DNA of 64,000 nt from Acidihalobacter ferrooxydans (lineage in GTDB: Bacteria > Pseudomonadota > Gammaproteobacteria > DSM-5130 > Acidihalobacteraceae), in contig NZ_CP019434.1 in NCBI RefSeq assembly GCF_001975725.1, positions 2,492,606 to 2,556,605 on the forward strand, given 5' to 3'. Shown here piece after piece: positions 1 to 64,000 of the stretch. The position numbers and the translations under genes are program-made. The notes below the pieces were generated by a model. The model was not told the DNA's origin and searched no databases. It was given only the letters and a program-made list of their open reading frames with translations. The first letter of the stretch is position 1; each line of letters begins with the position of its first letter.

Positions 1-487
1 TCTCATACCTACTGTCGAGAAAACGCCTGGATTCTTACAATTTTCCAGAAATAGCAGGAAGTCGTTATCATCATGACAACGCATGCAATGCGGCGGCGCT
101 TGTTCGTGTTATCGGTGATATGTCACCGAAATACGGCCGCGTATCCTTGCACCAAGGATGCCAGCCCTTCAGACAGGATGGTTATCCAGGGCATCCCATT
201 AGACGCGGCGAGATTTACGCAGAGACATGGCTTCACAGGATATATTTTTTAGTGAGCTACATCGTCACACCATGCCCGAACGAAAAATTTTTTTGGATTC
301 TAAATATCCGGAAAAGCTGCCTCTTCTCATGGATTATCCGGACTTAACATTGACAAGTCACAGCGCTGATAAACGCGGACAATAATTAATGTTTGGAATC
401 AACACTCCCCTACGATTCCTCCGATTTTTTTCTCCCTATGGCGATGGAGTATGCTTCATCAAATCTGATCGGACGACGAAATAAACC
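1..487. other. Intergenic region upstream of the globin-coupled GGDEF/EAL gene
   Basis: This stretch is visibly more AT-rich than the genes around it. I see no credible gene; the one short open frame (120-347) matches no family I know. It carries a repeat D copy at about 270-345. It also holds a 14-bp match (192-205) to sequence just after repeat A4 (36051-36064), so it probably contains more decayed intergenic repeats. The promoter of the gene starting at 488 should lie here, but I could not identify -35/-10 elements with confidence. Confidence 0.6.
270..345 (+). repeat. Repeat D, copy D1
   Basis: About 75 bp matching 48988-49068 in the same orientation. Both begin with a CATGCCCG block, share a central GGATTC block, and end with a CTCTTCTGATGG-like stretch followed by TTATCCGG. 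The right edge TTATCCGG is shared with the short form of repeat C (copy C5), so D and C may be related. It lies upstream of a large cyclic-di-GMP gene. Confidence 0.5.
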
Positions 488-3400
488 ATGGCACTCTACC
501 CGGATATAAACGCTCAAGAATCGAGCCAACTCCTGCAACGTCTACTCGAACTGCAAGACTTTCTGGGCCAGGTCAACCAGGCGGCTGTACAGGCTGACGA
601 CGAAAACGCCTTTCTGCAGAAAGTCTGCGATCTCGCCATCGAGCGCGGCAAACTATCCCTGGCGTTCGTCGCCAGACCCGGCGAAGACGGCTGGTTCGAG
701 TTTCCAGCGGCCGCCAGCAGGGCTGATCTGCCCAAATCCATGCTCAAGGAGGTACGCATCTCGTACGATGCCAGCCGCCCCGAGGGTCAAGGTCCGACCG
801 GGCGTGCCTTTCGCGAGGGCAAAACCTATTTCAACACCGGCTATCGTTCTCCTCTTCTAGCCCCGTGGCGTGAGCAGACTCAAGCACTTGGCTTGCATGC
901 CAACGCCGCTTTGCCGCTCGATGCACAGGGCGAACGCTATGGCGTACTGGTGCTTTACCGAGGCGATGACGTTGTCTTCAGCCCCGAAATGCGGGGGGTG
1001 CTCGAAGCACTGGCCTGTGATGTCGCGCGTGGTCTGGAAATCCTTGCGGTGCGCCGTCTGCGCGACACCTTGCTCGATCACACGCCGACAGCGATCACCG
1101 TAATCCGCAACCGGATCATTGTGCACGCCAATCCGGCCATGGGACACCTGCTCGGTTATCCGGCCGATCACTTTACCGGCCATAGCACCCGCCTGATCTA
1201 TGCCGGCGAAGCCGAGTACCAGCGAGTCGGCAAAGCGTATGCGACGCTGGAGTCCGAGGGGCAGGTCTGGGTGCATAGAGTCCGCGCCCGTCATCAGAAC
1301 GGGCAGGACCTCCTGCTCGAACTCCATGGTCGCCGTCTGGATGCCATCACCAGCGTTTGGACCTTCATCGACTTCACACAGCATGCGCACCTTCAAGGAC
1401 TCTACCGCGCCCTGATGCACGAAGGCTCCATCCTGTTAACCGCCCGCAACGAGACCGAATTGCTCGACAAAACGTGTTCTGCTCTGGTGCACGACACCGT
1501 ATTTCATTCCGTCTGGATCGCCCGGCCCTACAACAACGACACGCGCATTCGGGGTATCGCCATGGCCGGGTCGAGTCAGCCCATACTGGAGCGACTGGAC
1601 TTTCCCCTCGGCGATCCGGAACACACGCCATTGGTCGTGCAGGCATGGAACATGCAACACGTCGCGTATGGCAATACGAATGACACAGACATCAAGCTCG
1701 ACGACCACTGGCGCGATTTTTTCATTGCAAACCGCTGGCGATCAGGTCTTGCCGCACCGGTCATTCGTGGCGCTCAGCCCTGGGGCGTGATCATCTTCGT
1801 CGCCTCCGAGCGCGACGCGTTCGAGGAGGACACGGTAGCCACCTGCACCCGCATCGCAGAGTTGCTGGGGCACGGCCTGGACGAGTTGGATCTGCGCGAG
1901 CGCCTGATCGAGCAGGAACGCAGTCAAGCGCACCGCGCCCGTCATGACCCGCTCACCGGCCTGCCCAACCGCCTGGCACTGGACGAATACCTGCCCCGTG
2001 CGCTGGCGCGAGCGCGGCGCGCCGCCACCGTGCTCGCGGTCGGGCTGGTCGATCTGGACGACTTCAAACCGGTCAACGACCGTTTCGGTCATGCGGCAGG
2101 GGATGTGCTGCTCAAGTCGGTGACCGAACGGCTGCAGACTCGCCTGCGCGACACGGACTTTCTCTGCCGTCTGGGCGGCGATGAGTTTGTGCTGGTACTC
2201 GAAGGGTTTGATGCTGATCAGACCACGACCCAGCTCGAACGGGCATTGGCGCGCCTGCATGAATCCGTGGAAACACCTTTCAAACTTGGCGAAGGTCGCA
2301 CGGCTTCGGCCGGTTTGAGCCTGGGACTTGCCCTGTACCCGAACGACGGCGACACGCCCGATGCGCTGCTGCGCAAGGCCGACGCGGCCATGTATCAAGT
2401 CAAAGCGCACAAGGCAAGCCGGGACCACTGGTGGAGCCTGGACAATGATTTGCCTGTCCTCGGCAGCGCAGAAGACAATGCGCAAGTCAAAGACCCGTTC
2501 GGCCCGAAGGCCGCCGCGCTCCTGCTGGCCAACGAGCATCCGCTGGCGGCAGTCAGCGAGCGCTTCGTCGAAGCCCTGTACGACGATCTTAGTGAACATC
2601 CGGAAGCGGCCGGTATTCTGGCGCAGCTCAGCGCAGAGGAAATGGCCTCGCTCAAGGCCAAGCAGGTAGCGCATCAGCGTTTTCTCCTCGCACCGGACAC
2701 TACACGCGCGGCTATTGAGGCGCGGGCCTGGCAAGTTGGACGCGTGCATGCTCTGGTCGGAGTGACCGCGGATGTGTTGATCGATGCCGTGGAGCACTAC
2801 GAAACCTTGCTGCGGCACGAATGGTTCGAGGCGCGCGTGTCGGAACGTCTCTTTCTCGACGACATCATGAGCGCCCGTCTGAATGCCGATCTGCGCGCAC
2901 AGTTGCGCGGTCACGGGAGCGTTGCGAGCGAGGTCAACGCCTATCTGGCCAAACCACTGCCGACGACCGAACAGCCGGAACACTGGATCGATGCCATACG
3001 CGACGAACTCAGCACGGTGGCCACCCTGCCTTCGATCGCCGTCGCCGCCGTGCTCCAACCTGACGAACAGGGCGTGTTCCAACTCATTGAAGCATGCGGG
3101 ATACGGGCCGAAGCATACCGGGCAGGACTCGAACAAGGCGGTCTATTGCCAACACTCGACCAGACTTCCGACTATGGCCAAAGCACGCTGTCCGAAGTCT
3201 GGCGCAGCGGCCAAGCCGGCGTCGTGCCTTCCCTGACCAAAGACCCACGCCAGGCACCCTGGCTCGCACTGCTCGAATGCCTGAATCTTCGCAGCCAGGC
3301 CGTCATCCCCCTGTGGGACCGCCAGGGAATGGCCGAGGCGCTGCTGCTGCTCATCGGCACCCATCCGGGCCAATTCACAGCCGCCTGGCAAAATACCCTA

Positions 3401-4492
3401 TTGGATGCCTTCCAGACCCGCTGGACCACCCTGTGGCGCAGTCGCAAACCCACGCAAGCCCTGTTTCTGCAAAAACAGGACGCCCGCCTCCGACGCGAGG
3501 CCCTGTTCAACGGCGGCCTGGAAATGTGGATGCAGCCAGTGGTCGATCTGCGCACGGGGCGTCTGGCCAAAGTCGAGGCACTGGCCCGCCTGCGTATGCC
3601 GGACGGCAAACTGATCAGTCCAGGCGGTTTCCTGCCCTTGCTCGGCGAGCGCGACCTCCGCTGGCTGTTCAATGAAGGGATGAGAATAGCCCTGGTCGCG
3701 CTCCGCAACTGGGAGGCCCAAGGGCTCAGGCCGGATCTGTCGATCAATCTGCCACCGGCCAAATTGCTCAATCCTGACGCACCAACAAACATCCACAACA
3801 TTCTGCAAGACGCCGGCCTCGATCCGGCCCGCCTCATTCTTGAAATACTGGAAACCGAAGCGCTGTACTCGGATACCCAGAACACCGTTCTCGAGCAGAT
3901 GACGCAACAGGGCTTGAGATTCGCCATCGACGACCTGGGCTCCGGTTACAGCAGCCTGCTGCGCCTGAGCACCTTACCGGTGTCAATCCTCAAAATCGAC
4001 CAGGGACTCGTGCGCACCATCCCGGCCGCCCCGCTCCGACGCCTGCCGCTGATCGAGGCGCTGCTGGGGCTGGGCGGGCGACTGAATCTGGAAACCGTGA
4101 TCGAAGGCCTGGAAAATGACGCCTTGATCGAAATGGCATTGCACATGGGCGCTGACTACGCCCAGGGCTACGGTATCGCGCGGCCGATGCCTGCTGAGGA
4201 AATTCCGGCCTGGACGAAATCATTTAATGCAACATTCGACCGCTCACGCTTGAAAACCGCCCTTGGTGCAATGACATATCACCAGCACTGCATGGACCAC
4301 CATGGCTCCGAACTCGCAACGACTCTCGAAACCTGCCCGCTGAGTGACTTCCTGACGCAGCGGGATTTATCCGGCACACCCATGGCGCAGGCTCATAAAG
4401 CCTTGCACGCCGGCCGCGATATCGAAGCCAACCACCAAATTATCCTGCAAGGACTGGCTACCCTCGTAACGGAGGAAGCGAAAGAGACATGA
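488..4492 (+). CDS. GAF-PAS-GAF-GGDEF-globin-GAF-EAL cyclic-di-GMP signalling protein
   Basis: A 1334-residue soluble protein expected to make and/or break down cyclic di-GMP in response to a ligand. Reading from the N-terminus: a GAF-like domain (about 25-180), a PAS domain (about 190-300), a second GAF-like domain (about 310-480), a GGDEF domain with intact GGDEF at 563-567 and an RxxD inhibitory site five residues before it, a globin-coupled-sensor-like domain (about 700-830) with a candidate proximal haem histidine at 754 (motif GRVHALVGV), a third GAF-like domain (about 835-990) and an EAL domain (EAL at 1030-1032, later SINLP, LEILETEA, AIDDLGSG and VIEGLE). The EAL metal and catalytic residues appear present. 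The last 70 or so residues are His/Cys-bearing and unassigned. No membrane segment is seen. The globin assignment is by motif only. The ATG start lacks a strong Shine-Dalgarno sequence. Confidence 0.9.
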   Translation: MALYPDINAQESSQLLQRLLELQDFLGQVNQAAVQADDENAFLQKVCDLAIERGKLSLAFVARPGEDGWFEFPAAASRADLPKSMLKEVRISYDASRPEGQGPTGRAFREGKTYFNTGYRSPLLAPWREQTQALGLHANAALPLDAQGERYGVLVLYRGDDVVFSPEMRGVLEALACDVARGLEILAVRRLRDTLLDHTPTAITVIRNRIIVHANPAMGHLLGYPADHFTGHSTRLIYAGEAEYQRVGKAYATLESEGQVWVHRVRARHQNGQDLLLELHGRRLDAITSVWTFIDFTQHAHLQGLYRALMHEGSILLTARNETELLDKTCSALVHDTVFHSVWIARPYNNDTRIRGIAMAGSSQPILERLDFPLGDPEHTPLVVQAWNMQHVAYGNTNDTDIKLDDHWRDFFIANRWRSGLAAPVIRGAQPWGVIIFVASERDAFEEDTVATCTRIAELLGHGLDELDLRERLIEQERSQAHRARHDPLTGLPNRLALDEYLPRALARARRAATVLAVGLVDLDDFKPVNDRFGHAAGDVLLKSVTERLQTRLRDTDFLCRLGGDEFVLVLEGFDADQTTTQLERALARLHESVETPFKLGEGRTASAGLSLGLALYPNDGDTPDALLRKADAAMYQVKAHKASRDHWWSLDNDLPVLGSAEDNAQVKDPFGPKAAALLLANEHPLAAVSERFVEALYDDLSEHPEAAGILAQLSAEEMASLKAKQVAHQRFLLAPDTTRAAIEARAWQVGRVHALVGVTADVLIDAVEHYETLLRHEWFEARVSERLFLDDIMSARLNADLRAQLRGHGSVASEVNAYLAKPLPTTEQPEHWIDAIRDELSTVATLPSIAVAAVLQPDEQGVFQLIEACGIRAEAYRAGLEQGGLLPTLDQTSDYGQSTLSEVWRSGQAGVVPSLTKDPRQAPWLALLECLNLRSQAVIPLWDRQGMAEALLLLIGTHPGQFTAAWQNTLLDAFQTRWTTLWRSRKPTQALFLQKQDARLRREALFNGGLEMWMQPVVDLRTGRLAKVEALARLRMPDGKLISPGGFLPLLGERDLRWLFNEGMRIALVALRNWEAQGLRPDLSINLPPAKLLNPDAPTNIHNILQDAGLDPARLILEILETEALYSDTQNTVLEQMTQQGLRFAIDDLGSGYSSLLRLSTLPVSILKIDQGLVRTIPAAPLRRLPLIEALLGLGGRLNLETVIEGLENDALIEMALHMGADYAQGYGIARPMPAEEIPAWTKSFNATFDRSRLKTALGAMTYHQHCMDHHGSELATTLETCPLSDFLTQRDLSGTPMAQAHKALHAGRDIEANHQIILQGLATLVTEEAKET

Positions 4493-4644
4493 ACGCAACC
4501 AACAGCCAAAAACCAGACCCGCACTGACTCCGACGTGACAAGCCTCCGCACATCAGCGGTCTGTCGGATATGGAGAACCGTAGCGACGCGCCTGTGAATA
4601 GAGACGTACACGGGGGCTGGCCAGTCTTGCACTCATGCAACAGG

Positions 4645-4695
4645 ATCGTTAGCGTAATGAAATGGTCAAACCACTCAGATTCGTGCAGGATTGCA
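4645..4695 (+). repeat. 51-bp imperfect direct repeat, left copy
   Basis: Bases 4645-4695 match 5419-5469 in the same orientation at about 42 of 51 positions, including the uninterrupted block ACCACTCAGATTCG. The two copies bracket an AT-rich gene (4765-5367). This could be a duplicated insertion target or the arms of a recombination event, but no integrase is present. Confidence 0.75.
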
Positions 4696-4764
4696 AGACC
4701 TCTATTTTCATTTCAAGACCCCATTTTTCGCATTTTTCATTCTTATTGATCTTCTGGAAAAATA

Positions 4765-5367
4765 ATGGGAACACTACTCCGTTTAACCAAATGGGCGTGT
4801 CGAGCATGGCCAGTACTCGTTATTGGAATAATTGTTTGCGCTCATCTGCTGTTGCTCAATTATTTCTCACAATGGGATGATTTCATCAATAAAACAGCCG
4901 CCCTAGTTTCTCTGTTGGTAGGCGGACTAATAATTTTGTACTCTATTAATTCTAATATTGGCATCATAAAACAGAAATCCCTCATTTCAGAGCTGTCCAA
5001 CTACCTCAAAGAATTCCCGCTGATCAAAAGGCCGATTGCAATCGAGTTACAGGGTACAGCGATGACCATCTCAGCAATAAAGTCAAATATCAGTGTTGAC
5101 CGTAAGGCACAAAGTACGGACGAAAAAATTGAGTACCTTCAAGAGAGAATCAATGAGGTAAGCCGTGAACTTGAACAGGAATCTAAGGAACTAAATAAAA
5201 AAATTGACCATCTTACTAATAATATGAGCACACAAATCCAAGATGCCAAGACATCTTTACGAGGGCTTGAATCCAAAATGGATGAGGTTTATACAGGTGA
5301 TTTAAAAGTCCAACTGTTTGGCGTATTACTTATTATATATGGTGCGATAGCAGGGTATGCAGTCTAG
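4765..5367 (+). CDS. AT-rich membrane-anchored coiled-coil protein of unknown function
   Basis: A 200-residue protein that I do not recognise. Two hydrophobic segments lie near the N-terminus (about 15-33 and 44-62), followed by a charged region predicted to form a coiled coil (about 110-175, rich in E/K/L/I with heptad-like spacing, e.g. EYLQERINEVSRELEQESKELNKKIDHL). A last hydrophobic segment (about 182-199) reaches the C-terminus. The likely topology is an inner-membrane protein with a soluble coiled-coil loop. Its codons and base composition are strikingly AT-rich against neighbours on both sides, and it sits between two copies of a 51-bp direct repeat, which suggests horizontal acquisition. 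A role cannot be assigned; similar architectures occur in phage, toxin and septal proteins, but no diagnostic motif is seen. Confidence 0.7.
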   Translation: MGTLLRLTKWACRAWPVLVIGIIVCAHLLLLNYFSQWDDFINKTAALVSLLVGGLIILYSINSNIGIIKQKSLISELSNYLKEFPLIKRPIAIELQGTAMTISAIKSNISVDRKAQSTDEKIEYLQERINEVSRELEQESKELNKKIDHLTNNMSTQIQDAKTSLRGLESKMDEVYTGDLKVQLFGVLLIIYGAIAGYAV

Positions 5368-5418
5368 CAATACCCATAAATTCGAAGATCACATGGGGTC
5401 TCGCAATCAAGCAATTGA

Positions 5419-5469
5419 ATCGTTAGCTCAACGAAATGGCCTGACCACTCAGATTCGCGCAGGGTCGCA
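5419..5469 (+). repeat. 51-bp imperfect direct repeat, right copy
   Basis: Partner of 4645-4695, same orientation, about 82% identical by eye. It lies between the AT-rich gene and apaG. Base composition returns to the high-GC background shortly after this copy, consistent with it marking the right edge of an acquired segment. Confidence 0.75.
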
Positions 5470-5597
5470 TTATCCCATCGTCGCAATCAATTTTTCCCAA
5501 GCCCAACAGACCCCGTGGATCGGGAAAAAGCCCCCCTTCCATGCGCCGTTCGTTACGATTGCCCCTGTGCGTCAGGCTCCAAGGTATACTCACGCCT

Positions 5598-5981
5598 ATG
5601 AGTGAAACCAGCCGTTATCAGATCGACGTCGAAGTCGAAACCCAGTATCTGCCCACCGAATCGGCTCCCGATCAGGGCCGCTATGTGTTCGCCTACACGA
5701 TCACCTTGCACAACACCGGCGAGGTTCCCGCGCGCCTGCTGTCGCGCCACTGGCTGATCACCGACGAAGACGGCGATGTGCAGGAAGTGCGCGGCCCCGG
5801 CGTGGTCGGCGAGCATCCCTACCTACGCCCCGGCGAATCATTCCGCTACACCAGCGGCACCCGGCTCGGCACCGCCGTCGGCAGCATGCGCGGCACGTAC
5901 CAACTGGTCGCCGACGATGGCACGCATTTCGACGCCGAGATCAAACCTTTCGTGCTGAGCGCGCCGCGCACGCTGCACTGA
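5598..5981 (+). CDS. apaG: ApaG family protein (Co2+/Mg2+ efflux protein by older name)
   Basis: A 127-residue single-domain protein of the ApaG/DUF525 family, an immunoglobulin-like beta fold usually found beside apaH. Family hallmarks are visible: YVFAYTITLHNTG near residue 35, SRHWLITDEDG, a glycine-rich GPGVVGEHPYLRPGESFRYTSG loop, and GSMRGTYQLV. The frame is open further upstream (to 5541), but the ATG at 5598 gives the standard family N-terminus (MSETSRYQIDVEVE). Its stop overlaps the start of the next gene by one base, so it is likely co-transcribed and translationally coupled with the methyltransferase and apaH. The biochemical role of ApaG is not settled; pyrophosphate-compound binding has been proposed. 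Confidence 0.95.
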   Translation: MSETSRYQIDVEVETQYLPTESAPDQGRYVFAYTITLHNTGEVPARLLSRHWLITDEDGDVQEVRGPGVVGEHPYLRPGESFRYTSGTRLGTAVGSMRGTYQLVADDGTHFDAEIKPFVLSAPRTLH

Positions 5982-6583
5982 TGTCGCTGCGCGGCCCGTA
6001 CACGCTCTGGTCGGCCTTCTACGACGCCGTCGTCGAACGCGCCACTGCGCCCGTACGCGCCCGCAGTCTGGCCCTGCTCGGCGCGCCTGACGGACAACAG
6101 ATTCTGCTCGACGGCATCGGCACCGGCCTCGACCTGCCGCATCTGCCGCCCGGCAATCACTACGTCGGCGTCGACCTCACCCCGGCCATGCTGCACCGTG
6201 CCGAACTACGCGCGCAGCAGCTCGGTCTCGCCATTGATTTACGCGAAGGCGACGTGCAGCACCTGAACCTGCCCGATGCCTGTTTCGACAGCGTGATCAT
6301 GCATCTCATCCTCGCCGTGGTTCCCGACACCGTCGCCACCTTGCGCGAAGCCGCGCGCGTGCTGCGCCCGGGCGGGCGGCTGCTGATCCTCGACAAATTC
6401 CTCAAACCGGGCCAGCGCGCGCCGCTGCGCCGACTGATCAGCCCATTGCTCGGGCGGCTCGCCACGCGCACCAACGTGGTTTTCGAGGATGCGCTCGTCC
6501 AGGTGCCCGGCCTGCGCGTGCTCGACGACCAGCCCGCGCTCGCCGGCGGCTGGTTCCGCCACATCCTGCTGGAAAAAAGCTGA
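5981..6583 (+). CDS. Class I SAM-dependent methyltransferase
   Basis: A 200-residue methyltransferase of the Methyltransf_11/UbiE-like type. The SAM-binding region is recognisable but the usual ExGxGxG motif I is atypical (LLDGIGTGLDLPHLP, about 41-57). It is followed by the acidic motif YVGVDLTPAMLHRA, then EGDVQHLNLPDACFDSVIMHL (motif II/III) and EAARVLRPGGRLLILDKF (post-motif III). The substrate is not evident. It is sandwiched between apaG and apaH with one-base overlaps at both ends, so the three form an operon. This placement is shared knowledge only for apaG/apaH; the methyltransferase insertion may hint at a nucleotide or RNA-cap substrate, but that is inference. Confidence 0.88.
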   Translation: MSLRGPYTLWSAFYDAVVERATAPVRARSLALLGAPDGQQILLDGIGTGLDLPHLPPGNHYVGVDLTPAMLHRAELRAQQLGLAIDLREGDVQHLNLPDACFDSVIMHLILAVVPDTVATLREAARVLRPGGRLLILDKFLKPGQRAPLRRLISPLLGRLATRTNVVFEDALVQVPGLRVLDDQPALAGGWFRHILLEKS

Positions 6584-7449
6584 TGGCGGTCTATGCGGTC
6601 GGCGACCTGCAGGGCTGCCTGGAGCCGCTGCACCGCCTGCTCGACCGATTGCGCTTCGACCCCGCCGCCGACCAACTCTGGCTGGTCGGCGATCTGGTCA
6701 ACCGCGGCCCGCAGTCACTGGAAACACTGCGCTTCGTGCGTGGCCTCGGCGCAGCCGCGACTGCCGTGCTCGGCAACCACGATCTGCATCTGCTCGCGCT
6801 CGCCGCAGGCGTCGGCAAACCCAAACGCAGCGACACGCTGCAAACCGTGCTCGATGCGCCCGATGCCGGGGAACTTCTCGACTGGCTGCGCCATCGTCCC
6901 TTGCTGCATCACGATGCCGCGCTGGGCTGGACTCTCGTCCACGCCGGCCTCCCGCCGCAGTGGGATCTTGCCCAGGCCCGTGCCTGCGCCGCCGAGGTCG
7001 AGCAAGCGCTGCGCAGTTCGCAGAGCGCGCAGTTCTTTGCGCACATGTACGGCGACCAGCCCACGCACTGGTCGGCGAGTCTCAGCGGCACACAGCGCCT
7101 GCGCTATGTCATGAACGCGCTCACCCGCATGCGTTATATCACTGCGGACGGAGGGCTGGAGCATGTCTGCAAGACCGCGCCCGAGCAGGCGCCCGCCGGC
7201 CTCACCCCGTGGTTCCGCGTGCCGCACCGGCGCAACCGCGACGTGCGCATCGTCTTTGGCCACTGGTCCACGCTCAACCTGATCCGGGAAGCCAACCTGC
7301 TCGCCCTCGACACCGGCTGCCTGTGGGGCGGCACACTGACTGCCGCACAGTTGGATGACCCGGATCTCGGCATCACGGCAGTCGCCTGCGCGCAGGCAAA
7401 ACGGCCGAACACGGCCAAGAAACGACGCCGGCGGCGCGAAGACCGCTAG
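6583..7449 (+). CDS. apaH: Symmetrical bis(5'-nucleosyl)-tetraphosphatase ApaH
   Basis: A 288-residue calcineurin-type phosphoesterase that hydrolyses Ap4A to two ADP; ApaH also removes Np4 caps from RNA in E. coli. The metal-binding motifs are present: GDLQGC (residues 7-12), GDLVNRGP (about 36-43), GNHDLHLL (about 64-71) and the later HAGLPPQWDLAQA and FGHWS. Length is close to the usual 270-285, with a basic C-terminal tail (KKRRRRRE) that the core family lacks. The start overlaps the stop of the upstream methyltransferase, indicating translational coupling in an apaG-methyltransferase-apaH operon. It is expected to be cytoplasmic. Confidence 0.96.
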   Translation: MAVYAVGDLQGCLEPLHRLLDRLRFDPAADQLWLVGDLVNRGPQSLETLRFVRGLGAAATAVLGNHDLHLLALAAGVGKPKRSDTLQTVLDAPDAGELLDWLRHRPLLHHDAALGWTLVHAGLPPQWDLAQARACAAEVEQALRSSQSAQFFAHMYGDQPTHWSASLSGTQRLRYVMNALTRMRYITADGGLEHVCKTAPEQAPAGLTPWFRVPHRRNRDVRIVFGHWSTLNLIREANLLALDTGCLWGGTLTAAQLDDPDLGITAVACAQAKRPNTAKKRRRRREDR

Positions 7450-7496
7450 GAAGGCAGCCCGCGCTGATCGACCCAGCACCTCGGGCCCGGTGAGCG

Positions 7497-7652
7497 GCCC
7501 GGACACTTCACACCTACCGCCGATCATGTACCGCCAGGCTTGCGGGTCTCTGATGCCACAAGGGAATTTCCTCAGTCAGCCGTTATCGCCGATACGCCGC
7601 TTCTTCGGAGTGCCCTTGCGAAATCCATATCCGGCGCGACATCAGCATAAAA
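7497..7652 (+). repeat. Repeat C, degenerate copy C6
   Basis: About 155 bp resembling the full-length C copies at 10722, 13752 and 60191. The left edge CCGGACACTTCACACCTACCGCC matches their CCGAATGTTTCAC edge with several changes. The core CCTCAGTCAGCCGTTATCGCCGATACGCCGCT is nearly identical. The right terminal repeat is decayed. It fills most of the gap between apaH and dadA; nothing else is evident in that 310-bp stretch. Confidence 0.65.
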
Positions 7653-7759
7653 TCGTAGCGTTATTGCAGGCTGAGCACGCGCGGAGCGCAAGCACCAAAT
7701 CCACCGTCAGACCCCCGGCCTCACACCGAGCCTGATCGTGATCGAAGGCGCATTCCCGA

Positions 7760-9028
7760 TCAGTTATTCCTGCCGCGGGCGTATCGCGTCAGGCTCAAGC
7801 CGGTCGGATCGATTTCGGGTTCGCGTGCGGAAATGATGTCCGCCAGCAGCCGCGCGGAGCCGCAGCTCAGCGTCCAGCCCAGCGTGCCCTGGCCGTTGTT
7901 CAGATAGAGATTGGGATACGCCGTGGCGCCGATCACCGGTGGGCCGTCCGGGGTCATCGGGCGCAACCCGCTCCACCACTCGGCCTGCGCATAATCGACC
8001 GCGTCAGGGAACCAATCGCGCACCGCACGCTCGATGGAACGGTAATACCGTGCCTGCACCGAGCGGTCGAAACCGGTCAGTTCGGCCATGCCGGCCACGC
8101 GCAATCGGTCGCCCAGGCGCGTAATGGCCACCTTGCGAGCCTCATCCATGAGCGCGGAGCGCGGCCCGCGCTCCGGGTCGCGCAACGGCGCGGTCAGCGA
8201 GTAACCCTTGACCGGATAGACCGGCAGTTCGATACCCAGCGGCGCGAGCAGCGCCGGCGTGTAACTGCCGGCGGCCACGACGTATGCGTCGGTGGCCAGC
8301 GGGCCGTGATCGGTGTCCAGGCCGGTCACGCGTCCGGCCTCGGCGCGGATACGCGACACCGCAACCCCGTAACGAAAATCGACGCCGTTCTGCGCGGCGA
8401 GTTCGGCGAGGCGAAGAGTGAACACGCGGCAATTGCCAGTCTCGTCGCCCGGGAAATGCAGGCCGCCCGCGAGCAAGTGGCGGCTCCCGGCAAGGCCGGG
8501 CTCGACGCTCAGACACTCTTCCACGCTTAAACGTCGGGCCGGAATGCCGTTGTCGGCGAGCAGTTCAAGGTCGTGATCGAGGTGCGCCATCTGGGCTTCG
8601 CTGCGGAACAGTTCCAGCAGTCCGCCCTGGCCGCTTTCATAACGCAGGCCGGTCTCCTCGCGCAGCGCGACCAGCGCCTGGTGACTATAGCGGCCGAGGC
8701 GCAGCAGACAGGCCTTGTTCAACGCATAACGCGCCGGGGTGGCATTGGCCAGCATGCCAAACATGAAACGCCACATCGCGGGATCGTTGCGCCAGTGCAT
8801 GCGCAGCGGCGCATTGCGGTCGAACTGCCACCGCAGCACCTTACCGAGCACGCCGGGCGCCGCCCAGGGCGTGGCATAACCCCACGAGACCTGCCCCGCA
8901 TTGGCGTAGCTGGTTTGCAGCGCCGGGCCCGACTCGCGCTCGACCACAGTCACCTCGTGGCCGGCACGTTGCAGATACCATGCGCTGGTCACGCCGATCA
9001 CGCCGGCGCCGAGCACCGTGATCTTCAT
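7760..9028 (-). CDS. dadA: D-amino acid dehydrogenase, small subunit type
   Basis: A 422-residue FAD-dependent oxidoreductase of the DAO family that oxidatively deaminates D-amino acids to 2-oxo acids and passes electrons to the respiratory chain. The N-terminal dinucleotide-binding motif GAGVIGVTSAWYL (residues 7-19) and the DadA-specific stretch YANAGQVSWGYATPWAAPG (about 41-59) are clear. The C-terminal FAD-contacting segment NNGQGTLGWTLSCGSARLLAD is intact. Length matches E. coli DadA (432). A GGGAG Shine-Dalgarno lies 7 bases before the ATG. It stands alone on the minus strand without the alanine racemase dadX that often follows. Confidence 0.93.
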   Translation of the reverse strand: MKITVLGAGVIGVTSAWYLQRAGHEVTVVERESGPALQTSYANAGQVSWGYATPWAAPGVLGKVLRWQFDRNAPLRMHWRNDPAMWRFMFGMLANATPARYALNKACLLRLGRYSHQALVALREETGLRYESGQGGLLELFRSEAQMAHLDHDLELLADNGIPARRLSVEECLSVEPGLAGSRHLLAGGLHFPGDETGNCRVFTLRLAELAAQNGVDFRYGVAVSRIRAEAGRVTGLDTDHGPLATDAYVVAAGSYTPALLAPLGIELPVYPVKGYSLTAPLRDPERGPRSALMDEARKVAITRLGDRLRVAGMAELTGFDRSVQARYYRSIERAVRDWFPDAVDYAQAEWWSGLRPMTPDGPPVIGATAYPNLYLNNGQGTLGWTLSCGSARLLADIISAREPEIDPTGLSLTRYARGRNN

Positions 9029-9223
9029 CCATCAGCTCCCGAAAACGACACCTGCCGCACGACAGGTACATCGACCATCAACACACCCGGATCGTCCATC
9101 AGGGGTGGCACCCTTGCTTGACTAAGAAGCAATTTGCTCATCCATGTGCGACCGCTCACGCAGCACCTCTCATGAATCCAGCTTTCGGCGCAATCGTCAC
9201 TCCGCCCGATGGATGATGCGGGT

Positions 9224-10537
9224 TCAACCGAACCAGGGCGGCACGAACACCACCAGCGCGTGCAGCAGCAAGCCGATGAGTCCGCCGACCAGCGTACCGT
9301 TGAAACGGATGTATTGCAGATCGGAGCCGATTTCAAGCTCCAGTTCGGCGATCAGATCGCGCTCATCCCACTTGCGCACGGTCTGGCGGATATGCCGGTG
9401 GATAAACCCGTCGACCGCGGGTGCGAGCGCCACGGCCAGACGTTCAATTTGTCCCTCCAGCTCTTCGCGCAATGCGGCGTCGGCCTGGAGGCGCACGGCA
9501 AAACCGGTCAGACCGGTCGCAAGCCATCCGGCCAGCACGGAGTCCTCGCGCGCGAGGTCGGCGCGCAGCCAGTCGCGCGCATCGCGTCCGACTCCGGTCA
9601 GATAGGTGCGAAATTCGGCGCTGTCAGTGAAGCCGCGTACGCGCTCGTTCAGCCAGGCCTGCGTCAGCGGGTCGTGTTGCAGGCGCTCGATCGCGTCGCT
9701 CAGCCAGGCGTCAAACGCCGCGCGGTTGGGATGCGCGGGGTCGCGCAAACTGTCCTGCAGGCTGGCGATCATGGCCGGCAGACTCCGGGTGATTTCGCCA
9801 GACACCAGATCGGCCAGACCCACAGTGTTCAGCGCCTTCCACCAGCCGGACTTGTTTTCGATACCGACCACGATGCTGCGGAAAATACGATCCTGTACCG
9901 CTTCATCGCCCAGCAGGTCGGCTAGCCAAAGCAGAAATTCGTCCAGCGCCGCGTGATGTCGGTCGTCCCGCGTGAGCAGATCGAGCCAGTTACCGCTCAA
10001 GCGGCTGACATCGAGCCGCTCCAGGGCTCGGCGCAACACGCCGGCGATCAATGCTTCGAGCTGCGAGCCGACCACCGTGTCGAACAGCTCCAGGGCGTAG
10101 CCTCGCACACGGCCGGCCACGCGGCGGGCGTCTTCCGGCTGGCTCATGCGCGCGGCGAAACGCCGCACGAAATCCTGTTCGCGCAGCTTCGCCGCCAGGA
10201 GTTCGGGGCGCAGGAAGTGGTCGCTGACGAACCCGGCCAGGCCGTCGCCGATCTGCGCTTTGCGGCGCGCCAGCACATCTGTATGCGGAATCGGGAGCCC
10301 TAACGGGCGGCGAAACAGCGCCGTGACGGCAAACCAGTCGGCCAGGGCGCCGACCGCTGCCGCCTCGCAAAATGCCATGCTCCATGCCCACGCGCCGGTT
10401 CCGCCGAAAGCCGCGCTGACCAGCATGCCGGCGACCGCCAGCCCCAGCAACAGCAAGGCCCCGATACGCAAGCGCCGCAACCGGCGACGTTTGTTTGCCA
10501 GGCCGGCAGCGTCGCGCAGCGGTTCAGGGCTCGTCAC
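9224..10537 (-). CDS. DUF445 family membrane protein (YjiN-like)
   Basis: A 437-residue DUF445 protein. Two hydrophobic segments near the N-terminus (about 25-48 and a weaker one at 52-70) precede the family hallmark ADWFAVTALFRRPLGLPIPHTDVLARRKAQIGDGLAGFV. A long helical, charged middle follows, and the C-terminus ends in a hydrophobic anchor (GTLVGGLIGLLLHALVVFVPPWFG). The combination predicts an inner-membrane protein with a large soluble domain. E. coli YjiN is the nearest named relative known to me; its function is unknown. The gene is single, with a 195-bp gap to dadA that shows no feature, and with repeats A1 and C1 upstream. Confidence 0.88.
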   Translation of the reverse strand: MTSPEPLRDAAGLANKRRRLRRLRIGALLLLGLAVAGMLVSAAFGGTGAWAWSMAFCEAAAVGALADWFAVTALFRRPLGLPIPHTDVLARRKAQIGDGLAGFVSDHFLRPELLAAKLREQDFVRRFAARMSQPEDARRVAGRVRGYALELFDTVVGSQLEALIAGVLRRALERLDVSRLSGNWLDLLTRDDRHHAALDEFLLWLADLLGDEAVQDRIFRSIVVGIENKSGWWKALNTVGLADLVSGEITRSLPAMIASLQDSLRDPAHPNRAAFDAWLSDAIERLQHDPLTQAWLNERVRGFTDSAEFRTYLTGVGRDARDWLRADLAREDSVLAGWLATGLTGFAVRLQADAALREELEGQIERLAVALAPAVDGFIHRHIRQTVRKWDERDLIAELELEIGSDLQYIRFNGTLVGGLIGLLLHALVVFVPPWFG

Positions 10538-10552
10538 ACACCACTCCTCACC

Positions 10553-10718
10553 AGGAGCCTGTCAGACTTGGAAAGAATCGGCCGCGGCGATTGGATAATG
10601 GGTTCATTTCCCCGTTCTGTTTCGTCGAATAAAACCACTCTTGTCCTCAAAAAACCGCGAAGCCGGCTTCCATTCCCCGCCTGCCTCGGCGACGAGACTC
10701 CAAGTCTGGCAGGCTCGT
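10553..10718 (-). repeat. Repeat A, long form, copy A1
   Basis: A 166-bp imperfect palindrome in reverse orientation to the A4 reference copy. The left edge AGGAGCCTGTCAGACTTGGA pairs with the right edge TCCAAGTCTGGCAGGCTCGT. Internal arms typical of the family (GGATAATGGG, CATTCCCC) are present. Its right end is 3 bases from repeat C1. Confidence 0.85.
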
Positions 10719-10721
10719 AGT

Positions 10722-10880
10722 CCGAATGTTTCACCACTACCGCCAGGCTCCGGTCACTCGATTCAACGAGAAATATTGACTCAGTCGGCCGTCATCGCCG
10801 ATACGCCGCTCCTTTGGAAATCCCTTTGTTGGAATCCCCCGTCCGGCGCGATCTCAGCACACTCTCATGAAACATCCGGA
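10722..10880 (+). repeat. Repeat C, full-length copy C1
   Basis: A 159-bp element bounded by CCGAATGTTTCAC on the left and the inverted GAAACATCCGGA on the right. The core GTCGGCCGTCATCGCCGATA matches C2, C3 and C6. It directly follows repeat A1, an arrangement also seen at 60191-60554. The 350-bp gap between the DUF445 gene and the Sel1 gene is almost entirely these two repeats. Confidence 0.82.
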
Positions 10881-10888
10881 CAAATCGA

Positions 10889-11524
10889 TTAGCTGGATTT
10901 AAATTCCCGCAGCCAGGCCTGCGACAATTCGCCCGCGCGCAGGCGCTCTTCGGGGCTCAGCTCGCGCGCCACGCGTTCACGGTAGCGCGCCGCATTACTG
11001 GCGCCCAACTCGGCCGCGATGTTGAACCACTTATAAGCGTCCACGTCGCTACGCGCGACGCCTTCTCCCATCGCGAAACAACGGCCCAGATTGCTGGCCG
11101 CGTTCGGTTCGCCGGCCTGCGCCGCGCGGTAATACCACTGCGCGGCCTGTTCGGGGTCCTTGGGCAGACCGGAGCCGGTGTCGTATTGCAAACCCAGGCG
11201 AAACTGGGCCTGCGCGTTACCCGCTTCGGCCGCCACCCAGAACCAGTGCGCGGCCTCTTCCGGCGCGGCAGGAACGCCGTCGCCCTCCACCAGCATGACA
11301 GCCAGATTGAAAGCCGCATCGGGATACGCCTGCTGTGCCGCCGCGCGGTAATACTGCGCGGCCAGCGGCTTGTCTACCGGCACGCCTTCCCCACCGTCAT
11401 AAAGAACGCCCAGGTTGTATTGCGAACGCACATCGCCCTGTTCGGCGAGCAGGCGCCACACATGCAGCGCACTGGCGTGGTCGCCGTTGAGGTAGAGATC
11501 GAGGGCGGTATTGAAATCGGTCAT
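10889..11524 (-). CDS. Sel1-like repeat protein
   Basis: A 211-residue protein made of about five Sel1/TPR-like helical repeats. Typical units are visible, for example AEQGDVRSQYNLGVLYDGGEGVPVDKPLAAQYYRAAA, then AFNLAVMLVEGDGVPAAPEEAAHWFWVAAEAG, then AQFRLGLQYDTGSGLPKDPEQAAQWYYRAA, and NLGRCFAMGEGVARSDVDAYKWFNIAA. No signal peptide is seen, so it should be cytoplasmic. Such proteins act as scaffolds for protein-protein contacts; the partner cannot be inferred here. It is transcribed alone, between repeats C1 and A2. Confidence 0.88.
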   Translation of the reverse strand: MTDFNTALDLYLNGDHASALHVWRLLAEQGDVRSQYNLGVLYDGGEGVPVDKPLAAQYYRAAAQQAYPDAAFNLAVMLVEGDGVPAAPEEAAHWFWVAAEAGNAQAQFRLGLQYDTGSGLPKDPEQAAQWYYRAAQAGEPNAASNLGRCFAMGEGVARSDVDAYKWFNIAAELGASNAARYRERVARELSPEERLRAGELSQAWLREFKSS

Positions 11525-11653
11525 ACAGTTTTCCGGTTAACCTCTCGCGTCATCCGAGCCACGCCGGCGCCGGCGTGCTTGCCCCGCCAGGCTCCCGCCG
11601 CTTTCGGGTCCAGCGTTGCGTCTGCCTGCGGCGCAACGCTGTTGAGACGCCCC

Positions 11654-11750
11654 AGGGGCCTGTCGGACTTGGTAAGAATCGGCGCGGCGATGGGATAATG
11701 GACCACACCCCGCTCGCCTCGCTTCGATCCTCCAAGTCCGACAGGCTCCT
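11654..11750 (-). repeat. Repeat A, short form, copy A2
   Basis: A 97-bp version that keeps both terminal repeats (GGGGCCTGTCGGACTTGGTA and TCCAAGTCCGACAGGCTCCT) and the middle stem but lacks the central arm found in the 165-bp copies. It lies in the 306-bp gap between htpG and the Sel1 gene. Apart from this element I see nothing assignable in that gap. Confidence 0.85.
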
Positions 11751-11830
11751 AGCGCGCGGGCACCCATCATACCCCGACCAGGAGCCTCGGCCGTGCGCAC
11801 CCGCGCGCCAAGCCGATATTGCCGCAGACC

Positions 11831-13720
11831 TCAGTTCGCCAATGCCAGCATCAACTGATTCAGGCGCACGACAAAGCCGGCCGGGTCTTCAAGCTGCCCA
11901 CCTTCGGCCAGGATTGCCTGATCCAGCAGCAACGCCGACCATTCGCCGAACCGGGTCGCGTCGCTCTCGCCTTCCAGACGCGCCAGCATCGGATGACCGG
12001 GATTGATCTCCAGCACCGGCTTGGCTGTCGGCAGTTCGTGCCCGGCCTGCTTGAGCAACTGCTGCATGTAGAGCGCCATATCGTGTTCGCCAAGCACGAT
12101 ACAGGCCGGCGAACTGGTCAGGCGGTGCGACACGCGCACGTCCTCGACCCGCTCACCGAGCGCCGTCTTGATGCGTTCGACCAGACCTTCGGCGGCCTTC
12201 TCGGTCTCTTCCTGCGACTTGCGCTCGTCCTCGGATTCGATCTGGCCCAGGTCGAGATCGCCCTTGGCGACCGAGACCAGCGACTTGCCGTCGAATTCCT
12301 GCAGGTGCGAAGTCAGCCACTCATCGACGCGGTCGCTGAGCAGTAACACCTCGATGCCTTTCTTGCGCAGCAATTCCAGGTGCGGGCTGTTCTTGGCCGC
12401 GAGGAAGGAATCGGCGGTGATGTAGTAAATCTTGTCCTGGCCTTCCGGCATGCGGGCAATGTAATCGGCCAGCGAAACGGTTTGGGCCTCGGTATCGGTA
12501 TGCGTGCTGGCGAACCGGAGCAGCTTGGCAATCTGCTCGCGGTTGGCGAAATCCTCGCCCGGACCTTCCTTGAGCACGCGACCGAACTCATCCCAGAACG
12601 TCTGGTACTTCTCCGGCTCCTTCTCGGCCATTTCCTCCAGCAGGCCCAGCACTTTCTTCACCGAGCCGGAACGCATCTGATCGATGATGCGGTTGCCCTG
12701 GAGAATTTCACGCGACACGTTCAGCGGCAGATCGCTGGAGTCGATCACCCCGCGCACGAAACGCAGATAACGCGGCATCAACTGTTCGGCATCGTCCATG
12801 ATGAACACGCGCTGGACGTAAAGCTTGATGCCGTGAACCTGATCACGGTCCCACAGATCGAAGGGGGCCTTGGCCGGTAGGTAAAGCAAAGAGGTATATT
12901 CGAGGCGACCTTCGACGCGATTGTGCGTCCAGGCCAGGGGGTCGGCGAAATCGTGCCCGACGTATTTGTAGAACTCCTTGTACTCGTCCTCGGTGATTTC
13001 AGACTTCGGCCGCTGCCACAGTGCCGAGGCCTTGTTGACCGTTTCCCACTCCTCGCCCGGCTTGCCTTCGTCATCGGTCTTGCGCATGCGGATCGGCAGC
13101 GGAACATGGTCGGAGTACTTGGTGATAATGCTGCGCAAACGCCAGTCGTTAAGCAGATCGCCACGTTCTTCCTCGCGCAGATGCAGCACGATTTCGGTAC
13201 CGCGCGCGGGTGACTCAACCGTTTCCAGCGTGTACGCGCCGGTGCCGTCGGACTCCCAGCGCACGCCATGCTCGGCACCCATGCCGGCGCGGCGCGTGGT
13301 CAAGGTGACACGATCCGCGACGATGAAGGCCGAGTAAAAACCCACGCCGAACTGGCCAATCAGCTTGGCATCCTTGGCCTGGTCGCCGCTCAGTTGATCA
13401 AAGAACTCGCGCGTGCCCGACTTGGCGATGGTGCCGATATTGGTAATCACCTCATCGCGGCTCATACCGATGCCGTTGTCACGCACGGTCAGCGTGCCGG
13501 CCTCGGCATCGAATTCGACATCGACCCTCAACTCGCTATCGCCCTCGAACAGCGCGTCGTCGGACAGCGCCTCGAAGCGCAACTTGTCGCAAGCGTCCGA
13601 GGCGTTGGAAATCAGCTCGCGCAGGAAAATTTCCTTGTTCGAGTACAACGAGTGAATCATCAGCTTGAGCAACTGGTTCACTTCGGTCTGGAATTGCAGG
13701 GTTTCCTTTTGCGTGGTCAT
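11831..13720 (-). CDS. htpG: Chaperone protein HtpG (Hsp90)
   Basis: A 629-residue bacterial Hsp90, an ATP-dependent homodimeric chaperone in the cytoplasm. The GHKL ATPase motifs are intact: [25 protein letters not shown] (about 25-48, with the catalytic Glu), VRDNGIGM (about 80-87) and [15 protein letters not shown] (about 120-134). The middle domain includes [14 protein letters not shown], and the C-terminal dimerisation domain ends at LMLALAN. Length equals the usual 620-640. A GGGAG Shine-Dalgarno precedes the ATG. Regulation (heat-shock sigma factor) is expected for the family, but I could not identify a matching promoter in the upstream repeat-containing region. Confidence 0.97.
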
Positions 13721-13751
13721 GACATCTCCCGTTGAGCAAAAATTTAGACTA

Positions 13752-13907
13752 ACCCGAATGTTTCACAACGACCGCCGATTTCGCGTATCTCTTTATTCCA
13801 CAAGAGATATTTCATCAGACGACCGTAATCATCGATATGCTGCACCTTCTGTAGTCCCTGATACCCATAGCCTGTGCGATATCAGCACTCGCTGTGAAAC
13901 ATCCGGA
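13752..13907 (+). repeat. Repeat C, full-length copy C2
   Basis: A 156-bp element with left edge ACCCGAATGTTTCACAAC and right edge GTGAAACATCCGGAT, an 11-12 bp terminal inverted repeat. It begins about 30 bp upstream of htpG, so it sits in the htpG promoter region. Confidence 0.85.
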
Positions 13908-13987
13908 TCAAGACGGAACAATGGGGCATGTGGGGGAAGTTGATGGCGAATTCAAGGCATCGCCCAGAGTCATGCAGCCACCGATTA

Positions 13988-14022
13988 CACAAACAGATTA
14001 CATAAACAGATCACACAAACAT
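13988..14022 (+). repeat. 13-bp tandem repeat upstream of diguanylate cyclase
   Basis: Two adjacent 13-base units, CACAAACAGATTA and CATAAACAGATCA, followed by a partial third, CACAAACAT. Spacing and position about 75 bp before the downstream start codon would fit a direct-repeat operator, but no cognate regulator is known to me. Confidence 0.6.
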
Positions 14023-14095
14023 CGGCAGACACCGCACAATACCCGTGTTAGATTACGGGCATCATCCGGTCGCGACCCGCTCAATCCGTTTGCGC

Positions 14096-15202
14096 ATGAT
14101 CCGATTCAATAACCAGCGCCTCCCAGAGGGCCGCGTACCCGACGCATTCGAGAGCATCCGCCGCCTCTTCAGGCTGGTCATGCTGCCGACCGGTGCGCTG
14201 GCCTGCGCACTCGCATGGTCGGTGGAAGTCCTCAGCGGGCGCATCGTCCCGTTCGATTTCTATTTCCTGCCCATCATGGGCACGCTGTTAGCCGTCTCCG
14301 CATTCATGCTCTGGCGCCGACCTCAACTGCAACTGTGGGTCGAATACATCCTGTTCATTGCGCTGATCGCCTACCTGCTCATCACCCTCGAATACCAACT
14401 GCGCGGCTACGTGCCGAAGTATGGACATTTCAATGCGTTCGCCTACTGGTACTTCCTGGCATTCCTGATCGCTTTCATTACCTGGAAGCCCCGACAGGCG
14501 GTTTATATCTGCGCCGGCATCTATACGGTGATGCTGGCTCTGCTCGCCCTCAACCTACAGCCTCTGCTGCAACTCGATCATGCCAAAGCCATCGAGTCAC
14601 TCAACAATATTGGCCAGTTCTACTTCGCCTGCCTCGCCTACATGATCGGCACGTATATGCTGGCGCAGCTGCGCTCGCAATTCGTCACCATGCAACAACG
14701 GGCCTTGACCGATCCACTGACCGGTGCTGCAAACCGCCGCCACGGAGAGGAAATTCTCGCGCTGGAACTGGATCGCGCGAACCGGTACGGTCATGCGCTG
14801 TCGGTGATCATGCTCGACCTCGACCATTTCAAGCGCGTCAACGACACGCACGGACACGCGGTCGGCGACATCATGCTATGCAGCGTCGCCCGAACCGTCG
14901 ACGAGCAATTGCGCACCAGCGACCACCTCGCGCGCTGGGGCGGTGAGGAGTTTCTCGTGATCGCCCCCGAACTCGATGATGCCAGCGTCCTTGCGGTGGC
15001 CGAACGCATCCGCACACATATCAGCCACCTGCGCATACCCGAGGCAAGCGAGATTTGTCCGAGCGCCAGTTTCGGCGTTGCCTTCCTGCGCACGGGCGAC
15101 ACGCCGGACACGCTGTTTGCGCGTGCCGACCAGGCGCTATACCGCGCCAAGAACGGCGGCCGCAATCAGGTCGTGACAGAACAACCGGCCAGTGTCGCCT
15201 GA
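14096..15202 (+). CDS. Membrane-bound GGEEF diguanylate cyclase
   Basis: A 368-residue protein (ATG start at 14096; a GTG at 14045 is also in frame). The N-terminal half carries about six hydrophobic segments (about 25-190), resembling a MASE-type membrane sensor, and faces a cytosolic GGDEF domain from about 205. The active-site signature is GGEEF at about 282-286, with an RxxD inhibitory site (RTSD) five residues upstream, so synthesis of cyclic di-GMP from two GTP with product feedback is expected. Other GGDEF hallmarks are DPLTGAANRR, LDLDHFKRVNDTHGHAVGD and ADQALYRAK. The next gene encodes a secreted PelA-like hydrolase, so a link to exopolysaccharide is plausible. The signal sensed is unknown. 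Confidence 0.9.
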   Translation: MIRFNNQRLPEGRVPDAFESIRRLFRLVMLPTGALACALAWSVEVLSGRIVPFDFYFLPIMGTLLAVSAFMLWRRPQLQLWVEYILFIALIAYLLITLEYQLRGYVPKYGHFNAFAYWYFLAFLIAFITWKPRQAVYICAGIYTVMLALLALNLQPLLQLDHAKAIESLNNIGQFYFACLAYMIGTYMLAQLRSQFVTMQQRALTDPLTGAANRRHGEEILALELDRANRYGHALSVIMLDLDHFKRVNDTHGHAVGDIMLCSVARTVDEQLRTSDHLARWGGEEFLVIAPELDDASVLAVAERIRTHISHLRIPEASEICPSASFGVAFLRTGDTPDTLFARADQALYRAKNGGRNQVVTEQPASVA

Positions 15203-15282
15203 TACCTGCCATTGCCGCCCAACAGTTCCTGTCCGGGACACGCCTTGTGAAGCCGATTCACTGCCCAACACCTTGTCTGATT

Positions 15283-15345
15283 GAACATCCGGGATAACGT
15301 TGCGCCGATAGCGCGCCGGCCCTGATTTCAAATCGCGCCCAAAAG
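15283..15345. repeat. Repeat C, degenerate remnant C7
   Basis: The sequence starts with GAACATCCGGGATAACG and continues GCCGATAGCGCGCCGG, which matches the GTGCCGATAACGCGCCGG block of copies C4 and C5. The remainder has decayed. It lies between the diguanylate cyclase and the PelA-like gene. Confidence 0.4.
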
Positions 15346-15455
15346 AACGGCATATCATCATGGCCGACATCGGCATAATTTTTATAAAAATTAGATAAAT
15401 CAATGAAAATCCGGTAAATTAACCGCCAATAAATACAAATCATAAGGGAAACACC

Positions 15456-16340
15456 GTGAAAAGTTCTGCGTCGCATTTTTTGAAAATCACCGTCCTCGGG
15501 CTCGCGACTTCGATGGCCGCCCATGCGCATGCCGCAGCCACCACCGACGCTGCTCCGGCGAAAATTCTGCCCTCCGTGGCGCTCTACTACGGCAACCACC
15601 CCGACATGAACCGCTTGCAGCGTTTCGACTGGGTGGTTCTGCAACCCCAAACGGTGCAGGCACAGCAATTGGAACGGCCTGACACCAAACTGTTCACCTA
15701 TATTTCGCTGGGTGAAGTTGACAAGGGCACTGCCGCCTATAAGACACTGCCCAGCCAATGCCGGATCGGGCAGAACAAGGCATGGGGCTCGGTGATCGTG
15801 GATCAATCCGATCCGCTCTGCCGGCGCTTCTATCTGCACCGGATCGTTGATCCGCTGCTTAAAAAGGGCTACCTCAACTTCTTCTTCGACACGCTCGACA
15901 GCTACGAACTGGTGTATCCGGCGCATGAGGCGCAGCAACGCTCTGACTATCGGCGCGGTCTGATCCGCCTGATCCGCGCCATTCATCGCCGCGATCCGAA
16001 TGGCGCCTTCATACTCAACCGGGGCTGGAACATGATGCGCGCATTGAAAAATGACGGCGTCGTCGCGGTCGCCGCCGAATCGCTGTATCGCGGCTGGAAC
16101 GAGAACACGAAAAATTACGTTCGCGTGAGCCACGCCGACAACCGCTACCTGTTGAAAATGTTCCGCCGAACCCTGAACGCGGGGCTGGTGCCCATCTCCA
16201 TTTCCTATCTGCCGCGCACAGGCCCTCACGCGGAACGCCTGGCGCGCCGCATCGGCCGGCACGATGTGGTTCCCTATGTCACCAACGCCATGCTCACCGC
16301 CTACGGCGTAGGCGGTGTAGTCACCGTCGGAGCGCCCTGA
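15456..16340 (+). CDS. Secreted PelA-like glycoside hydrolase domain protein (GH114/GH166-type)
   Basis: A 294-residue secreted protein. Residues 1-27 form a signal peptide (basic KSSASHFLK start, hydrophobic core, AHAHAA cleavage region). The mature part is a TIM-barrel of the kind in the N-terminal hydrolase domain of PelA and in endo-alpha-1,4-polygalactosaminidases: SVALYYGNHPDMNRLQRFDWVVLQPQ, then LFTYISLGEVDKG, FFFDTLDSYE (candidate catalytic acids), FILNRGWNM, VAAESLYRGWNE and PISISYLPR. The deacetylase part of full PelA is absent. Start is GTG with an AAGGGA Shine-Dalgarno 6 bases ahead. The AT-rich 95 bp upstream probably holds its promoter. It follows a diguanylate cyclase in the same orientation, consistent with cyclic-di-GMP-linked matrix turnover, which is inference. 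Confidence 0.85.
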   Translation: MKSSASHFLKITVLGLATSMAAHAHAAATTDAAPAKILPSVALYYGNHPDMNRLQRFDWVVLQPQTVQAQQLERPDTKLFTYISLGEVDKGTAAYKTLPSQCRIGQNKAWGSVIVDQSDPLCRRFYLHRIVDPLLKKGYLNFFFDTLDSYELVYPAHEAQQRSDYRRGLIRLIRAIHRRDPNGAFILNRGWNMMRALKNDGVVAVAAESLYRGWNENTKNYVRVSHADNRYLLKMFRRTLNAGLVPISISYLPRTGPHAERLARRIGRHDVVPYVTNAMLTAYGVGGVVTVGAP

Positions 16341-16596
16341 ACCGATGCGCGCCATACTCGCCATCAATTTTCTGCCCGCAATCCGGATACAGGCACCGGT
16401 TTCTCTACGGCGCGGCTCGCGAGGATGTTTCAACCCGGATTGGTCATTAGGCGAGTTGCCGCCAGATGTCACTCGAAAGGGGATCGACTCATACACGCCC
16501 AGCACAATCCACGGGACACGAGTTCGCCAAGCGGCGCAAAGGCGCTCTGCGTGCACATCCACAGCACGATGAACTGACGTCCGGGCCTCCCTGCCC

Positions 16597-19500
16597 TCAG
16601 CTTAGACGCCGCAGCTTGCGCAGTTCGCGCACCGCGACCGCGAGGGTCGAGAAGTCATATTTGCCGGTGGCCTGAACGTCGACCAGACGACGTTCGGACA
16701 GGGCCACGCGCTCGCGGTTACGCTCGATCCAGGCATCGAGTTGCTCTTGCGGTTGGCTTTGCGCTTGCGCCAGCACTTGTCCGGCGATCTGTCGGTGTAT
16801 GGGATAGGCGTCGTCACGCAGGTTGACGCGCGCCAGTTCCTGCCACTTGCCGCGCGTGGTCAGCTCATTGATCGCGCCGTAGACCCACAGCATGCCGAAC
16901 CGCGCGCCGCACAGGTAATAGACTTGCGCCGTGTGGATCAGCGCTGTCGCGTGGCGTTCGGCGAGTTCCGCGATGTCCATGGCGCCACCCAGCGCGCGCG
17001 TATTCGCCAGGTTTCGCGCGAGTTCGGCGGGCACGCCGTCCTGCTGGAGTTGGTCGGCGACTTTTTCCCAGTCGGCCAGGTAGACCGGCGGCAGAATATC
17101 CGGCAGCGATTCGGCAAGCTGCGCGACCGGCCGGGCGAAGCGCTCGACAGCCTCGCCGATGGGTTGCGTCGCCCAATGCGAGTTGGCGAACCAGGCGGTG
17201 GCGTGCTTGAGCAGCCCGATCGGGTAGTTCATCAGGCGATACTGCAAGGTACAGGCGAGTCGACTGTCCATCGATTCGATGCGCTGCCAATAGTCGTCGC
17301 CATTGAAAATCTGATGCGCGGTGGCGTAGGCCTTGAGCATATCGACGTAGCGCAGGCCATGATCGTCGGCCTGCAGATGGGCAAAAGCCGGGCCCATGCG
17401 GTTGACGACGCTGTTGGAGACGAGGGTGGCGACAATCTCGCGCCGCAGTTGATGCCGGGCCAGTTCTTCCGGCATGCGCGCGACCAGCTCCGGCGGAAAG
17501 TAGGCCAGCAGGTCGCGTCGGAAAAACGGGTCGTCCACAATCTCGGAGTGCAGCGCCGCCTGATAGAGAGAGATTTTGGCATAGGCCATCAGCACCGCCA
17601 GTTCGGGACGCGTGAGGCCCAGATCGCGCGTACGCCGCTCCGCCAGAGCCTCGTCGTCGGGCAGAAACTCGACGGCCCGGTCGAGCAGGTGTTCGCGCTC
17701 CAGCAGCCGGATGAGTTCAATGTGGTTATCCAGCCGACGCGCGGCATTGCTTTCCAGGAGGCTGATCGCCTCGCTTTGCACGTAGTTGTCATACAGCACC
17801 GCATGCGCGATGTCGTCGGTCAGAGTGGCCAGCAGACGATCCCGTGCTTCCCGCGTGATGCGTTGTTCCCGCATCAGCTGATTGAGCGGTATCTTGATAT
17901 TGACTTCGCGGTCGGAGGTGTGAACACCGGCGGCGTTATCGATGGCGTCGGTGTTGATGCGCCCGCCGGCGAGCGCGTATTCAACGCGCGCCAGTTGCGT
18001 GAAGCCAAGATTGCCACCCTCGCCGACGACCCGGCAGCCGAGCTGATCGGCGTTGACCCGGACGGCATCGTTGCTGCGGTCGCCGATGTCCTGATTGTTT
18101 TCCGTGTGTGCCTTGACGTAGGTGCCGATTCCCCCGTTCCACAACAGGTCGACCGGCGCCATCAGTACTGCGCGGATCAACTCCGGCGGCGTCATGCGCT
18201 GCGTGTCGACCTGCAGCAGGGCGCGGGTCCGGGCTGACAGCGTGATGGTCTTGGCGGTACGCGGCCATACACCGCCGCCGGCGGAAATCAGCGCGGTGTC
18301 ATAGTCGGCCCAGGACGAGCGCGCAAGCGCGAACAGGCGCTGGCGCTCGGCCCAGCTCGCCTCGGGATTCGGGTCCGGGTCGATGAAAATATGCCGGTGG
18401 TCGAAGGCCGCGACCAGCCGGGTCTGGCGCGACAGCAGCATGCCGTTGCCGAACACGTCGCCGGACATGTCACCGATGCCGACGCAGGTGAAGGGCTGGT
18501 TTTGAATGTCCAGCCCGAGTTCGAGGAAATGTCGCTTGACGCTCTCCCAGGCGCCGCGCGCGGTGATGCCCATTTTCTTGTGGTCGTAGCCGGCCTTGCC
18601 ACCGGAGGCAAAGGCATCGCCGAGCCAGAAATCGTATTCGGCCGCGACCTGGTTGGCGAGATCGGAGAACGTCGCCGTGCCTTTGTCCGCCGCAACGGCC
18701 AGATACGGATCGTCGTCGTCGTAGCGGATCACCTCGCGGGGGGCGACGACTTCGGTGCCGACGCGATTGTCCGTCACGTCGAGCAGGCCGCGCAGAAAGG
18801 TCTGGTAGCACTCGATGCCGGCCGCCAGCCAGGCGTCGCGGTCGGTGGCATCCACCGCCTGCTTGACGACAAAGCCCCCTTTGGCGCCGACCGGGACGAT
18901 GATCGCGTTTTTGACCATTTGCGCCTTCATCAGACCCAGCACTTCGGTGCGAAAATCCTGCATGCGGTCCGACCAGCGCAGCCCGCCGCGCGCCACGCGG
19001 CCACCACGCAGATGGATGCCTTCCATCCACGGGGCATAGACCCAGACCTCGAACATCGGCCGTGGCAAGGGCAATTCAGGCACTCTGGACGAGTCGAATT
19101 TGAAACTGAGCCAGGGTTTGTCGCCGCCCTGCGCATCGTGCTGGAAGTAATTGGTCCGCAAGGTTGCGCGGATCACGCCGAACATCGCGCGCAACACGCG
19201 ATCGGCATCCAGACTGGTCACGCCGTCCAGTGCCTGTTCGATGGCCTGACTCAGTGCGTCGCAATGTCTGCCGCGCTGCGCTTCATCGCTGCCGGGCAGA
19301 AAACGCGCCTCGAACAGTTCCACCAGCAGACGGGCAATCGCGGCGTGGTCGGACAGCATCTGTTCCAGATAGTTCTGGCCAAACGGCAGGCCGGTTTGCA
19401 GCAGGTATTTGCACACGGCGCGCAACAGATTGACGCGCCGCGCCGTCAGCCCGGCGCTGATCACCAACTGGTTCAACCCGTCGTCTTCGATCTGACCATT

Positions 19501-21366
19501 CCACGCCGCCATGAATGCCAGTTCAAAATTGAGCCGTTGCAAGGGACTCGACACGTTATGTCGGTGCCGAATGATGGTTTCGAAGCGTTGTATCCAGACC
19601 GGACGCCCGCCGGCCGGATGGACTTCGGTCGCTTCCTGGCGCGTCACCCGCACACCAAAGTGCGTCAGCTTGGGCAACGCCTCGGACAATCCGGCCGGGC
19701 GCGTTGGGGCATACAGCTTGATCGCGGTGGTGTCGTCGGCGCCCTCCCCGCGGCGCATGTGCAGGCGCGCCAGCAGCGGTTGATCGTCGCTCAACTGCAA
19801 GAGGTTGCCGACATCCTCGACCGCCTCGGCCGGCGAGGCCATTTCCGCATAAGACGGCGCAAAGGCATCGGCGAACCGCGCGGCTACCGCCGCATCGAAC
19901 TTCTGGCGCAACAGGTACTTGAGCTGATCGCGCCAGGAGCGGGTCGCGTCGATCAAGCGCTGTTCGATGGACTCGACCGATTCACTGATCTGCGTGCCTG
20001 GCGGGGTGCGCACAATGAAGTGCAGCAAGATCATGCCGTCGCGGAGCCAATCGGTGCGGCGATCCACACCCAGTCCCTGACACACTGCCAACAATTCCTG
20101 CTCGACGCGATCGCGCAGTTGCCAGGAATAGTGTTCGCGCGGCAGATACACCATGCAGGAATAAAAACGCCCGTAGCGGTCGCGCCGCATAAAGAGTTTG
20201 AGCGGTTGACGGTCGTGCAGGGCCAGTATGCCCATGGCAGTGCTGAACAGTTCGGCCTCGCTGGACTGAAACAGCTCATCGCGCGGCAACTGGTGCAGAA
20301 TGTCCCGCAGGTGTTTCCCATAGTGACTGTCTTCGGGCAGGCGGGCGTGCTCCATCACGTATTGCGCCTTGCGCCGGATCAGCGGGATGTTGCGCGGGCG
20401 TTCGATATAGACATCCGTGGAAAACAGACCGATGAAGCGCACCAGGTAGGTGCGCCGGCCTTGCGCATTGAAATGCTTGACCGAGATCACGTCCATGTAG
20501 TCTGGAAGGTGTACAGGGGATCGCTGCGTCGCTTTCGTGATCACGATCACGCGCTTGGAATCCTCGTACTTGTCCAGTTCCTGCTGGGGCGCAAACAGCA
20601 TTTCACTGTCGTACCGATGTTCCGCGCGCAGCAATCCCAGCGCGGTGCGCGGGTCGCTCCCTGCCTTCGGCCGGTCACGAACCGCGCCGAAAAAACTGAA
20701 GTGATTCCGGTCGAGCCAGGCGAGAAACTCGCGCGCCTCGGCCCATTCCTCCGGGTCGCCCTGCGACGGCACGGTTTCCAAAGCCTTGAGTTCGACGCGC
20801 AGCTGTTTACGCATCGCCGGATAATCGTCGACGATATCGGTCAGCTCCTGCAGGGTGGCGCGTAATGCCTGCTCCAGCTCGGCGTATTCGCGCGCGGTGC
20901 GCAGGGGTTCGAATTCAATGTGAATCACGGACTCGCTAACGCCCGAGCCAATGCCCGTCAACTCGCCTGTTGCAGTGCGCGAGAGTGCGATCACCGGATG
21001 CGCCGCCCAATCAATGGCTGCCCCGGCGTCACGCAGGCGCATCAGCACCGAGTCGACCAGATACGGCTTGTTCTCGATGCAGGATTCGAGCACGGCCAGC
21101 CCGGCGGCAGACCGCCAACTGGGGGGGCGAACGCGAATCAACGCCTGTCCCGGCAGGCGTTGCCGGATAAATTGAAACTGCGCGCGCGCCACTGCCGCCA
21201 ACTCGTCCACGCCGCGCGTGCGCAAGCTGTCGATCGGCTCGACTTGATAATAGGCGCGGACGAATCGCGCGAGCTGTTCAGTATTGCCGTGGGAGCTGTC
21301 TTCGCATGCGCTTTGTTCGATTTGCTGCAGAAGCATCTCCTGCTCCCGGTCGATCTCATCTCTCAC
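16597..21366 (-). CDS. gdhB: NAD-specific glutamate dehydrogenase, large (about 180 kDa) type
   Basis: A very large catabolic glutamate dehydrogenase that converts glutamate to 2-oxoglutarate and ammonia with NAD+. I choose the GTG at 21366 (1589 residues) because GGAGGT lies 5 bases upstream; the frame is open to 21504, but that extension does not look like the family. The long N-terminal regulatory region contains ACT-like segments. The catalytic region includes GGLRWSDRMQDFRTEVLGLMKAQMVKNAIIVPVGAKGGF and KMGITARGAWESVKRHFLELGLDIQNQPFTCVGIGDMSGDVFGNGML, both diagnostic. Relatives are known from Pseudomonas, Caulobacter and Streptomyces and are hexameric and allosterically controlled. It stands alone; the gap to argB holds repeat A3. 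Confidence 0.96.
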   Translation of the reverse strand: MRDEIDREQEMLLQQIEQSACEDSSHGNTEQLARFVRAYYQVEPIDSLRTRGVDELAAVARAQFQFIRQRLPGQALIRVRPPSWRSAAGLAVLESCIENKPYLVDSVLMRLRDAGAAIDWAAHPVIALSRTATGELTGIGSGVSESVIHIEFEPLRTAREYAELEQALRATLQELTDIVDDYPAMRKQLRVELKALETVPSQGDPEEWAEAREFLAWLDRNHFSFFGAVRDRPKAGSDPRTALGLLRAEHRYDSEMLFAPQQELDKYEDSKRVIVITKATQRSPVHLPDYMDVISVKHFNAQGRRTYLVRFIGLFSTDVYIERPRNIPLIRRKAQYVMEHARLPEDSHYGKHLRDILHQLPRDELFQSSEAELFSTAMGILALHDRQPLKLFMRRDRYGRFYSCMVYLPREHYSWQLRDRVEQELLAVCQGLGVDRRTDWLRDGMILLHFIVRTPPGTQISESVESIEQRLIDATRSWRDQLKYLLRQKFDAAVAARFADAFAPSYAEMASPAEAVEDVGNLLQLSDDQPLLARLHMRRGEGADDTTAIKLYAPTRPAGLSEALPKLTHFGVRVTRQEATEVHPAGGRPVWIQRFETIIRHRHNVSSPLQRLNFELAFMAAWNGQIEDDGLNQLVISAGLTARRVNLLRAVCKYLLQTGLPFGQNYLEQMLSDHAAIARLLVELFEARFLPGSDEAQRGRHCDALSQAIEQALDGVTSLDADRVLRAMFGVIRATLRTNYFQHDAQGGDKPWLSFKFDSSRVPELPLPRPMFEVWVYAPWMEGIHLRGGRVARGGLRWSDRMQDFRTEVLGLMKAQMVKNAIIVPVGAKGGFVVKQAVDATDRDAWLAAGIECYQTFLRGLLDVTDNRVGTEVVAPREVIRYDDDDPYLAVAADKGTATFSDLANQVAAEYDFWLGDAFASGGKAGYDHKKMGITARGAWESVKRHFLELGLDIQNQPFTCVGIGDMSGDVFGNGMLLSRQTRLVAAFDHRHIFIDPDPNPEASWAERQRLFALARSSWADYDTALISAGGGVWPRTAKTITLSARTRALLQVDTQRMTPPELIRAVLMAPVDLLWNGGIGTYVKAHTENNQDIGDRSNDAVRVNADQLGCRVVGEGGNLGFTQLARVEYALAGGRINTDAIDNAAGVHTSDREVNIKIPLNQLMREQRITREARDRLLATLTDDIAHAVLYDNYVQSEAISLLESNAARRLDNHIELIRLLEREHLLDRAVEFLPDDEALAERRTRDLGLTRPELAVLMAYAKISLYQAALHSEIVDDPFFRRDLLAYFPPELVARMPEELARHQLRREIVATLVSNSVVNRMGPAFAHLQADDHGLRYVDMLKAYATAHQIFNGDDYWQRIESMDSRLACTLQYRLMNYPIGLLKHATAWFANSHWATQPIGEAVERFARPVAQLAESLPDILPPVYLADWEKVADQLQQDGVPAELARNLANTRALGGAMDIAELAERHATALIHTAQVYYLCGARFGMLWVYGAINELTTRGKWQELARVNLRDDAYPIHRQIAGQVLAQAQSQPQEQLDAWIERNRERVALSERRLVDVQATGKYDFSTLAVAVRELRKLRRLS

Positions 21367-21497
21367 GAAACACCTCCGCATTGTTCGTCTGCCTGAATCT
21401 ATAGACCATGGACGCCATGCGCACATCATGCGCCATGCGATAGCGCTGCTGCGCAACTGATTAATCCGATCCGGGCAGCCATCGGCGAATGGGCTGA

Positions 21498-22598
<1,101 letters not shown>

Positions 22599-22616
22599 GC
22601 CTGCGCGCCGGCCGCG

Positions 22617-23249
22617 TTACTGCGGCACACGCCCCGCGGCCTGCAATTGCCGGAATCGCTTGATATAGGTATCGAAGCGGACTATCGTCGCGGCGCGGTC
22701 TGTAGCCAGACTGCGCACCGCGGCATGGACGGACTTCAGGTTCGCATCCACACCATCCAGCTCCTGCCTGATACTGGTCGCGCGCGCTGTTTGCGCCGGC
22801 TTCAGTTCAGCCTTGCGCGCCAGCAATGCGCGTTGCTGCTGCTCCAGCCGGTTCTGCCGCTCGCGCAAATGGCGCAGCTGCTCAGTCAGCGCCCCCACAC
22901 GTTCATCGCGCAAACGCTCGATGCTCCTGACCGAATCGAACGACAGCAACAACATGCTGTCAAGGCGCTGCTGCGCGGCGCGCGCGGCCTCGGCGGCTTG
23001 CTGCTTGCGCGCCGCAGCTGCGGCTGCCGCGCGTTGTTGCGGCGTCGGCGGCGGCGGTACGTGCTTGATCACTGCGCCATTGGCATTGAGCACGTCATAC
23101 CCATCGGCCACGGCATCTCCGGGGATTGTGCTGGCGTAATGAACCACACCATGCGCGTCACGCCAACGGTAGTACTCCTGCGCCTGCACGGCCGTCGCCA
23201 GCAAGCACGCGCACACGCCAAGCCCCATGAACACCACACCTAATCGCAT
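22617..23249 (-). CDS. DUF4124 domain periplasmic protein with coiled coil
   Basis: A 210-residue exported protein of unknown role. Residues 1-23 form a signal peptide ending AVQAQE. The DUF4124 motif follows directly (EYYRWRDAHGVVHYAST, about 24-40), a domain common in gammaproteobacterial periplasmic proteins. A short proline run (PPPPTPQQ) leads into an Ala/Arg/Gln-rich helical region and then a heptad-like coiled coil (about 110-155, LTEQLRHLRERQNRLEQQQRALLARKAEL). No cysteine for lipidation is found at the cleavage site. It converges on argB with an 18-bp gap, so the two are not co-transcribed. Confidence 0.85.
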   Translation of the reverse strand: MRLGVVFMGLGVCACLLATAVQAQEYYRWRDAHGVVHYASTIPGDAVADGYDVLNANGAVIKHVPPPPTPQQRAAAAAAARKQQAAEAARAAQQRLDSMLLLSFDSVRSIERLRDERVGALTEQLRHLRERQNRLEQQQRALLARKAELKPAQTARATSIRQELDGVDANLKSVHAAVRSLATDRAATIVRFDTYIKRFRQLQAAGRVPQ

Positions 23250-23378
23250 AAGCTATCCAACGTCGGGAGGTTGATTTGCCCCGGAGTTCAGCAGGTGGCG
23301 CGCCTTGAAATCCGGGCTAATACCCTGCATCAGAGTGTGCCTGAATACAGCATCGGATTCACCCCCCGCCAATGCACC

Positions 23379-24026
23379 TCAGGTGCCGACGCCGTAAGCA
23401 TCCCGGTACGCGCGCACCCGCGCCAGCGTGTCGGCCTGCGCTGCATCGGCGCTCAGCAGATCGATCAGGTCGCCGAGCCGCGCAATGCTGGCGACGGTCA
23501 CGCCGAGCGTATCCTCAACCTCCTGAATCGCCGAACGCGCACCCGTGCCGCGTTCCTCGCGGTTGAGGGAAATCACCACGCCGGCCAGCGTCGCGCCGGC
23601 GCCGCGAATGATCTCGCCCGACTCGCGGATCGCCGTGCCTGCGGTGATCACGTCGTCCACCACCAGCACACGCCCGCTCAGCGCCGCGCCGACCAGACTG
23701 CCGCCCTCGCCGTGATCCTGGGCTTCCTTGCGGTTGAAACACCACGGCACATCGCGGCCATGCAATTCGGCCAGACCGATTGCCGTCGCCGCGACCAGCG
23801 GAATGCCCTTGTAGGCTGGCCCGAACAGCATGTCGAACTCGAAACCCGCCTCGACAATGGCCTGCGCGTAGCCGCGTCCGAGCCGGGCCAGCGCCTCGCC
23901 GGTGTTGAACAATCCGGCGTTGAAGAAATACGGGCTGATCCGACCTGACTTGAGCGTGAACTCACCGAAGCGCAGCACGCCGCGGTCGATGGCAAATTCG
24001 AGAAATTCCTGTTGATAGGGCGTCAT
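23379..24026 (-). CDS. pyrE: Orotate phosphoribosyltransferase
   Basis: A 215-residue enzyme of pyrimidine biosynthesis that joins orotate and PRPP to give OMP. The ATG at 24026 yields the standard N-terminus ([29 protein letters not shown]). The frame is open for 70 more codons upstream but without family similarity. Diagnostic segments are [10 protein letters not shown], the GPAYKGIPL loop, [13 protein letters not shown] (catalytic loop) and the PRPP-binding [13 protein letters not shown]. Length agrees with E. coli PyrE (213). It is divergent from the malic enzyme gene across a 200-bp gap. A pyrE-attenuator-like hairpin was not found. Confidence 0.97.
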
Positions 24027-24225
24027 CGCGTTCCTGCTGCGTGCATGGTGAAAGTGAGTGCGAATATTACCATCTGAACCGGCCCGCGAGCGCTGGCGAC
24101 GCCAGGCCACTTGCGTTAGCATGCCGCGCCACACGCTTGCTCGATGCCCGAGTGCGACCCGCATCGGAAGCTTGCGCAAGACGCCATACAGACTACATAC
24201 GCCACCACCGAGACACCGCCCGACC

Positions 24226-25446
24226 ATGTCGCACAAGCTCTACGAAGACGCCCTCGCCTATCACGCCACACCCACGCCCGGCAAAATCGCCATCCGGATC
24301 ACCAAGCCGACCAAAACCCAGCGCGACCTGTCGCTGGCCTACTCGCCCGGCGTTGCCGAGCCGGTGCGGCGCATCGCGCGCAATCCCGAGGACGCTTACC
24401 GCTACACCGCCAAGGGCAATCTGGTCGCGGTGATCACTGACGGCAGTGCTGTGCTCGGCCTGGGCAACGTCGGCGCGCTCGCCGGCAAGCCGGTGATGGA
24501 AGGCAAGGGCGTGCTGTTCAAGACCTTCGCCGACATCGACGTGTTCGACATCGAAGTCAACGCCGACACGCCCGACGCCTTCATCGACACCGTCGCGCGC
24601 ATCGCCGACACCTTCGGCGGCATCAACCTCGAAGACATCGCCGCGCCGCACTGCTTTCGCATCGAGCGCGAACTGCGCGAGCGGCTGGACATCCCGGTGT
24701 TTCACGACGATCAGCACGGCACCGCCGTGATCGCCGCTGCCGGCCTGCTCAACGCGCTGCAACTGGCCGGCAAGCGGATCGAAGACATGCGCGCCGTATG
24801 CCTGGGCGCCGGTGCCACCGGCATCGCTACCATGAACCTGCTGATCCAGCTCGGCGCACGCCGCGAAAACCTGCTGATGGTCGACCGCAAGGGCGTGGTG
24901 CACACGGGCCGCGAAGATCTCAACGAGTTCAAGCAGGGCTTTGCCGTCAACACCGACCGCCGCACACTGGACGACGCCTGCGCGGACGCGGACGTGTTCA
25001 TCGGCGTGTCCGGCCCCGACCTGTTCACCACCGACATGTTGCGCAGCATGGCCGCCACGCCGATCGTCTTCGCGCTGGCCAACCCCGATCCGGAAATCCT
25101 GCCGGAACTGGCGCACAAGACGCGCGACGACGTGATCGTCGCCACCGGCCGCAGCGACTACCCGAACCAGATCAACAATGTGCTCGGCTTTCCGTACATT
25201 TTCCGCGGCGCGCTGGACGTGCGCGCCCGCACCATCAACGACGACATGCTGGTCGCCGCGGTGCACGCGCTCGCCGCGCTGACGCACGAACCGGTGCCGC
25301 AGGAGGTACTCGACGCCTACGGCCTCGAAGCCCTCGCCTTCGGCACGGACTACATTATTCCCAAGCCCTTCGATCCGCGACTGATCGAGCGCCTGCCGCC
25401 GGCGATTGCCGAGGCCGCGCGCCAAAGTGGCGTCGCCCGCAATTGA
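24226..25446 (+). CDS. maeB: Malic enzyme, short form lacking the phosphotransacetylase-like domain
   Basis: A 406-residue malate dehydrogenase (oxaloacetate-decarboxylating) that produces pyruvate, CO2 and reduced cofactor. The frame is open from 24058 but the ATG at 24226 gives the family start ([21 protein letters not shown]). Visible motifs are [15 protein letters not shown], the catalytic Lys region [19 protein letters not shown], metal ligands in [11 protein letters not shown] and [22 protein letters not shown], and a dinucleotide-binding [11 protein letters not shown]. coli MaeB carries a C-terminal phosphotransacetylase-like domain (about 760 residues in all), and this one stops before it. 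NADP versus NAD preference cannot be told. It is followed at 71 bp by mdh in the same direction. Confidence 0.94.
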
Positions 25447-25517
25447 TTTTTGGCGGCGGCGCGCGGCGCCAGCGTCTACACTCCTGACACCACACATCAA
25501 GGTGTCAGGAGGATACC

Positions 25518-26441
25518 ATGCAGAAAATCGCAATCGTCGGGGCCGGGCGTGTCGGAGAAGCCGCCGCACAGTTCATCGCCCAGAACGACATGGCGCGTGA
25601 AATCGCCATGCTGGATGTACGCGAAGGCGCCGCCGAAGGCTGCGCGCTCGACATCCAGGAAACCGCCCCGCTGTTCAAGTTCGACACCCGCCTGAGCGGC
25701 AGTACCGACCCGGCCATCCTGCGCGATGCGGGCATTATCGTCGTCACCGCCGGCATCCCGCGCAAACCCGGCATGTCGCGTTCGGACGTGCTCGACACCA
25801 ACGTGCGCATCATCGATGAGATTGTCGACAACATCATGCGCTACGCGCCGGACGCCATCCTGCTGTTCGTGTCCAACCCGGTCGACGTGCTCACCTGGCG
25901 CGCCTGGAAGCGCAGCGGCCTGCCGCGTGAACGTGTCATCGGTCAGGCCGGCGTGCTCGACTCCTCGCGCATGGCCGCCTTCGTCGCCCTCGAAACCGGC
26001 CTGTGCAGCTGCGATATCAACGCCATGGTGCTCGGCGGCCACGGCGACTCAATGGTCCCGATGCTGCGCTACACCACCATCAATGGCATCCCGGTCGACA
26101 AATTTCTCGACGCGCAGGCGCTGGAACGCATCGTCACGCGCACCCGCGGCGGCGGCGCCGAGGTACTCGCGCTGCGCAAGAACTCCAGTGCCTACGATGC
26201 ACCCGGCGCCGCCGTCGCGCAGATGGTCGAGGCCATCGTGACCGACCGCAAGCGCGTCCTGCCCAGCGTAGCGATTCTGCAGGGCGAATACAGCTACCCC
26301 GACGGCGCCATGGGCGTGCCCTGCGTGCTCGGCAAAAACGGCCTCGAACGCATCGTCGAACTCGATCTCAACGCGTCCGAGACGGCCATGTTCAAGCACT
26401 CGATGGAAAGCGTGCTGGCCGACATCGCGCGGCTGCACTGA
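25518..26441 (+). CDS. mdh: Malate dehydrogenase (LDH-like type)
   Basis: A 307-residue NAD-dependent malate dehydrogenase interconverting malate and oxaloacetate. The N-terminal Rossmann motif is GAGRVGEAAAQF (8-19), the mobile substrate loop reads GIPRKPGMSRSDVL (about 78-91) with Arg residues typical of malate rather than lactate specificity, then SNPVDVLTW and the catalytic histidine in GGHGDSMVP (about 174-182). It belongs to the LDH-like branch common in autotrophs and Bacillus, not to the E. coli Mdh branch. A strong GGAGG lies 6 bases before the ATG. It pairs with the malic enzyme gene upstream, probably in one transcript. Confidence 0.95.
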   Translation: MQKIAIVGAGRVGEAAAQFIAQNDMAREIAMLDVREGAAEGCALDIQETAPLFKFDTRLSGSTDPAILRDAGIIVVTAGIPRKPGMSRSDVLDTNVRIIDEIVDNIMRYAPDAILLFVSNPVDVLTWRAWKRSGLPRERVIGQAGVLDSSRMAAFVALETGLCSCDINAMVLGGHGDSMVPMLRYTTINGIPVDKFLDAQALERIVTRTRGGGAEVLALRKNSSAYDAPGAAVAQMVEAIVTDRKRVLPSVAILQGEYSYPDGAMGVPCVLGKNGLERIVELDLNASETAMFKHSMESVLADIARLH

Positions 26442-26568
26442 GTCGCGCCATCACCCTGCAGGGTCGCGCGGCGCACCGCACGCGCTCATGTAAGGGGATC
26501 AATCGCACGGCGCTGACGGTACCGGTCGAGCGAGCCCCGGCCTGCGGACGTGCGTCAGCGCTTGAACC

Positions 26569-28194
26569 TTAACGCTTGCGCTTGACCTGCCTGGGCGGGG
26601 TTTCGGGTTCGAGACTGCGCAGATAATCCTCGTACGAGCCGCTGAAGTCGGTCACGCCCGACTCGCTGAATTCAATGATTCGCGTTGCCAGCGAGGACAC
26701 GAACTCGCGGTCGTGGCTGACGAAAAGCAGCGTGCCCGGATAGTTCTCCAGCGCCAGATTGAGCGACTCGATGGACTCCATGTCCAGGTGATTGGTCGGC
26801 TCGTCCATGACCAATACGTTGGGCTTTTGCAGCATCAGCCTGCCGAACAGCATGCGGCCCTGCTCGCCGCCGGAAATGCAATTGGCCGGCTTCTTGATTT
26901 CGTCCTGGGAAAACAGCAGCCGCCCGAGCGTGCCGCGCAGCACCTGCTCGTCGTCGCCCGGCTGACGCCATTGAGCCAGCCACTCCATCAGCGGCAGATC
27001 GGTGGCGAAATCGGCGGCATGATCCTGTGCGTAATAGCCGACCCGCGCGTTCTCGGCCCACTGTACGACGCCGCCCCTGGGCTCCAACTCGCCAATCAGG
27101 GTGCGCAGCAGCGTGGTTTTGCCAATGCCGTTCGGCCCGATGATGGCCACACGCTCGCCGGTTTCCACCGACAGGCTGAAATTGTGCAGCAACGGCGCAT
27201 CGTCGCCGTAGCCCTGCTCCAGCTTGCGCACCGACAGCACGCGGCGGTACAGCTTCTTGTCCTGCTCGAAGCGAATGTACGGGCTCATGCGGCTCGACGG
27301 CTTGATTTCCTCAAGCTGGATCTTTTCGATCTGCCGCGCGCGCGAGGTCGCCTGTTTGGCCTTGGAGGCGTTGGCCGAAAAGCGGTTGACGAAGGATTGC
27401 AACTCGGCGATCTGCGCCTTTTTCTTGGCGTTGTCGGCGACCATGCGCTCGCGCGCCTGGGTCGAGGCCAGCATGTATTCGTCGTAGTTGCCGGGGTAGA
27501 CGCTCAGCGTGCCGTAATCCATGTCCGCCATGTGTGTGCACACGCTGTTCAGGAAATGGCGGTCATGGGAGATGATGATCATGGTGCTGTTGCGATCGTT
27601 GAGCACGCCTTCCAGCCAGCGGATCGTATTGATGTCGAGATTGTTGGTCGGCTCGTCAAGCAACAACACGTCGGGATCGGCAAACAGCGCCTGCGCCAGC
27701 AACACACGCAGCTTCCAGCCCGGCGCAACCGCGCTCATCGGCCCCTCGTGCTGCTCCACCGGGATGCCCACGCCGAGCAGCAATTCGCCGGCGCGCGCCT
27801 CGGCGCTGTAGCCGTCGTACTCGGCGAAGGCTACCTCCAGTTCGGCAGCGCGCAGCCCGTCAGCCTCGGTCATTTCCGGTTTGGCATAGATCGCGTCGCG
27901 CTCATGCTTGACCGCCCAGAGTTCGGTGTGACCCATGATCACCGTGTCGAGCACGCTGAATTTTTCGAAGGCGAACTGATCCTGGCGCAGCTTGCCCATG
28001 CGCAAATTGTCCTCCAGCGACACGTTGCCGGAAGTCGGCTCCAGGTCGCCGCCGAGAATCTTGATGAACGTTGACTTGCCAGCGCCGTTCGCGCCGATCA
28101 GGCCGTAACGGTTGCCGTCGCCGAACTTGACGGAAATATCCTCGAACAGCGGCTTGGCGCCGAACTGCATGGTAATGTTTGACGCGGTGATCAC
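26569..28194 (-). CDS. ybiT: ABC-F family ATPase, YbiT type
   Basis: A 541-residue soluble tandem ATPase of the ABC-F family, which act on ribosomes. The GTG at 28194 is chosen because GGAG lies 7 bases upstream and the protein then begins with the usual [21 protein letters not shown]. Walker A motifs are GANGAGKST and GPNGIGKTT, Walker B regions are [21 protein letters not shown] and [24 protein letters not shown]. The first signature is the divergent [14 protein letters not shown] characteristic of YbiT, the second [10 protein letters not shown]. The inter-domain linker (about 245-320) is charged and helical, as needed to reach the tRNA site. There is no transmembrane region, so it is not a transporter. 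It converges on mdh. Confidence 0.94.
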
Positions 28195-28394
28195 GGGCGC
28201 TCCGGAAATCAGAATTTGCAAAAAGCGCGAATTGTCGCATAGCAGGGCGCCGCGCGACATGCCCCCCGCACGGAGCGCGTCGCGCAATGGCGCATGTAAC
28301 CGGAGTGACACCACCGCACCAGGCGCAGGGTTATAATGACGGCGCGCCCAGCGTGGCGTGCTATACCCCGGCGCAGGCAAGGAGATCGACCGCC

Positions 28395-28718
28395 ATGAAG
28401 CTTTCATTCTACGGCGCTGACCGCGATGTCACCGGCTCTTGTCACCTGCTCGAAGCGCAGGGCAAACGCATCCTCATCGGCGGTGCCGAGCGCATCAAAC
28501 TCTTCGGCGACACTATTCAGGTGCGCGTGCCGTTACACGCCATCAACGGTTTTTCCGCTCACGCAGACCGCGACGAATGGCTCACCTGGCACAGCGCACG
28601 GCATCCCGCTCGAACCATTCTCGTGCACGGTGAGGAAAAGGCCCTGCGCAGCTTCGCCGAACACCTTCACGGCACCTCGGTCGACATGCCGCGCAAAGGC
28701 GACGAAATCGTCCTATGA
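28395..28718 (+). pseudogene. Internally deleted remnant of a beta-CASP metallo-beta-lactamase RNase
   Basis: A 107-residue frame that joins the extreme N-terminus of the metallo-beta-lactamase/beta-CASP RNase family ([28 protein letters not shown], residues 1-28) directly to its C-terminus (GGAERIKLFGDTIQVRVPLHAINGFSAHADRDEWLTW..TILVHGEE, residues 29-90). Full-length relatives have about 450 residues, so some 350 are missing in the middle, including the HxHxDH metal site. The junction is in frame and the open frame is intact up to a stop that overlaps the next start (ATGA). RNase activity is not possible. It may be a decaying gene kept by translational coupling to the exporter gene downstream, or a small protein in its own right; I favour decay. 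Confidence 0.8.
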
Positions 28719-29500
28719 AACCCGCTCTGCGCCTCTTCGCCAGCGGGCTGATCACCGGTTTCGGCGGCGGCCTGGCCAGCCTCGGCGGCGGCACGCTGCT
28801 GATCCCGCTACTGACAGAATGGATTGGCATGAGCCAGCTGGAAGCACGCGGCACGGCCATGGCAGCCGCGTTTTTCACGGCCATCACCGGCGCTGTCGTA
28901 TACGGCCTGCATGGCAACGTGGACTGGCGCACGCTGCTCTGGACCGGCCTGCCAGCGCTGATCTGCGCGCCGCTTGCAGCCCGCCTGTCCGCCCACTGGC
29001 CGCAGCTCATGCTGCGCCGGCTGTTTGGTGTGATAGTCCTGCTCGGCGCCGCGGCACTCTTGCTCAAGGGTGGCCCGCACGACGGCTTCGCCGCGGGTTG
29101 GCCGCTCGCGTGGATGATCGCAGTCGGCATCCTCGCCGGCACCGTGGCCGGCGTGGTCGGTGTCAGTGGCGGGCCGGTGCTCGCGCCGCTGTTCGTGCTC
29201 GGCCTGGGCATGGCGCAACAACTCGCGCAAGGCTCTTCGCTGGTCTCGCGCCTGCCGGCCATTCTCGGCGGCGTGGCCGAAGATCAGCGCGAACACGCGG
29301 TACGCTGGCGCGCCCTGCCCTGGCTGGCCGCCGGCATCGTGTTGGGCACGATCCTCGGCGGCATACTGGCCATCCATCTGCCCGAACACGTGCTACGCAC
29401 ACTGTTCGCCATTCTTCTCGTGCTGCTTGGACTGCACGAACTCACCGGGCGCAAACTGCATTCTCACACCGAACACCGCCCTCACGGCACTTACCCATAA
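28715..29500 (+). CDS. TSUP family anion exporter (TauE/SafE type)
   Basis: A 261-residue integral membrane protein with about eight hydrophobic segments and the duplicated small-residue-rich motifs of the TSUP family (GFGGGLASLGGGTLLIPLL near residues 15-33; GTVAGVVGVSGGPVLAPLFVLGL near 128-150). TSUP proteins export sulfite, sulfonates or other small anions. The substrate here is unknown, although DsrE- and rhodanese-type genes in the window make a sulfur anion attractive. It overlaps the upstream remnant gene by four bases (ATGA) and is followed at 22 bp by a universal stress protein gene, so it belongs to a four-gene transcript. Confidence 0.9.
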   Translation: MKPALRLFASGLITGFGGGLASLGGGTLLIPLLTEWIGMSQLEARGTAMAAAFFTAITGAVVYGLHGNVDWRTLLWTGLPALICAPLAARLSAHWPQLMLRRLFGVIVLLGAAALLLKGGPHDGFAAGWPLAWMIAVGILAGTVAGVVGVSGGPVLAPLFVLGLGMAQQLAQGSSLVSRLPAILGGVAEDQREHAVRWRALPWLAAGIVLGTILGGILAIHLPEHVLRTLFAILLVLLGLHELTGRKLHSHTEHRPHGTYP

Positions 29501-29522
29501 ACGAACCCTACGGAGCAAGCGC

Positions 29523-29999
29523 ATGAGTCTCTACCATCGCATTATTGTCCCCATGGACGACAGCCTGGCCGCCCACGCCGGACTGCGTGCCGCCATCGAT
29601 CTCGCCCAGGACCAGCAGGCCGCACTCAAGATCATCGCCGTGGTCGACGAAGCCAGCGAGGGTTACAGCGGTGGCGAACTCGGCTGGATTCCGCCGGCCG
29701 AGATGAATTCGGAAATGGAGTCCGGCGCCCGTCAACTGCTGCAAGAGGCGGAACAAAGAGCCGTCGCCGCCGGACTGAGCCCGGAGAGCGAACTCATCGT
29801 TGCGCCGGACGGCCATGTCGCACGGCACATTGGCGCTGCGGCCACGGCCTGGCAGGCCGATCTGATCGTGCTCGGAACCCACGGCCGCCACGGCTTCTCG
29901 CGCTGGCTGCTCGGCAGCACCACCGAGAATCTGCTCCGCGGGCTTGCGATCGCCTTGCACATCGTGCCCTGCACCCAGGCGGAGTCGGCACGCACATGA
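29523..29999 (+). CDS. Universal stress protein, UspA family
   Basis: A 158-residue single-domain Usp protein of the ATP-binding type. The N-terminal strand YHRIIVPMDDSLAAHAGL and the C-terminal nucleotide-binding motif LGTHGRHGFSRWLLGSTTENLL (GxxGxxxxxxxGS pattern, about 120-141) are both intact. A GAGCAAG Shine-Dalgarno-like stretch precedes the ATG at 29523. The stop overlaps the start of the DUF202 gene (ATGA). Usp proteins respond to starvation and stress; pairing with a small membrane protein and an exporter suggests a membrane-stress context, which is inference. Confidence 0.93.
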   Translation: MSLYHRIIVPMDDSLAAHAGLRAAIDLAQDQQAALKIIAVVDEASEGYSGGELGWIPPAEMNSEMESGARQLLQEAEQRAVAAGLSPESELIVAPDGHVARHIGAAATAWQADLIVLGTHGRHGFSRWLLGSTTENLLRGLAIALHIVPCTQAESART

Positions 30000-30370
30000 T
30001 TGACAACTTTCGCGACCACGCCGCCAATGAACGAACCTATCTGGCCTGGATTCGCACCGCTATCGCGCTCATGGCCTTCGGCTTTGTCATCGAGAAATTC
30101 GATCTGTTCCTGCGCTATATCGGCGCTGCCACTAGCGTGCACTTCCCCACACAGGGAGTGCGCGCCGAGGGTGCCGGCCTGTTGCTGATCGCCACCGGGC
30201 TGGTTCTGGTCGCGCTGGCGACCTGGGGCTTTCTGCGCAACCGGCGGCTCATCGACAGCTCCGAACACCTGCTCTACCGCGGTACCTGGCTCAACCTGGC
30301 ACTCGGCGGCACGGTGGCGCTCATGGGGCTGTTTCTGGTTGCCTACGTCGCCCGCGAACTACTGACATGA
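29996..30370 (+). CDS. DUF202 family membrane protein (YidH-like)
   Basis: A 124-residue inner-membrane protein. The family signature NERTYLAWIRTAIALMAFGFVIEKF occupies residues 11-35 and forms the first membrane segment. A second follows at about 60-80 (GAGLLLIATGLVLVALATWGFL) and a third at about 100-120. E. coli YidH is a relative; no function is established. It overlaps the universal stress protein gene by four bases and closes the operon. The 157 bp after it show no convincing terminator. Confidence 0.9.
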   Translation: MIDNFRDHAANERTYLAWIRTAIALMAFGFVIEKFDLFLRYIGAATSVHFPTQGVRAEGAGLLLIATGLVLVALATWGFLRNRRLIDSSEHLLYRGTWLNLALGGTVALMGLFLVAYVARELLT

Positions 30371-30527
30371 ATCCAGCCCCGTTGGCGCTTCCCCGGCAGC
30401 ATTGCGCTGCCGCGCGGGTTGTCCCGCACGCGGCGGGGAACGTTGCGCATCGAGGGGCATGGCCGCGCGCTGGGAACGCACTTCCGCGGCCCGCCGCGAA
30501 CACCTCGACGCGCAACGCCTTAAGGCA

Positions 30528-30902
30528 TTACCAGGTCAACACCCGGCCGGCGGCACCCAGGGTGGGCATGGCCATGCTCGGCGTAAGCAGCGGCAGCTCC
30601 ATGCCCAGATCGTCCTTGGTCATGCCGTTGAGATCCAGCGACTGCTGGCAACCGATGATCCGCACGCCGTTCTCCAGCGCGAGGTCCATGAACTGGGCGA
30701 CGCTCTTGCCGCCTTCGAGCGGGAAAACCTTCTCGGCTTCGCCCGCTTTAAGCAGTTCGGTGGCCGGGCCGGTGAAGTACATCACCACACTCTGCTCCAT
30801 CGCCGCAGCGGTAGACGCCATGAAAAACGCCGAAGGCAGACGCTTCGGATTTTCCTTTCCTGTGATCAGAATGATGACCAGATCTGGTGCTTCTTCGGAC
30901 AT
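30528..30902 (-). CDS. DsrE/DsrF-like protein, candidate sulfur carrier
   Basis: A 124-residue cytoplasmic protein of the DsrE superfamily. The alpha/beta fold is suggested by LVIILITGKENPKRLPSAFFMASTAAAMEQSVVMYFTGPATELLK, and the conserved cysteine of sulfur-relay members appears in VRIIGCQQSLDLNG (about residue 86). DsrE-like proteins bind or transfer sulfane sulfur in sulfur-oxidising bacteria and in tRNA thiolation. With only one clear candidate cysteine and no dsr or tus genes beside it, the function is a hypothesis. The Shine-Dalgarno AGGAGA lies 6 bases before the ATG. It is a single gene, divergent from the PfkB kinase; an 11-bp tandem repeat sits in its leader region. Confidence 0.82.
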   Translation of the reverse strand: MSEEAPDLVIILITGKENPKRLPSAFFMASTAAAMEQSVVMYFTGPATELLKAGEAEKVFPLEGGKSVAQFMDLALENGVRIIGCQQSLDLNGMTKDDLGMELPLLTPSMAMPTLGAAGRVLTW

Positions 30903-30934
30903 GACTTATCTCCTGTATGTACAACCCGGATTGC

Positions 30935-30978
30935 CCATTAATCATCCATCAATCGCCCATCAATCGTCCATTAATCCA
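30935..30978. repeat. 11-bp tandem repeat, four units
   Basis: Four consecutive 11-base units of the form CCATYAATCNN: CCATTAATCAT, CCATCAATCGC, CCATCAATCGT, CCATTAATCCA. It lies 33 bp upstream of the DsrE-like gene start, on the divergent side facing the PfkB kinase. The helical-turn period suggests an array of protein-binding sites, but no regulator is known to me. Confidence 0.75.
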
Positions 30979-31202
30979 AGGGCGTGATGGATGCGCGAAG
31001 ACATGAAGGGTGATCTGCCCAAGCGAGCGGCGTATCGCCTGGCGTATCCGGACGCGACCCGCCGCTTGAGCCTTCACCGCGCGCCGCCACTGGGCAACCC
31101 GAGTTCGACTGTGCTTGCCGGGCGCCGTATTACGCACCGGCATCACTATTTGACACACACTGATGCCCAAGGTTCAACCACTCTCCCTGAGACCGACCGC
31201 CA

Positions 31203-32168
31203 GTGACCCACGAACCACTCCCGCCTGTCGTCACGCTCACCCTCAACCCCTGCGTCGACGTGAGCTACGACATCGCGCACCTGATCGAAGACCAGAAAGT
31301 CCACGCCACCGCCAATCGCTATGACCCCGGCGGCAACGGCATCAACGTCGCCCGTGCGCTCAAGCGTCTGCACGTCCCGGCACACGCCTGCTGCGTGGTC
31401 GCCGGTGAGATCGGGCAATTGTTCGAACGGCTGGTCGCACATGAACTCGACCATCCCCATTGCCTGCGTATCGAAGGCGAGACGCGGGTCAACGTCACGA
31501 TTCAGCAAAGCGAACCGCGCGCGCAGTTCGAAGTCAGCGGCCTCGGCCCGCCGCTCAGCGCCCTCGCCCGACAGGAACTGGTCGACGAGGTTCTCGGCCT
31601 GACCGGCGGCGGCTACGCCGTGCTCACCGGCTCGCTCTGCCCCAGCGTGGACGCGGGTTTCTACGCCGAACTCGCGCAACAACTGCGACTCCAGGCCGCC
31701 CATCCGGTCATCGACACCCAGGGCGCCGCGCTCGCCCAGGTCATTGATGCGCGGCCGTTCCTGATCAAGCCCAACCGCTACGAAGTCGAACAGCTTGTCG
31801 GGCGTGCGCTACCCGAGCTGGTGGACGTCGCGAAGGCGGCCTGCGAACTGCAATCGCGCGGCATCGACTACGTCTGCGTTTCGCTCGGCGGCGCTGGCGC
31901 ACTGCTGGCCGACGGCGAGCACACCTACCATGCGCGTGCGCCGGAAGTTGCCGTCGCATCCACCGTCGGCGCAGGAGACTCCATGCTCGCCGGGTTGCTG
32001 ACCGCACTGGCCCGCAGCGAAGGTCCGGCCGAAGCCTTGCGCCTCGGCCTGGCCTGCGGCAGCGGCACCGCCATGCAGCCCGGCACCGAACTGTTCGAGT
32101 ACAACCAGATGCAGACACTACTGGGGCGCGTGGATGTCGTGCGCGTCGACCACTGCATGCATGCCTAA
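31203..32168 (+). CDS. PfkB family sugar-phosphate kinase (1-phosphofructokinase-like)
   Basis: A 321-residue ribokinase-fold kinase of the 1-phosphofructokinase/tagatose-6-phosphate kinase/PfkB branch. Diagnostic parts are the N-terminal [15 protein letters not shown], the sugar-binding [17 protein letters not shown] (about 40-56), [15 protein letters not shown], and the C-terminal ATP/anion-hole signature [14 protein letters not shown] with the catalytic Asp. The start is a GTG at 31203 with only a weak Shine-Dalgarno. The TAA stop (32166-32168) is supplied by the left end of repeat B1, so the last residues may differ from the ancestral protein. Substrate (fructose-6-phosphate versus fructose-1-phosphate) cannot be told; no PTS genes are adjacent. 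Confidence 0.9.
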
Positions 32169-32309
32169 CAAGACTGTTGGTGTTTACTCATGCGGCACGC
32201 CAGGGCGTCACAATCGGGCTCTTGTGCTCATTTATGCGCTGTAAACCACGCTATTTCGCCCGACATTCCTTCTCTCGCACTCGCCTGAGCGACAACAACA
32301 GCCTTGTTA
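32166..32309 (+). mobile_element. Repeat B, copy B1 (MITE-like)
   Basis: A 144-bp element bounded by TAACAAGACTGTTGGTG and the inverted GACAACAACAGCCTTGTTA. It matches the reverse complement of 60395-60534 along its length (ACTCATGCGGCACGC, CTTGTGCTCATTTA, CGCCTGAGCGACAACAACAG). It has no coding capacity. The element sits between the PfkB kinase, whose stop codon it provides, and a 3' fragment of a D-lactate dehydrogenase gene. Confidence 0.85.
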
Positions 32310-32548
32310 CACGACGCTGCCCGAACGGCTTGCTGGAGGGCGGCATGTACTTTGCCGATCACTCCGGCGACATCCTCCGCGACGACGTATTCGCCCGCCT
32401 GCTGACCTTTCCCAACGTCATCATCACCGGACATCAGGCATTCTTCACCCGCGAGGCCATGGAGACCATCGCCGCCACCACCGTCACCAACCTCGACGAC
32501 TTCGCCGCCGGCCGCGACACCCCCAATCGTCTTCACGCATCGCACTGA
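32310..32548 (+). pseudogene. 3' remnant of a D-lactate dehydrogenase (LdhA-like) gene
   Basis: The last 70 or so codons of a D-2-hydroxyacid dehydrogenase of the fermentative LdhA type: [55 protein letters not shown], which includes the conserved TGHQAFFT segment with the catalytic-site His. The N-terminal 260 or so residues, with the NAD-binding domain, are missing. The upstream part of the open frame is only repeat B1 read as protein. The break coincides with the right end of B1, so the element either inserted here or mediated a deletion. The fragment cannot be active. Confidence 0.88.
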
Positions 32549-32576
32549 TACCCTTCCTGCTGCTACACTCGACCCC

Positions 32577-33185
32577 ATGCAAGCCGCTCGCCAACGCTGC
32601 CCGGAAACCACGCGCCAAAACCTGCTTGATGCCGCGCATCGGGAGATTTACGTGCACGGTTTTCAGGGCGCCAGCCTGGAACGCATCCTCACCGACACCG
32701 GTCTGAGCAAGGGTGCGCTCTATCACCACTTCACGACCAAGCAGGCGCTCGGTCTCGCCGTGATCGAAGAAGTCATCGGCGCGCGGCTGCGGCGCGAATG
32801 GATAGAACCTGTCGCGCGCGCCCCGCAGCCGTTGCGGATGCTGCGCGAACTGATCGAACACAAGCAGCAAAAAGCCACCGGACTGTCGATCCGCCTCGGC
32901 TGCGATCTCAACAATCTGATGCAGGAGATGAGCCCGCTGGACGAGACGTTTCGCAACGCGCTGGCGCAGCTCATCCAAGCCTGGCGGACAGCACTCCAGG
33001 ACGCCCTGGAACGCGCGCAGGCCGCGGGCGAAGTGCGCGCCGATGCCGACTGCGCCCGCGCGGCACTTTTTATCGTCGCCGCGGTCGAAGGCTGTACCGG
33101 CGTGAGCAAGAATCAGCACGACGTGACTGACTATCGCGCCTGCCTTGACGGCGTCAAGGAATACCTCATCAGCCTGCAAGCCTGA
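32577..33185 (+). CDS. TetR family transcriptional regulator (NemR-like)
   Basis: A 202-residue repressor-type regulator. The N-terminal helix-turn-helix is typical (TRQNLLDAAHREIYVHGFQGASLERILTDTGLSKGALYHHFTTKQALGLAVIEE, about 12-66). The ligand domain contains the segment RLGCDLNNLMQEMSPLDETFR (about 99-119), which matches the C-terminal subfamily that includes E. coli NemR, where a cysteine senses electrophiles. It precedes a dienelactone hydrolase, a DsrE-like protein and an Old Yellow Enzyme in the same direction, and is likely their regulator. In E. coli NemR controls the Old Yellow Enzyme NemA, which supports this reading. No operator palindrome was identified with confidence in the 158-bp gap after it. 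Confidence 0.9.
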   Translation: MQAARQRCPETTRQNLLDAAHREIYVHGFQGASLERILTDTGLSKGALYHHFTTKQALGLAVIEEVIGARLRREWIEPVARAPQPLRMLRELIEHKQQKATGLSIRLGCDLNNLMQEMSPLDETFRNALAQLIQAWRTALQDALERAQAAGEVRADADCARAALFIVAAVEGCTGVSKNQHDVTDYRACLDGVKEYLISLQA

Positions 33186-33343
33186 CCACGGGGCATTTTC
33201 CGGGCTAAACGTTGTGGGCCAATCCTCGCAGATCCATCCTGATGGACCACGCCGGGTGAATTGCTCCACACATTACAAACCAACCAGTCTGAATGTTTCA
33301 TCAGCAAATTTGCCAACAGATTGATCAACAAACAGGAGTTACC

Positions 33344-34075
33344 ATGTCTCAATCCACATCCTCTGTTTCCCAATCCTGGGTCGATCTCGCCCCCGATCTG
33401 CGCGGTTACTTCGCCTATCCCGACGACGACAAGGCCCATCCGGCGCTGATCGTGTTCATCGAAGCCTTTGGCATCAATGCGCATTTCAAGCAGCTAGCCG
33501 CACGCCTCGCGCAGGCCGGCTACGCCACGCTCATTCCCGACATTTTCCACGGCAAGAGTTACGACTACGCCGACCGCGACAACGCCGTCGGCCATTTGCG
33601 CACCCTGAACGACGCGCAGGTCATGACGGAAGCCAATGCAGCGCTGGACTACCTGCAAACCTGTGCGCAGGCCACCGACGCTGTTGGCATCCTGGGCTTC
33701 TGCATGGGCGGACGCTATGCCTTCCTCGCCAACGCTGAACTCAGCGCCCGCATCCGCGCCACGGCGGCGTTCTACGGCGGTGGCATCGCCCCGGAGCAAG
33801 ACCCCATAGGCCGCAAGCCCCTGCTCGACCGCATACCCGAAATGCAAACACCGCTGCTGCTGCAATACGGCAGCGCCGACCACTCCATCACCCCGGCCGA
33901 ACACGCACGTATCGTCCAGGCGCTTGGCACGGCGGACAAGCGTTACACGCTCGACCTGTATCCCGGCGCCGGCCATGGCTTCTTCTGCGATGATCGCCCG
34001 ACCTACCACGCCGAGGCCGCCGCGCAAGGCTGGCATCGCATCCTCGATTTCTTCAACCAGCACCTTGGAGACTGA
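33344..34075 (+). CDS. Dienelactone hydrolase family protein
   Basis: A 243-residue alpha/beta hydrolase. The catalytic triad of the DLH family is visible: Cys nucleophile in GILGFCMGGRYAF (about 117-129), Asp in QYGSADHSITP (about 172-182) and His in GAGHGFFCDDR (about 207-217); the family Glu lies in VFIEAFGIN. The ATG at 33344 has AGGAG 5 bases upstream and is preferred over the in-frame ATG at 33293. The natural substrate is unknown; DLH proteins hydrolyse lactones and other reactive esters. It is followed after 3 bp by a DsrE-like gene and then an Old Yellow Enzyme, an arrangement suited to detoxifying electrophiles. Confidence 0.93.
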   Translation: MSQSTSSVSQSWVDLAPDLRGYFAYPDDDKAHPALIVFIEAFGINAHFKQLAARLAQAGYATLIPDIFHGKSYDYADRDNAVGHLRTLNDAQVMTEANAALDYLQTCAQATDAVGILGFCMGGRYAFLANAELSARIRATAAFYGGGIAPEQDPIGRKPLLDRIPEMQTPLLLQYGSADHSITPAEHARIVQALGTADKRYTLDLYPGAGHGFFCDDRPTYHAEAAAQGWHRILDFFNQHLGD

Positions 34076-34078
34076 ATC

Positions 34079-34426
34079 ATGGCAAAGCTCGCAATCGTTT
34101 TACTTTCCGACATGAATGAACCGGTCAAAGTCGAGATGGCACTGCGCTTCGCGCTAGTCGCGCTCAAGCAAAACCGCCTCGAAGACATCCGCTTTTTCTT
34201 CTTCGGCCCCGGAGTGCGCGTACCCGGCCAGATCAAGGACGATCCGACATTCGGCCCCTTGCTCGAAGAACTGCTCGACAGCGGCATCACCACCCTCGCC
34301 TGTATCTACAATGCGCGCGGTCTCGGCGAGGAAGACAACCTCAAGCAAGCCGAAATCCAGATGCAAGCGATCGGTGCCGACCTGGTCGACGTCGTCGACC
34401 GGAGCTACCAGCTCATGACCTTCTGA
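34079..34426 (+). CDS. DsrE/DsrF-like protein
   Basis: A 115-residue cytoplasmic protein with the DsrE superfamily fold (KLAIVLLSDMNEPVKVEMALRFALVALKQNRLEDIRFFFFGPGVRVP). The candidate active cysteine is in GITTLACIYNARGLGEEDNL (about residue 78). It starts 3 bp after the dienelactone hydrolase stop, so the two are translationally coupled. It is only distantly similar to the DsrE-like protein at 30528-30902. A role in persulfide or electrophile chemistry is plausible from its neighbours, but not shown by the sequence. Confidence 0.85.
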   Translation: MAKLAIVLLSDMNEPVKVEMALRFALVALKQNRLEDIRFFFFGPGVRVPGQIKDDPTFGPLLEELLDSGITTLACIYNARGLGEEDNLKQAEIQMQAIGADLVDVVDRSYQLMTF

Positions 34427-34485
34427 CCCAAAGGCCGCGAAACCCACCGAGCACTCATCCGATTAACCAAGGAATCTGAATCATT

Positions 34486-35559
34486 ATGTCCGCACCCTTG
34501 CTGTTCACCCCGATCAGGCTGCGCGGCCTGGACATCCGCAACCGCATCTTTGTCTCGCCCATGTGCCAGTACAGCAGCACCGACGGCATGCCGAACGACT
34601 GGCACCTCGTGCACCTCGGCAGTCGCGCCGTCGGCGGCGCCGGTCTGGTCATGACCGAGGCCGCCGCCGTCAGCCCCGAAGGCCGGATCAGCGCGCAGGA
34701 CCTCGGCATCTGGAACGACGCACAGGCCGCCGCCCTGCGCCCGATCGCCGACTTCATCCGCGCCCACGGCGCAGTGCCGGCAATCCAGCTCGCCCACGCC
34801 GGGCGCAAGGCCTCCACGGCACCACCCTGGGACGGTGGCGGCCCGGTTCACGCCAGCGCCGGCGGGTGGACACCGGTCGGCGCCAGCGCGGTCGCGTTTG
34901 CCGAAGGGCACCACGTCCCGCACGCGCTGGATGAGGCCGGCATCGAGCAGATCATCGAACAGTTCGTCAATGCCGCGCAGCGTGCCCTGCATGCCGGCTT
35001 TGAGGTCGTCGAAGTGCATGCCGCGCACGGCTATCTATTGCACAGCTTTCTCTCGCCATTATCGAACCAGCGCGAGGACGCGTGGGGCGGCAGTCTCGAC
35101 AACCGCATGCGCCTGCCGCTGGCCGTCGCCTCGGCGGTGCGCGACAACTGGCCCGATGACCGTCCCGTATTCGTGCGTATTTCGGCCACCGACTGGGCCG
35201 ATGGCGGCTGGGATCTGGCGCAATCGGTCGTGTTCGCCGAGCGCCTGCGGGAACATGGCATCGATCTGGTCGACTGCTCCAGCGGCGGTCTGGTGCCTGA
35301 TGCGAAAATCCCCGTCGCACCCGGCTTCCAGACGCCGTTCGCGCAGACCATCCGTGAACGGGCCGAAATTCCCACCGGCGCAGTCGGCCTGATCACCGCC
35401 GCCGAGCAGGCCGAGCATGCACTCGCCACCGGTCAGGCCGACGTCGTGCTCCTCGCACGCGAATTGCTGCGCGACCCATACTGGCCGCTGCATGCCGCTC
35501 ACACGCTCGGCGCCGACCTTGACTGGCCGCAACAATATGCCCGCGCCAAACCCCGCTAG
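34486..35559 (+). CDS. NADH:flavin oxidoreductase, Old Yellow Enzyme family (YqjM/NamA-like)
   Basis: A 357-residue FMN enzyme reducing activated C=C bonds such as quinones, maleimides and nitro compounds. It is of the YqjM ('thermophilic-like') class: Cys in [11 protein letters not shown] (about 24-34), [13 protein letters not shown] (about 99-111), the substrate-binding histidines in [22 protein letters not shown] (about 178-199) and [10 protein letters not shown], and the FMN-phosphate stretch [33 protein letters not shown]. It completes a tetR-DLH-DsrE-OYE cluster on the plus strand. Regulation by the TetR/NemR-like protein is inferred from gene order and from E. coli NemR/NemA. Confidence 0.94.
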
Positions 35560-35561
35560 CG

Positions 35562-35680
35562 CGGATGTTTCATAACCCGTGCCGATAACGCGCCGGATCG
35601 TGTTTTCACAAGGGACTACAGAAGAAGCGGCGCATCGATGTTGACAGCCGACTGAGGAAATCTCCCTTGTGGGATCAAGA
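35562..35680 (-). repeat. Repeat C, truncated copy C4
   Basis: The left edge GCGGATGTTTCATAACC is followed by GTGCCGATAACGCGCCGGAT and AGCGGCGCATCG, matching the reverse complement of C3. The copy stops near 35680, beyond which the sequence no longer matches. It begins at the stop codon of the Old Yellow Enzyme gene. Confidence 0.75.
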
Positions 35681-35882
35681 GACCGGCGAAATTGGTGGGA
35701 TTTTTCAAACTATCCAGGATAGCCACGCCGCCGGTTCCCTGCCCGCACACGGGCAGGGAACCGCTCACACAATTGGGCCAAATCGCGTATCCTGAATACA
35801 CCGCTGCCCCAGGGGAGCGCTTGACATAATGAACCCACACAATGGCACAGCACACTCATTGCCAGCCTGAAATCTCAAACCT

Positions 35883-36047
35883 AGGAGCCTGTCGGACTTG
35901 GAGGATCGAAGCGAGGCGAGTGGGGAATGGTGACCAGTTTCTCGCTCTTTTGAGGACAATAGTGGTTCTATTCGACGAAAAAGAGCGGGGAAATGGGTCC
36001 ATTATCCCACCGCCGCAGCCGATTCTTTCCAAGTCCGACAGGCTCCT
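35883..36047 (+). repeat. Repeat A, long form, copy A4 (reference copy)
   Basis: A 165-bp near-palindrome with perfect 20-bp ends, AGGAGCCTGTCGGACTTGGA and its inverse TCCAAGTCCGACAGGCTCCT. Inside, GTGGGGAATGG faces CCATTATCCCA, and TCGCTCTTTT faces AAAAAGAGCG, so a transcript could fold end to end with a loop around GGTTCTATTCGACG. The edges are flanked by CT and AG, making the outermost bases CTAG on both sides. No coding potential. Confidence 0.92.
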
Positions 36048-36089
36048 AGACATTCCATTAGACGAGGTAATGATTACGCAGTGTTGAAT

Positions 36090-36182
36090 TCATGGAAAAA
36101 TTTCTTCAACGAGCGGTATCGTTACGCTATGCTCGACAGTAGAAGAATTTCAAGTGGATTCAAAGATCAGACAAGGGCGTAT
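36090..36182 (+). repeat. Possible repeat D fragment D3
   Basis: The segment GAAGAATTTCAAGTGGATTC followed by AAAGATCAGACAAGGGCGT (about 36143-36182) resembles the middle of D2 (49000-49040). It runs straight into repeat C5. With C4, A4 and C5 it fills the 756-bp gap before the GGDEF/EAL gene; no gene is seen there. Confidence 0.4.
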
Positions 36183-36188
36183 TTCCAA

Positions 36189-36287
36189 ACCCGGATGTTT
36201 CACAACTCGTGCTGATAGCGCGCCGGATCGTGTTCCCACAAGGAAGCGGCGTATCGGTAATGACGACCGACTGATGGATTATCCGGG
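36189..36287 (-). repeat. Repeat C, short form, copy C5
   Basis: A 99-bp version with edges CCCGGATGTTTCACAA and GGATTATCCGGG and the inner blocks GCGCCGGATCGTG, AAGCGGCGTATCGG and ACGACCGACTGA. It ends 29 bp before the start of the GGDEF/EAL gene, so it lies in that gene's leader or promoter. Confidence 0.78.
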
Positions 36288-36315
36288 ATAAAATCAAAGT
36301 TACGAGCAAACGCGC

Positions 36316-38841
36316 ATGGCCGCAGCCCGCCCAACCCAGGACCGACCCGCAACCGGTATCGCATTGATCGATACCGATGGGATCATCGGCGGCCACGACG
36401 CCTGTTTCGCCAACCTGCTCGGACGCGCTCCACGCGGCCTGAAGCTGCACGACGCGCTGCCGGTCGACACACACCTGCGCGAGCGTTTGCGCCAGACGAT
36501 TGACCGCTGTCTGTCCTCCTCCGATGCGACACCGCTGATCAGCCGCTGGACGCATGCCGGCATTCACTTTCGCCTCGAAGTGGCAGCGCTCGACTCCGCC
36601 GCCGCGCCGTTCATCGCCATCCTGACCCATGAGCCCCTGCCGCAGACGCTGCGCCTGCTCCGCATTCTGCAGGGAACCGCCAACGCACTGCTCACCGAAC
36701 CCACACCCACCGCATGGATGCGCGCAGCATGCAGTCTCCTTGTCGAATCCGGAGGTTACGCACAAGCCTGGATCGCGACCCTGCAAGACGGCAACATCGA
36801 ACTGCTCGAAACAGCCAGCGCCACACCAAACCCCGCACACGAACAGCGACCCTGGCCAACCGCGCGCACGCTCCAGCGCGAACCCGTCGCCGAAGCCCTT
36901 GACCGCGGACACCCGGCATTCCTTCATCCCGCCGATCACACGACTGAAAATGACACCCAGATCGATCGGGTGGAGGCTTGCGAGCATCAATCGGTCGCGG
37001 CTTATCCACTCCGCCAGGGTGTATGCGTCACCGGCGTGATGGTGGTCTACTCGCACCCCATGCAAACCTTCGAGGAGACCGACCGCGAGGCGTTGACGAA
37101 CATCGCCGAACTCATCGCGCAAGGGCTCGACCACTTCGCGCGCAACCGCTCACGCGGTGTTTCCGGCGAACCGCCCCGTATCACCAGCACACTGTTCGAA
37201 GCCTCCGGCGAAGGACAGATGGTCACCGACGAAAAATCCGTCATCATCGCAGTCAATCCGGCAATGACCCGAATGACCGGCTACCGCGAGGATGAGCTGC
37301 TCGGGCAAACGCCGATTCTGCTCCGTTCCGGGCGTCACGACCCGGCGTTTTATGCCAGCCTGCAGAGCGATGTCGAAACACAGGGATGCTGGCAAGGCGA
37401 AATCTGGGACCGTTGCCAAGACGGCACCATCAAACCCTTTTGGCTGCGAATCCTGCGCATTCCCCCCGACGTCGGGACGGCGCCCCGTTACATCAGCACC
37501 TACACTGACGTGACCGCCCTCAAAACAGCCGAGGCGCGCCTGGAGCACCTCGCGCATCACGATGCGCTGACCAACCTGCCGAACCGCAAATTGCTCGAAA
37601 AATGCACCGAGCAAGCACTGGCCCGCGCCCATCGGCACCGCCAACGAATCGCACTACTGTTTCTGGACCTCGACGGATTCAAGCGGATCAACGACAGTCT
37701 CGGTCACGCCACTGGCGACCGTCTCCTGCTGGCCATCGCCGAACGCCTGCGTCATCACCTGCGCAAAGAGGACACCCTTGCCCGCCTGGGCGGCGACGAA
37801 TTCGTCATCCTGATCGAAAACCTCCAGCGCTCCGAACAGGCCAGCATTGTCGCGCGCCAACTCATCAGGGCCATTTCCCGGGACATCCGGCTCGACGGCC
37901 AGATTCTCAACCTGTCCGCCAGCATCGGCATCGCGGTCAGCCCGGACCACGGCCGCACGCCGCATGAAATGATCGAGAATGCGGACACCGCCATGTATCG
38001 CGCCAAGGCCAGCGGGCGCAACACCTACCAGTACTACACGCACGAACTGACCCAACGCACGCGGCGCCAGCTCAGCCTCGAACACCACCTGCGCAGCGCC
38101 CTTGCAGACCAGGAATTCCACCTCTGCTATCAACCACTGATTGACCAGCGCACTAACGCCATCGTGGGTGCCGAAGCGCTGCTGCGCTGGGATCGCGAGG
38201 GCGCCGTCACGATCCCGCCGAGCGAATTCATCCCCCTGGCGGAAGAGCGCGGCTTGATCGTCCCGATCGGCAAATGGGTGCTCGAACAAGCCTGCCGGCA
38301 AATCGGCGCCTGGAGCGCAAGCGATATCGGCCCCCTGCGCGTCGCCGTCAATGTCTCCGGTCGCCAACTGGATCAGCGCGGTTTCACGCGCGAACTCGAT
38401 GATCTGCTGCTGCGCCACCAGATCAGGCCCGATCTGCTCGAACTCGAAGTAACCGAAACACTGCTGCTGCACCATGACAATGCATCGGGCCTGTTCGAGT
38501 ACCTCAGCCAACTCGGCCTGCGTCTGTCCATCGACGATTTCGGCACCGGCTACTCCTCACTGTCGCGACTGACCCAACTGCACCCCAACACACTCAAGAT
38601 CGATCAGTCGTTCATCCAGGCCGCCCTGGAAAACGCCAATGCCGCCGCGATCACCACTGCAATCATCCAGATGGCGCACAGCCTTGGCCTGGAAGTCGTC
38701 GCCGAAGGCGTAGAAACACCGGAACAACTCCAGTTTTTGCGCTCGCGCAGCGCCGACCTGATTCAGGGCTACCATTTCTCGCCACCCCTCAAGGTTCACG
38801 CGTTCGAGGAATGGGTGCGCAAGCATCGCAGCAGGCTTTAG
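36316..38841 (+). CDS. PAS-GAF-PAS-GGDEF-EAL cyclic-di-GMP signalling protein
   Basis: An 841-residue soluble hybrid enzyme. Domains in order: a PAS-like N-terminus (about 12-108), a GAF-like domain (about 115-280), a PAS domain with its PAC tail (about 290-405; VTDEKSVIIAVNPAMTRMTGYREDELLGQ), GGDEF (about 412-575; signature GGDEF at 492-496, RxxD site RKED five residues before) and EAL (about 585-835; GAEALLRW with EAL at 620-622, then NVSGRQL, LELEVTETLLL, SIDDFGTGYSSLSRL, LKIDQSF and AEGVETPEQ). Both active sites look complete, so synthesis and hydrolysis are each possible; the balance cannot be read from sequence. The signal is unknown. It follows a repeat-rich gap and is itself followed by repeat A5. 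Confidence 0.94.
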   Translation: MAAARPTQDRPATGIALIDTDGIIGGHDACFANLLGRAPRGLKLHDALPVDTHLRERLRQTIDRCLSSSDATPLISRWTHAGIHFRLEVAALDSAAAPFIAILTHEPLPQTLRLLRILQGTANALLTEPTPTAWMRAACSLLVESGGYAQAWIATLQDGNIELLETASATPNPAHEQRPWPTARTLQREPVAEALDRGHPAFLHPADHTTENDTQIDRVEACEHQSVAAYPLRQGVCVTGVMVVYSHPMQTFEETDREALTNIAELIAQGLDHFARNRSRGVSGEPPRITSTLFEASGEGQMVTDEKSVIIAVNPAMTRMTGYREDELLGQTPILLRSGRHDPAFYASLQSDVETQGCWQGEIWDRCQDGTIKPFWLRILRIPPDVGTAPRYISTYTDVTALKTAEARLEHLAHHDALTNLPNRKLLEKCTEQALARAHRHRQRIALLFLDLDGFKRINDSLGHATGDRLLLAIAERLRHHLRKEDTLARLGGDEFVILIENLQRSEQASIVARQLIRAISRDIRLDGQILNLSASIGIAVSPDHGRTPHEMIENADTAMYRAKASGRNTYQYYTHELTQRTRRQLSLEHHLRSALADQEFHLCYQPLIDQRTNAIVGAEALLRWDREGAVTIPPSEFIPLAEERGLIVPIGKWVLEQACRQIGAWSASDIGPLRVAVNVSGRQLDQRGFTRELDDLLLRHQIRPDLLELEVTETLLLHHDNASGLFEYLSQLGLRLSIDDFGTGYSSLSRLTQLHPNTLKIDQSFIQAALENANAAAITTAIIQMAHSLGLEVVAEGVETPEQLQFLRSRSADLIQGYHFSPPLKVHAFEEWVRKHRSRL

Positions 38842-38862
38842 CCCGAAGAGTTCACCCGGGCT

Positions 38863-39031
38863 GGGAGGCCTGTCGGACTTGGAGGATCGAAGCGAGGCGC
38901 GTGGGGAATGGAGGCCAGTTTCTCGCCCTTTTGAGGACAATAGTGGTTCTATTCGACGGAAAAGCGCGGAATAATAGATCCATTATTCCATCGACGCAGT
39001 CGATTCTTTCCAAGCCCGACCGGCTCCCAGG
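38863..39031 (+). repeat. Repeat A, long form, copy A5
   Basis: A 169-bp copy with edges GGGAGGCCTGTCGGACTTGG and CCAAGCCCGACCGGCTCCCA. Its right end contributes an AGGA (39029-39032) positioned 8 bases before the GTG start of the HlyD-family gene, so the repeat seems to provide that gene's ribosome-binding site. Confidence 0.88.
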
Positions 39032-39040
39032 ACATTCAAC

Positions 39041-40108
39041 GTGGCCCCAACCCGCGCCAAACGCTCGCATCTTGCACCCATCGTTCTCGCTTTGCTCGGC
39101 ATAGCCCTGCTCGGCGCAGCCGGCTATGGACTCTATGGCAGTCAGGCAGACCGCCAGAGCAACGGTTCGCTCACGCTGTACGGCAACATCGATCTGCGTG
39201 AGGTACAACTCGCCTTCAACGACGCCGGTCGCATCGCGCAGATGTACGTACAGGCCGGCGACCACGTGCAGCGCGGGCAACTGCTCGCCACCCTGGACAC
39301 GCGCCGATTCAACGCCGATCTGCAACGCGCCGCTGCACAGACCGCCGCCGCCAAGGCCGCGCTGGACACACTGCTGGCCGGTACGCGCCCCGAAGACATC
39401 GCCCGCCTGCGCGCATTGGTCGCCGCCGACACCGCGCAACTCAGAATTGCCACGCTCACCTACCGGCGCCTCGACCGCCTGGCCGCGCAGCATGTCACCT
39501 CGCCACAAAGCCGTGACGAAGCGCGGGCTACCATGCAGGCCGCAGCCGGCAAGCTCGACGCCGACCGCGCGGCTCTCGCCCTCGCCGTCGCCGGCCCCCG
39601 CAAGCAGGACATCGCCCAGGCCCGCGCACAACTCGACGCGGCGCAGGCCGCACAAGCCCTGGCCCAACAGACGCTGAACGACGCCGCGCTGCACGCCCCC
39701 AGCGCGGGCGTGATTCGTGACCGCATCCTCGAACCTGGCGACATGGCCTCGCCAGCCGCGCCAGTCTACAGCCTCGCGCTCACCAACCCACTGTGGGCCC
39801 GCGTGTATGTCGATGAAGCCGACCTCGGTCGCATCAAACTCGGCCTGCCGGCCACCGTGAGCAGCGACAGCTTCCCCGGCGAACGCTTCAAAGGCTGGGT
39901 CGGCTATCTCTCGCCGAGCGCCGAGTTCACGCCCAAATCAGTCCAAACCACCCGCGTGCGCACCGAGCTGGTCTACCAGGCGCGGGTCTACGTCTGCGAC
40001 GCACACAACCGCTTGCGGCTCGGCATGCCGGTCACCGTGCACATCGACACGACGGCGGCGCCCGTGCAGCGCGGCGCTTCGCCCTGCGCCGCCCACGCCG
40101 CTCAGTGA
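39041..40108 (+). CDS. HlyD-family periplasmic adaptor (YbhG-like)
   Basis: A 355-residue membrane-fusion protein linking an inner-membrane ABC exporter to the outer membrane. Residues 11-30 form an N-terminal membrane anchor. A beta-barrel/lipoyl half-motif follows (GNIDLREVQLAFNDAGRIAQMYVQAGDHVQRGQLLATLD, about 47-85), then a long alpha-helical hairpin rich in Ala/Arg/Gln (about 88-215) and the second lipoyl half (ALHAPSAGVIRDRILEPGDMASP, about 220-242). This is the YbhG/YhiI type. The start is GTG at 39041, with an AGGA at the edge of repeat A5 as Shine-Dalgarno. It heads a four-gene HlyD-ATPase-permease-permease cluster equal to ybhGFSR of E. coli. Confidence 0.92.
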   Translation: MAPTRAKRSHLAPIVLALLGIALLGAAGYGLYGSQADRQSNGSLTLYGNIDLREVQLAFNDAGRIAQMYVQAGDHVQRGQLLATLDTRRFNADLQRAAAQTAAAKAALDTLLAGTRPEDIARLRALVAADTAQLRIATLTYRRLDRLAAQHVTSPQSRDEARATMQAAAGKLDADRAALALAVAGPRKQDIAQARAQLDAAQAAQALAQQTLNDAALHAPSAGVIRDRILEPGDMASPAAPVYSLALTNPLWARVYVDEADLGRIKLGLPATVSSDSFPGERFKGWVGYLSPSAEFTPKSVQTTRVRTELVYQARVYVCDAHNRLRLGMPVTVHIDTTAAPVQRGASPCAAHAAQ

Positions 40109-40145
40109 CCGCGCACACCGTGGCATTGCGCATCATGATTGCGTC

Positions 40146-41858
40146 ATGAACAGGCCAGCGGCGCTGCAGGTGGACGGGGTGTACAAACACTTCCGCGACG
40201 GTCGCCGCAACATCACTGCGCTCGACGGCGCCAGCCTGCACGCCCTGCCGGGGCGCGTCACCGGCCTGATCGGCCCGGACGGCGCCGGCAAGACCACGCT
40301 GATGCGCCTGATCGCCGGTCTGCTGCGCCCCGACGCCGGCAGCATCCGCGTGCTCGATCTAGACGCCGTCGCCGAGCCGCTCGCGGTCCAGGCCACCATC
40401 GGCTACATGCCGCAGCGTTTTGGCCTGTACGAAGACCTCAGCGTTGGCGAAAACCTCGAACTCTACGCCGACCTGCAAGGCGTACCGCGTGCGGTGCGCA
40501 CCACACGCTACGCCGAGCTCCTGCGCATGACCGGCCTGACCGCCTTCACCGACCGGCTCGCCGGCCGCCTGTCTGGCGGCATGAAACAAAAACTCGGCCT
40601 CGCCTGCACGCTCATTCATCCACCGCAGCTGTTGCTGCTCGACGAACCCACCGTCGGCGTCGACCCCGTGTCGCGCCGCGAACTCTGGGACATCGTTTAT
40701 CGCCTGGTCGAGACCGAGGGCATGAGCGTACTGCTGTCCACCGCCTACCTCGACGAGGCCGAGCGCTGTAGCGAAGTCGCGCTGCTGCATGAAGGCCGCG
40801 TACTCGGCCAGGATGCGCCGCAGCATTTCGGCCGCGAACTTGCCCATCGCGTGTGGTGCGTACAACGTCCCGGCGGACGCCCTCGGCATCTGCAGACCGA
40901 CCTGCAACGCACACCCGGCGTACTCGACGCGGTGATCGAACGCGACGGCGTGCGCACCCTGCTGGCCGCCACCGGCCCGCGCCCCGCCTTGCCCGGCACG
41001 ACCTGGACTGCGCTGCCGCCGCGCTTCGAGGACGCCTTCGTCGAGATTCTCCGCCGCGACCGCAAAGCCCAACCGCCCCCCACCGCAACGCGCAACGCGC
41101 ACGGCGATGAAACCGTCATCGCCGTGCGCGATCTGACCCGCCGCTTCGGCGACTTCTACGCCGTGCGCGGCGTGGACTTCACCGTCAAGCGCGGCGAAAT
41201 TTTCGGCCTGCTCGGCGCCAACGGCGCAGGTAAATCGACCACCTTCCGCATGCTCTGCGGCCTGCTGCCGCCGAGCGGCGGTCATCTCGCCGTCGCCGGC
41301 GTCGATCTGCGCAAGGCCGCGGCCACCGCCCGCGCGCGCATCGGCTACATGGCACAACGCTTTTCGCTCTACGGCCATCTGAGCGCGCGCCAGAACCTGC
41401 AATTTTTCGCCCGCGCCTATGGTCTGCGCGGCGCGCGGGAGCGCGAACGGCTCGCCTGGGCGCTGGACGAATTCGGGCTGCGCACGCAGGCCGGCGCCTC
41501 AGCCGGCGAACTGCCGCTCGGCTACAAGCAGCGCCTCGCCATGGCCTGCGCGCTGATGCACGAGCCCGACATCCTGTTTCTCGACGAGCCGACCTCCGGC
41601 GTCGACCCCCTGGAGCGCCGCGCCTTCTGGACGCGCATCAACGCGCTGGCCGATAGCGGCGTGACCATCATGGTCACCACGCACTTCATGGACGAGGCCG
41701 AGTACTGCGACCGCCTGGTCATCATGGCACAGGGCCGCATCCTGACCACCGGCACGCCGCAGGCCATCCGCGCCCATGCGGTCACAGCCGCACACGCACA
41801 GCCGAGCATGGAAGACGCATTCATCGCGCTCATCCAAAGCGCGGAGCGCGCCGCATGA
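40146..41858 (+). CDS. ybhF: ABC exporter ATPase with two nucleotide-binding domains (YbhF-like)
   Basis: A 570-residue tandem ATPase. The first domain has Walker A GPDGAGKTT (about 40-48), signature LSGGMKQK and Walker B LLLLDEPTVGVDP; the second has GANGAGKST (about 358-366), the slightly altered signature AGELPLGYKQRLAMA and Walker B ILFLDEPTSGVDP. The Q-loop and H-loop regions look intact in both halves. This duplicated layout, with two ABC-2 permeases and an HlyD protein, is the YbhFSR/YhiH drug and cation export arrangement. The stop overlaps the permease start by four bases. The substrate is unknown; E. coli YbhFSR is linked to Na+/H+ and drug efflux. Confidence 0.93.
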   Translation: MNRPAALQVDGVYKHFRDGRRNITALDGASLHALPGRVTGLIGPDGAGKTTLMRLIAGLLRPDAGSIRVLDLDAVAEPLAVQATIGYMPQRFGLYEDLSVGENLELYADLQGVPRAVRTTRYAELLRMTGLTAFTDRLAGRLSGGMKQKLGLACTLIHPPQLLLLDEPTVGVDPVSRRELWDIVYRLVETEGMSVLLSTAYLDEAERCSEVALLHEGRVLGQDAPQHFGRELAHRVWCVQRPGGRPRHLQTDLQRTPGVLDAVIERDGVRTLLAATGPRPALPGTTWTALPPRFEDAFVEILRRDRKAQPPPTATRNAHGDETVIAVRDLTRRFGDFYAVRGVDFTVKRGEIFGLLGANGAGKSTTFRMLCGLLPPSGGHLAVAGVDLRKAAATARARIGYMAQRFSLYGHLSARQNLQFFARAYGLRGARERERLAWALDEFGLRTQAGASAGELPLGYKQRLAMACALMHEPDILFLDEPTSGVDPLERRAFWTRINALADSGVTIMVTTHFMDEAEYCDRLVIMAQGRILTTGTPQAIRAHAVTAAHAQPSMEDAFIALIQSAERAA

Positions 41859-42985
41859 GTGCGCGCGGCGGCAGCCCGATGCGCCTGCGCGGCCTGCTGC
41901 GCAAGGAGTTCACACAAGTCCTGCGCGACCCGTCCAGCCTCGCCATCGCCTTCGTGATGCCGGTGATCCTGCTGTTGCTGTTCGGTTACGGCGTCTCCCT
42001 GGACGCCAAACACGTGCCTATCGGCTTCGTCGCCGACAGCCCCGGACCAACCAGCAGCAGTCTGCTCGGTGCCTTCCGCCGCTCGCCCTATTTCGCGCCG
42101 CGCGTGCTGCCCGACATGCACGCCGCCGAAACCGCGCTGATGACCCGTCGCATCGACGCCATCGTGCACCTGCAAAGCAACTTCGCCGCACAGCTCAAAG
42201 GGGGCCGTAACGCGCCGGTCCAACTCATCGTCAACGGCGTCGACGCCAATCAGGCGCGCATCGTCGAAGGTTATGTCGGGCTCGCCGTGCGCGACTGGGC
42301 TCAACAACGCGCCAGAGCGCATGCAGAACACATGAACCAACCGGTCGTGCTCGAACCACGGGTCTGGTTCAATGCCGAAGTGCGCAGCCGCAACTATCTG
42401 GTGCCCGGTCTGATCGCCGTGGTGATGACACTGATCGGCGCCCTGCTCACCGCCCTGGTCATGGCGCGGGAATGGGAACGCGGCACGCTGGAGGCGCTGA
42501 TGGTCACGCCCGTGACGCTGCGTGAAATCCTGCTCGGCAAACTGATTCCCTACTTCGTGCTCGGCATGGGCGGCATGACCATCTCGCTGCTGCTCGCGCT
42601 GTGGTTGTTCGACGTGCCGCTGCGTGGCAGCCTGTGGGTGCTGTTTGGCGTCTCGGCGCTGTTCCTGCTCGCCGCGCTCGGCATGGGGCTGCTGATCTCG
42701 GTCGTCGCGCGCAATCAGTTCATCGCCGGGCTGATCGCCATCATCGCCACCTTCCTGCCCGCCTTCATGCTCTCCGGCTTCATCTTCGACATCGGCAGCA
42801 TGCCGGTATGGTTGCAATGGCTGACCCACCTTATCGCCGCGCGCTACTTCGTCACCCTCCTGCACACGCTGTTTCTGGCCGGCGATGTGTGGGCCGTGAT
42901 CCTGCCAAACGCGCTGGCGCTGGCCCTGATGGCCGTGTTTTTCATCGGCGTCAGTCGGCTGCGCATCCATAAACGGCTCGATTGA
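41855..42985 (+). CDS. ybhS: ABC-2 type permease (YbhS-like)
   Basis: A 376-residue inner-membrane permease of the ABC-2 type. The first membrane segment lies at about 30-48 (LAIAFVMPVILLLLFGYGVSL), followed by a large periplasmic region (about 50-180), and five C-terminal segments including LVPGLIAVVMTLIGALLTALVMAREWERGTLEALMVTPV (the ABC-2 signature around MAREWERGTLE). It begins within the last codons of ybhF (ATGA overlap). The next permease gene is 230 bp away, which is unusual for this operon type. Confidence 0.92.
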   Translation: MSARGGSPMRLRGLLRKEFTQVLRDPSSLAIAFVMPVILLLLFGYGVSLDAKHVPIGFVADSPGPTSSSLLGAFRRSPYFAPRVLPDMHAAETALMTRRIDAIVHLQSNFAAQLKGGRNAPVQLIVNGVDANQARIVEGYVGLAVRDWAQQRARAHAEHMNQPVVLEPRVWFNAEVRSRNYLVPGLIAVVMTLIGALLTALVMAREWERGTLEALMVTPVTLREILLGKLIPYFVLGMGGMTISLLLALWLFDVPLRGSLWVLFGVSALFLLAALGMGLLISVVARNQFIAGLIAIIATFLPAFMLSGFIFDIGSMPVWLQWLTHLIAARYFVTLLHTLFLAGDVWAVILPNALALALMAVFFIGVSRLRIHKRLD

Positions 42986-43215
42986 CGGCAAACGGTGCGA
43001 TGATGACGCAAATCGTTCGTTTCACAGGAAATGTCCCGAACACACGCGATGGCCTGCCCGATGCCCGGACAAAGCATATCGACGGCGGGTTCAATGATCC
43101 CATGCGTGCACGCCGCCGAATAAAGGGTTCGGACGCCATCATGCGCACCGCCACGACACGCCCGTGCGACGCCCCGCGCCTGTGTAGACACACTTTGTAC
43201 ATGGGTCACTGAGCC
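42986..43215. other. Unexpected 230-bp gap inside the ybhFSR-type operon
   Basis: The two permease genes of this operon type normally abut. Here 230 bp separate them. I see no repeat family member, no credible gene (a TTG-initiated frame at 42982-43212 has no recognisable similarity), and no clear terminator. Fragments such as CGTTTCACAGGAAATGTCCC faintly recall repeat C edges but are too short to call. Confidence 0.5.
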
Positions 43216-44325
43216 ATGTGGCGCCGCATCTTCGCTCTCGTCGTCAAGGAACTGCTGACCCTGCTGCGCGACCCGCGCGAGCGCATCATCATCGTGCTGC
43301 CGCCGCTGTTGCAGCTCATCATATTCAGCTACGCGGCAACCTTCGATCTTAACCATGTGCCACTGGCCGTTTACGACCAGAGCGGCGGCGTCGCTGCGCA
43401 GCAACTGATCGCCCGCTTTACCGGCTCCGGGCATTTCTCCCTGATCGACACGCTGCACAGTCAACGCGATGTGGCCAGACTCATCGACCGGCAACAGGCG
43501 CTCATGGTGCTCTCGATCGGCCCGGATTTCGCGCGCGACCTGCACCGCGGCCACAGCGCGCAGGTGCAACTTATCCTCGACGGGCGCAATTCCAACACCG
43601 CCCTGCTCGCGCTGGGCTACGCGCGCAGCATCGTCAGTCAGTTCAACAGCGACTGGCAACGGACACACGGCCTCACGCCATCCCCGGTGCAACTCGTGAC
43701 CCGCGCCTGGTTCAACCCGAACCTCGAAAGCCGCTGGTTCATCGTGCCCGGCATCGTCGGCCTGCTGATGCTGGTCGTCGTCATGGTGGCCACCTCGCTG
43801 TCGGTGGCCCGCGAACGCGAACAGGGCACCTTCGACCAATTGCTGGTCACGCCGTTGCGGCCGGCCGAAATCCTGCTCGGCAAGGCCGCGCCCGGCTTCC
43901 TCATCGGCCTGTTCGAGGCCAGTGCGATCATCGTGGTGGCGATTGTGTGGTTTGGAGTACCGCTGCGCGGCGATCTGCTCACGCTGTACACCGGAATCGT
44001 GCTGTTTCTGCTCTCTGCGATCGGCGTCGGCCTGATGATCTCCGCACTTGCCAGCACACTGCAGCAGGCGCTGCTCGGCGCCTTCATGTTTCTCGTGCCG
44101 GCGATCATTCTCTCCGGCTTCGCCACACCCATCGGCAACATGCCGATAGCGCTGCAATACCTCACCTATCTCAATCCGCTGCGCTATTTTATGGTCGTGC
44201 TGCGTGGCGTGTTCCTGGAAGGCACGCCATTTGCGCTGCTACTCGACCAGTTCTGGCCGATGGCGCTGATCGGCGTCTGCACGCTGGGTTTCGCCGGCTG
44301 GCTGTTCCGCCACCGGATGTATTGA
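43216..44325 (+). CDS. ybhR: ABC-2 type permease (YbhR-like)
   Basis: A 369-residue partner permease for the exporter above. The topology mirrors its neighbour: an N-terminal segment at about 22-42 (IIIVLPPLLQLIIFSYAATF), a periplasmic domain to about 172, and five C-terminal segments with the signature SVAREREQGTFDQLLVTPLRPAEILLGK. The first residues WRRIFALVVKELLTLLRDPRERIIIVLPP match the ABC-2 start helix. ATG at 43216, weak Shine-Dalgarno. It probably forms a heterodimer with the product of 41855-42985. A small piece of repeat A follows its stop. Confidence 0.92.
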   Translation: MWRRIFALVVKELLTLLRDPRERIIIVLPPLLQLIIFSYAATFDLNHVPLAVYDQSGGVAAQQLIARFTGSGHFSLIDTLHSQRDVARLIDRQQALMVLSIGPDFARDLHRGHSAQVQLILDGRNSNTALLALGYARSIVSQFNSDWQRTHGLTPSPVQLVTRAWFNPNLESRWFIVPGIVGLLMLVVVMVATSLSVAREREQGTFDQLLVTPLRPAEILLGKAAPGFLIGLFEASAIIVVAIVWFGVPLRGDLLTLYTGIVLFLLSAIGVGLMISALASTLQQALLGAFMFLVPAIILSGFATPIGNMPIALQYLTYLNPLRYFMVVLRGVFLEGTPFALLLDQFWPMALIGVCTLGFAGWLFRHRMY

Positions 44326-44375
44326 AGGTACCGGCCAACGCATGTCGCGCAGCGCGGGCTATCCAGGATCAACCC

Positions 44376-44399
44376 GGATGATCCGACAGGCTCCTGGCC
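44376..44399 (+). repeat. Repeat A, right-end fragment A9
   Basis: Only the right terminal part remains, ATCCGACAGGCTCCTGG, preceded by unrelated sequence. It lies in the convergent gap between the permease gene and folA. Confidence 0.6.
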
Positions 44400-44409
44400 C
44401 GCATGGGAA

Positions 44410-44913
44410 TTACAAGTCTGATACCCGCTCCAGCACTCGAAACACGAAAGCATGCGCATGTCGCTCGTCGGCGGGATGCGGTTCGCGGCTGAGTTCGCGC
44501 CATGTTTTCGGGTCGATTTCGGGAAAGCGCGCGTCACCCTCGACCTCGGCATCCACTGCCGTCAGATACAGCCGCTGCGCCAGCGGCAGTGCCGCAGCGT
44601 AGATCTGCGCGCCGCCGATCACCATGACCTCGTCCTCCGGGCCGGCGAGGGCGTCTTCGAGGCGCGCGAACACGCGGCAACCTTCGATTTCGAGTCCGGG
44701 CGAACGTGACACCACCCGATTCTCGCGCCCCGGCAGCGGTCGACCAATCGATGCATAGGTCTTGCGCCCCATCACTATCGGCTTGCCCAGGGTGATCGCC
44801 TTGAAGCGTTTAAGCTCGTCGGGCAGGCGCCAGGGCAATTCGTTGTCGAGGCCGATCACGCCGTTGCGCGCGACGGCCGCGATCAGCGATACGACCGGTT
44901 TACCGGCGCTCAC
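44410..44913 (-). CDS. folA: Dihydrofolate reductase
   Basis: A 167-residue enzyme reducing dihydrofolate to tetrahydrofolate with NADPH. Conserved segments are [62 protein letters not shown] and [24 protein letters not shown]. The catalytic acidic residue (Asp27 in E. coli) appears to be Glu in LPDELKRF, a substitution known in the family. It overlaps thyA by four bases, which fits its job: thymidylate synthase generates the dihydrofolate that this enzyme recycles. Confidence 0.96.
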
Positions 44914-45704
44914 ACCGCCACCGGCGCGCGGATGGCCGCATGGCTCTGGTAGTCCTCGACGGCGATGTCCTCGAAGCGAAAGTCGAAGATCGATTTAACG
45001 TCCGGGTTCAGCTTGAGTGTCGGCAGCGGCAAGGGAGTACGCGAGAGTTGCAGGCGGGCCTGCTCAAGATGATTCGCGTACAGATGCGCGTCGCCCAGTG
45101 TGTGCACGAACTCGCCCGGCTGCAGGCCGGTAACCTGCGCGATCATATGCGTGAGCAGCGCATAGGAGGCAATGTTGAACGGCACACCGAGGAAAATGTC
45201 GGCGCTGCGCTGATAGAGCTGGCAGGACAGCTTGCCGTCGGCGACGTAGAACTGGAACAGCAGATGGCACGGCGGCAGCGCCATCTGCGCCAGTTCGCCG
45301 ACGTTCCACGCGCTGACGATCAGCCGACGCGAGTCGGGCGTCTTCTGGATGGCCTCGACGACCTGTGCGATCTGATCCACCGCGCCACCGTCGGCGGTCG
45401 CCCAGGAGCGCCACTGCTTGCCGTACACCGGCCCGAGATCGCCGTTCTCGTCGGCCCATTCGTCCCAGATACTGACCTTGTTGTCGTGCAGATACCTGAT
45501 GTTGGTATCGCCCTGCAGAAACCACAGCAGTTCGTGGATGATCGAGCGCAGGTGCAGCTTCTTGGTGGTCACCACCGGAAAGCCCTGCGCCAGATCGAAG
45601 CGCATCTGATAGCCGAACACGGACAGCGTGCCGGTGCCGGTGCGGTCCTCCTTGCGAGTGCCGTTGTCCAGCACGTGGCGCATCAGATCGAGATAGTGCT
45701 TCAT
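44910..45704 (-). CDS. thyA: Thymidylate synthase
   Basis: A 264-residue enzyme, the same length as E. coli ThyA, making dTMP from dUMP and methylene-tetrahydrofolate. The ATG at 45704 is chosen over the open frame that extends upstream through lgt because it gives the family start ([25 protein letters not shown]). The catalytic Cys is in [14 protein letters not shown] (about 141-154), with [22 protein letters not shown] and HLYANHLEQ further on. It lies in a tight lgt-thyA-folA series, each pair overlapping by the ATGA sequence. Confidence 0.98.
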
Positions 45705-46495
45705 ACAGTCTTCCTTTCGCCGGCACGGTAGGCCCACAGCAGCAGCCAAACGCCGAGCAGGATCATCGGCAGGCTCAGCACCTGTCCCATCGTGACCCAG
45801 CCGAAGGCCAGATACCCGAGTTGCGGATCGGGTTCGCGCACGAACTCGACCAGAAAGCGGAACGTGCCATACATCAACAGAAACAGGCCGGAAACCGCGC
45901 CCAGCGGCCGCGGTTTGTTCGAGAACAGCCATAGCGTCACGAACAGCACCACGCCCTCGAAAAAGAACTCGTAAAGCTGGGAAGGCTGGCGCGGCAGCGG
46001 CCCGGCGTTGGGAAACACCATGCCCCAGGGCAGCGTGGTGACTTTGCCCCACAATTCGCCATTGATGAAATTGCCGATGCGCCCGCAAGCCAACCCGATC
46101 GGCACCAGCGGCGCGACGAAGTCCGTCACCCGGAACGGATGCACGCCGATACGTCGCGCGAACCAGAGCAACGCCAAAATCACGCCGAGCATGCCGCCGT
46201 GAAAGCTCATGCCGCCATCCCAGACTGCAAACACCTGTAGCGGATGCGCGACGTAGTACGGCAGGTTGTAGAACAACACATACCCGATGCGCCCGCCGAG
46301 CACCACGCCGAGGGCGCCGTAGAACAACGCATCGCTGACCTGTTCCGAAGTCAGCGCTGACCGCGGCTTGCGCGCCCGGTACGTGCCCAAGGCCAGAAAG
46401 GCGGCGAAACCGGCCAGGTACATGAGGCCGTACCAGTGCACTTTCAGCGGCCCCAGAGAGAAGGCGATCGGGTCGATATGCGGGTAGGGAATCAT
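45701..46495 (-). CDS. lgt: Prolipoprotein diacylglyceryl transferase
   Basis: A 264-residue inner-membrane enzyme that transfers diacylglycerol from phosphatidylglycerol to the lipobox cysteine of lipoproteins. Seven membrane segments are expected. The Lgt signature [20 protein letters not shown] occupies about 136-155, with [11 protein letters not shown] near the N-terminus and the conserved [13 protein letters not shown] loop (about 91-103). Its stop overlaps the thyA start. The lgt-thyA neighbourhood is common in gammaproteobacteria. Confidence 0.98.
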
Positions 46496-46695
46496 GGGGC
46501 GTTATGCTACCAGAGCGTTCGTCGCCATGTAGCCGTCATAAATTACGCTTCTCACGCATGCAGCGGCGCATCCTGCAATCACGCGGCCTGCTCTCTGAGC
46601 AGCCCGTAGTACCCGCCAACACTGTTCATGCATGTCAATAGCGAAAGCTTGCCTGTTGCTGTTATTGCAGACCGTCAGGCTATGCGCGCCGCGCC

Positions 46696-47169
46696 TCAAA
46701 CGGATTCCAGCACCACGAATCGGAACCGGTAAGGACTATTCGCGTTTCCTATTCCCAGTTCATCACCGTCCTCGATGAGCCGCTCTCCGCCCTTGTCGCG
46801 TCCGCCGAAGTGCCTGCCGTTGATCAGACACCCACAAGCACTATCGCGGTCAATGACCTTGAATTGACCGCCGAAGCGGACGATCTGCAAATGCGCCCTG
46901 GAGATATTGAGAAATTCGCCTTTGTCGAGCAGGTAAAGATCGTTGTTGGGCTCGCTATCACGGCGTTTATGGCGTTCGGTCCTGAGCGGTTTGCCGGTGC
47001 GCTCGTCCACCCTGACGCGGGACTCGCGACCGATGCGGAACGGGAATTCGTAGATCGGAACCAGCGTGTGGCGCACATAACAAAGAGGTATCGAATCAGA
47101 GGCTTCCGGCGTAAGCGGCTGCAGCACTGCGATCGGTGTCAGGGCTTTGAGGAATTGCGCTTTATCCAT
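46696..47169 (-). CDS. FHA domain protein
   Basis: A 157-residue cytoplasmic protein consisting almost wholly of a forkhead-associated domain, which binds phosphothreonine peptides. The core is visible as FRIGRESRVR (about 42-51), NDLYLLDKGEFLNISRAHLQIVRFGGQFKVIDRDSACGCLINGRHFGG (about 75-122), with the Gly-Arg, Ser-Arg-x-His and Asn-Gly residues that make the phosphopeptide site. A basic insertion (TGKPLRTERHKRRDSE) sits in the loop. No kinase or phosphatase gene is nearby. It is monocistronic; the 200 bp between it and lgt and the 215 bp upstream show no feature. Confidence 0.9.
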   Translation of the reverse strand: MDKAQFLKALTPIAVLQPLTPEASDSIPLCYVRHTLVPIYEFPFRIGRESRVRVDERTGKPLRTERHKRRDSEPNNDLYLLDKGEFLNISRAHLQIVRFGGQFKVIDRDSACGCLINGRHFGGRDKGGERLIEDGDELGIGNANSPYRFRFVVLESV

Positions 47170-47384
47170 GTGAGCGATCCTTGGGAACAGGCAGCAGGAT
47201 GGAGATTGTTATGTCATGTCGTGCAAAGTCGTGTGGGGAGCTCGGTCAGGGCAGCATCGTCAGGGCAGCATCGCCAACGCGGCGGCACGGGCCTGCCGTG
47301 AACTGCCTAATGCCATGCCACCAGTGATTCACCCTCGGGAGCCGTTCTTCATTCACGATTCGAGGTGCCGCCCCATAAATCCCA

Positions 47385-48584
47385 TCAGCGATGCACCCGC
47401 CCGTACACGACTTTCAGATACGCCGTCTCGGGAATTGCCGGATGCATCGGGTGATCGACCGACTGGTAGCCGTGCGCCAGCACCTGCAACTCGCGATCGA
47501 GGTGACGCGCGGCCTGCTGCATTTGCGCGACCAGCGTGTCGCGCGGCAGGTGGTACGAACACGAGCACGAGATCAGAAATCCGTCGCGCTCCAATAGCTG
47601 CATACCGGCCTGGTTCAAGCGCCGGTAGGCCTGTTCGCCCGCGCGCTGATCCTTGCGCCGTTTGATGAACGCCGGCGGGTCGAGAATCACCGCGTCGAAG
47701 CGCTCGCCAGCCTCGCGCAGTTCGCGCAGAACCTCGAATGCATCTCCCTGACGCACGCCCACCCGCTCGCCCACGCCGTTGGCCTGCGCGTTGCGCGCCA
47801 CATAATCGAGCGCCGTCTGCGACTGATCCACACATACCGCCTCGCGCGCCCCGGCCAGTGCCGCGCGCACGCCCCAGGCGCCAACGTAGCTGAACACGTC
47901 CAGCACCCGGCCACCGGTAACGAAACCGGCCAGGCGATCGCGGTTGTCGCGCTGATCGTAGAACCAGCCGGTCTTCTGTCCCGCGTCGAGCGGCGCGACA
48001 AAACGCCGCCCGGCCTCTTCCACCTCAATCTCGGTCGGCGGCTCGCCCAGCGCGACGCGCACGTAACGCTCCAGCCCTTCCAGCTCACGGATCGCGGTGT
48101 CGTTACGCAGCAGCACCGCCGCCGGCTTGACGACTTTCTCCAGCGCCGCGAGCAGCGCCTCCAGCTCGCGCTCCATGCCGGCCGTCGTCACCTGCACCAC
48201 CAGCACATCGCCGTAACGGTCGACCACCAGCCCTGGCAGACCGTCGCCCTCGCCATGCACCAACCGGTAATAGGGTGACGCATATCGTTTTTCGCGCAGG
48301 CTCAACGCCACCTTCAGCCGATGCACCAACAGAGAAGGCCCCCACGGATACCGGCGGTCACGCGACAGCAGTCGCGCACAGATCAGCGAACGAGGGTTCA
48401 CGTAGCCGGTGCCCAGCGCGTGCCCCTGTGCATCTTCAATGCTCACCGCATCGCCCGGCGCAAAAGCGTCCAGCGGCGTGCGCTTCACATCCACCTCGTT
48501 GCTGAACACCCACAGATGGCCGGCGCGCAGACGGCGATCCTCGCCTTTTTTAAGGCGCAACACAGGCAATACGGTATCGGTCAC
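47385..48584 (-). CDS. rlmI: 23S rRNA m5C1962 methyltransferase
   Basis: A 399-residue SAM-dependent rRNA methyltransferase. The GTG at 48584 is chosen because GGAGG lies 8 bases upstream and the protein then starts with the PUA domain (VLRLKKGEDRRLRAGHLWVFSNEVD, residues 6-30). The methyltransferase domain shows LDVFSYVGAWGVRAALAGA (SAM loop, about 222-240), FDAVILDPPAFIK with the DPP motif (about 288-300) and CSCSYHL (about 342-348) with the catalytic cysteines. Length matches E. coli RlmI (396). It is a single gene on the minus strand. Confidence 0.94.
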   Translation of the reverse strand: MTDTVLPVLRLKKGEDRRLRAGHLWVFSNEVDVKRTPLDAFAPGDAVSIEDAQGHALGTGYVNPRSLICARLLSRDRRYPWGPSLLVHRLKVALSLREKRYASPYYRLVHGEGDGLPGLVVDRYGDVLVVQVTTAGMERELEALLAALEKVVKPAAVLLRNDTAIRELEGLERYVRVALGEPPTEIEVEEAGRRFVAPLDAGQKTGWFYDQRDNRDRLAGFVTGGRVLDVFSYVGAWGVRAALAGAREAVCVDQSQTALDYVARNAQANGVGERVGVRQGDAFEVLRELREAGERFDAVILDPPAFIKRRKDQRAGEQAYRRLNQAGMQLLERDGFLISCSCSYHLPRDTLVAQMQQAARHLDRELQVLAHGYQSVDHPMHPAIPETAYLKVVYGRVHR

Positions 48585-48820
48585 TGAGAGCGCCTCCGGA
48601 AGCAAAGCATCGCATTGTACTGGAAGCGCAGCATCAACGGCCGCCAACGCTTCCGCCGGGGGGCTGTCGAGAGCGCACGGCCAAGCGCCACAAAACCACG
48701 CGCTGCATGTAGTTACACTGCATGCCCTGCACTCTCGGTAAAACCCGGTTAGCACATGAGGCGGAACGCTGATTGCGCAGGGATTTGGATTCACGGGGAA
48801 TTTTCTTCGGCGAGCAGCCT

Positions 48821-48983
48821 AGGGGTCTGTCGGACTTGGAGGATCGTGGCGAGGCGAGTGGGGAATGGAGGCCAGTTTCACGCTCTTTTGAGGACGAGTG
48901 GTTCTATTCGACGAAAAAGAGCGGGGAAATGGGCCCATTATCCCATCGCCGCAGCCGATTCTTTCCAAGTCCGACAGGCTCCT
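48821..48983 (+). repeat. Repeat A, long form, copy A6
   Basis: A 163-bp copy with edges AGGGGTCTGTCGGACTTGGA and TCCAAGTCCGACAGGCTCCT and both inner stems of the family. It is nearly identical to A4 and A7 over most of its length, implying recent spread or gene conversion. Confidence 0.9.
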
Positions 48984-48987
48984 AGTT

Positions 48988-49068
48988 ATGCCATGCCCGG
49001 ATGAAGAAGACTTTCTGCGGATTCAAAAATCAAGCAAGGGCACCTCTTCTGATGGTTTATCTGGGTTA
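48988..49068 (+). repeat. Repeat D, copy D2
   Basis: About 80 bp similar to 270-345 (CATGCCCGGATGAAGAA edge, GGATTCAAAAATC middle, CTCTTCTGATGG and TTATCTGGGTTAA at the right end). It abuts repeat A6 and ends 36 bp before the start of the DUF255 gene. Confidence 0.5.
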
Positions 49069-49103
49069 AAGTGCCCGTTCGCTTCGCGCACAACGAGGAC
49101 CCC

Positions 49104-51158
<2,055 letters not shown>

Positions 51159-51163
51159 GGGCT

Positions 51164-51325
51164 AGGAGCCTGTCGGACTTGGAGGATCGAAGCGAGGCGA
51201 GTGGGGAATGGAGACCAGTTTCTCGCTCTTTTGAGGACGAGTGGTTCTATTCGACGAAAAAGAGCGGGTTGTGGGCCCATTATCCCATCGCCGCTGCCGA
51301 TTCTTTCCAAGTCCGACAGGCTCCT
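51164..51325 (+). repeat. Repeat A, long form, copy A7
   Basis: A 162-bp copy with perfect 20-bp terminal repeats (AGGAGCCTGTCGGACTTGGA and its inverse). It starts 6 bp after the DUF255 stop codon, where its hairpin could act on the 3' end of that transcript. A partial second copy follows directly. Confidence 0.92.
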
Positions 51326-51326
51326 T

Positions 51327-51378
51327 GCAGCCTGTCGGGTCAGGAAGATCGTGGCGAGGCGACTGGACGATGGTGGCC
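51327..51378 (+). repeat. Repeat A, partial copy A7b in tandem with A7
   Basis: CAGCCTGTCGGGTCAGGAAGATCG and CGAGGCGACTGGACGATGG correspond to the left third of repeat A. The remainder is missing; it abuts the end of the MBL-fold gene. Confidence 0.75.
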
Positions 51379-51384
51379 AACCGC

Positions 51385-52155
51385 TCAGTCCGGCACCATA
51401 AAATCCTGCTGCGTGAGCAGGTCGACACCACACTTCAGTTCACTGATCCAGTCGAGAAACCTGCCGATCATTTCCGGGCCCTGGAAGGGCTGACCGTGCT
51501 GCGGCACGATCATCTCGACATCCATCCCGCGCACCATGTTCGCCCACAGGCGCGTGGCGCGGTTGGAACACATGTAGCGGCGGTGGAAACCCAGCATGCG
51601 CGGAATGTGTGCCTCGAAATCGGTCACCGGATCGCTCACGTCGCCACCACCGACCGACGCGCCCATGTCGCCTGAGAACAGGATGCGGCTGGTCGGGTCA
51701 TAGAACTGGAAGTTACCGACCGAATGCAGAAAATGCGCCGGCACGGCCTTGATCATCGAATTGCCGAGCGGGATGTCCATGCCCTTGTCGGGGATCGGCA
51801 TGCAACGCTGGCCGATCTTGTCGCCCATATACGACGGCAGCAGATGGGGAATGAAACGCGCCCAGAGCTGCGAGCACACGATGGTGGCATCGGTCCGCGT
51901 CACCCAGCTCTGCACGGAAGTGATGATGTCCGGATCCTGATGCGATGCAAGCAGATACTTCATGTCCTTCAGATTTTCGTACTGAGCGATCTTGTTCGAC
52001 AGCGCGGTGGACGTCAGCTCCCCGCCGGGATCGAGCAGCGCGACCTCGCCGTTGTCGACAATCATGAACTGATTGGCCTGAACGCCCGATCCTGTTACGA
52101 GATCACCGAAGGCGAGACAGGTATGATGCGCATCCTTGAACAGCTCGATTCCCAT
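51385..52155 (-). CDS. Metallo-beta-lactamase fold di-iron protein (oxygen-binding ODP-like)
   Basis: A 256-residue MBL-fold protein resembling the beta-lactamase half of flavodiiron proteins and the stand-alone oxygen-binding di-iron proteins (ODP). Metal-ligand regions are LLASHQDPDIITSVQ (about 86-100; H-x-D-x-D instead of HxHxDH), PAHFLHSVGNFQFYD (about 141-155), LFSGDMGAS (about 161-169) and IVPQHGQPF (about 221-229). The ATG at 52155, with GAGGA 9 bases upstream, is preferred to a TTG at 52164. No flavodoxin or rubredoxin domain is fused. It is divergent from a rhodanese gene across 92 bp. Roles in O2 sensing or persulfide handling are possible; neither is proven by sequence. Confidence 0.85.
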   Translation of the reverse strand: MGIELFKDAHHTCLAFGDLVTGSGVQANQFMIVDNGEVALLDPGGELTSTALSNKIAQYENLKDMKYLLASHQDPDIITSVQSWVTRTDATIVCSQLWARFIPHLLPSYMGDKIGQRCMPIPDKGMDIPLGNSMIKAVPAHFLHSVGNFQFYDPTSRILFSGDMGASVGGGDVSDPVTDFEAHIPRMLGFHRRYMCSNRATRLWANMVRGMDVEMIVPQHGQPFQGPEMIGRFLDWISELKCGVDLLTQQDFMVPD

Positions 52156-52247
52156 CCGAGTCAATCCTCACACTATTATTGTGGGCGGTAGAATACACCC
52201 TCCCGCTATGCACGAACCATTCAACGACAGGACTGAAACCAGCCGCC

Positions 52248-52658
52248 ATGCCCAAAACTCTGAGCGACTACATCCGCGAAGCGCGCGCCCGCATCACGGA
52301 AATCACGGCCGACGATCTGGCCGATCTGCTCGATGACGGCGAAGCCCCGCTGCTCATCGACACGCGCGAACCCTACGAGTACGCGGTACGCCATATCCCC
52401 GGCGCAGCGCTGATTCCGCGCGGCGTCATCGAAAGCGCCGCCGACCCGAACAATGCGCGCCGCGTCGACGCGCTGCTGGAAGCGCGCGATCGCACCGTCG
52501 TGCTCTATTGCGATACCGGCGCACGCAGCGCGCTGGCCACCGCCGTGCTGCAGGACATGGGCTACGCAGACGTGCGCAACCTCGCCGGTGGTCTGAAACT
52601 CTGGGACGCCGAGGACTATGACATCGAAACCGGCGAGTACACCGGAACCTTGCCGTAA
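52248..52658 (+). CDS. Rhodanese domain protein
   Basis: A 136-residue single-domain rhodanese that transfers sulfane sulfur. The active-site cysteine is in VVLYCDTGARSALA (about residue 90), with the CH2A-like segment LLIDTREPYEYAVRHIPGAALIPRG (about 41-65) and the C-terminal GYADVRNLAGGLKLWDAEDY. ATG at 52248 gives a natural start (MPKTLSDYIREARARI). The loop CDTGAR is of the six-residue sulfur-transferase size. It faces the ODP-like gene divergently, so the two may share control and act on related sulfur or oxygen chemistry; that is inference. Confidence 0.93.
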   Translation: MPKTLSDYIREARARITEITADDLADLLDDGEAPLLIDTREPYEYAVRHIPGAALIPRGVIESAADPNNARRVDALLEARDRTVVLYCDTGARSALATAVLQDMGYADVRNLAGGLKLWDAEDYDIETGEYTGTLP

Positions 52659-52730
52659 AACCCGTCCGCGCCCGCCGCAACACGTCGCCACGCACCCGCC
52701 TGAGCGCAGTTCCAGTCACCCAACCATCAC

Positions 52731-53633
52731 ATGCGCGTCACACGACTGAAAAAGAGGCTTCATAGCATGCTCGCAACAACCCGCAGGAGTTCGAGCATGC
52801 CGATCACATCCGCCACATCAGCGAAAGTCGCAGCCACGCTGGTCGCCGAACTGGCCACCACGAAAGAACAGATGCGCGAATCGCAGCGCCTGCGCTACCG
52901 CGTATTTGCCAGGGAACTCGGTGCACACGTGCAAATGCCGCTGCCCGGCCATGAAGCCGACCGCTATGACCACTACTGCCACCATCTGCTCGTGCGTGAT
53001 CGCCACAGCGGCGAAGTCGTGGCCAGTACGCGCATCCTGACCGACACCCAATCCAGACTCGGCGGGGGCTTCTACTCCGAAGCCGAATTCGACTTTTCCC
53101 CCGTGCTTGCCCTGCCCGGGCGCATCATCGAGATTGGCCGTACCTGCGTCGCCCCGGCATACCGCAACGGCGGCGCAATCAGCGTGCTGTGGTTGGCGCT
53201 GGCACGATTCATGGTCATTCACCGCGTGGACTATATGATCGGGTGTGCCAGCATCGGCCTGCGCGACGGCGGCGCCCAGGCGCAGGCCATCACCGAGCAG
53301 CTCCGCACGAGCCACTTCACGCCGGCAAATCTGCGCACACGACCACGCGACCCCCTGCCACGCATTGTCGGCGATCGCCCCACCGATCCGCCTAGCGGTT
53401 CGCTGCCTCCACTGCTCAAGGCCTATCTGCGCCTCGGCGCCCGGGTATGCGGCGAGCCCTGTCTGGATCGCGCATTCAACGTGGCCGATCTGCCGATCCT
53501 GCTCGACGTGGACCGCCTCGACGCACGCTACAGGCGCCATTTCGTACACAATCGCGCGACGACCGCAGTTTCCACACCCATCCCGCCCCCGATCAGGACA
53601 GCCCGCCATGCGCACCGCGCGACGCTTCGCTAG
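52731..53633 (+). CDS. olsB: Ornithine lipid N-acyltransferase OlsB-like (GNAT fold)
   Basis: A 300-residue acyltransferase predicted to attach a 3-hydroxyacyl chain from acyl-ACP to ornithine, giving lyso-ornithine lipid. The OlsB/hemolysin-like acyltransferase region is visible: QRLRYRVFARELGAHV (about 52-67), DHYCHHLLVRDRHSGEVVASTRIL, the acyl-donor segment RIIEIGRTCVAPAYRNGGAISVLWLALARFM (about 127-157) and YMIGCASI. The extra N-terminal 35 residues may be dispensable; ATGs at 52767 and 52797 are alternatives. It overlaps the next gene by 26 bp. OlsB plus OlsA is the classic ornithine-lipid pair; the specific amino-acid head group is inferred. Confidence 0.85.
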   Translation: MRVTRLKKRLHSMLATTRRSSSMPITSATSAKVAATLVAELATTKEQMRESQRLRYRVFARELGAHVQMPLPGHEADRYDHYCHHLLVRDRHSGEVVASTRILTDTQSRLGGGFYSEAEFDFSPVLALPGRIIEIGRTCVAPAYRNGGAISVLWLALARFMVIHRVDYMIGCASIGLRDGGAQAQAITEQLRTSHFTPANLRTRPRDPLPRIVGDRPTDPPSGSLPPLLKAYLRLGARVCGEPCLDRAFNVADLPILLDVDRLDARYRRHFVHNRATTAVSTPIPPPIRTARHAHRATLR

Positions 53634-54390
53634 ACTACTGCTTCTGCTGCTGCACATCGCCCTCGGCGTGGTGCTCACAGTGTTGCTCACGCGACCCCGG
53701 CAGACCGCACCCAGCGCCTTGTTCGACGCCATCGCCGGCTGGTGGAGAGCCCGCATCGCCCGCATCGTCGGCGTGCGCGTACAGACCCGCGGACGTCCGC
53801 TCGACGGCCCTGCCCTGCTCGTCTCGAACCACATCTCCTGGCTGGACATCGCCGTCCTCGGTGGCATTGCGCCGCTGAGTTTTCTTTCCAAATCGGAAGT
53901 CCGGCACTGGCCGATTCTCGGCTGGCTCGCAGCGCGCGGCGGCACGCTGTTTATCCGCCGCGGCGCGCGCGAAGCCGCCGACAATGCCGCCGAGCAGATC
54001 ACCTGGCACCTGATCCGCGGACGCAAGGTGCTGCTGTTTCCGGAAGGCACCACCGGCGACGGCAGCACCGTGCGCACCTTTCATCCGCGCCTGTTTTCGG
54101 CGGCCGTGCTGGCCGACGTACTCATTCAACCCGTTGCCCTGCGCTACACAAAACCGCAGGGCCAGCCACGCGGCACACCCCACCCCACGGCGCCCTTCAT
54201 CGGTGACGACACCTTTCCCGCCCACCTGTGGCGTGTGCTGGCCGAGCCGTGCATCGTGGCCGAAGTCACCTTCCTGCCACCGATACACGCTCAGGGCGAG
54301 GATCGAAAAACACTCGCGCGACATGCCCGCGAGAGCATCGCCCGCAGGCTCGACGGCAACGTCGCCGCACAAGGCGAAACGGCCACATAA
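53608..54390 (+). CDS. olsA: Acyl-ACP O-acyltransferase OlsA-like (PlsC family)
   Basis: A 260-residue membrane-associated acyltransferase. It has an N-terminal hydrophobic segment (about 8-29) and the PlsC motifs: NHISWLDI (NHxxxxD, about 72-79), the Arg of GTLFIRRGAREA (about 112-123), and FPEGTTGDGS (about 147-156). In the OlsBA pathway this enzyme acylates lyso-ornithine lipid; alone it could also act as a lysophosphatidate acyltransferase. It overlaps the olsB-like gene by 26 bp and precedes a glycosyltransferase and a PAP2 phosphatase on the same strand, so the set looks like one lipid-synthesis operon. Confidence 0.87.
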   Translation: MRTARRFARLLLLLLHIALGVVLTVLLTRPRQTAPSALFDAIAGWWRARIARIVGVRVQTRGRPLDGPALLVSNHISWLDIAVLGGIAPLSFLSKSEVRHWPILGWLAARGGTLFIRRGAREAADNAAEQITWHLIRGRKVLLFPEGTTGDGSTVRTFHPRLFSAAVLADVLIQPVALRYTKPQGQPRGTPHPTAPFIGDDTFPAHLWRVLAEPCIVAEVTFLPPIHAQGEDRKTLARHARESIARRLDGNVAAQGETAT

Positions 54391-54419
54391 GCGCCCCTAC
54401 CGCCACGGTTCTCCACGCC

Positions 54420-55640
54420 ATGCCGACACAACAACCCCGGACGCTCAACATCGCCATGGTCAGCGAAACCTGGCCACCCGAAATCAATGGCGTGGCCAAT
54501 ACGCTGCATCACTGGGTCGAGGCATTGCTCGAACGCGGACACCGGGTGCAGCTCATCCGCCCGCGGCAAGCGGCGGATGACGGCGCGCCGCGCCCGTCCC
54601 GCAACCCCAGGTTCTACGAACGGCTGGTGCCCAGCGTGCCGCTATTAAGCTATCCGGGACTGCACTTCGGCATGCCGGCAGGACGCCTATTGCGCCAGAC
54701 CTGGACGCAATTCGCCCCCGACCTGGTCTTCATCGGCACCGAAGGCCCACTCGGCAACAGCGCATTGCATACCGCCAAGCGCATGGGGCTACCCGCCGTC
54801 ACCGGCTTCCACACCCGCTTCGACTACTATAGCCGCCACTACCGCCTGGGCTGGTTCGAGCCCGCCATCCGCGCCCACCTGCGGCGTTTTCACAATCGCG
54901 CGGACGCCACGTTCGTACCGACCCGCGAGTTGGCCGAACTGCTGGCGCGGCAGGGCTTCCACAAGGCGCGGGTCATCTCCCGCAGCGTGGACATCCATCT
55001 GTTCGATCCCGCGCGGCGCGATGCCGACCTTCGGGCGACCTGGGGCGCAAGTAAGACCACGCCCGTCGTGTTGTACGTCGGGCGCCTGGCACCGGAAAAA
55101 AACATCGAACTGGCGATCCGCGCTTACCGCGCCATGCAGACCCGCATCCCCGAACTGCGCTTCGTGCTGGTCGGCAGCGGCCCCTTGGAGCAACCGCTCA
55201 AGCAGGCCAACCCGGACCTGATCTTTGCCGGTTTGCGCACCGCCGAGGACTTGGCCCGGCATTACGCCAGCGGGGATCTGTTTCTGTTTCCCAGCCTCAG
55301 CGAAACCTTCGGCAACGTAGTGATCGAAGCGCTTGCCAGCGGCCTGGGCATCGTCGCCTACGACTATGCGGCCGCACACGAGCATCTGCGGCATAACGAA
55401 AACGGTCTGCTCGCCGCACCGAACGACGAGACGGCCTTCATTCATCAGGCCGTCAGTCTGGCCGATCAGCCGGCCCTGCTGGAGCGCCTGCGCCAGCAAG
55501 CGCGCGCAACCGTCTTCGAACTGGACTGCGCACGCATTGCCGTACGGCTCGAAAGCCTATTTCTGGAATACGCGCGGCCCGCCGACGCGTCTGTGCTGGA
55601 GCGACATCATGCGCCTGTTAGATCGTCTGACACGGGCTGA
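54420..55640 (+). CDS. GT4 family glycosyltransferase (glycolipid mannosyl/glucuronosyl type)
   Basis: A 406-residue GT-B fold transferase. The N-terminal motif NIAMVSETWPPEINGVANTLHHWVEALLERGHRV (about 10-43) and GFHTRFDYYSRHY (about 126-138) are typical of GT4 enzymes that glycosylate lipids, such as MgtA and SQDG/GADG synthases. The C-terminal donor-binding part has VLYVGRLAPEKNIELAIRAY, LVGSGP, the EX7E region FPSLSETFGNVVIEALASGL and a conserved AYDYAAAHEHL. The ATG at 54420 is used; the open frame upstream runs through olsA. It overlaps the PAP2 gene by 32 bp. The likely acceptor is diacylglycerol, made by the PAP2 neighbour; this is inference. Confidence 0.9.
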   Translation: MPTQQPRTLNIAMVSETWPPEINGVANTLHHWVEALLERGHRVQLIRPRQAADDGAPRPSRNPRFYERLVPSVPLLSYPGLHFGMPAGRLLRQTWTQFAPDLVFIGTEGPLGNSALHTAKRMGLPAVTGFHTRFDYYSRHYRLGWFEPAIRAHLRRFHNRADATFVPTRELAELLARQGFHKARVISRSVDIHLFDPARRDADLRATWGASKTTPVVLYVGRLAPEKNIELAIRAYRAMQTRIPELRFVLVGSGPLEQPLKQANPDLIFAGLRTAEDLARHYASGDLFLFPSLSETFGNVVIEALASGLGIVAYDYAAAHEHLRHNENGLLAAPNDETAFIHQAVSLADQPALLERLRQQARATVFELDCARIAVRLESLFLEYARPADASVLERHHAPVRSSDTG

Positions 55641-56142
55641 CCAGCGTACCACCGTGCTGTTCAACCGCATCAACCATTGCCGCATACCCGCACGGCTGTT
55701 CGCCGTGGTGAGTCGACTGGGCAATGGCGTGTTGTGGTACTGCATCATCCTGGCGCTACCGCTCGTCGAAGGCGTTGTCGCCGTGCGGGTCAGCCTGCAG
55801 ATGGTCGCCGTCGGCCTGGTGTCCTACCTGCTCTACCGCTGGCTCAAGCGCAGCACCGGCCGCGCGCGCCCCTGCCAGGCGCACGACGGCGTCCTGCACA
55901 GCGTGGCGCCGCTGGACGAATTCAGCTTCCCGTCCGGCCATACGATGCATGCCGTCGCCTTCACGATCATCCTGCTGGCGTCCTACCCGGCATGGGGGCT
56001 GGCGGTGGCGCCGTTCACGGTGCTGGTGGCGCTGTCGCGGATGGTGCTGGGCCTGCATTACCCGAGCGATGTGATCGCCGGCGCGCTGATCGGCGCTTTG
56101 ATGGCGACATTCAGCATTGTATTGATGGGCGCAGTGCAATAA
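55609..56142 (+). CDS. PAP2 family membrane phosphatase
   Basis: A 177-residue integral membrane phosphatase with the three PAP2 signatures: KRSTGRARP (about 81-89), FPSGHTM (about 103-109) and SRMVLGLHYPSDV (about 143-155). About five membrane segments are expected. Such enzymes remove phosphate from phosphatidate, phosphatidylglycerophosphate or undecaprenyl pyrophosphate. Because it is fused into a tightly overlapping series with acyltransferases and a lipid-type GT4, phosphatidate dephosphorylation to diacylglycerol is the attractive guess. ATG at 55609. Confidence 0.92.
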   Translation: MRLLDRLTRADQRTTVLFNRINHCRIPARLFAVVSRLGNGVLWYCIILALPLVEGVVAVRVSLQMVAVGLVSYLLYRWLKRSTGRARPCQAHDGVLHSVAPLDEFSFPSGHTMHAVAFTIILLASYPAWGLAVAPFTVLVALSRMVLGLHYPSDVIAGALIGALMATFSIVLMGAVQ

Positions 56143-56188
56143 CGTATCCCGTAGTCGGCGGGCCGGGCCACGCACGGGTCCGCAGCGG

Positions 56189-56482
56189 TCATGCCGTCAG
56201 ATGGCTTTCGAGAGCGATGATCCGTCTCGGCGCGGCAGGCTCGTCGATCCAGACGTAAACCGCGCGCAACGCCGGCGTCGTGCAGCTCGATCCGCTGCAA
56301 CCGGAACATCCTGACCCACAGGCGCTCTGCATCGGCGCCAGCTCCCGCACCCGGCCTTTGCGCACCCAGAAATCGAGCACGCCGCGCAGCGCCTCGGCGT
56401 CGCAGCCGAAGCGGTTGACCAGGTCGCTCATGGGCGCCATGCCGCGCGCCTGCAGATAGTGCTTGACCGCGCTCGGACTCAT
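56189..56482 (-). CDS. feoC: FeoC-like cysteine-rich protein
   Basis: A 97-residue protein with an N-terminal winged-helix-like part (SAVKHYLQARGMAPMSDLVNRFGCDAEALRGVLDFWVRKGRVREL, residues 4-48) and the cysteine cluster CGSGCSGCSGSSC (about 54-66) characteristic of FeoC, which may hold an iron-sulfur cluster. The remaining 30 residues after the cluster are less conserved. The ATG overlaps the feoB stop (ATGA), so translation is coupled. FeoC modulates FeoB stability or gating in some enterics; here the role is by homology. Confidence 0.88.
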   Translation of the reverse strand: MSPSAVKHYLQARGMAPMSDLVNRFGCDAEALRGVLDFWVRKGRVRELAPMQSACGSGCSGCSGSSCTTPALRAVYVWIDEPAAPRRIIALESHLTA

Positions 56483-58809
56483 GCTGCGCGCACCTTCAGC
56501 GCCAGCCGCTGGCCGCGCCTGCGCAGCAGCCAGACCGTGAGCGCGAACATCATCAACACCCCACCCAGCCAGGCGAATGACTGCGCCGGATGTGCCGCAT
56601 ATGTGGCGAACTGGTAGTAGAGCACAGCCAGCCCATAGGCCAGTTCCAACCCCCAGATGACGGAGAACGCAGTCCACGCGCGACTCCCGGTCTCGCGATA
56701 AATCGCCGCCATGGTGTTCACGCAGGGCAGGTACAGCAGCACGAAAATCAGGTAGGCGATCGCCGCCGGCACGCTGAACAGCGCGCCCATGCGCGTGAGC
56801 GTGGACACATCGACCTGCTGCTGCGCAGCAGCCTGCCGGAGCGTGCTCTGCTCGACCTTGCCGAGCGCAGTCAGGCCCAGGGGGTCCAGAAAGCCGCTGG
56901 CGAAAGCGCGCGCGTTCTTCGGGATGCTCGCCACCGCAGTTTCGATTTCGCCGCGGAAATCGAAGCTCGGTTGGGGCCGGCCGGAAGCGGTGGCGACGGC
57001 CGCGTCCATCTTGCTGTACACGCCATTGAGCGTGCCGACGACGATTTCCTTGACCACCACGCCGGACAGCAGCCCGACCGTCGCCGGCCAGTTTTCCTCG
57101 GTGATGCCCATGGGGTGGAACACCGGGGTGATCGTCTTGCCGATGGTGGCCAACACGGAATCGCCGATGCGCTCGTTGCCCAGCGGCTGGCCGCTCGGGC
57201 TGAAGCTCGCCAGCACGTTGACCACCACCGAGGCGATGATGATGACTTTGCCGACACGCAACAGGAACACCGACAGCCGCTCCCAGGTGCTGCGCGCCAT
57301 GCCGCGCAGGGTCGGAATGTGATAGGCCGGCATTTCCATCACGAACGGCGTCGCCTCGCCCTTGAGCGCGGTGCGCTTGAGCAGGAAGGCGGTCAGGATC
57401 GCGGCGACAATGCCGAGCACGTACAGCGCAAACACCAGCTGTCCGCCGTGCTCGCGGAAAAACACGGTGACGAAAGCCATGTAGATGACCAGCCGCGCGC
57501 TGCACGACATGAACGGCTGCATCAGCGCAGACACCAGTCGTTCGCGCGGATCTTCCAGCGTACGCGTGGCCATCACCGCCGGCACGTTGCAGCCAAAGCC
57601 GACAATCATCGGCACGAAGGCCTTGCCCGGCAGACCGATGCGGCGCATGAAACGGTCCATCACGAAAGCGGCACGGGCCATGTAGCCCGAGTCTTCGAGG
57701 ATGGACAGAAACAGAAAGGTCATGCCGATCGGCGCGATGAAGGTTGAGAGCAGTTCCAGCGCGCTGCCGACCGAGGTCGCCAGCGAGATCAGCCACGCCG
57801 GACTGTGCGCGGCCTCCATCACGTGCGCCAGCCCGCTGACGAACAACGCATGGGTTATGCCATTGAAGAAATCGATAAAAATGTTGCCGCCGTTGAAGCT
57901 CAGTACGAACAGCAGATACATCACGCCAAGGAAGATCGGCAGGCCGAGGAAACGGTTGAGCACGATACGGTCGAGCCGGTCGGTCAGCGTGCGCCTGACT
58001 TCGCCCTGACGCTTGAGCGTCTCGCTCAACGCCTCATGCACGAAGGTGTAGCGCGCATCGGCGACGATCACATCGGCTTCCTCCCCGGTGTGTTCCTCGA
58101 TCGCAAGCTGCTGGCGTGCGGCCTCCTCGCGCGCCGCCACGCTGACCGCCGCGAGCACCGCCGCATCATTTTCCAGCAGCTTGACGCCCAGCCAGCGGGC
58201 GTCAACCTTGCTGTCCGTGGCCGTGTCGCGCAACAGCGGCTCCAAAGCCGCCAGCGCGGTTTCGATGGCCGGCGCATAAATCAACTCCACGCCATGCGTG
58301 GGGCGAGCGCTCGCCTGCTCGACGGCGATGCGCTTGAGCGCCTCGACACCATCGCCCCTGGCGGCGATCAGCGCCACCACCGGGCACCCGAGACGCTGCG
58401 CCAGCCCCGGCAGATCGATGCTCACGCCGGCTTCACGCGCCATATCAAGCATGTTCACCGCCAGAATCAGCGGCACGCGCATCTCCATCAACTGCGTGGT
58501 CAGATAAAGATTGCGCTCCAGATTGGAGGCATCGACGATGTTGACGATCAGATCGGCCTCGCCCGATAGCGCGTAGTCTCGCGCAATGGCCTCGTCCAGC
58601 GAGGCGCTGGACGCCGCATCCAGCGAATAGGTGCCGGGCAGATCGACCACTTCGACCTGATCCGCGCCCACATCGAAATACCCCACTTTGCGGTCCACCG
58701 TCACGCCCGGCCAGTTGCCGACCTTCTGCCGCATGCCGGTGAGCGCATTGAACAGCGTGGTCTTGCCGCAGTTCGGGTTGCCGATCAAACCGATGGTGTA
58801 ACGACTCAT
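56479..58809 (-). CDS. feoB: Ferrous iron transporter FeoB
   Basis: A 776-residue inner-membrane Fe(II) transporter. The cytosolic G domain (about 1-165) has G1 GNPNCGKTT (10-18), G2 region GNWPGVTVDRK, G3 DLPGTYSLDAAS and G4 NMLDMA. The core then has the FeoB gate motifs, including GFGCNVPAVMATRTLEDPRERLVSALMQPFMSCSARLVIY (about 387-426) and a matching second half near 510-660. Length is the usual 750-780. A Fur-box candidate lies 21 bases upstream, between feoA and feoB, in addition to one before the first feoA. ATG at 58809. Confidence 0.97.
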   Translation of the reverse strand: MSRYTIGLIGNPNCGKTTLFNALTGMRQKVGNWPGVTVDRKVGYFDVGADQVEVVDLPGTYSLDAASSASLDEAIARDYALSGEADLIVNIVDASNLERNLYLTTQLMEMRVPLILAVNMLDMAREAGVSIDLPGLAQRLGCPVVALIAARGDGVEALKRIAVEQASARPTHGVELIYAPAIETALAALEPLLRDTATDSKVDARWLGVKLLENDAAVLAAVSVAAREEAARQQLAIEEHTGEEADVIVADARYTFVHEALSETLKRQGEVRRTLTDRLDRIVLNRFLGLPIFLGVMYLLFVLSFNGGNIFIDFFNGITHALFVSGLAHVMEAAHSPAWLISLATSVGSALELLSTFIAPIGMTFLFLSILEDSGYMARAAFVMDRFMRRIGLPGKAFVPMIVGFGCNVPAVMATRTLEDPRERLVSALMQPFMSCSARLVIYMAFVTVFFREHGGQLVFALYVLGIVAAILTAFLLKRTALKGEATPFVMEMPAYHIPTLRGMARSTWERLSVFLLRVGKVIIIASVVVNVLASFSPSGQPLGNERIGDSVLATIGKTITPVFHPMGITEENWPATVGLLSGVVVKEIVVGTLNGVYSKMDAAVATASGRPQPSFDFRGEIETAVASIPKNARAFASGFLDPLGLTALGKVEQSTLRQAAAQQQVDVSTLTRMGALFSVPAAIAYLIFVLLYLPCVNTMAAIYRETGSRAWTAFSVIWGLELAYGLAVLYYQFATYAAHPAQSFAWLGGVLMMFALTVWLLRRRGQRLALKVRAA

Positions 58810-58829
58810 GATGTTGGGGATGCTCTTTA

Positions 58830-58848
58830 ATTGATAATCATTAACATT
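58830..58848 (-). promoter_or_regulatory. Fur-box candidate upstream of feoB
   Basis: ATTGATAATCATTAACATT matches the 19-bp Fur consensus (AATGATAATCATTATCATT) at 17 of 19 positions. It sits between feoA and feoB, so feoB may have its own iron-repressed promoter in addition to read-through from upstream. Confidence 0.85.
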
Positions 58849-58869
58849 CGCGTGGAAATAAAAAACGGC

Positions 58870-59145
58870 TCAGCCGCGCTCGATACGCAGCGCCCTGGCC
58901 TCGTCCTTGCGTAGCGCCAAAGCGCTGCCACGGACACGAATCTCCACCGGATCGCCGAGCGGAGCCACGCGGACGACCGTAAATTCGGTGCGCGGCGTCA
59001 GCCCCATCGCCAGCAGGCGTCGGCGATAGACCGCCTCTGATTTATCGAAGCCCAGCACCTTGCCGGTTTCGCCGACTTTCAATTCGGCCAACGTCACGCG
59101 CGAGCGCATGCCGTCGGCTACCTCCCCCACACTCACAATTTGCAT
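58870..59145 (-). CDS. feoA: FeoA domain protein (second feoA)
   Basis: A 91-residue SH3-like protein that assists FeoB-mediated Fe(II) uptake. The fold-typical stretch is VTLAELKVGETGKVLGFDKSEAVYRRRLLAMGLTPRTEFTVVRVAPLGDPVEIRVRGSALALRKDEARALRIE, with the conserved LLAMGLTPRTEF turn. It overlaps the preceding feoA by 13 bp and is followed after 60 bp by feoB. Confidence 0.95.
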   Translation of the reverse strand: MQIVSVGEVADGMRSRVTLAELKVGETGKVLGFDKSEAVYRRRLLAMGLTPRTEFTVVRVAPLGDPVEIRVRGSALALRKDEARALRIERG

Positions 59146-59423
59146 ACCCGGATGCGATGCAGCATGCCCGTTCCCACCGCCAGGCGCGTCGAGGCCATAC
59201 GAATCAACATGCCGCTAGCCCCTTCGGTCTGCAATACATCGAACTCGCACCCCGGATGCAGGCCCATTGCATCGAGGCGCTTGGCCATGCCCGGCCCCCC
59301 GGTCAGCGCCACGATACGCACGCGCTCGCCCGGCGCGGCCAGCGCCAGAGGAAAAGCGGCCATCTGCCGCTCGGGCATCGTCCCGGAAAAATCGTTGTTT
59401 GCAACTGCGCTTGACAGAGACAC
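59133..59423 (-). CDS. FeoA domain protein (first feoA)
   Basis: A 96-residue FeoA-like protein. Visible core: FPLALAAPGERVRIVALTGGPGMAKRLDAMGLHPGCEFDVLQTEGASGMLIRMASTRLAVGTGMLHRIRV. The GTG at 59423 is preferred because AGGA lies 7 bases upstream; an internal ATG at 59378 would also give a complete domain. Two consecutive FeoA genes before feoB are known in several proteobacteria, where one can be regulatory. The gene's overlap with the next feoA indicates coupling. A Fur-box candidate lies about 55 bases upstream. Confidence 0.9.
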   Translation of the reverse strand: MSLSSAVANNDFSGTMPERQMAAFPLALAAPGERVRIVALTGGPGMAKRLDAMGLHPGCEFDVLQTEGASGMLIRMASTRLAVGTGMLHRIRVCKL

Positions 59424-59477
59424 GCTGTAATCCTCGCCTGAATGGGTTCGTGGCCGCAGTATACACAAAATAGTGTT

Positions 59478-59496
59478 AATGAGAAGCATTCTTATT
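59478..59496 (-). promoter_or_regulatory. Fur-box candidate upstream of the feo operon
   Basis: AATGAGAAGCATTCTTATT matches the 19-bp Fur consensus at 15 of 19 positions and is an imperfect palindrome. It lies in an AT-rich stretch (59461-59505) about 55 bases before the first feoA start, where the promoter is expected. Confidence 0.8.
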
Positions 59497-59609
59497 TAAC
59501 CAGAATGAATCCGCACGACAACACCATCGATTGCCTATAAACGCATTCCGTCATCGCGTAAACTGCGCGTTCGCCACTCATTCACGCCCTGTTCAAGAGG
59601 TTTTGCCCT

Positions 59610-60095
59610 ATGCAAATCAGCGACAAAGCGGTCGTCACCATCGACTACACCCTCACCAACGATGCCGGCGAGGTCATCGACAGTTCCAGCGGCAGCGAAC
59701 CGCTCGCCTACCTGCACGGCACCGGCAGCATCATCCCAGGTCTGGAAAACCAGCTGGCCGGCAAGTCGGCTGGCGACAACCTCAAGGTCCGCGTGGAACC
59801 CGCCGAGGGCTATGGCGAATATCACGAAAGCATGATTCAGACCATCGACCGCGCCATGTTCGAAGGGGTCGACGAGTTGGCGGTCGGCATGGAATTTCAC
59901 GCCCAGGCACAAGATGGCAGCATGCAGGTCGTGCGCATTGCCGCCATCGATGGCGACAACGTGACCATCGACGGCAACCATCCGCTGGCCGGCGTGCCGC
60001 TGAACTTCGACGTGACGGTCGTCGAAGTGCGCGAAGCCAGCGACGAGGAACTCTCGCACGGGCATGTGCATGGCCCAGACGGGCATCATCATTAA
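59610..60095 (+). CDS. slyD: FKBP-type peptidyl-prolyl isomerase SlyD
   Basis: A 161-residue SlyD, a cytoplasmic prolyl isomerase/chaperone that also binds nickel. The FKBP part starts VVTIDYTLTNDAGEVIDSSSGSEPLAYLHGTGSIIPGLENQLAGKSAGD, the insert-in-flap domain spans about 66-125, and the end is His-rich (SHGHVHGPDGHHH), shorter than the metal tail of E. coli SlyD. The Shine-Dalgarno is AAGAGG, 10 bases before the ATG. It is divergent from the feo operon. A 9-bp hairpin lies 16 bp after the stop. Confidence 0.95.
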   Translation: MQISDKAVVTIDYTLTNDAGEVIDSSSGSEPLAYLHGTGSIIPGLENQLAGKSAGDNLKVRVEPAEGYGEYHESMIQTIDRAMFEGVDELAVGMEFHAQAQDGSMQVVRIAAIDGDNVTIDGNHPLAGVPLNFDVTVVEVREASDEELSHGHVHGPDGHHH

Positions 60096-60111
60096 GCATG
60101 CCCGCCTTACG

Positions 60112-60140
60112 GGTGGGCTGTGCCTGCAGTGCAGCCCACC
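60112..60140 (+). terminator. Candidate terminator hairpin after slyD
   Basis: GGTGGGCTG and CAGCCCACC form a 9-bp stem with an 11-base loop. No T-run follows, so it may be a weak or Rho-assisted terminator rather than a classic intrinsic one. Confidence 0.4.
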
Positions 60141-60190
60141 TCGCATGGGTTTGTCAGACGAAAGACCGGTTTACGCGTTGCGCGTTTTCA

Positions 60191-60349
60191 ACCCGAATGT
60201 TTCACAAATCCAAGTCGATCTCACTGCCCCTCGATTCCATAAAAATATTTCCTCAGTCGGTTGTCAGCACTGATACGCCGCTCATTCTGAGGCTCCTTGT
60301 GCAATCACTATCCGGCGCGACCGCAGCACAAACCTATGAAACATTCGGG
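60191..60349 (+). repeat. Repeat C, full-length copy C3
   Basis: A 159-bp copy with the clearest terminal inverted repeat: ACCCGAATGTTTCACAA on the left and TATGAAACATTCGGG on the right. It is separated by 2 bp from the composite repeat A8, the same A/C juxtaposition as at 10553-10880. Confidence 0.88.
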
Positions 60350-60351
60350 CC

Positions 60352-60554
60352 AGGAGCATATCGGACTTGGAAAGAATCGGCTGCGGCGATCCTCTAACAA
60401 GGCTGTTGTTGTCGCTCAGGCGAGTGCGGGAGAAGGATTGTCGGGCGAAAAAACGCAGTTTACAGCGGGTAAATGAGCACAAGAGCCCGATTTTGACGCG
60501 CTAGCGTGCCGCATGAGTAGACAACAACAGCCTGGCCAAGTCCGACAGGCTCCT
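60352..60554 (-). mobile_element. Composite repeat A8 with repeat B2 inside
   Basis: The left 40 bp (AGGAGCATATCGGACTTGGA through GCGGCGAT) and the right 20 bp (CCAAGTCCGACAGGCTCCT) are repeat A. Between them lies repeat B2 (60395-60534) in place of the normal A centre. It is the only nested pair seen and gives the relative age: B arrived after, or replaced part of, A. It lies downstream of the ubiI-like gene. Confidence 0.85.
60395..60534 (-). mobile_element. Repeat B, copy B2 (MITE-like), nested in A8
   Basis: A 140-bp element in inverse orientation to B1. Its left end is TAACAAGGCTGTTGTTGTC and its right end GACAACAACAGCCTGG; the middle has CTCAGGCGAGTGCGG, GGGTAAATGAGCACAAGAG and GTGCCGCATGAGTAG. 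The termini form a 16-bp inverted repeat. No protein is encoded. Confidence 0.87.
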
Positions 60555-61779
60555 AGCGCGTCTGATCAAGCGGCGTTGTCGCCAGTTCGGGGCGCTGCCC
60601 GGCCGTGCCCAGCGCGTGCAGCATCACTTGACGCTTGACCGGCGTCAGTCCTCCGACCAGCCGCATTCCGCGCCCACGTAGCCAGGGCAGCATGGGCAAG
60701 CCACTGCCGAACAGCACGCGGAAACTCTCCATCAGTCGCATCACGGCTTCGTTCTCGCCGCGACGAGCGCGCTCATAGCGCCGCAATACAGCCAGAGCGC
60801 CCGGATCGCGCCCGGTGGCGGCGAGTACGCCGGCCAGCTCCGCCGCATCCATGAACCCCAGATTGACGCCTTGTCCAGCTAGGGGATGAATACTGTGCGC
60901 CGCGTCGCCGATCAGCGCGACGCGCGGCTGCACGTAGGGATAGGCCTGGCCGCCGATCAACGCAAATGCCGCCCGCTCGCTGCAGGCGGTGACGCAGCCC
61001 AGCCGCAGGTCGAACGCGCGGCTGAGTTCCGCCCGGAAGGCGTCATCGTCCAGACCGAGCAGGCGCTCGGCTTGCGCCGTCGTCGCCGACCAGACAATGG
61101 ACGAGCGTCCATCGCCCAGCGGGAGAAAGGCCAGCGGCCCGGTGGGCAGGAAACGCTGCCACGCGGTATCTGCGTGTGATGCATCGGTCGCTACCGTGGC
61201 GACGAGGGCGGTCTGGCCGTATTTGCGCACGCTGCGCCGCATGCCGGCCAGCTCGCACACGCGCGAGCGCGCGCCATCGGCGCCCACCACCAGACGTGCG
61301 CCCAGTCGGGTGCCGTCACTCAACGTGAGCTGCGCGGTCTGCGGGCCGATTTCCAACGTCTCGACGCTCTGCGGCGCGAACAGTTGCACGCCATCAAGCT
61401 GCGCCAGACGCTCCAGCAGGGCATGCTGGATGACGCGGTTTTCGACAATATGTCCGAGATCGGGTTCGCCGAGCTCCACCGCATCGAAGGCGATTTCGCC
61501 TGTGCTGCGCGCGTCCCACACCACCATGCGGCGATAGGGGTTGGCGCGGCGGCTGACGATGCCCGGCCACACACCGAGCCGGCTCAGCAGGTTCTGCGAT
61601 GCGCGGTTGATCGCCGAGACACGCAGATCATAGTCCTCGTCGACTTGCCAGGCGTCCGGCAGGCGCGCCTCGACCACGGCGACGTTGCGGCCCGCCAGGG
61701 CGAGCGCGACGGCCAGCGCAGCGCCGACCATGCCGCCGCCGACGATGACGATATCGAACTCTCTCAGTTGTGCGGCCAT
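60553..61779 (-). CDS. FAD-dependent ubiquinone biosynthesis hydroxylase (UbiI/VisC-like)
   Basis: A 408-residue flavoprotein monooxygenase of the UbiH/F/I/COQ6 family. The FAD-binding motifs are VIVGGGMVGAALAVALALAG (about 11-30), the family DG motif VGADGARSRVCELAG (about 168-182) and the GD motif PRVALIGDAAHSIHPLAGQGVNLGFMDAAELAGVL (about 284-318). It lies directly after ubiH (16-bp overlap), in the pepP-ubiH-ubiI order of E. coli, so C5-hydroxylation (UbiI role) is the natural assignment, although UbiF- or UbiM-like positions cannot be excluded. Confidence 0.92.
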   Translation of the reverse strand: MAAQLREFDIVIVGGGMVGAALAVALALAGRNVAVVEARLPDAWQVDEDYDLRVSAINRASQNLLSRLGVWPGIVSRRANPYRRMVVWDARSTGEIAFDAVELGEPDLGHIVENRVIQHALLERLAQLDGVQLFAPQSVETLEIGPQTAQLTLSDGTRLGARLVVGADGARSRVCELAGMRRSVRKYGQTALVATVATDASHADTAWQRFLPTGPLAFLPLGDGRSSIVWSATTAQAERLLGLDDDAFRAELSRAFDLRLGCVTACSERAAFALIGGQAYPYVQPRVALIGDAAHSIHPLAGQGVNLGFMDAAELAGVLAATGRDPGALAVLRRYERARRGENEAVMRLMESFRVLFGSGLPMLPWLRGRGMRLVGGLTPVKRQVMLHALGTAGQRPELATTPLDQTR

Positions 61780-62987
61780 GCTGCCTCCTGCCCGCTGGCG
61801 AGGCGGGTCGGGCGCCCGAACAGGCCCATATTCTGGCGCGCAAGCCAGCGGTTGAGCGCCGGGCTCCAGTCCGCCAGCAGCAGCCCGCCGGCGCGCGCAT
61901 GCCCCAACAACGGCAAGTCGCGCGCAAAGACCCGCGCGAGAAAATCGGTAAAGCCGACCACCCGCGCCATGTCCGGCTCGCGTAGAGCCTGATAGCGCTG
62001 CAAGCCTTCCGGCGCACCCGGATCGGCGGCCCCGCGCAGCGCTTCGACCAGGGCGGCGATATCACGCAGCGCGAGATTGAAACCCTGTCCGGCGACCGGG
62101 TGCAGACTGTGCAGCGCATTGCCGACCAGCGCCGTGCGCCCATGCCAGGCCGTGCGGGCACGCACCAGCACCAGCGGATAGTCGGCGCGTTTGCCGACCG
62201 CGACGAAACGGCCCAAGCGCCAGCCGAAGCGATCCTGCAAGGCCGCCAGAAAGCGTGCGTCGTCCAGTGCCATGACCGCGTCCACAGCGTCCTCGCGCTG
62301 CGTCCAGACCAGGGAGTAACGTGCGCCGCCGAGCGGCAGCAACGCGAGCGGGCCACTGTCGGTGAAACGCTCATAGGCGGTGCCGGCCCGCGGTGCGTCG
62401 ACACTGACGTTGGCGATCACCGCGCACTGCCCGTAGCGCTCGACCTGCGTGGGCAATGCCAGCGCTTCGCGCACCGGCGAGTTCGCGCCGTCGGCCGCCA
62501 CCAGCAGGCGTGTGCGCAGTTCACGCGCGCCGTCCGGCGTTCTGGCGCAGACCTTGACCGTCTCACCCTCATCGGACGTCGACTCGACCGTGGCCGGGGC
62601 GATCAGCTCGATGTTAGCCGCGTGTTCGAGCAGCGGCATCAGCGCCGCGCCGACGGCCCGGTTCGGCGCCACATAGCCAAGCGCCGCTACGCCCTGCTCG
62701 CGGGCAGCAACCCGCGCCGCGCCGAAATAGCCCCGGTCGCTGACGTGTATCCGGGTGATCGGCGCGGCTTCCACCACCAACCCCAACCAGACGCCGAGAG
62801 CTTCCAGAATGCGCCGCGAGCCGTACGCCAGCGCGATGCTGCGTTCATCGTAACTGGGTTGATCCGGGGCGCCGTAAGGGCGCGCTTCGAGGACGCCGAC
62901 ACGCCAGGGACTGCCGACGAACGCGGCCGCCAGGGATGCGCCGACCATGCCTCCGCCCACAATGAGTATGTCGAACGCGTCGCTCAT
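61764..62987 (-). CDS. ubiH: 2-octaprenyl-6-methoxyphenol hydroxylase UbiH
   Basis: A 407-residue FAD monooxygenase of ubiquinone synthesis acting on ring carbon C1. FAD motifs: ILIVGGGMVGASLAAAFVGSP (about 7-27), VAADGANSPVREAL and TALVGNALHSLHPVAGQGFNLALRDIAALVEAL. The region SYDERSIALAYGSRRILEALGVWLGL..ITRIHVSDRGYFGAARV (about 45-95) is characteristic of UbiH rather than UbiI/F. It starts 10 bp after the pepP stop and overlaps the next hydroxylase gene, so the three are one operon. Confidence 0.95.
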   Translation of the reverse strand: MSDAFDILIVGGGMVGASLAAAFVGSPWRVGVLEARPYGAPDQPSYDERSIALAYGSRRILEALGVWLGLVVEAAPITRIHVSDRGYFGAARVAAREQGVAALGYVAPNRAVGAALMPLLEHAANIELIAPATVESTSDEGETVKVCARTPDGARELRTRLLVAADGANSPVREALALPTQVERYGQCAVIANVSVDAPRAGTAYERFTDSGPLALLPLGGARYSLVWTQREDAVDAVMALDDARFLAALQDRFGWRLGRFVAVGKRADYPLVLVRARTAWHGRTALVGNALHSLHPVAGQGFNLALRDIAALVEALRGAADPGAPEGLQRYQALREPDMARVVGFTDFLARVFARDLPLLGHARAGGLLLADWSPALNRWLARQNMGLFGRPTRLASGQEAAWPHN

Positions 62988-62997
62988 GCAAGCCGTC

Positions 62998-64000
62998 TCA
63001 GGCCGCCGTGCCGACCAGAGCTTCGATTTCGGCCACGCTCTTGGGTGTCGCCGCGGTCAGCACCCGATGACCGTCCTTGGTCACCGCCACGTCGTCTTCG
63101 ATCCGAATGCCGATATTGCGAAACTGCTTCGGAACATCCGTTTCGGCAGTGATGTAGAGGCCCGGTTCGACCGTAGTCACCATGCCGGGTTCGAGCTGGC
63201 GCCATTCGCCATCGACCTTGTATTCGCCGACATCGTGCACGTCGAGGCCGAGCCAGTGGCCGGTGCGGTGCATGTAGAAACGGCGGTAGGCGTGCTCGCG
63301 AATCAGCTTGGCCGGCTGGCCCCGGAGCAGCCCAAGTTCGACCAGACCCTTGGTCAGTTCACGGACCGCCGCCGCATGTGGATCGTCCCAGGAAGCGCCC
63401 GGCCCGACCTTCTTGATCGCCGCTTCCTGCGCGGCCAGCACGACCTCGTAGACCTCGCGCTGCGCCTCGTTGAAGCGCCCGCTGACCGGGAAGGTGCGCG
63501 TGATGTCGCTGGCGTAACCCGCGTATTCCGCCCCGGCGTCGATCAGCAGCAACTCGCCGTCGCGCAGCATTTCGTTGTTATCCACGTAATGCAGGATGCA
63601 GCCGTTGGCGCCGCCGCCGACAATGGACTGATAAGCCAGATCAGCGTTGTGACGGCGCGCGGTGTAAATGAACTCGGCCTCAATCTGGTATTCAAACAAG
63701 CCCGGTCGGCAGACTGCCATCATACGCTGGTGGCCCTCGGCGGAAATTTCCGCCGCCTTGCACATCGTTTTGACTTCGCCACTGGACTTGAATAACCGCA
63801 TTTCATGCAGCAGAAATTCCAGCGAGAAGAATTCATGGGGTGACTGCCGCCCGGAGCGTGTCTGTGCCCGCAACGTGTTGACCCAGCCCATCAGGCGCCG
63901 ATCAAACGCGTCGTCGCGCCCCATGCTGTAATAAACCCGCGCACGGTTTTCCAGCAGGCCGGGCAGAATCTCGTCGATGTCGGTGATGGGAAAGGCGTCG
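62998..64000 (-). CDS. pepP: Xaa-Pro aminopeptidase (5' end outside the window)
   Basis: The C-terminal 333 codons of an aminopeptidase P, which cleaves an N-terminal residue before proline with two Mn ions. The frame continues past the window edge; it reads DAFPITDIDEILPGLLENRARVYYSM just before the internal ATG at 63924. Metal ligands are visible in LLIDAGAEYAGYASDITRTFP (two Asp), HRTGHWLGLDVHD (His), TTVEPGLYI and GIRIEDDVAV (two Glu). A full PepP has about 440 residues, so about 100 are missing at the N-terminus. It is upstream of ubiH as in E. coli. Confidence 0.95.
   Translation of the reverse strand, partial: DAFPITDIDEILPGLLENRARVYYSMGRDDAFDRRLMGWVNTLRAQTRSGRQSPHEFFSLEFLLHEMRLFKSSGEVKTMCKAAEISAEGHQRMMAVCRPGLFEYQIEAEFIYTARRHNADLAYQSIVGGGANGCILHYVDNNEMLRDGELLLIDAGAEYAGYASDITRTFPVSGRFNEAQREVYEVVLAAQEAAIKKVGPGASWDDPHAAAVRELTKGLVELGLLRGQPAKLIREHAYRRFYMHRTGHWLGLDVHDVGEYKVDGEWRQLEPGMVTTVEPGLYITAETDVPKQFRNIGIRIEDDVAVTKDGHRVLTAATPKSVAEIEALVGTAA

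Follow-up and report, generated by a model that had tools for sequence, protein, structure and literature searches.

In ordinary MITEs, conservation is limited to the ends that the transposase recognizes, and the sequence between them drifts. The repeats described here, family A, come from a 64,000-nt stretch of the Acidihalobacter ferrooxydans genome (hereafter, the window) and reverse this pattern: an interior hairpin is kept in 70 sampled genera, and the ends vary. Several described systems share parts of their anatomy. MITEPsy1 of Pseudomonas syringae is 100 bp long and non-coding, with 18-bp terminal inverted repeats (TIRs) and a 4-bp duplication of CTAG or YTAA, and its transposition has been demonstrated (PMC3189936). 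It resembles family A as a short non-coding MITE with TIRs and 4-bp CTAG-type borders; its TIR, however, is GGAAGGTCTGAAAAAGCC, it is attributed to the IS5-type ISPsy2, and a class-wide core was not reported for it (PMC3189936). The IS1182 CTAG subgroup (ISAzo2; Pseudomonas plasmids pNY8709-IMP, p2017-45-137A, and pKF715A) has TIRs like those of family A, GAGCCTGTCGGACTT / CAGCCTGTCGGACTT, and CTAG on both sides, but its members are ~1.55–1.65 kb long, encode a transposase, and, in those examined, have no A core. The IS1182 member ISPse1 has 16-bp inverted repeats and a 4-bp repeat (PMC3281130).

ERIC (127 bp) and YPAL/RU-2 (~168 bp) of enterobacteria are, like A, small intergenic hairpin repeats found across genera (PMC2229807, PMC2759123). 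YPAL is nearly as long as A and was suspected from its length to be the same element, but its published ends do not fit; unlike A, it has no terminal inverted repeat and is associated with 3–26-bp duplications. ERIC differs in having TA at its ends, and both ERIC and YPAL are set apart from A on their published end features. REPIN/REP-RAYT repeats are high-copy extragenic palindromes as well (PMC2817692, PMC8266576), from which A differs in its lack of RAYT linkage, its CTAG borders, and its DDE-type TIRs. Overall, we strongly favor the explanation that family A is an IS1182-ended MITE with a class-wide core that exchanges its ends.

Anatomy and Distribution of Family A

All the A copies listed in an earlier note on this DNA are present where it had placed them (Table 1), and several details of their description could be refined. 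The element proper is ~161 bp of non-coding sequence, with no ORF, between CTAG tetranucleotides, somewhat less than the "about 165 bp" given for the long copies, and the supposed 20-bp terminal repeat consists of a 17-bp TIR, GAGCCTGTCGGACTTGG, and part of the CTAG border. The proposed size classes hold for the long A1, A4, A5, A6, and A7 and for the short A2 and A3, which do lack the middle, but A8 is an interrupted copy and not a size variant. A4, A6, and A7, called near identical, are similar to a lesser degree, with A6 and A7 at ~93% to A4; the fragment noted at 44376 is a solo end, and that at 51328–51383 is a piece of A adjoining A7.

Table 1. Family A copies and associated features in the window
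Feature	Position	Strand	Evidence
A4, full-length MITE, 161 bp	35885..36045	+ (core-forward)	sequence, genome copies aligned, core match 113 bits
CTAG border, left of A4	35881..35884	.	sequence and CTAG list
CTAG border, right of A4	36046..36049	.	sequence and CTAG list
Conserved hairpin core of A4 (model R1)	35903..36027	+	covariance model match
A1, long copy, reverse orientation	10555..10716	-	core match 45.6 bits
A2, short copy, center deleted	11656..11748	-	end search and core model
A3, short copy, center deleted	21587..21681	-	end search and core model
A5, long copy	38865..39026	+	core match 82.6 bits
A6, long copy, CTAG borders	48823..48981	+	core match 97.4 bits
A7, long copy, CTAG left / CTTG right	51166..51323	+	core model; unoccupied site in congener G001
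A fragment adjoining A7, 4-bp border in common with A7	51328..51383	+	sequence
A8, A copy with another palindromic element inserted (~60392-60533)	60354..60552	.	sequence
Solo A end	44381..44398	-	sequence
Very degenerate A copy in two parts ~860 bp apart, 200-aa ORF 4765-5367 in between	4557..5513	.	sequence

Alignment of 30 A copies gives the consensus CTAG-GAGCCTGTCGGACTTGG...CCAAGTCCGACAGGCTC-CTAG, and the likeness among them ends at CTAG. The left border is CTAG in 21/30 copies and CTGG or CCAG in the remainder, the right border is CTAG in 20/30, and 17/30 have CTAG on both sides, the others being mostly one substitution away. These borders are not due to chance, since CTAG is avoided ~tenfold in the window (22 seen, whereas base composition predicts ~215), and these 22 sites include several A borders; repeat borders make up a good part of the 22. 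A single CTAG is sometimes common to an A copy and another A copy or an element of a second family, B, which is expected if all of them insert at CTAG and each insertion creates further CTAGs. A4 folds strongly, both as RNA (−101.9 kcal/mol, z −11.7) and as DNA (−55 kcal/mol, z −11.2).

The family is not confined to the window. The end sequence GCCTGTCGGACTTGG, with up to three mismatches, occurs there 19 times against 2.5 expected, a count reached in none of 100 shuffles, and genome-wide the 18-bp A end gives 125+137 matches against 3+5 for a reversed control. From searches and stretches of the genome (G000, a single 3.45-Mb contig), we count well over 100 copies, mostly intergenic, with at least 41 near-full copies in the same orientation at 91–100% identity (best 40 of 180 candidates scored). 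There are matches in other genomes as well; the whole of A4 matches one plasmid (Pseudomonas MPC6) in a plasmid search and nothing among phage sequences.

Two copies in the window are interrupted. The insert in the degenerate copy at 4557–5513 holds an AT-rich ORF with a putative membrane or coiled-coil product, flanked by ~72-bp direct repeats that are 79% identical, and is possibly captured cargo. The element inside A8 (~140 bp) has the ends AGGCTGTTGTTGTC / GACAACAACAGCCT and a nested-stem layout like that of family A.

IS1182-Type Transposase as the Probable Partner

The MITE-like nature suspected in the earlier note was borne out by the tests that it had called for, among them an empty site in a relative and a transposase with matching ends. 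The genes around A7 are syntenic in a congener (G001), and the interval between them is 297 nt in G000 and 84 nt in G001, without the element; the intergenic bases of G001 at the site are too diverged for a 4-bp duplication to be read. As to the ends, a plasmid search with the bare A end returned full-length elements of 1.54–1.60 kb with CTAG followed by CAGCCTGTCGGACT at both ends, hosted by Pseudomonas, Mesorhizobium, Aromatoleum (ISAzo2), and Marinobacter. The TIR and CTAG of family A are matched by six insertion sequence loci (L102, L103, L105, L107, L108, and L109), and identical or nearly identical ends delimit three loci in genomes (L124 in G309, L126 in G140, and L131 in G095). Calling IS1182 transposases with NF033551 at a cut-off of 270 bits, we obtained 334–384 bits for L102, L103, L105, L109, L124, L126, and L131; the frame of L107 is broken and scores 220 bits, below the cut-off. 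For the L108 insertion, the pTTS12 empty site is collinear with the joined flanks, one tetranucleotide being kept, and the pTTS12 relative (88% identity over the query) reads TCAG there; for the IS1182 copy in pNY8709, no relative providing an empty site at base level was found.

The collinear flanks also bear on the idea that the hairpin is explained by an element landing in inverted-repeat targets or taking their place, a mode put forward for IS1272, an IS1182-family member that replaces stem–loops upon insertion (PMC5678879). We regard this as very improbable: A has CTAG on either side, the flanks stay collinear at the IS1182 empty site, and what folds into the hairpin is the element and not its target. 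Judging from the shared ends and borders, an IS1182-type transposase very probably moved family A, and a MITE with IS1182-type ends is the likely description of the element. Under such a mechanism, the 17-bp TIR would be bound by a DDE transposase of IS1182 type supplied in trans, which would excise the element and insert it at CTAG, duplicating 4 bp.

The copies in G000 look orphaned at present, as no IS1182 transposase over the cut-off is left in this complete genome; a single weak match at 4e-13 is probably an IS5 gene that also gave a weak match to PF13751. They would be orphans after the loss of their source or would have been seeded by horizontally arriving IS1182 elements. Among the resident transposons, the DDE_Tnp_1 elements (IS4-, IS5-, and IS1380-type) were rejected as a source, their ends not matching A; neither these nor the Y1_Tnp elements of G000 have A ends as their own TIRs, and the A ends near two of these loci, L039 and L043, belong to neighboring A copies. 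The likeness to REPINs drawn in the earlier note did not survive these searches. A REPIN-type repeat mobilized by a RAYT (a tyrosine HUH transposase) would account for long hairpin repeats in more than 100 copies and for solo ends, and the genome has seven Y1_Tnp-family genes; yet none of these seven Y1/RAYT-type loci has an A end within ~1.5 kb, and the CTAG borders and the TIR match full-length DDE insertion sequences, so that we give this origin almost no credence. Co-occurrence within genomes does not support the IS1182 link: in a search of 369 genomes, 9 of the 85 bearing the core have an IS1182 transposase over the cut-off, with ~6 expected by chance. The loss of insertion sequence copies from draft assemblies, together with transposase turnover, may explain this poor agreement.

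A Conserved, Covarying Hairpin Core

The main point, which the earlier note missed since seeing it needed other genomes, is that the interior of the element is a conserved, covarying hairpin found with different TIRs across lineages. Of 369 gammaproteobacterial genomes, 67 contain the motif CTAG[ACG]AGCCTGTCGGACTT[AG]G, one mismatch being allowed, and the control gave none among the matches listed; the paired ends of the elements bearing it are typically ~158–159 bp apart. In an alignment of 22 elements from many genomes and one plasmid, the ~124-nt interior forms one long imperfect hairpin of 62 pairs, with 95.1% of cells pairing. Changes on both sides are seen at 41 of the 62 pairs, and cells with such changes number 146, against 36±5 in shuffled alignments and 11–46 in slid registers. 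The positions of the asymmetric internal loops (GAGG, ACGA, CGA, and AG) are invariant in this alignment.

Covariation of this kind may have a cause other than selection. Long inverted repeats self-correct, and with template switching or gene conversion between the arms, each mutation would be copied to the opposite arm and the stems would covary in any long-lived palindromic MITE; that A copies lie in both orientations with no fixed gene link agrees with such a process. Self-correction should, however, erase asymmetry, and yet the asymmetric unpaired loops are among the most conserved parts of the core. Nor does it sit well with the forward strand having more G-U than A-C cells: for the 52 pairs that both strands are predicted to form, the ratio is 40:14, a count in which relatedness is ignored; the ratio of 330:59 in a larger, model-fitted set is inflated by pairs picked because they were G-U. 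We therefore consider self-correction a rather unlikely explanation. The G-U excess suggests that the relevant strand is the forward one, whether RNA or single-stranded DNA, and selection on this folded strand is the reading best supported by the data.

A covariance model built from the core only, with the TIRs excluded, matches 85 of the 369 gammaproteobacterial genomes (about a quarter) and 70 of 271 genera, and could name hundreds of unannotated repeats. The same model finds no core inside the IS1182 loci examined, save where an A copy adjoins one, which argues against family A being a plain internal-deletion derivative of an IS1182 element. Such a derivation would explain why TIR and target are identical to those of IS1182 elements but not why the core is coupled to several other TIR types, and we think it improbable. 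Rfam gave no match, neither for the window at the gathering threshold nor for eight loci at E≤1. No prior literature on it was found in an open-access set that is short of most subscription journals and ISfinder, and the exact TIR string turned up there only in a Geobacter primer. Element variants of ~230 bp (L145, L151, and L089; in G355 and G260) have an extra hairpin in one arm and are common to two species of one genus.

Exchange of Ends and a Possible Function

The core carries at least six TIR types across genomes, sometimes several per genome, and in the core matches with other TIRs the ends are matched internally within each element. GAGGCTGTCCGAGAATAG, close to the ends of the IS1182 element L119, CTAGGAGGCTGTCCGAGAA, is found in G056, G325, and the Pseudomonas MPC6 plasmid; the others are GGGTCTGTTGACAATTTAA (G360), GGGTCTGTTTACAATT (G073 and G300), GGCAACGTCCCTAAAG and GGGCGTSTCCCTAAAGG (G300 and G169), GAGACTGTGAAAGTATTC (G158), and GGGACTGTTGAATGTTG (G327). 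G056, G158, and G300 have several types each, and in G056 and G158 several types also occur within well-supported clades confined to one genome. The core tree, built on few columns and with many forks left open, requires the TIR type to have changed at least 13 times. As the same core occurs with different TIR types, the conserved unit is the core and not the ends. Most borders of core elements are YTAR-like, and the ends have thus probably been exchanged among related (IS5/IS1182-type) transposases; some of the apparent swaps may instead reflect slow divergence, with L264 of G056 looking intermediate. Only the two IS1182 end types are tied to a transposase, and among plasmids the search for partners of the other types gave nothing firm, with one weak match under an IS5 transposase (H37).

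The core element of the conjugative Pseudomonas sp. plasmid MPC6 (L070; NZ_CP034782.1, 2949–3115), with its different IS1182-type TIR, adjoins a second IS1182-like end, the two having one CTAG in common. This plasmid is a possible route for the horizontal spread of the core element.

The 30 copies lying between crudely called genes are spread over the flanking-gene orientations as 8, 8, 8, and 6; this lack of preference argues against a fixed terminator or 3′ UTR role and for a role in the element itself rather than in its neighbors. The most likely putative role is thus an aid to the element, through transposition efficiency or host tolerance. The core would then be the inherited unit, kept by selection on its forward strand in the folded state, either as RNA or as DNA that is single-stranded while replicating or transposing, and would switch transposon ends, following whichever YTAR-targeting transposase is resident. 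That selection acts on the fold for the element's own propagation is possible, though we hold it with some doubt. In a broader reading, a serious but still tentative one, the ~124-nt core functions as a structured nucleic acid (RNA or single-stranded DNA) and is what is truly inherited, swapping TIRs across successive IS1182- and IS5-like transposases that share the YTAR target; we are equally tentative about its part as a "parasite of parasites" persisting across Gammaproteobacteria. Should selection on the core prove real, a MITE can replicate in its own right, its non-coding core being functional and moving from one transposase to another, and a question of long standing, which role, if any, the hairpins of bacterial MITEs play, becomes directly testable.

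Family B, the second set of repeats in the window (35562–35665, 36192–36284, 7552–7651, 10775–10826, 13809–13860, and 60233–60332), has the ends CCCGGATGTTTCA. These resemble the TIR, CTAG followed by CCCGGATATTTCA, of the IS1380-family elements L042 and L043 in the genome (NF033539, 308 bits), and family B is probably an IS1380-derived MITE, also at CTAG and sometimes adjoining A.
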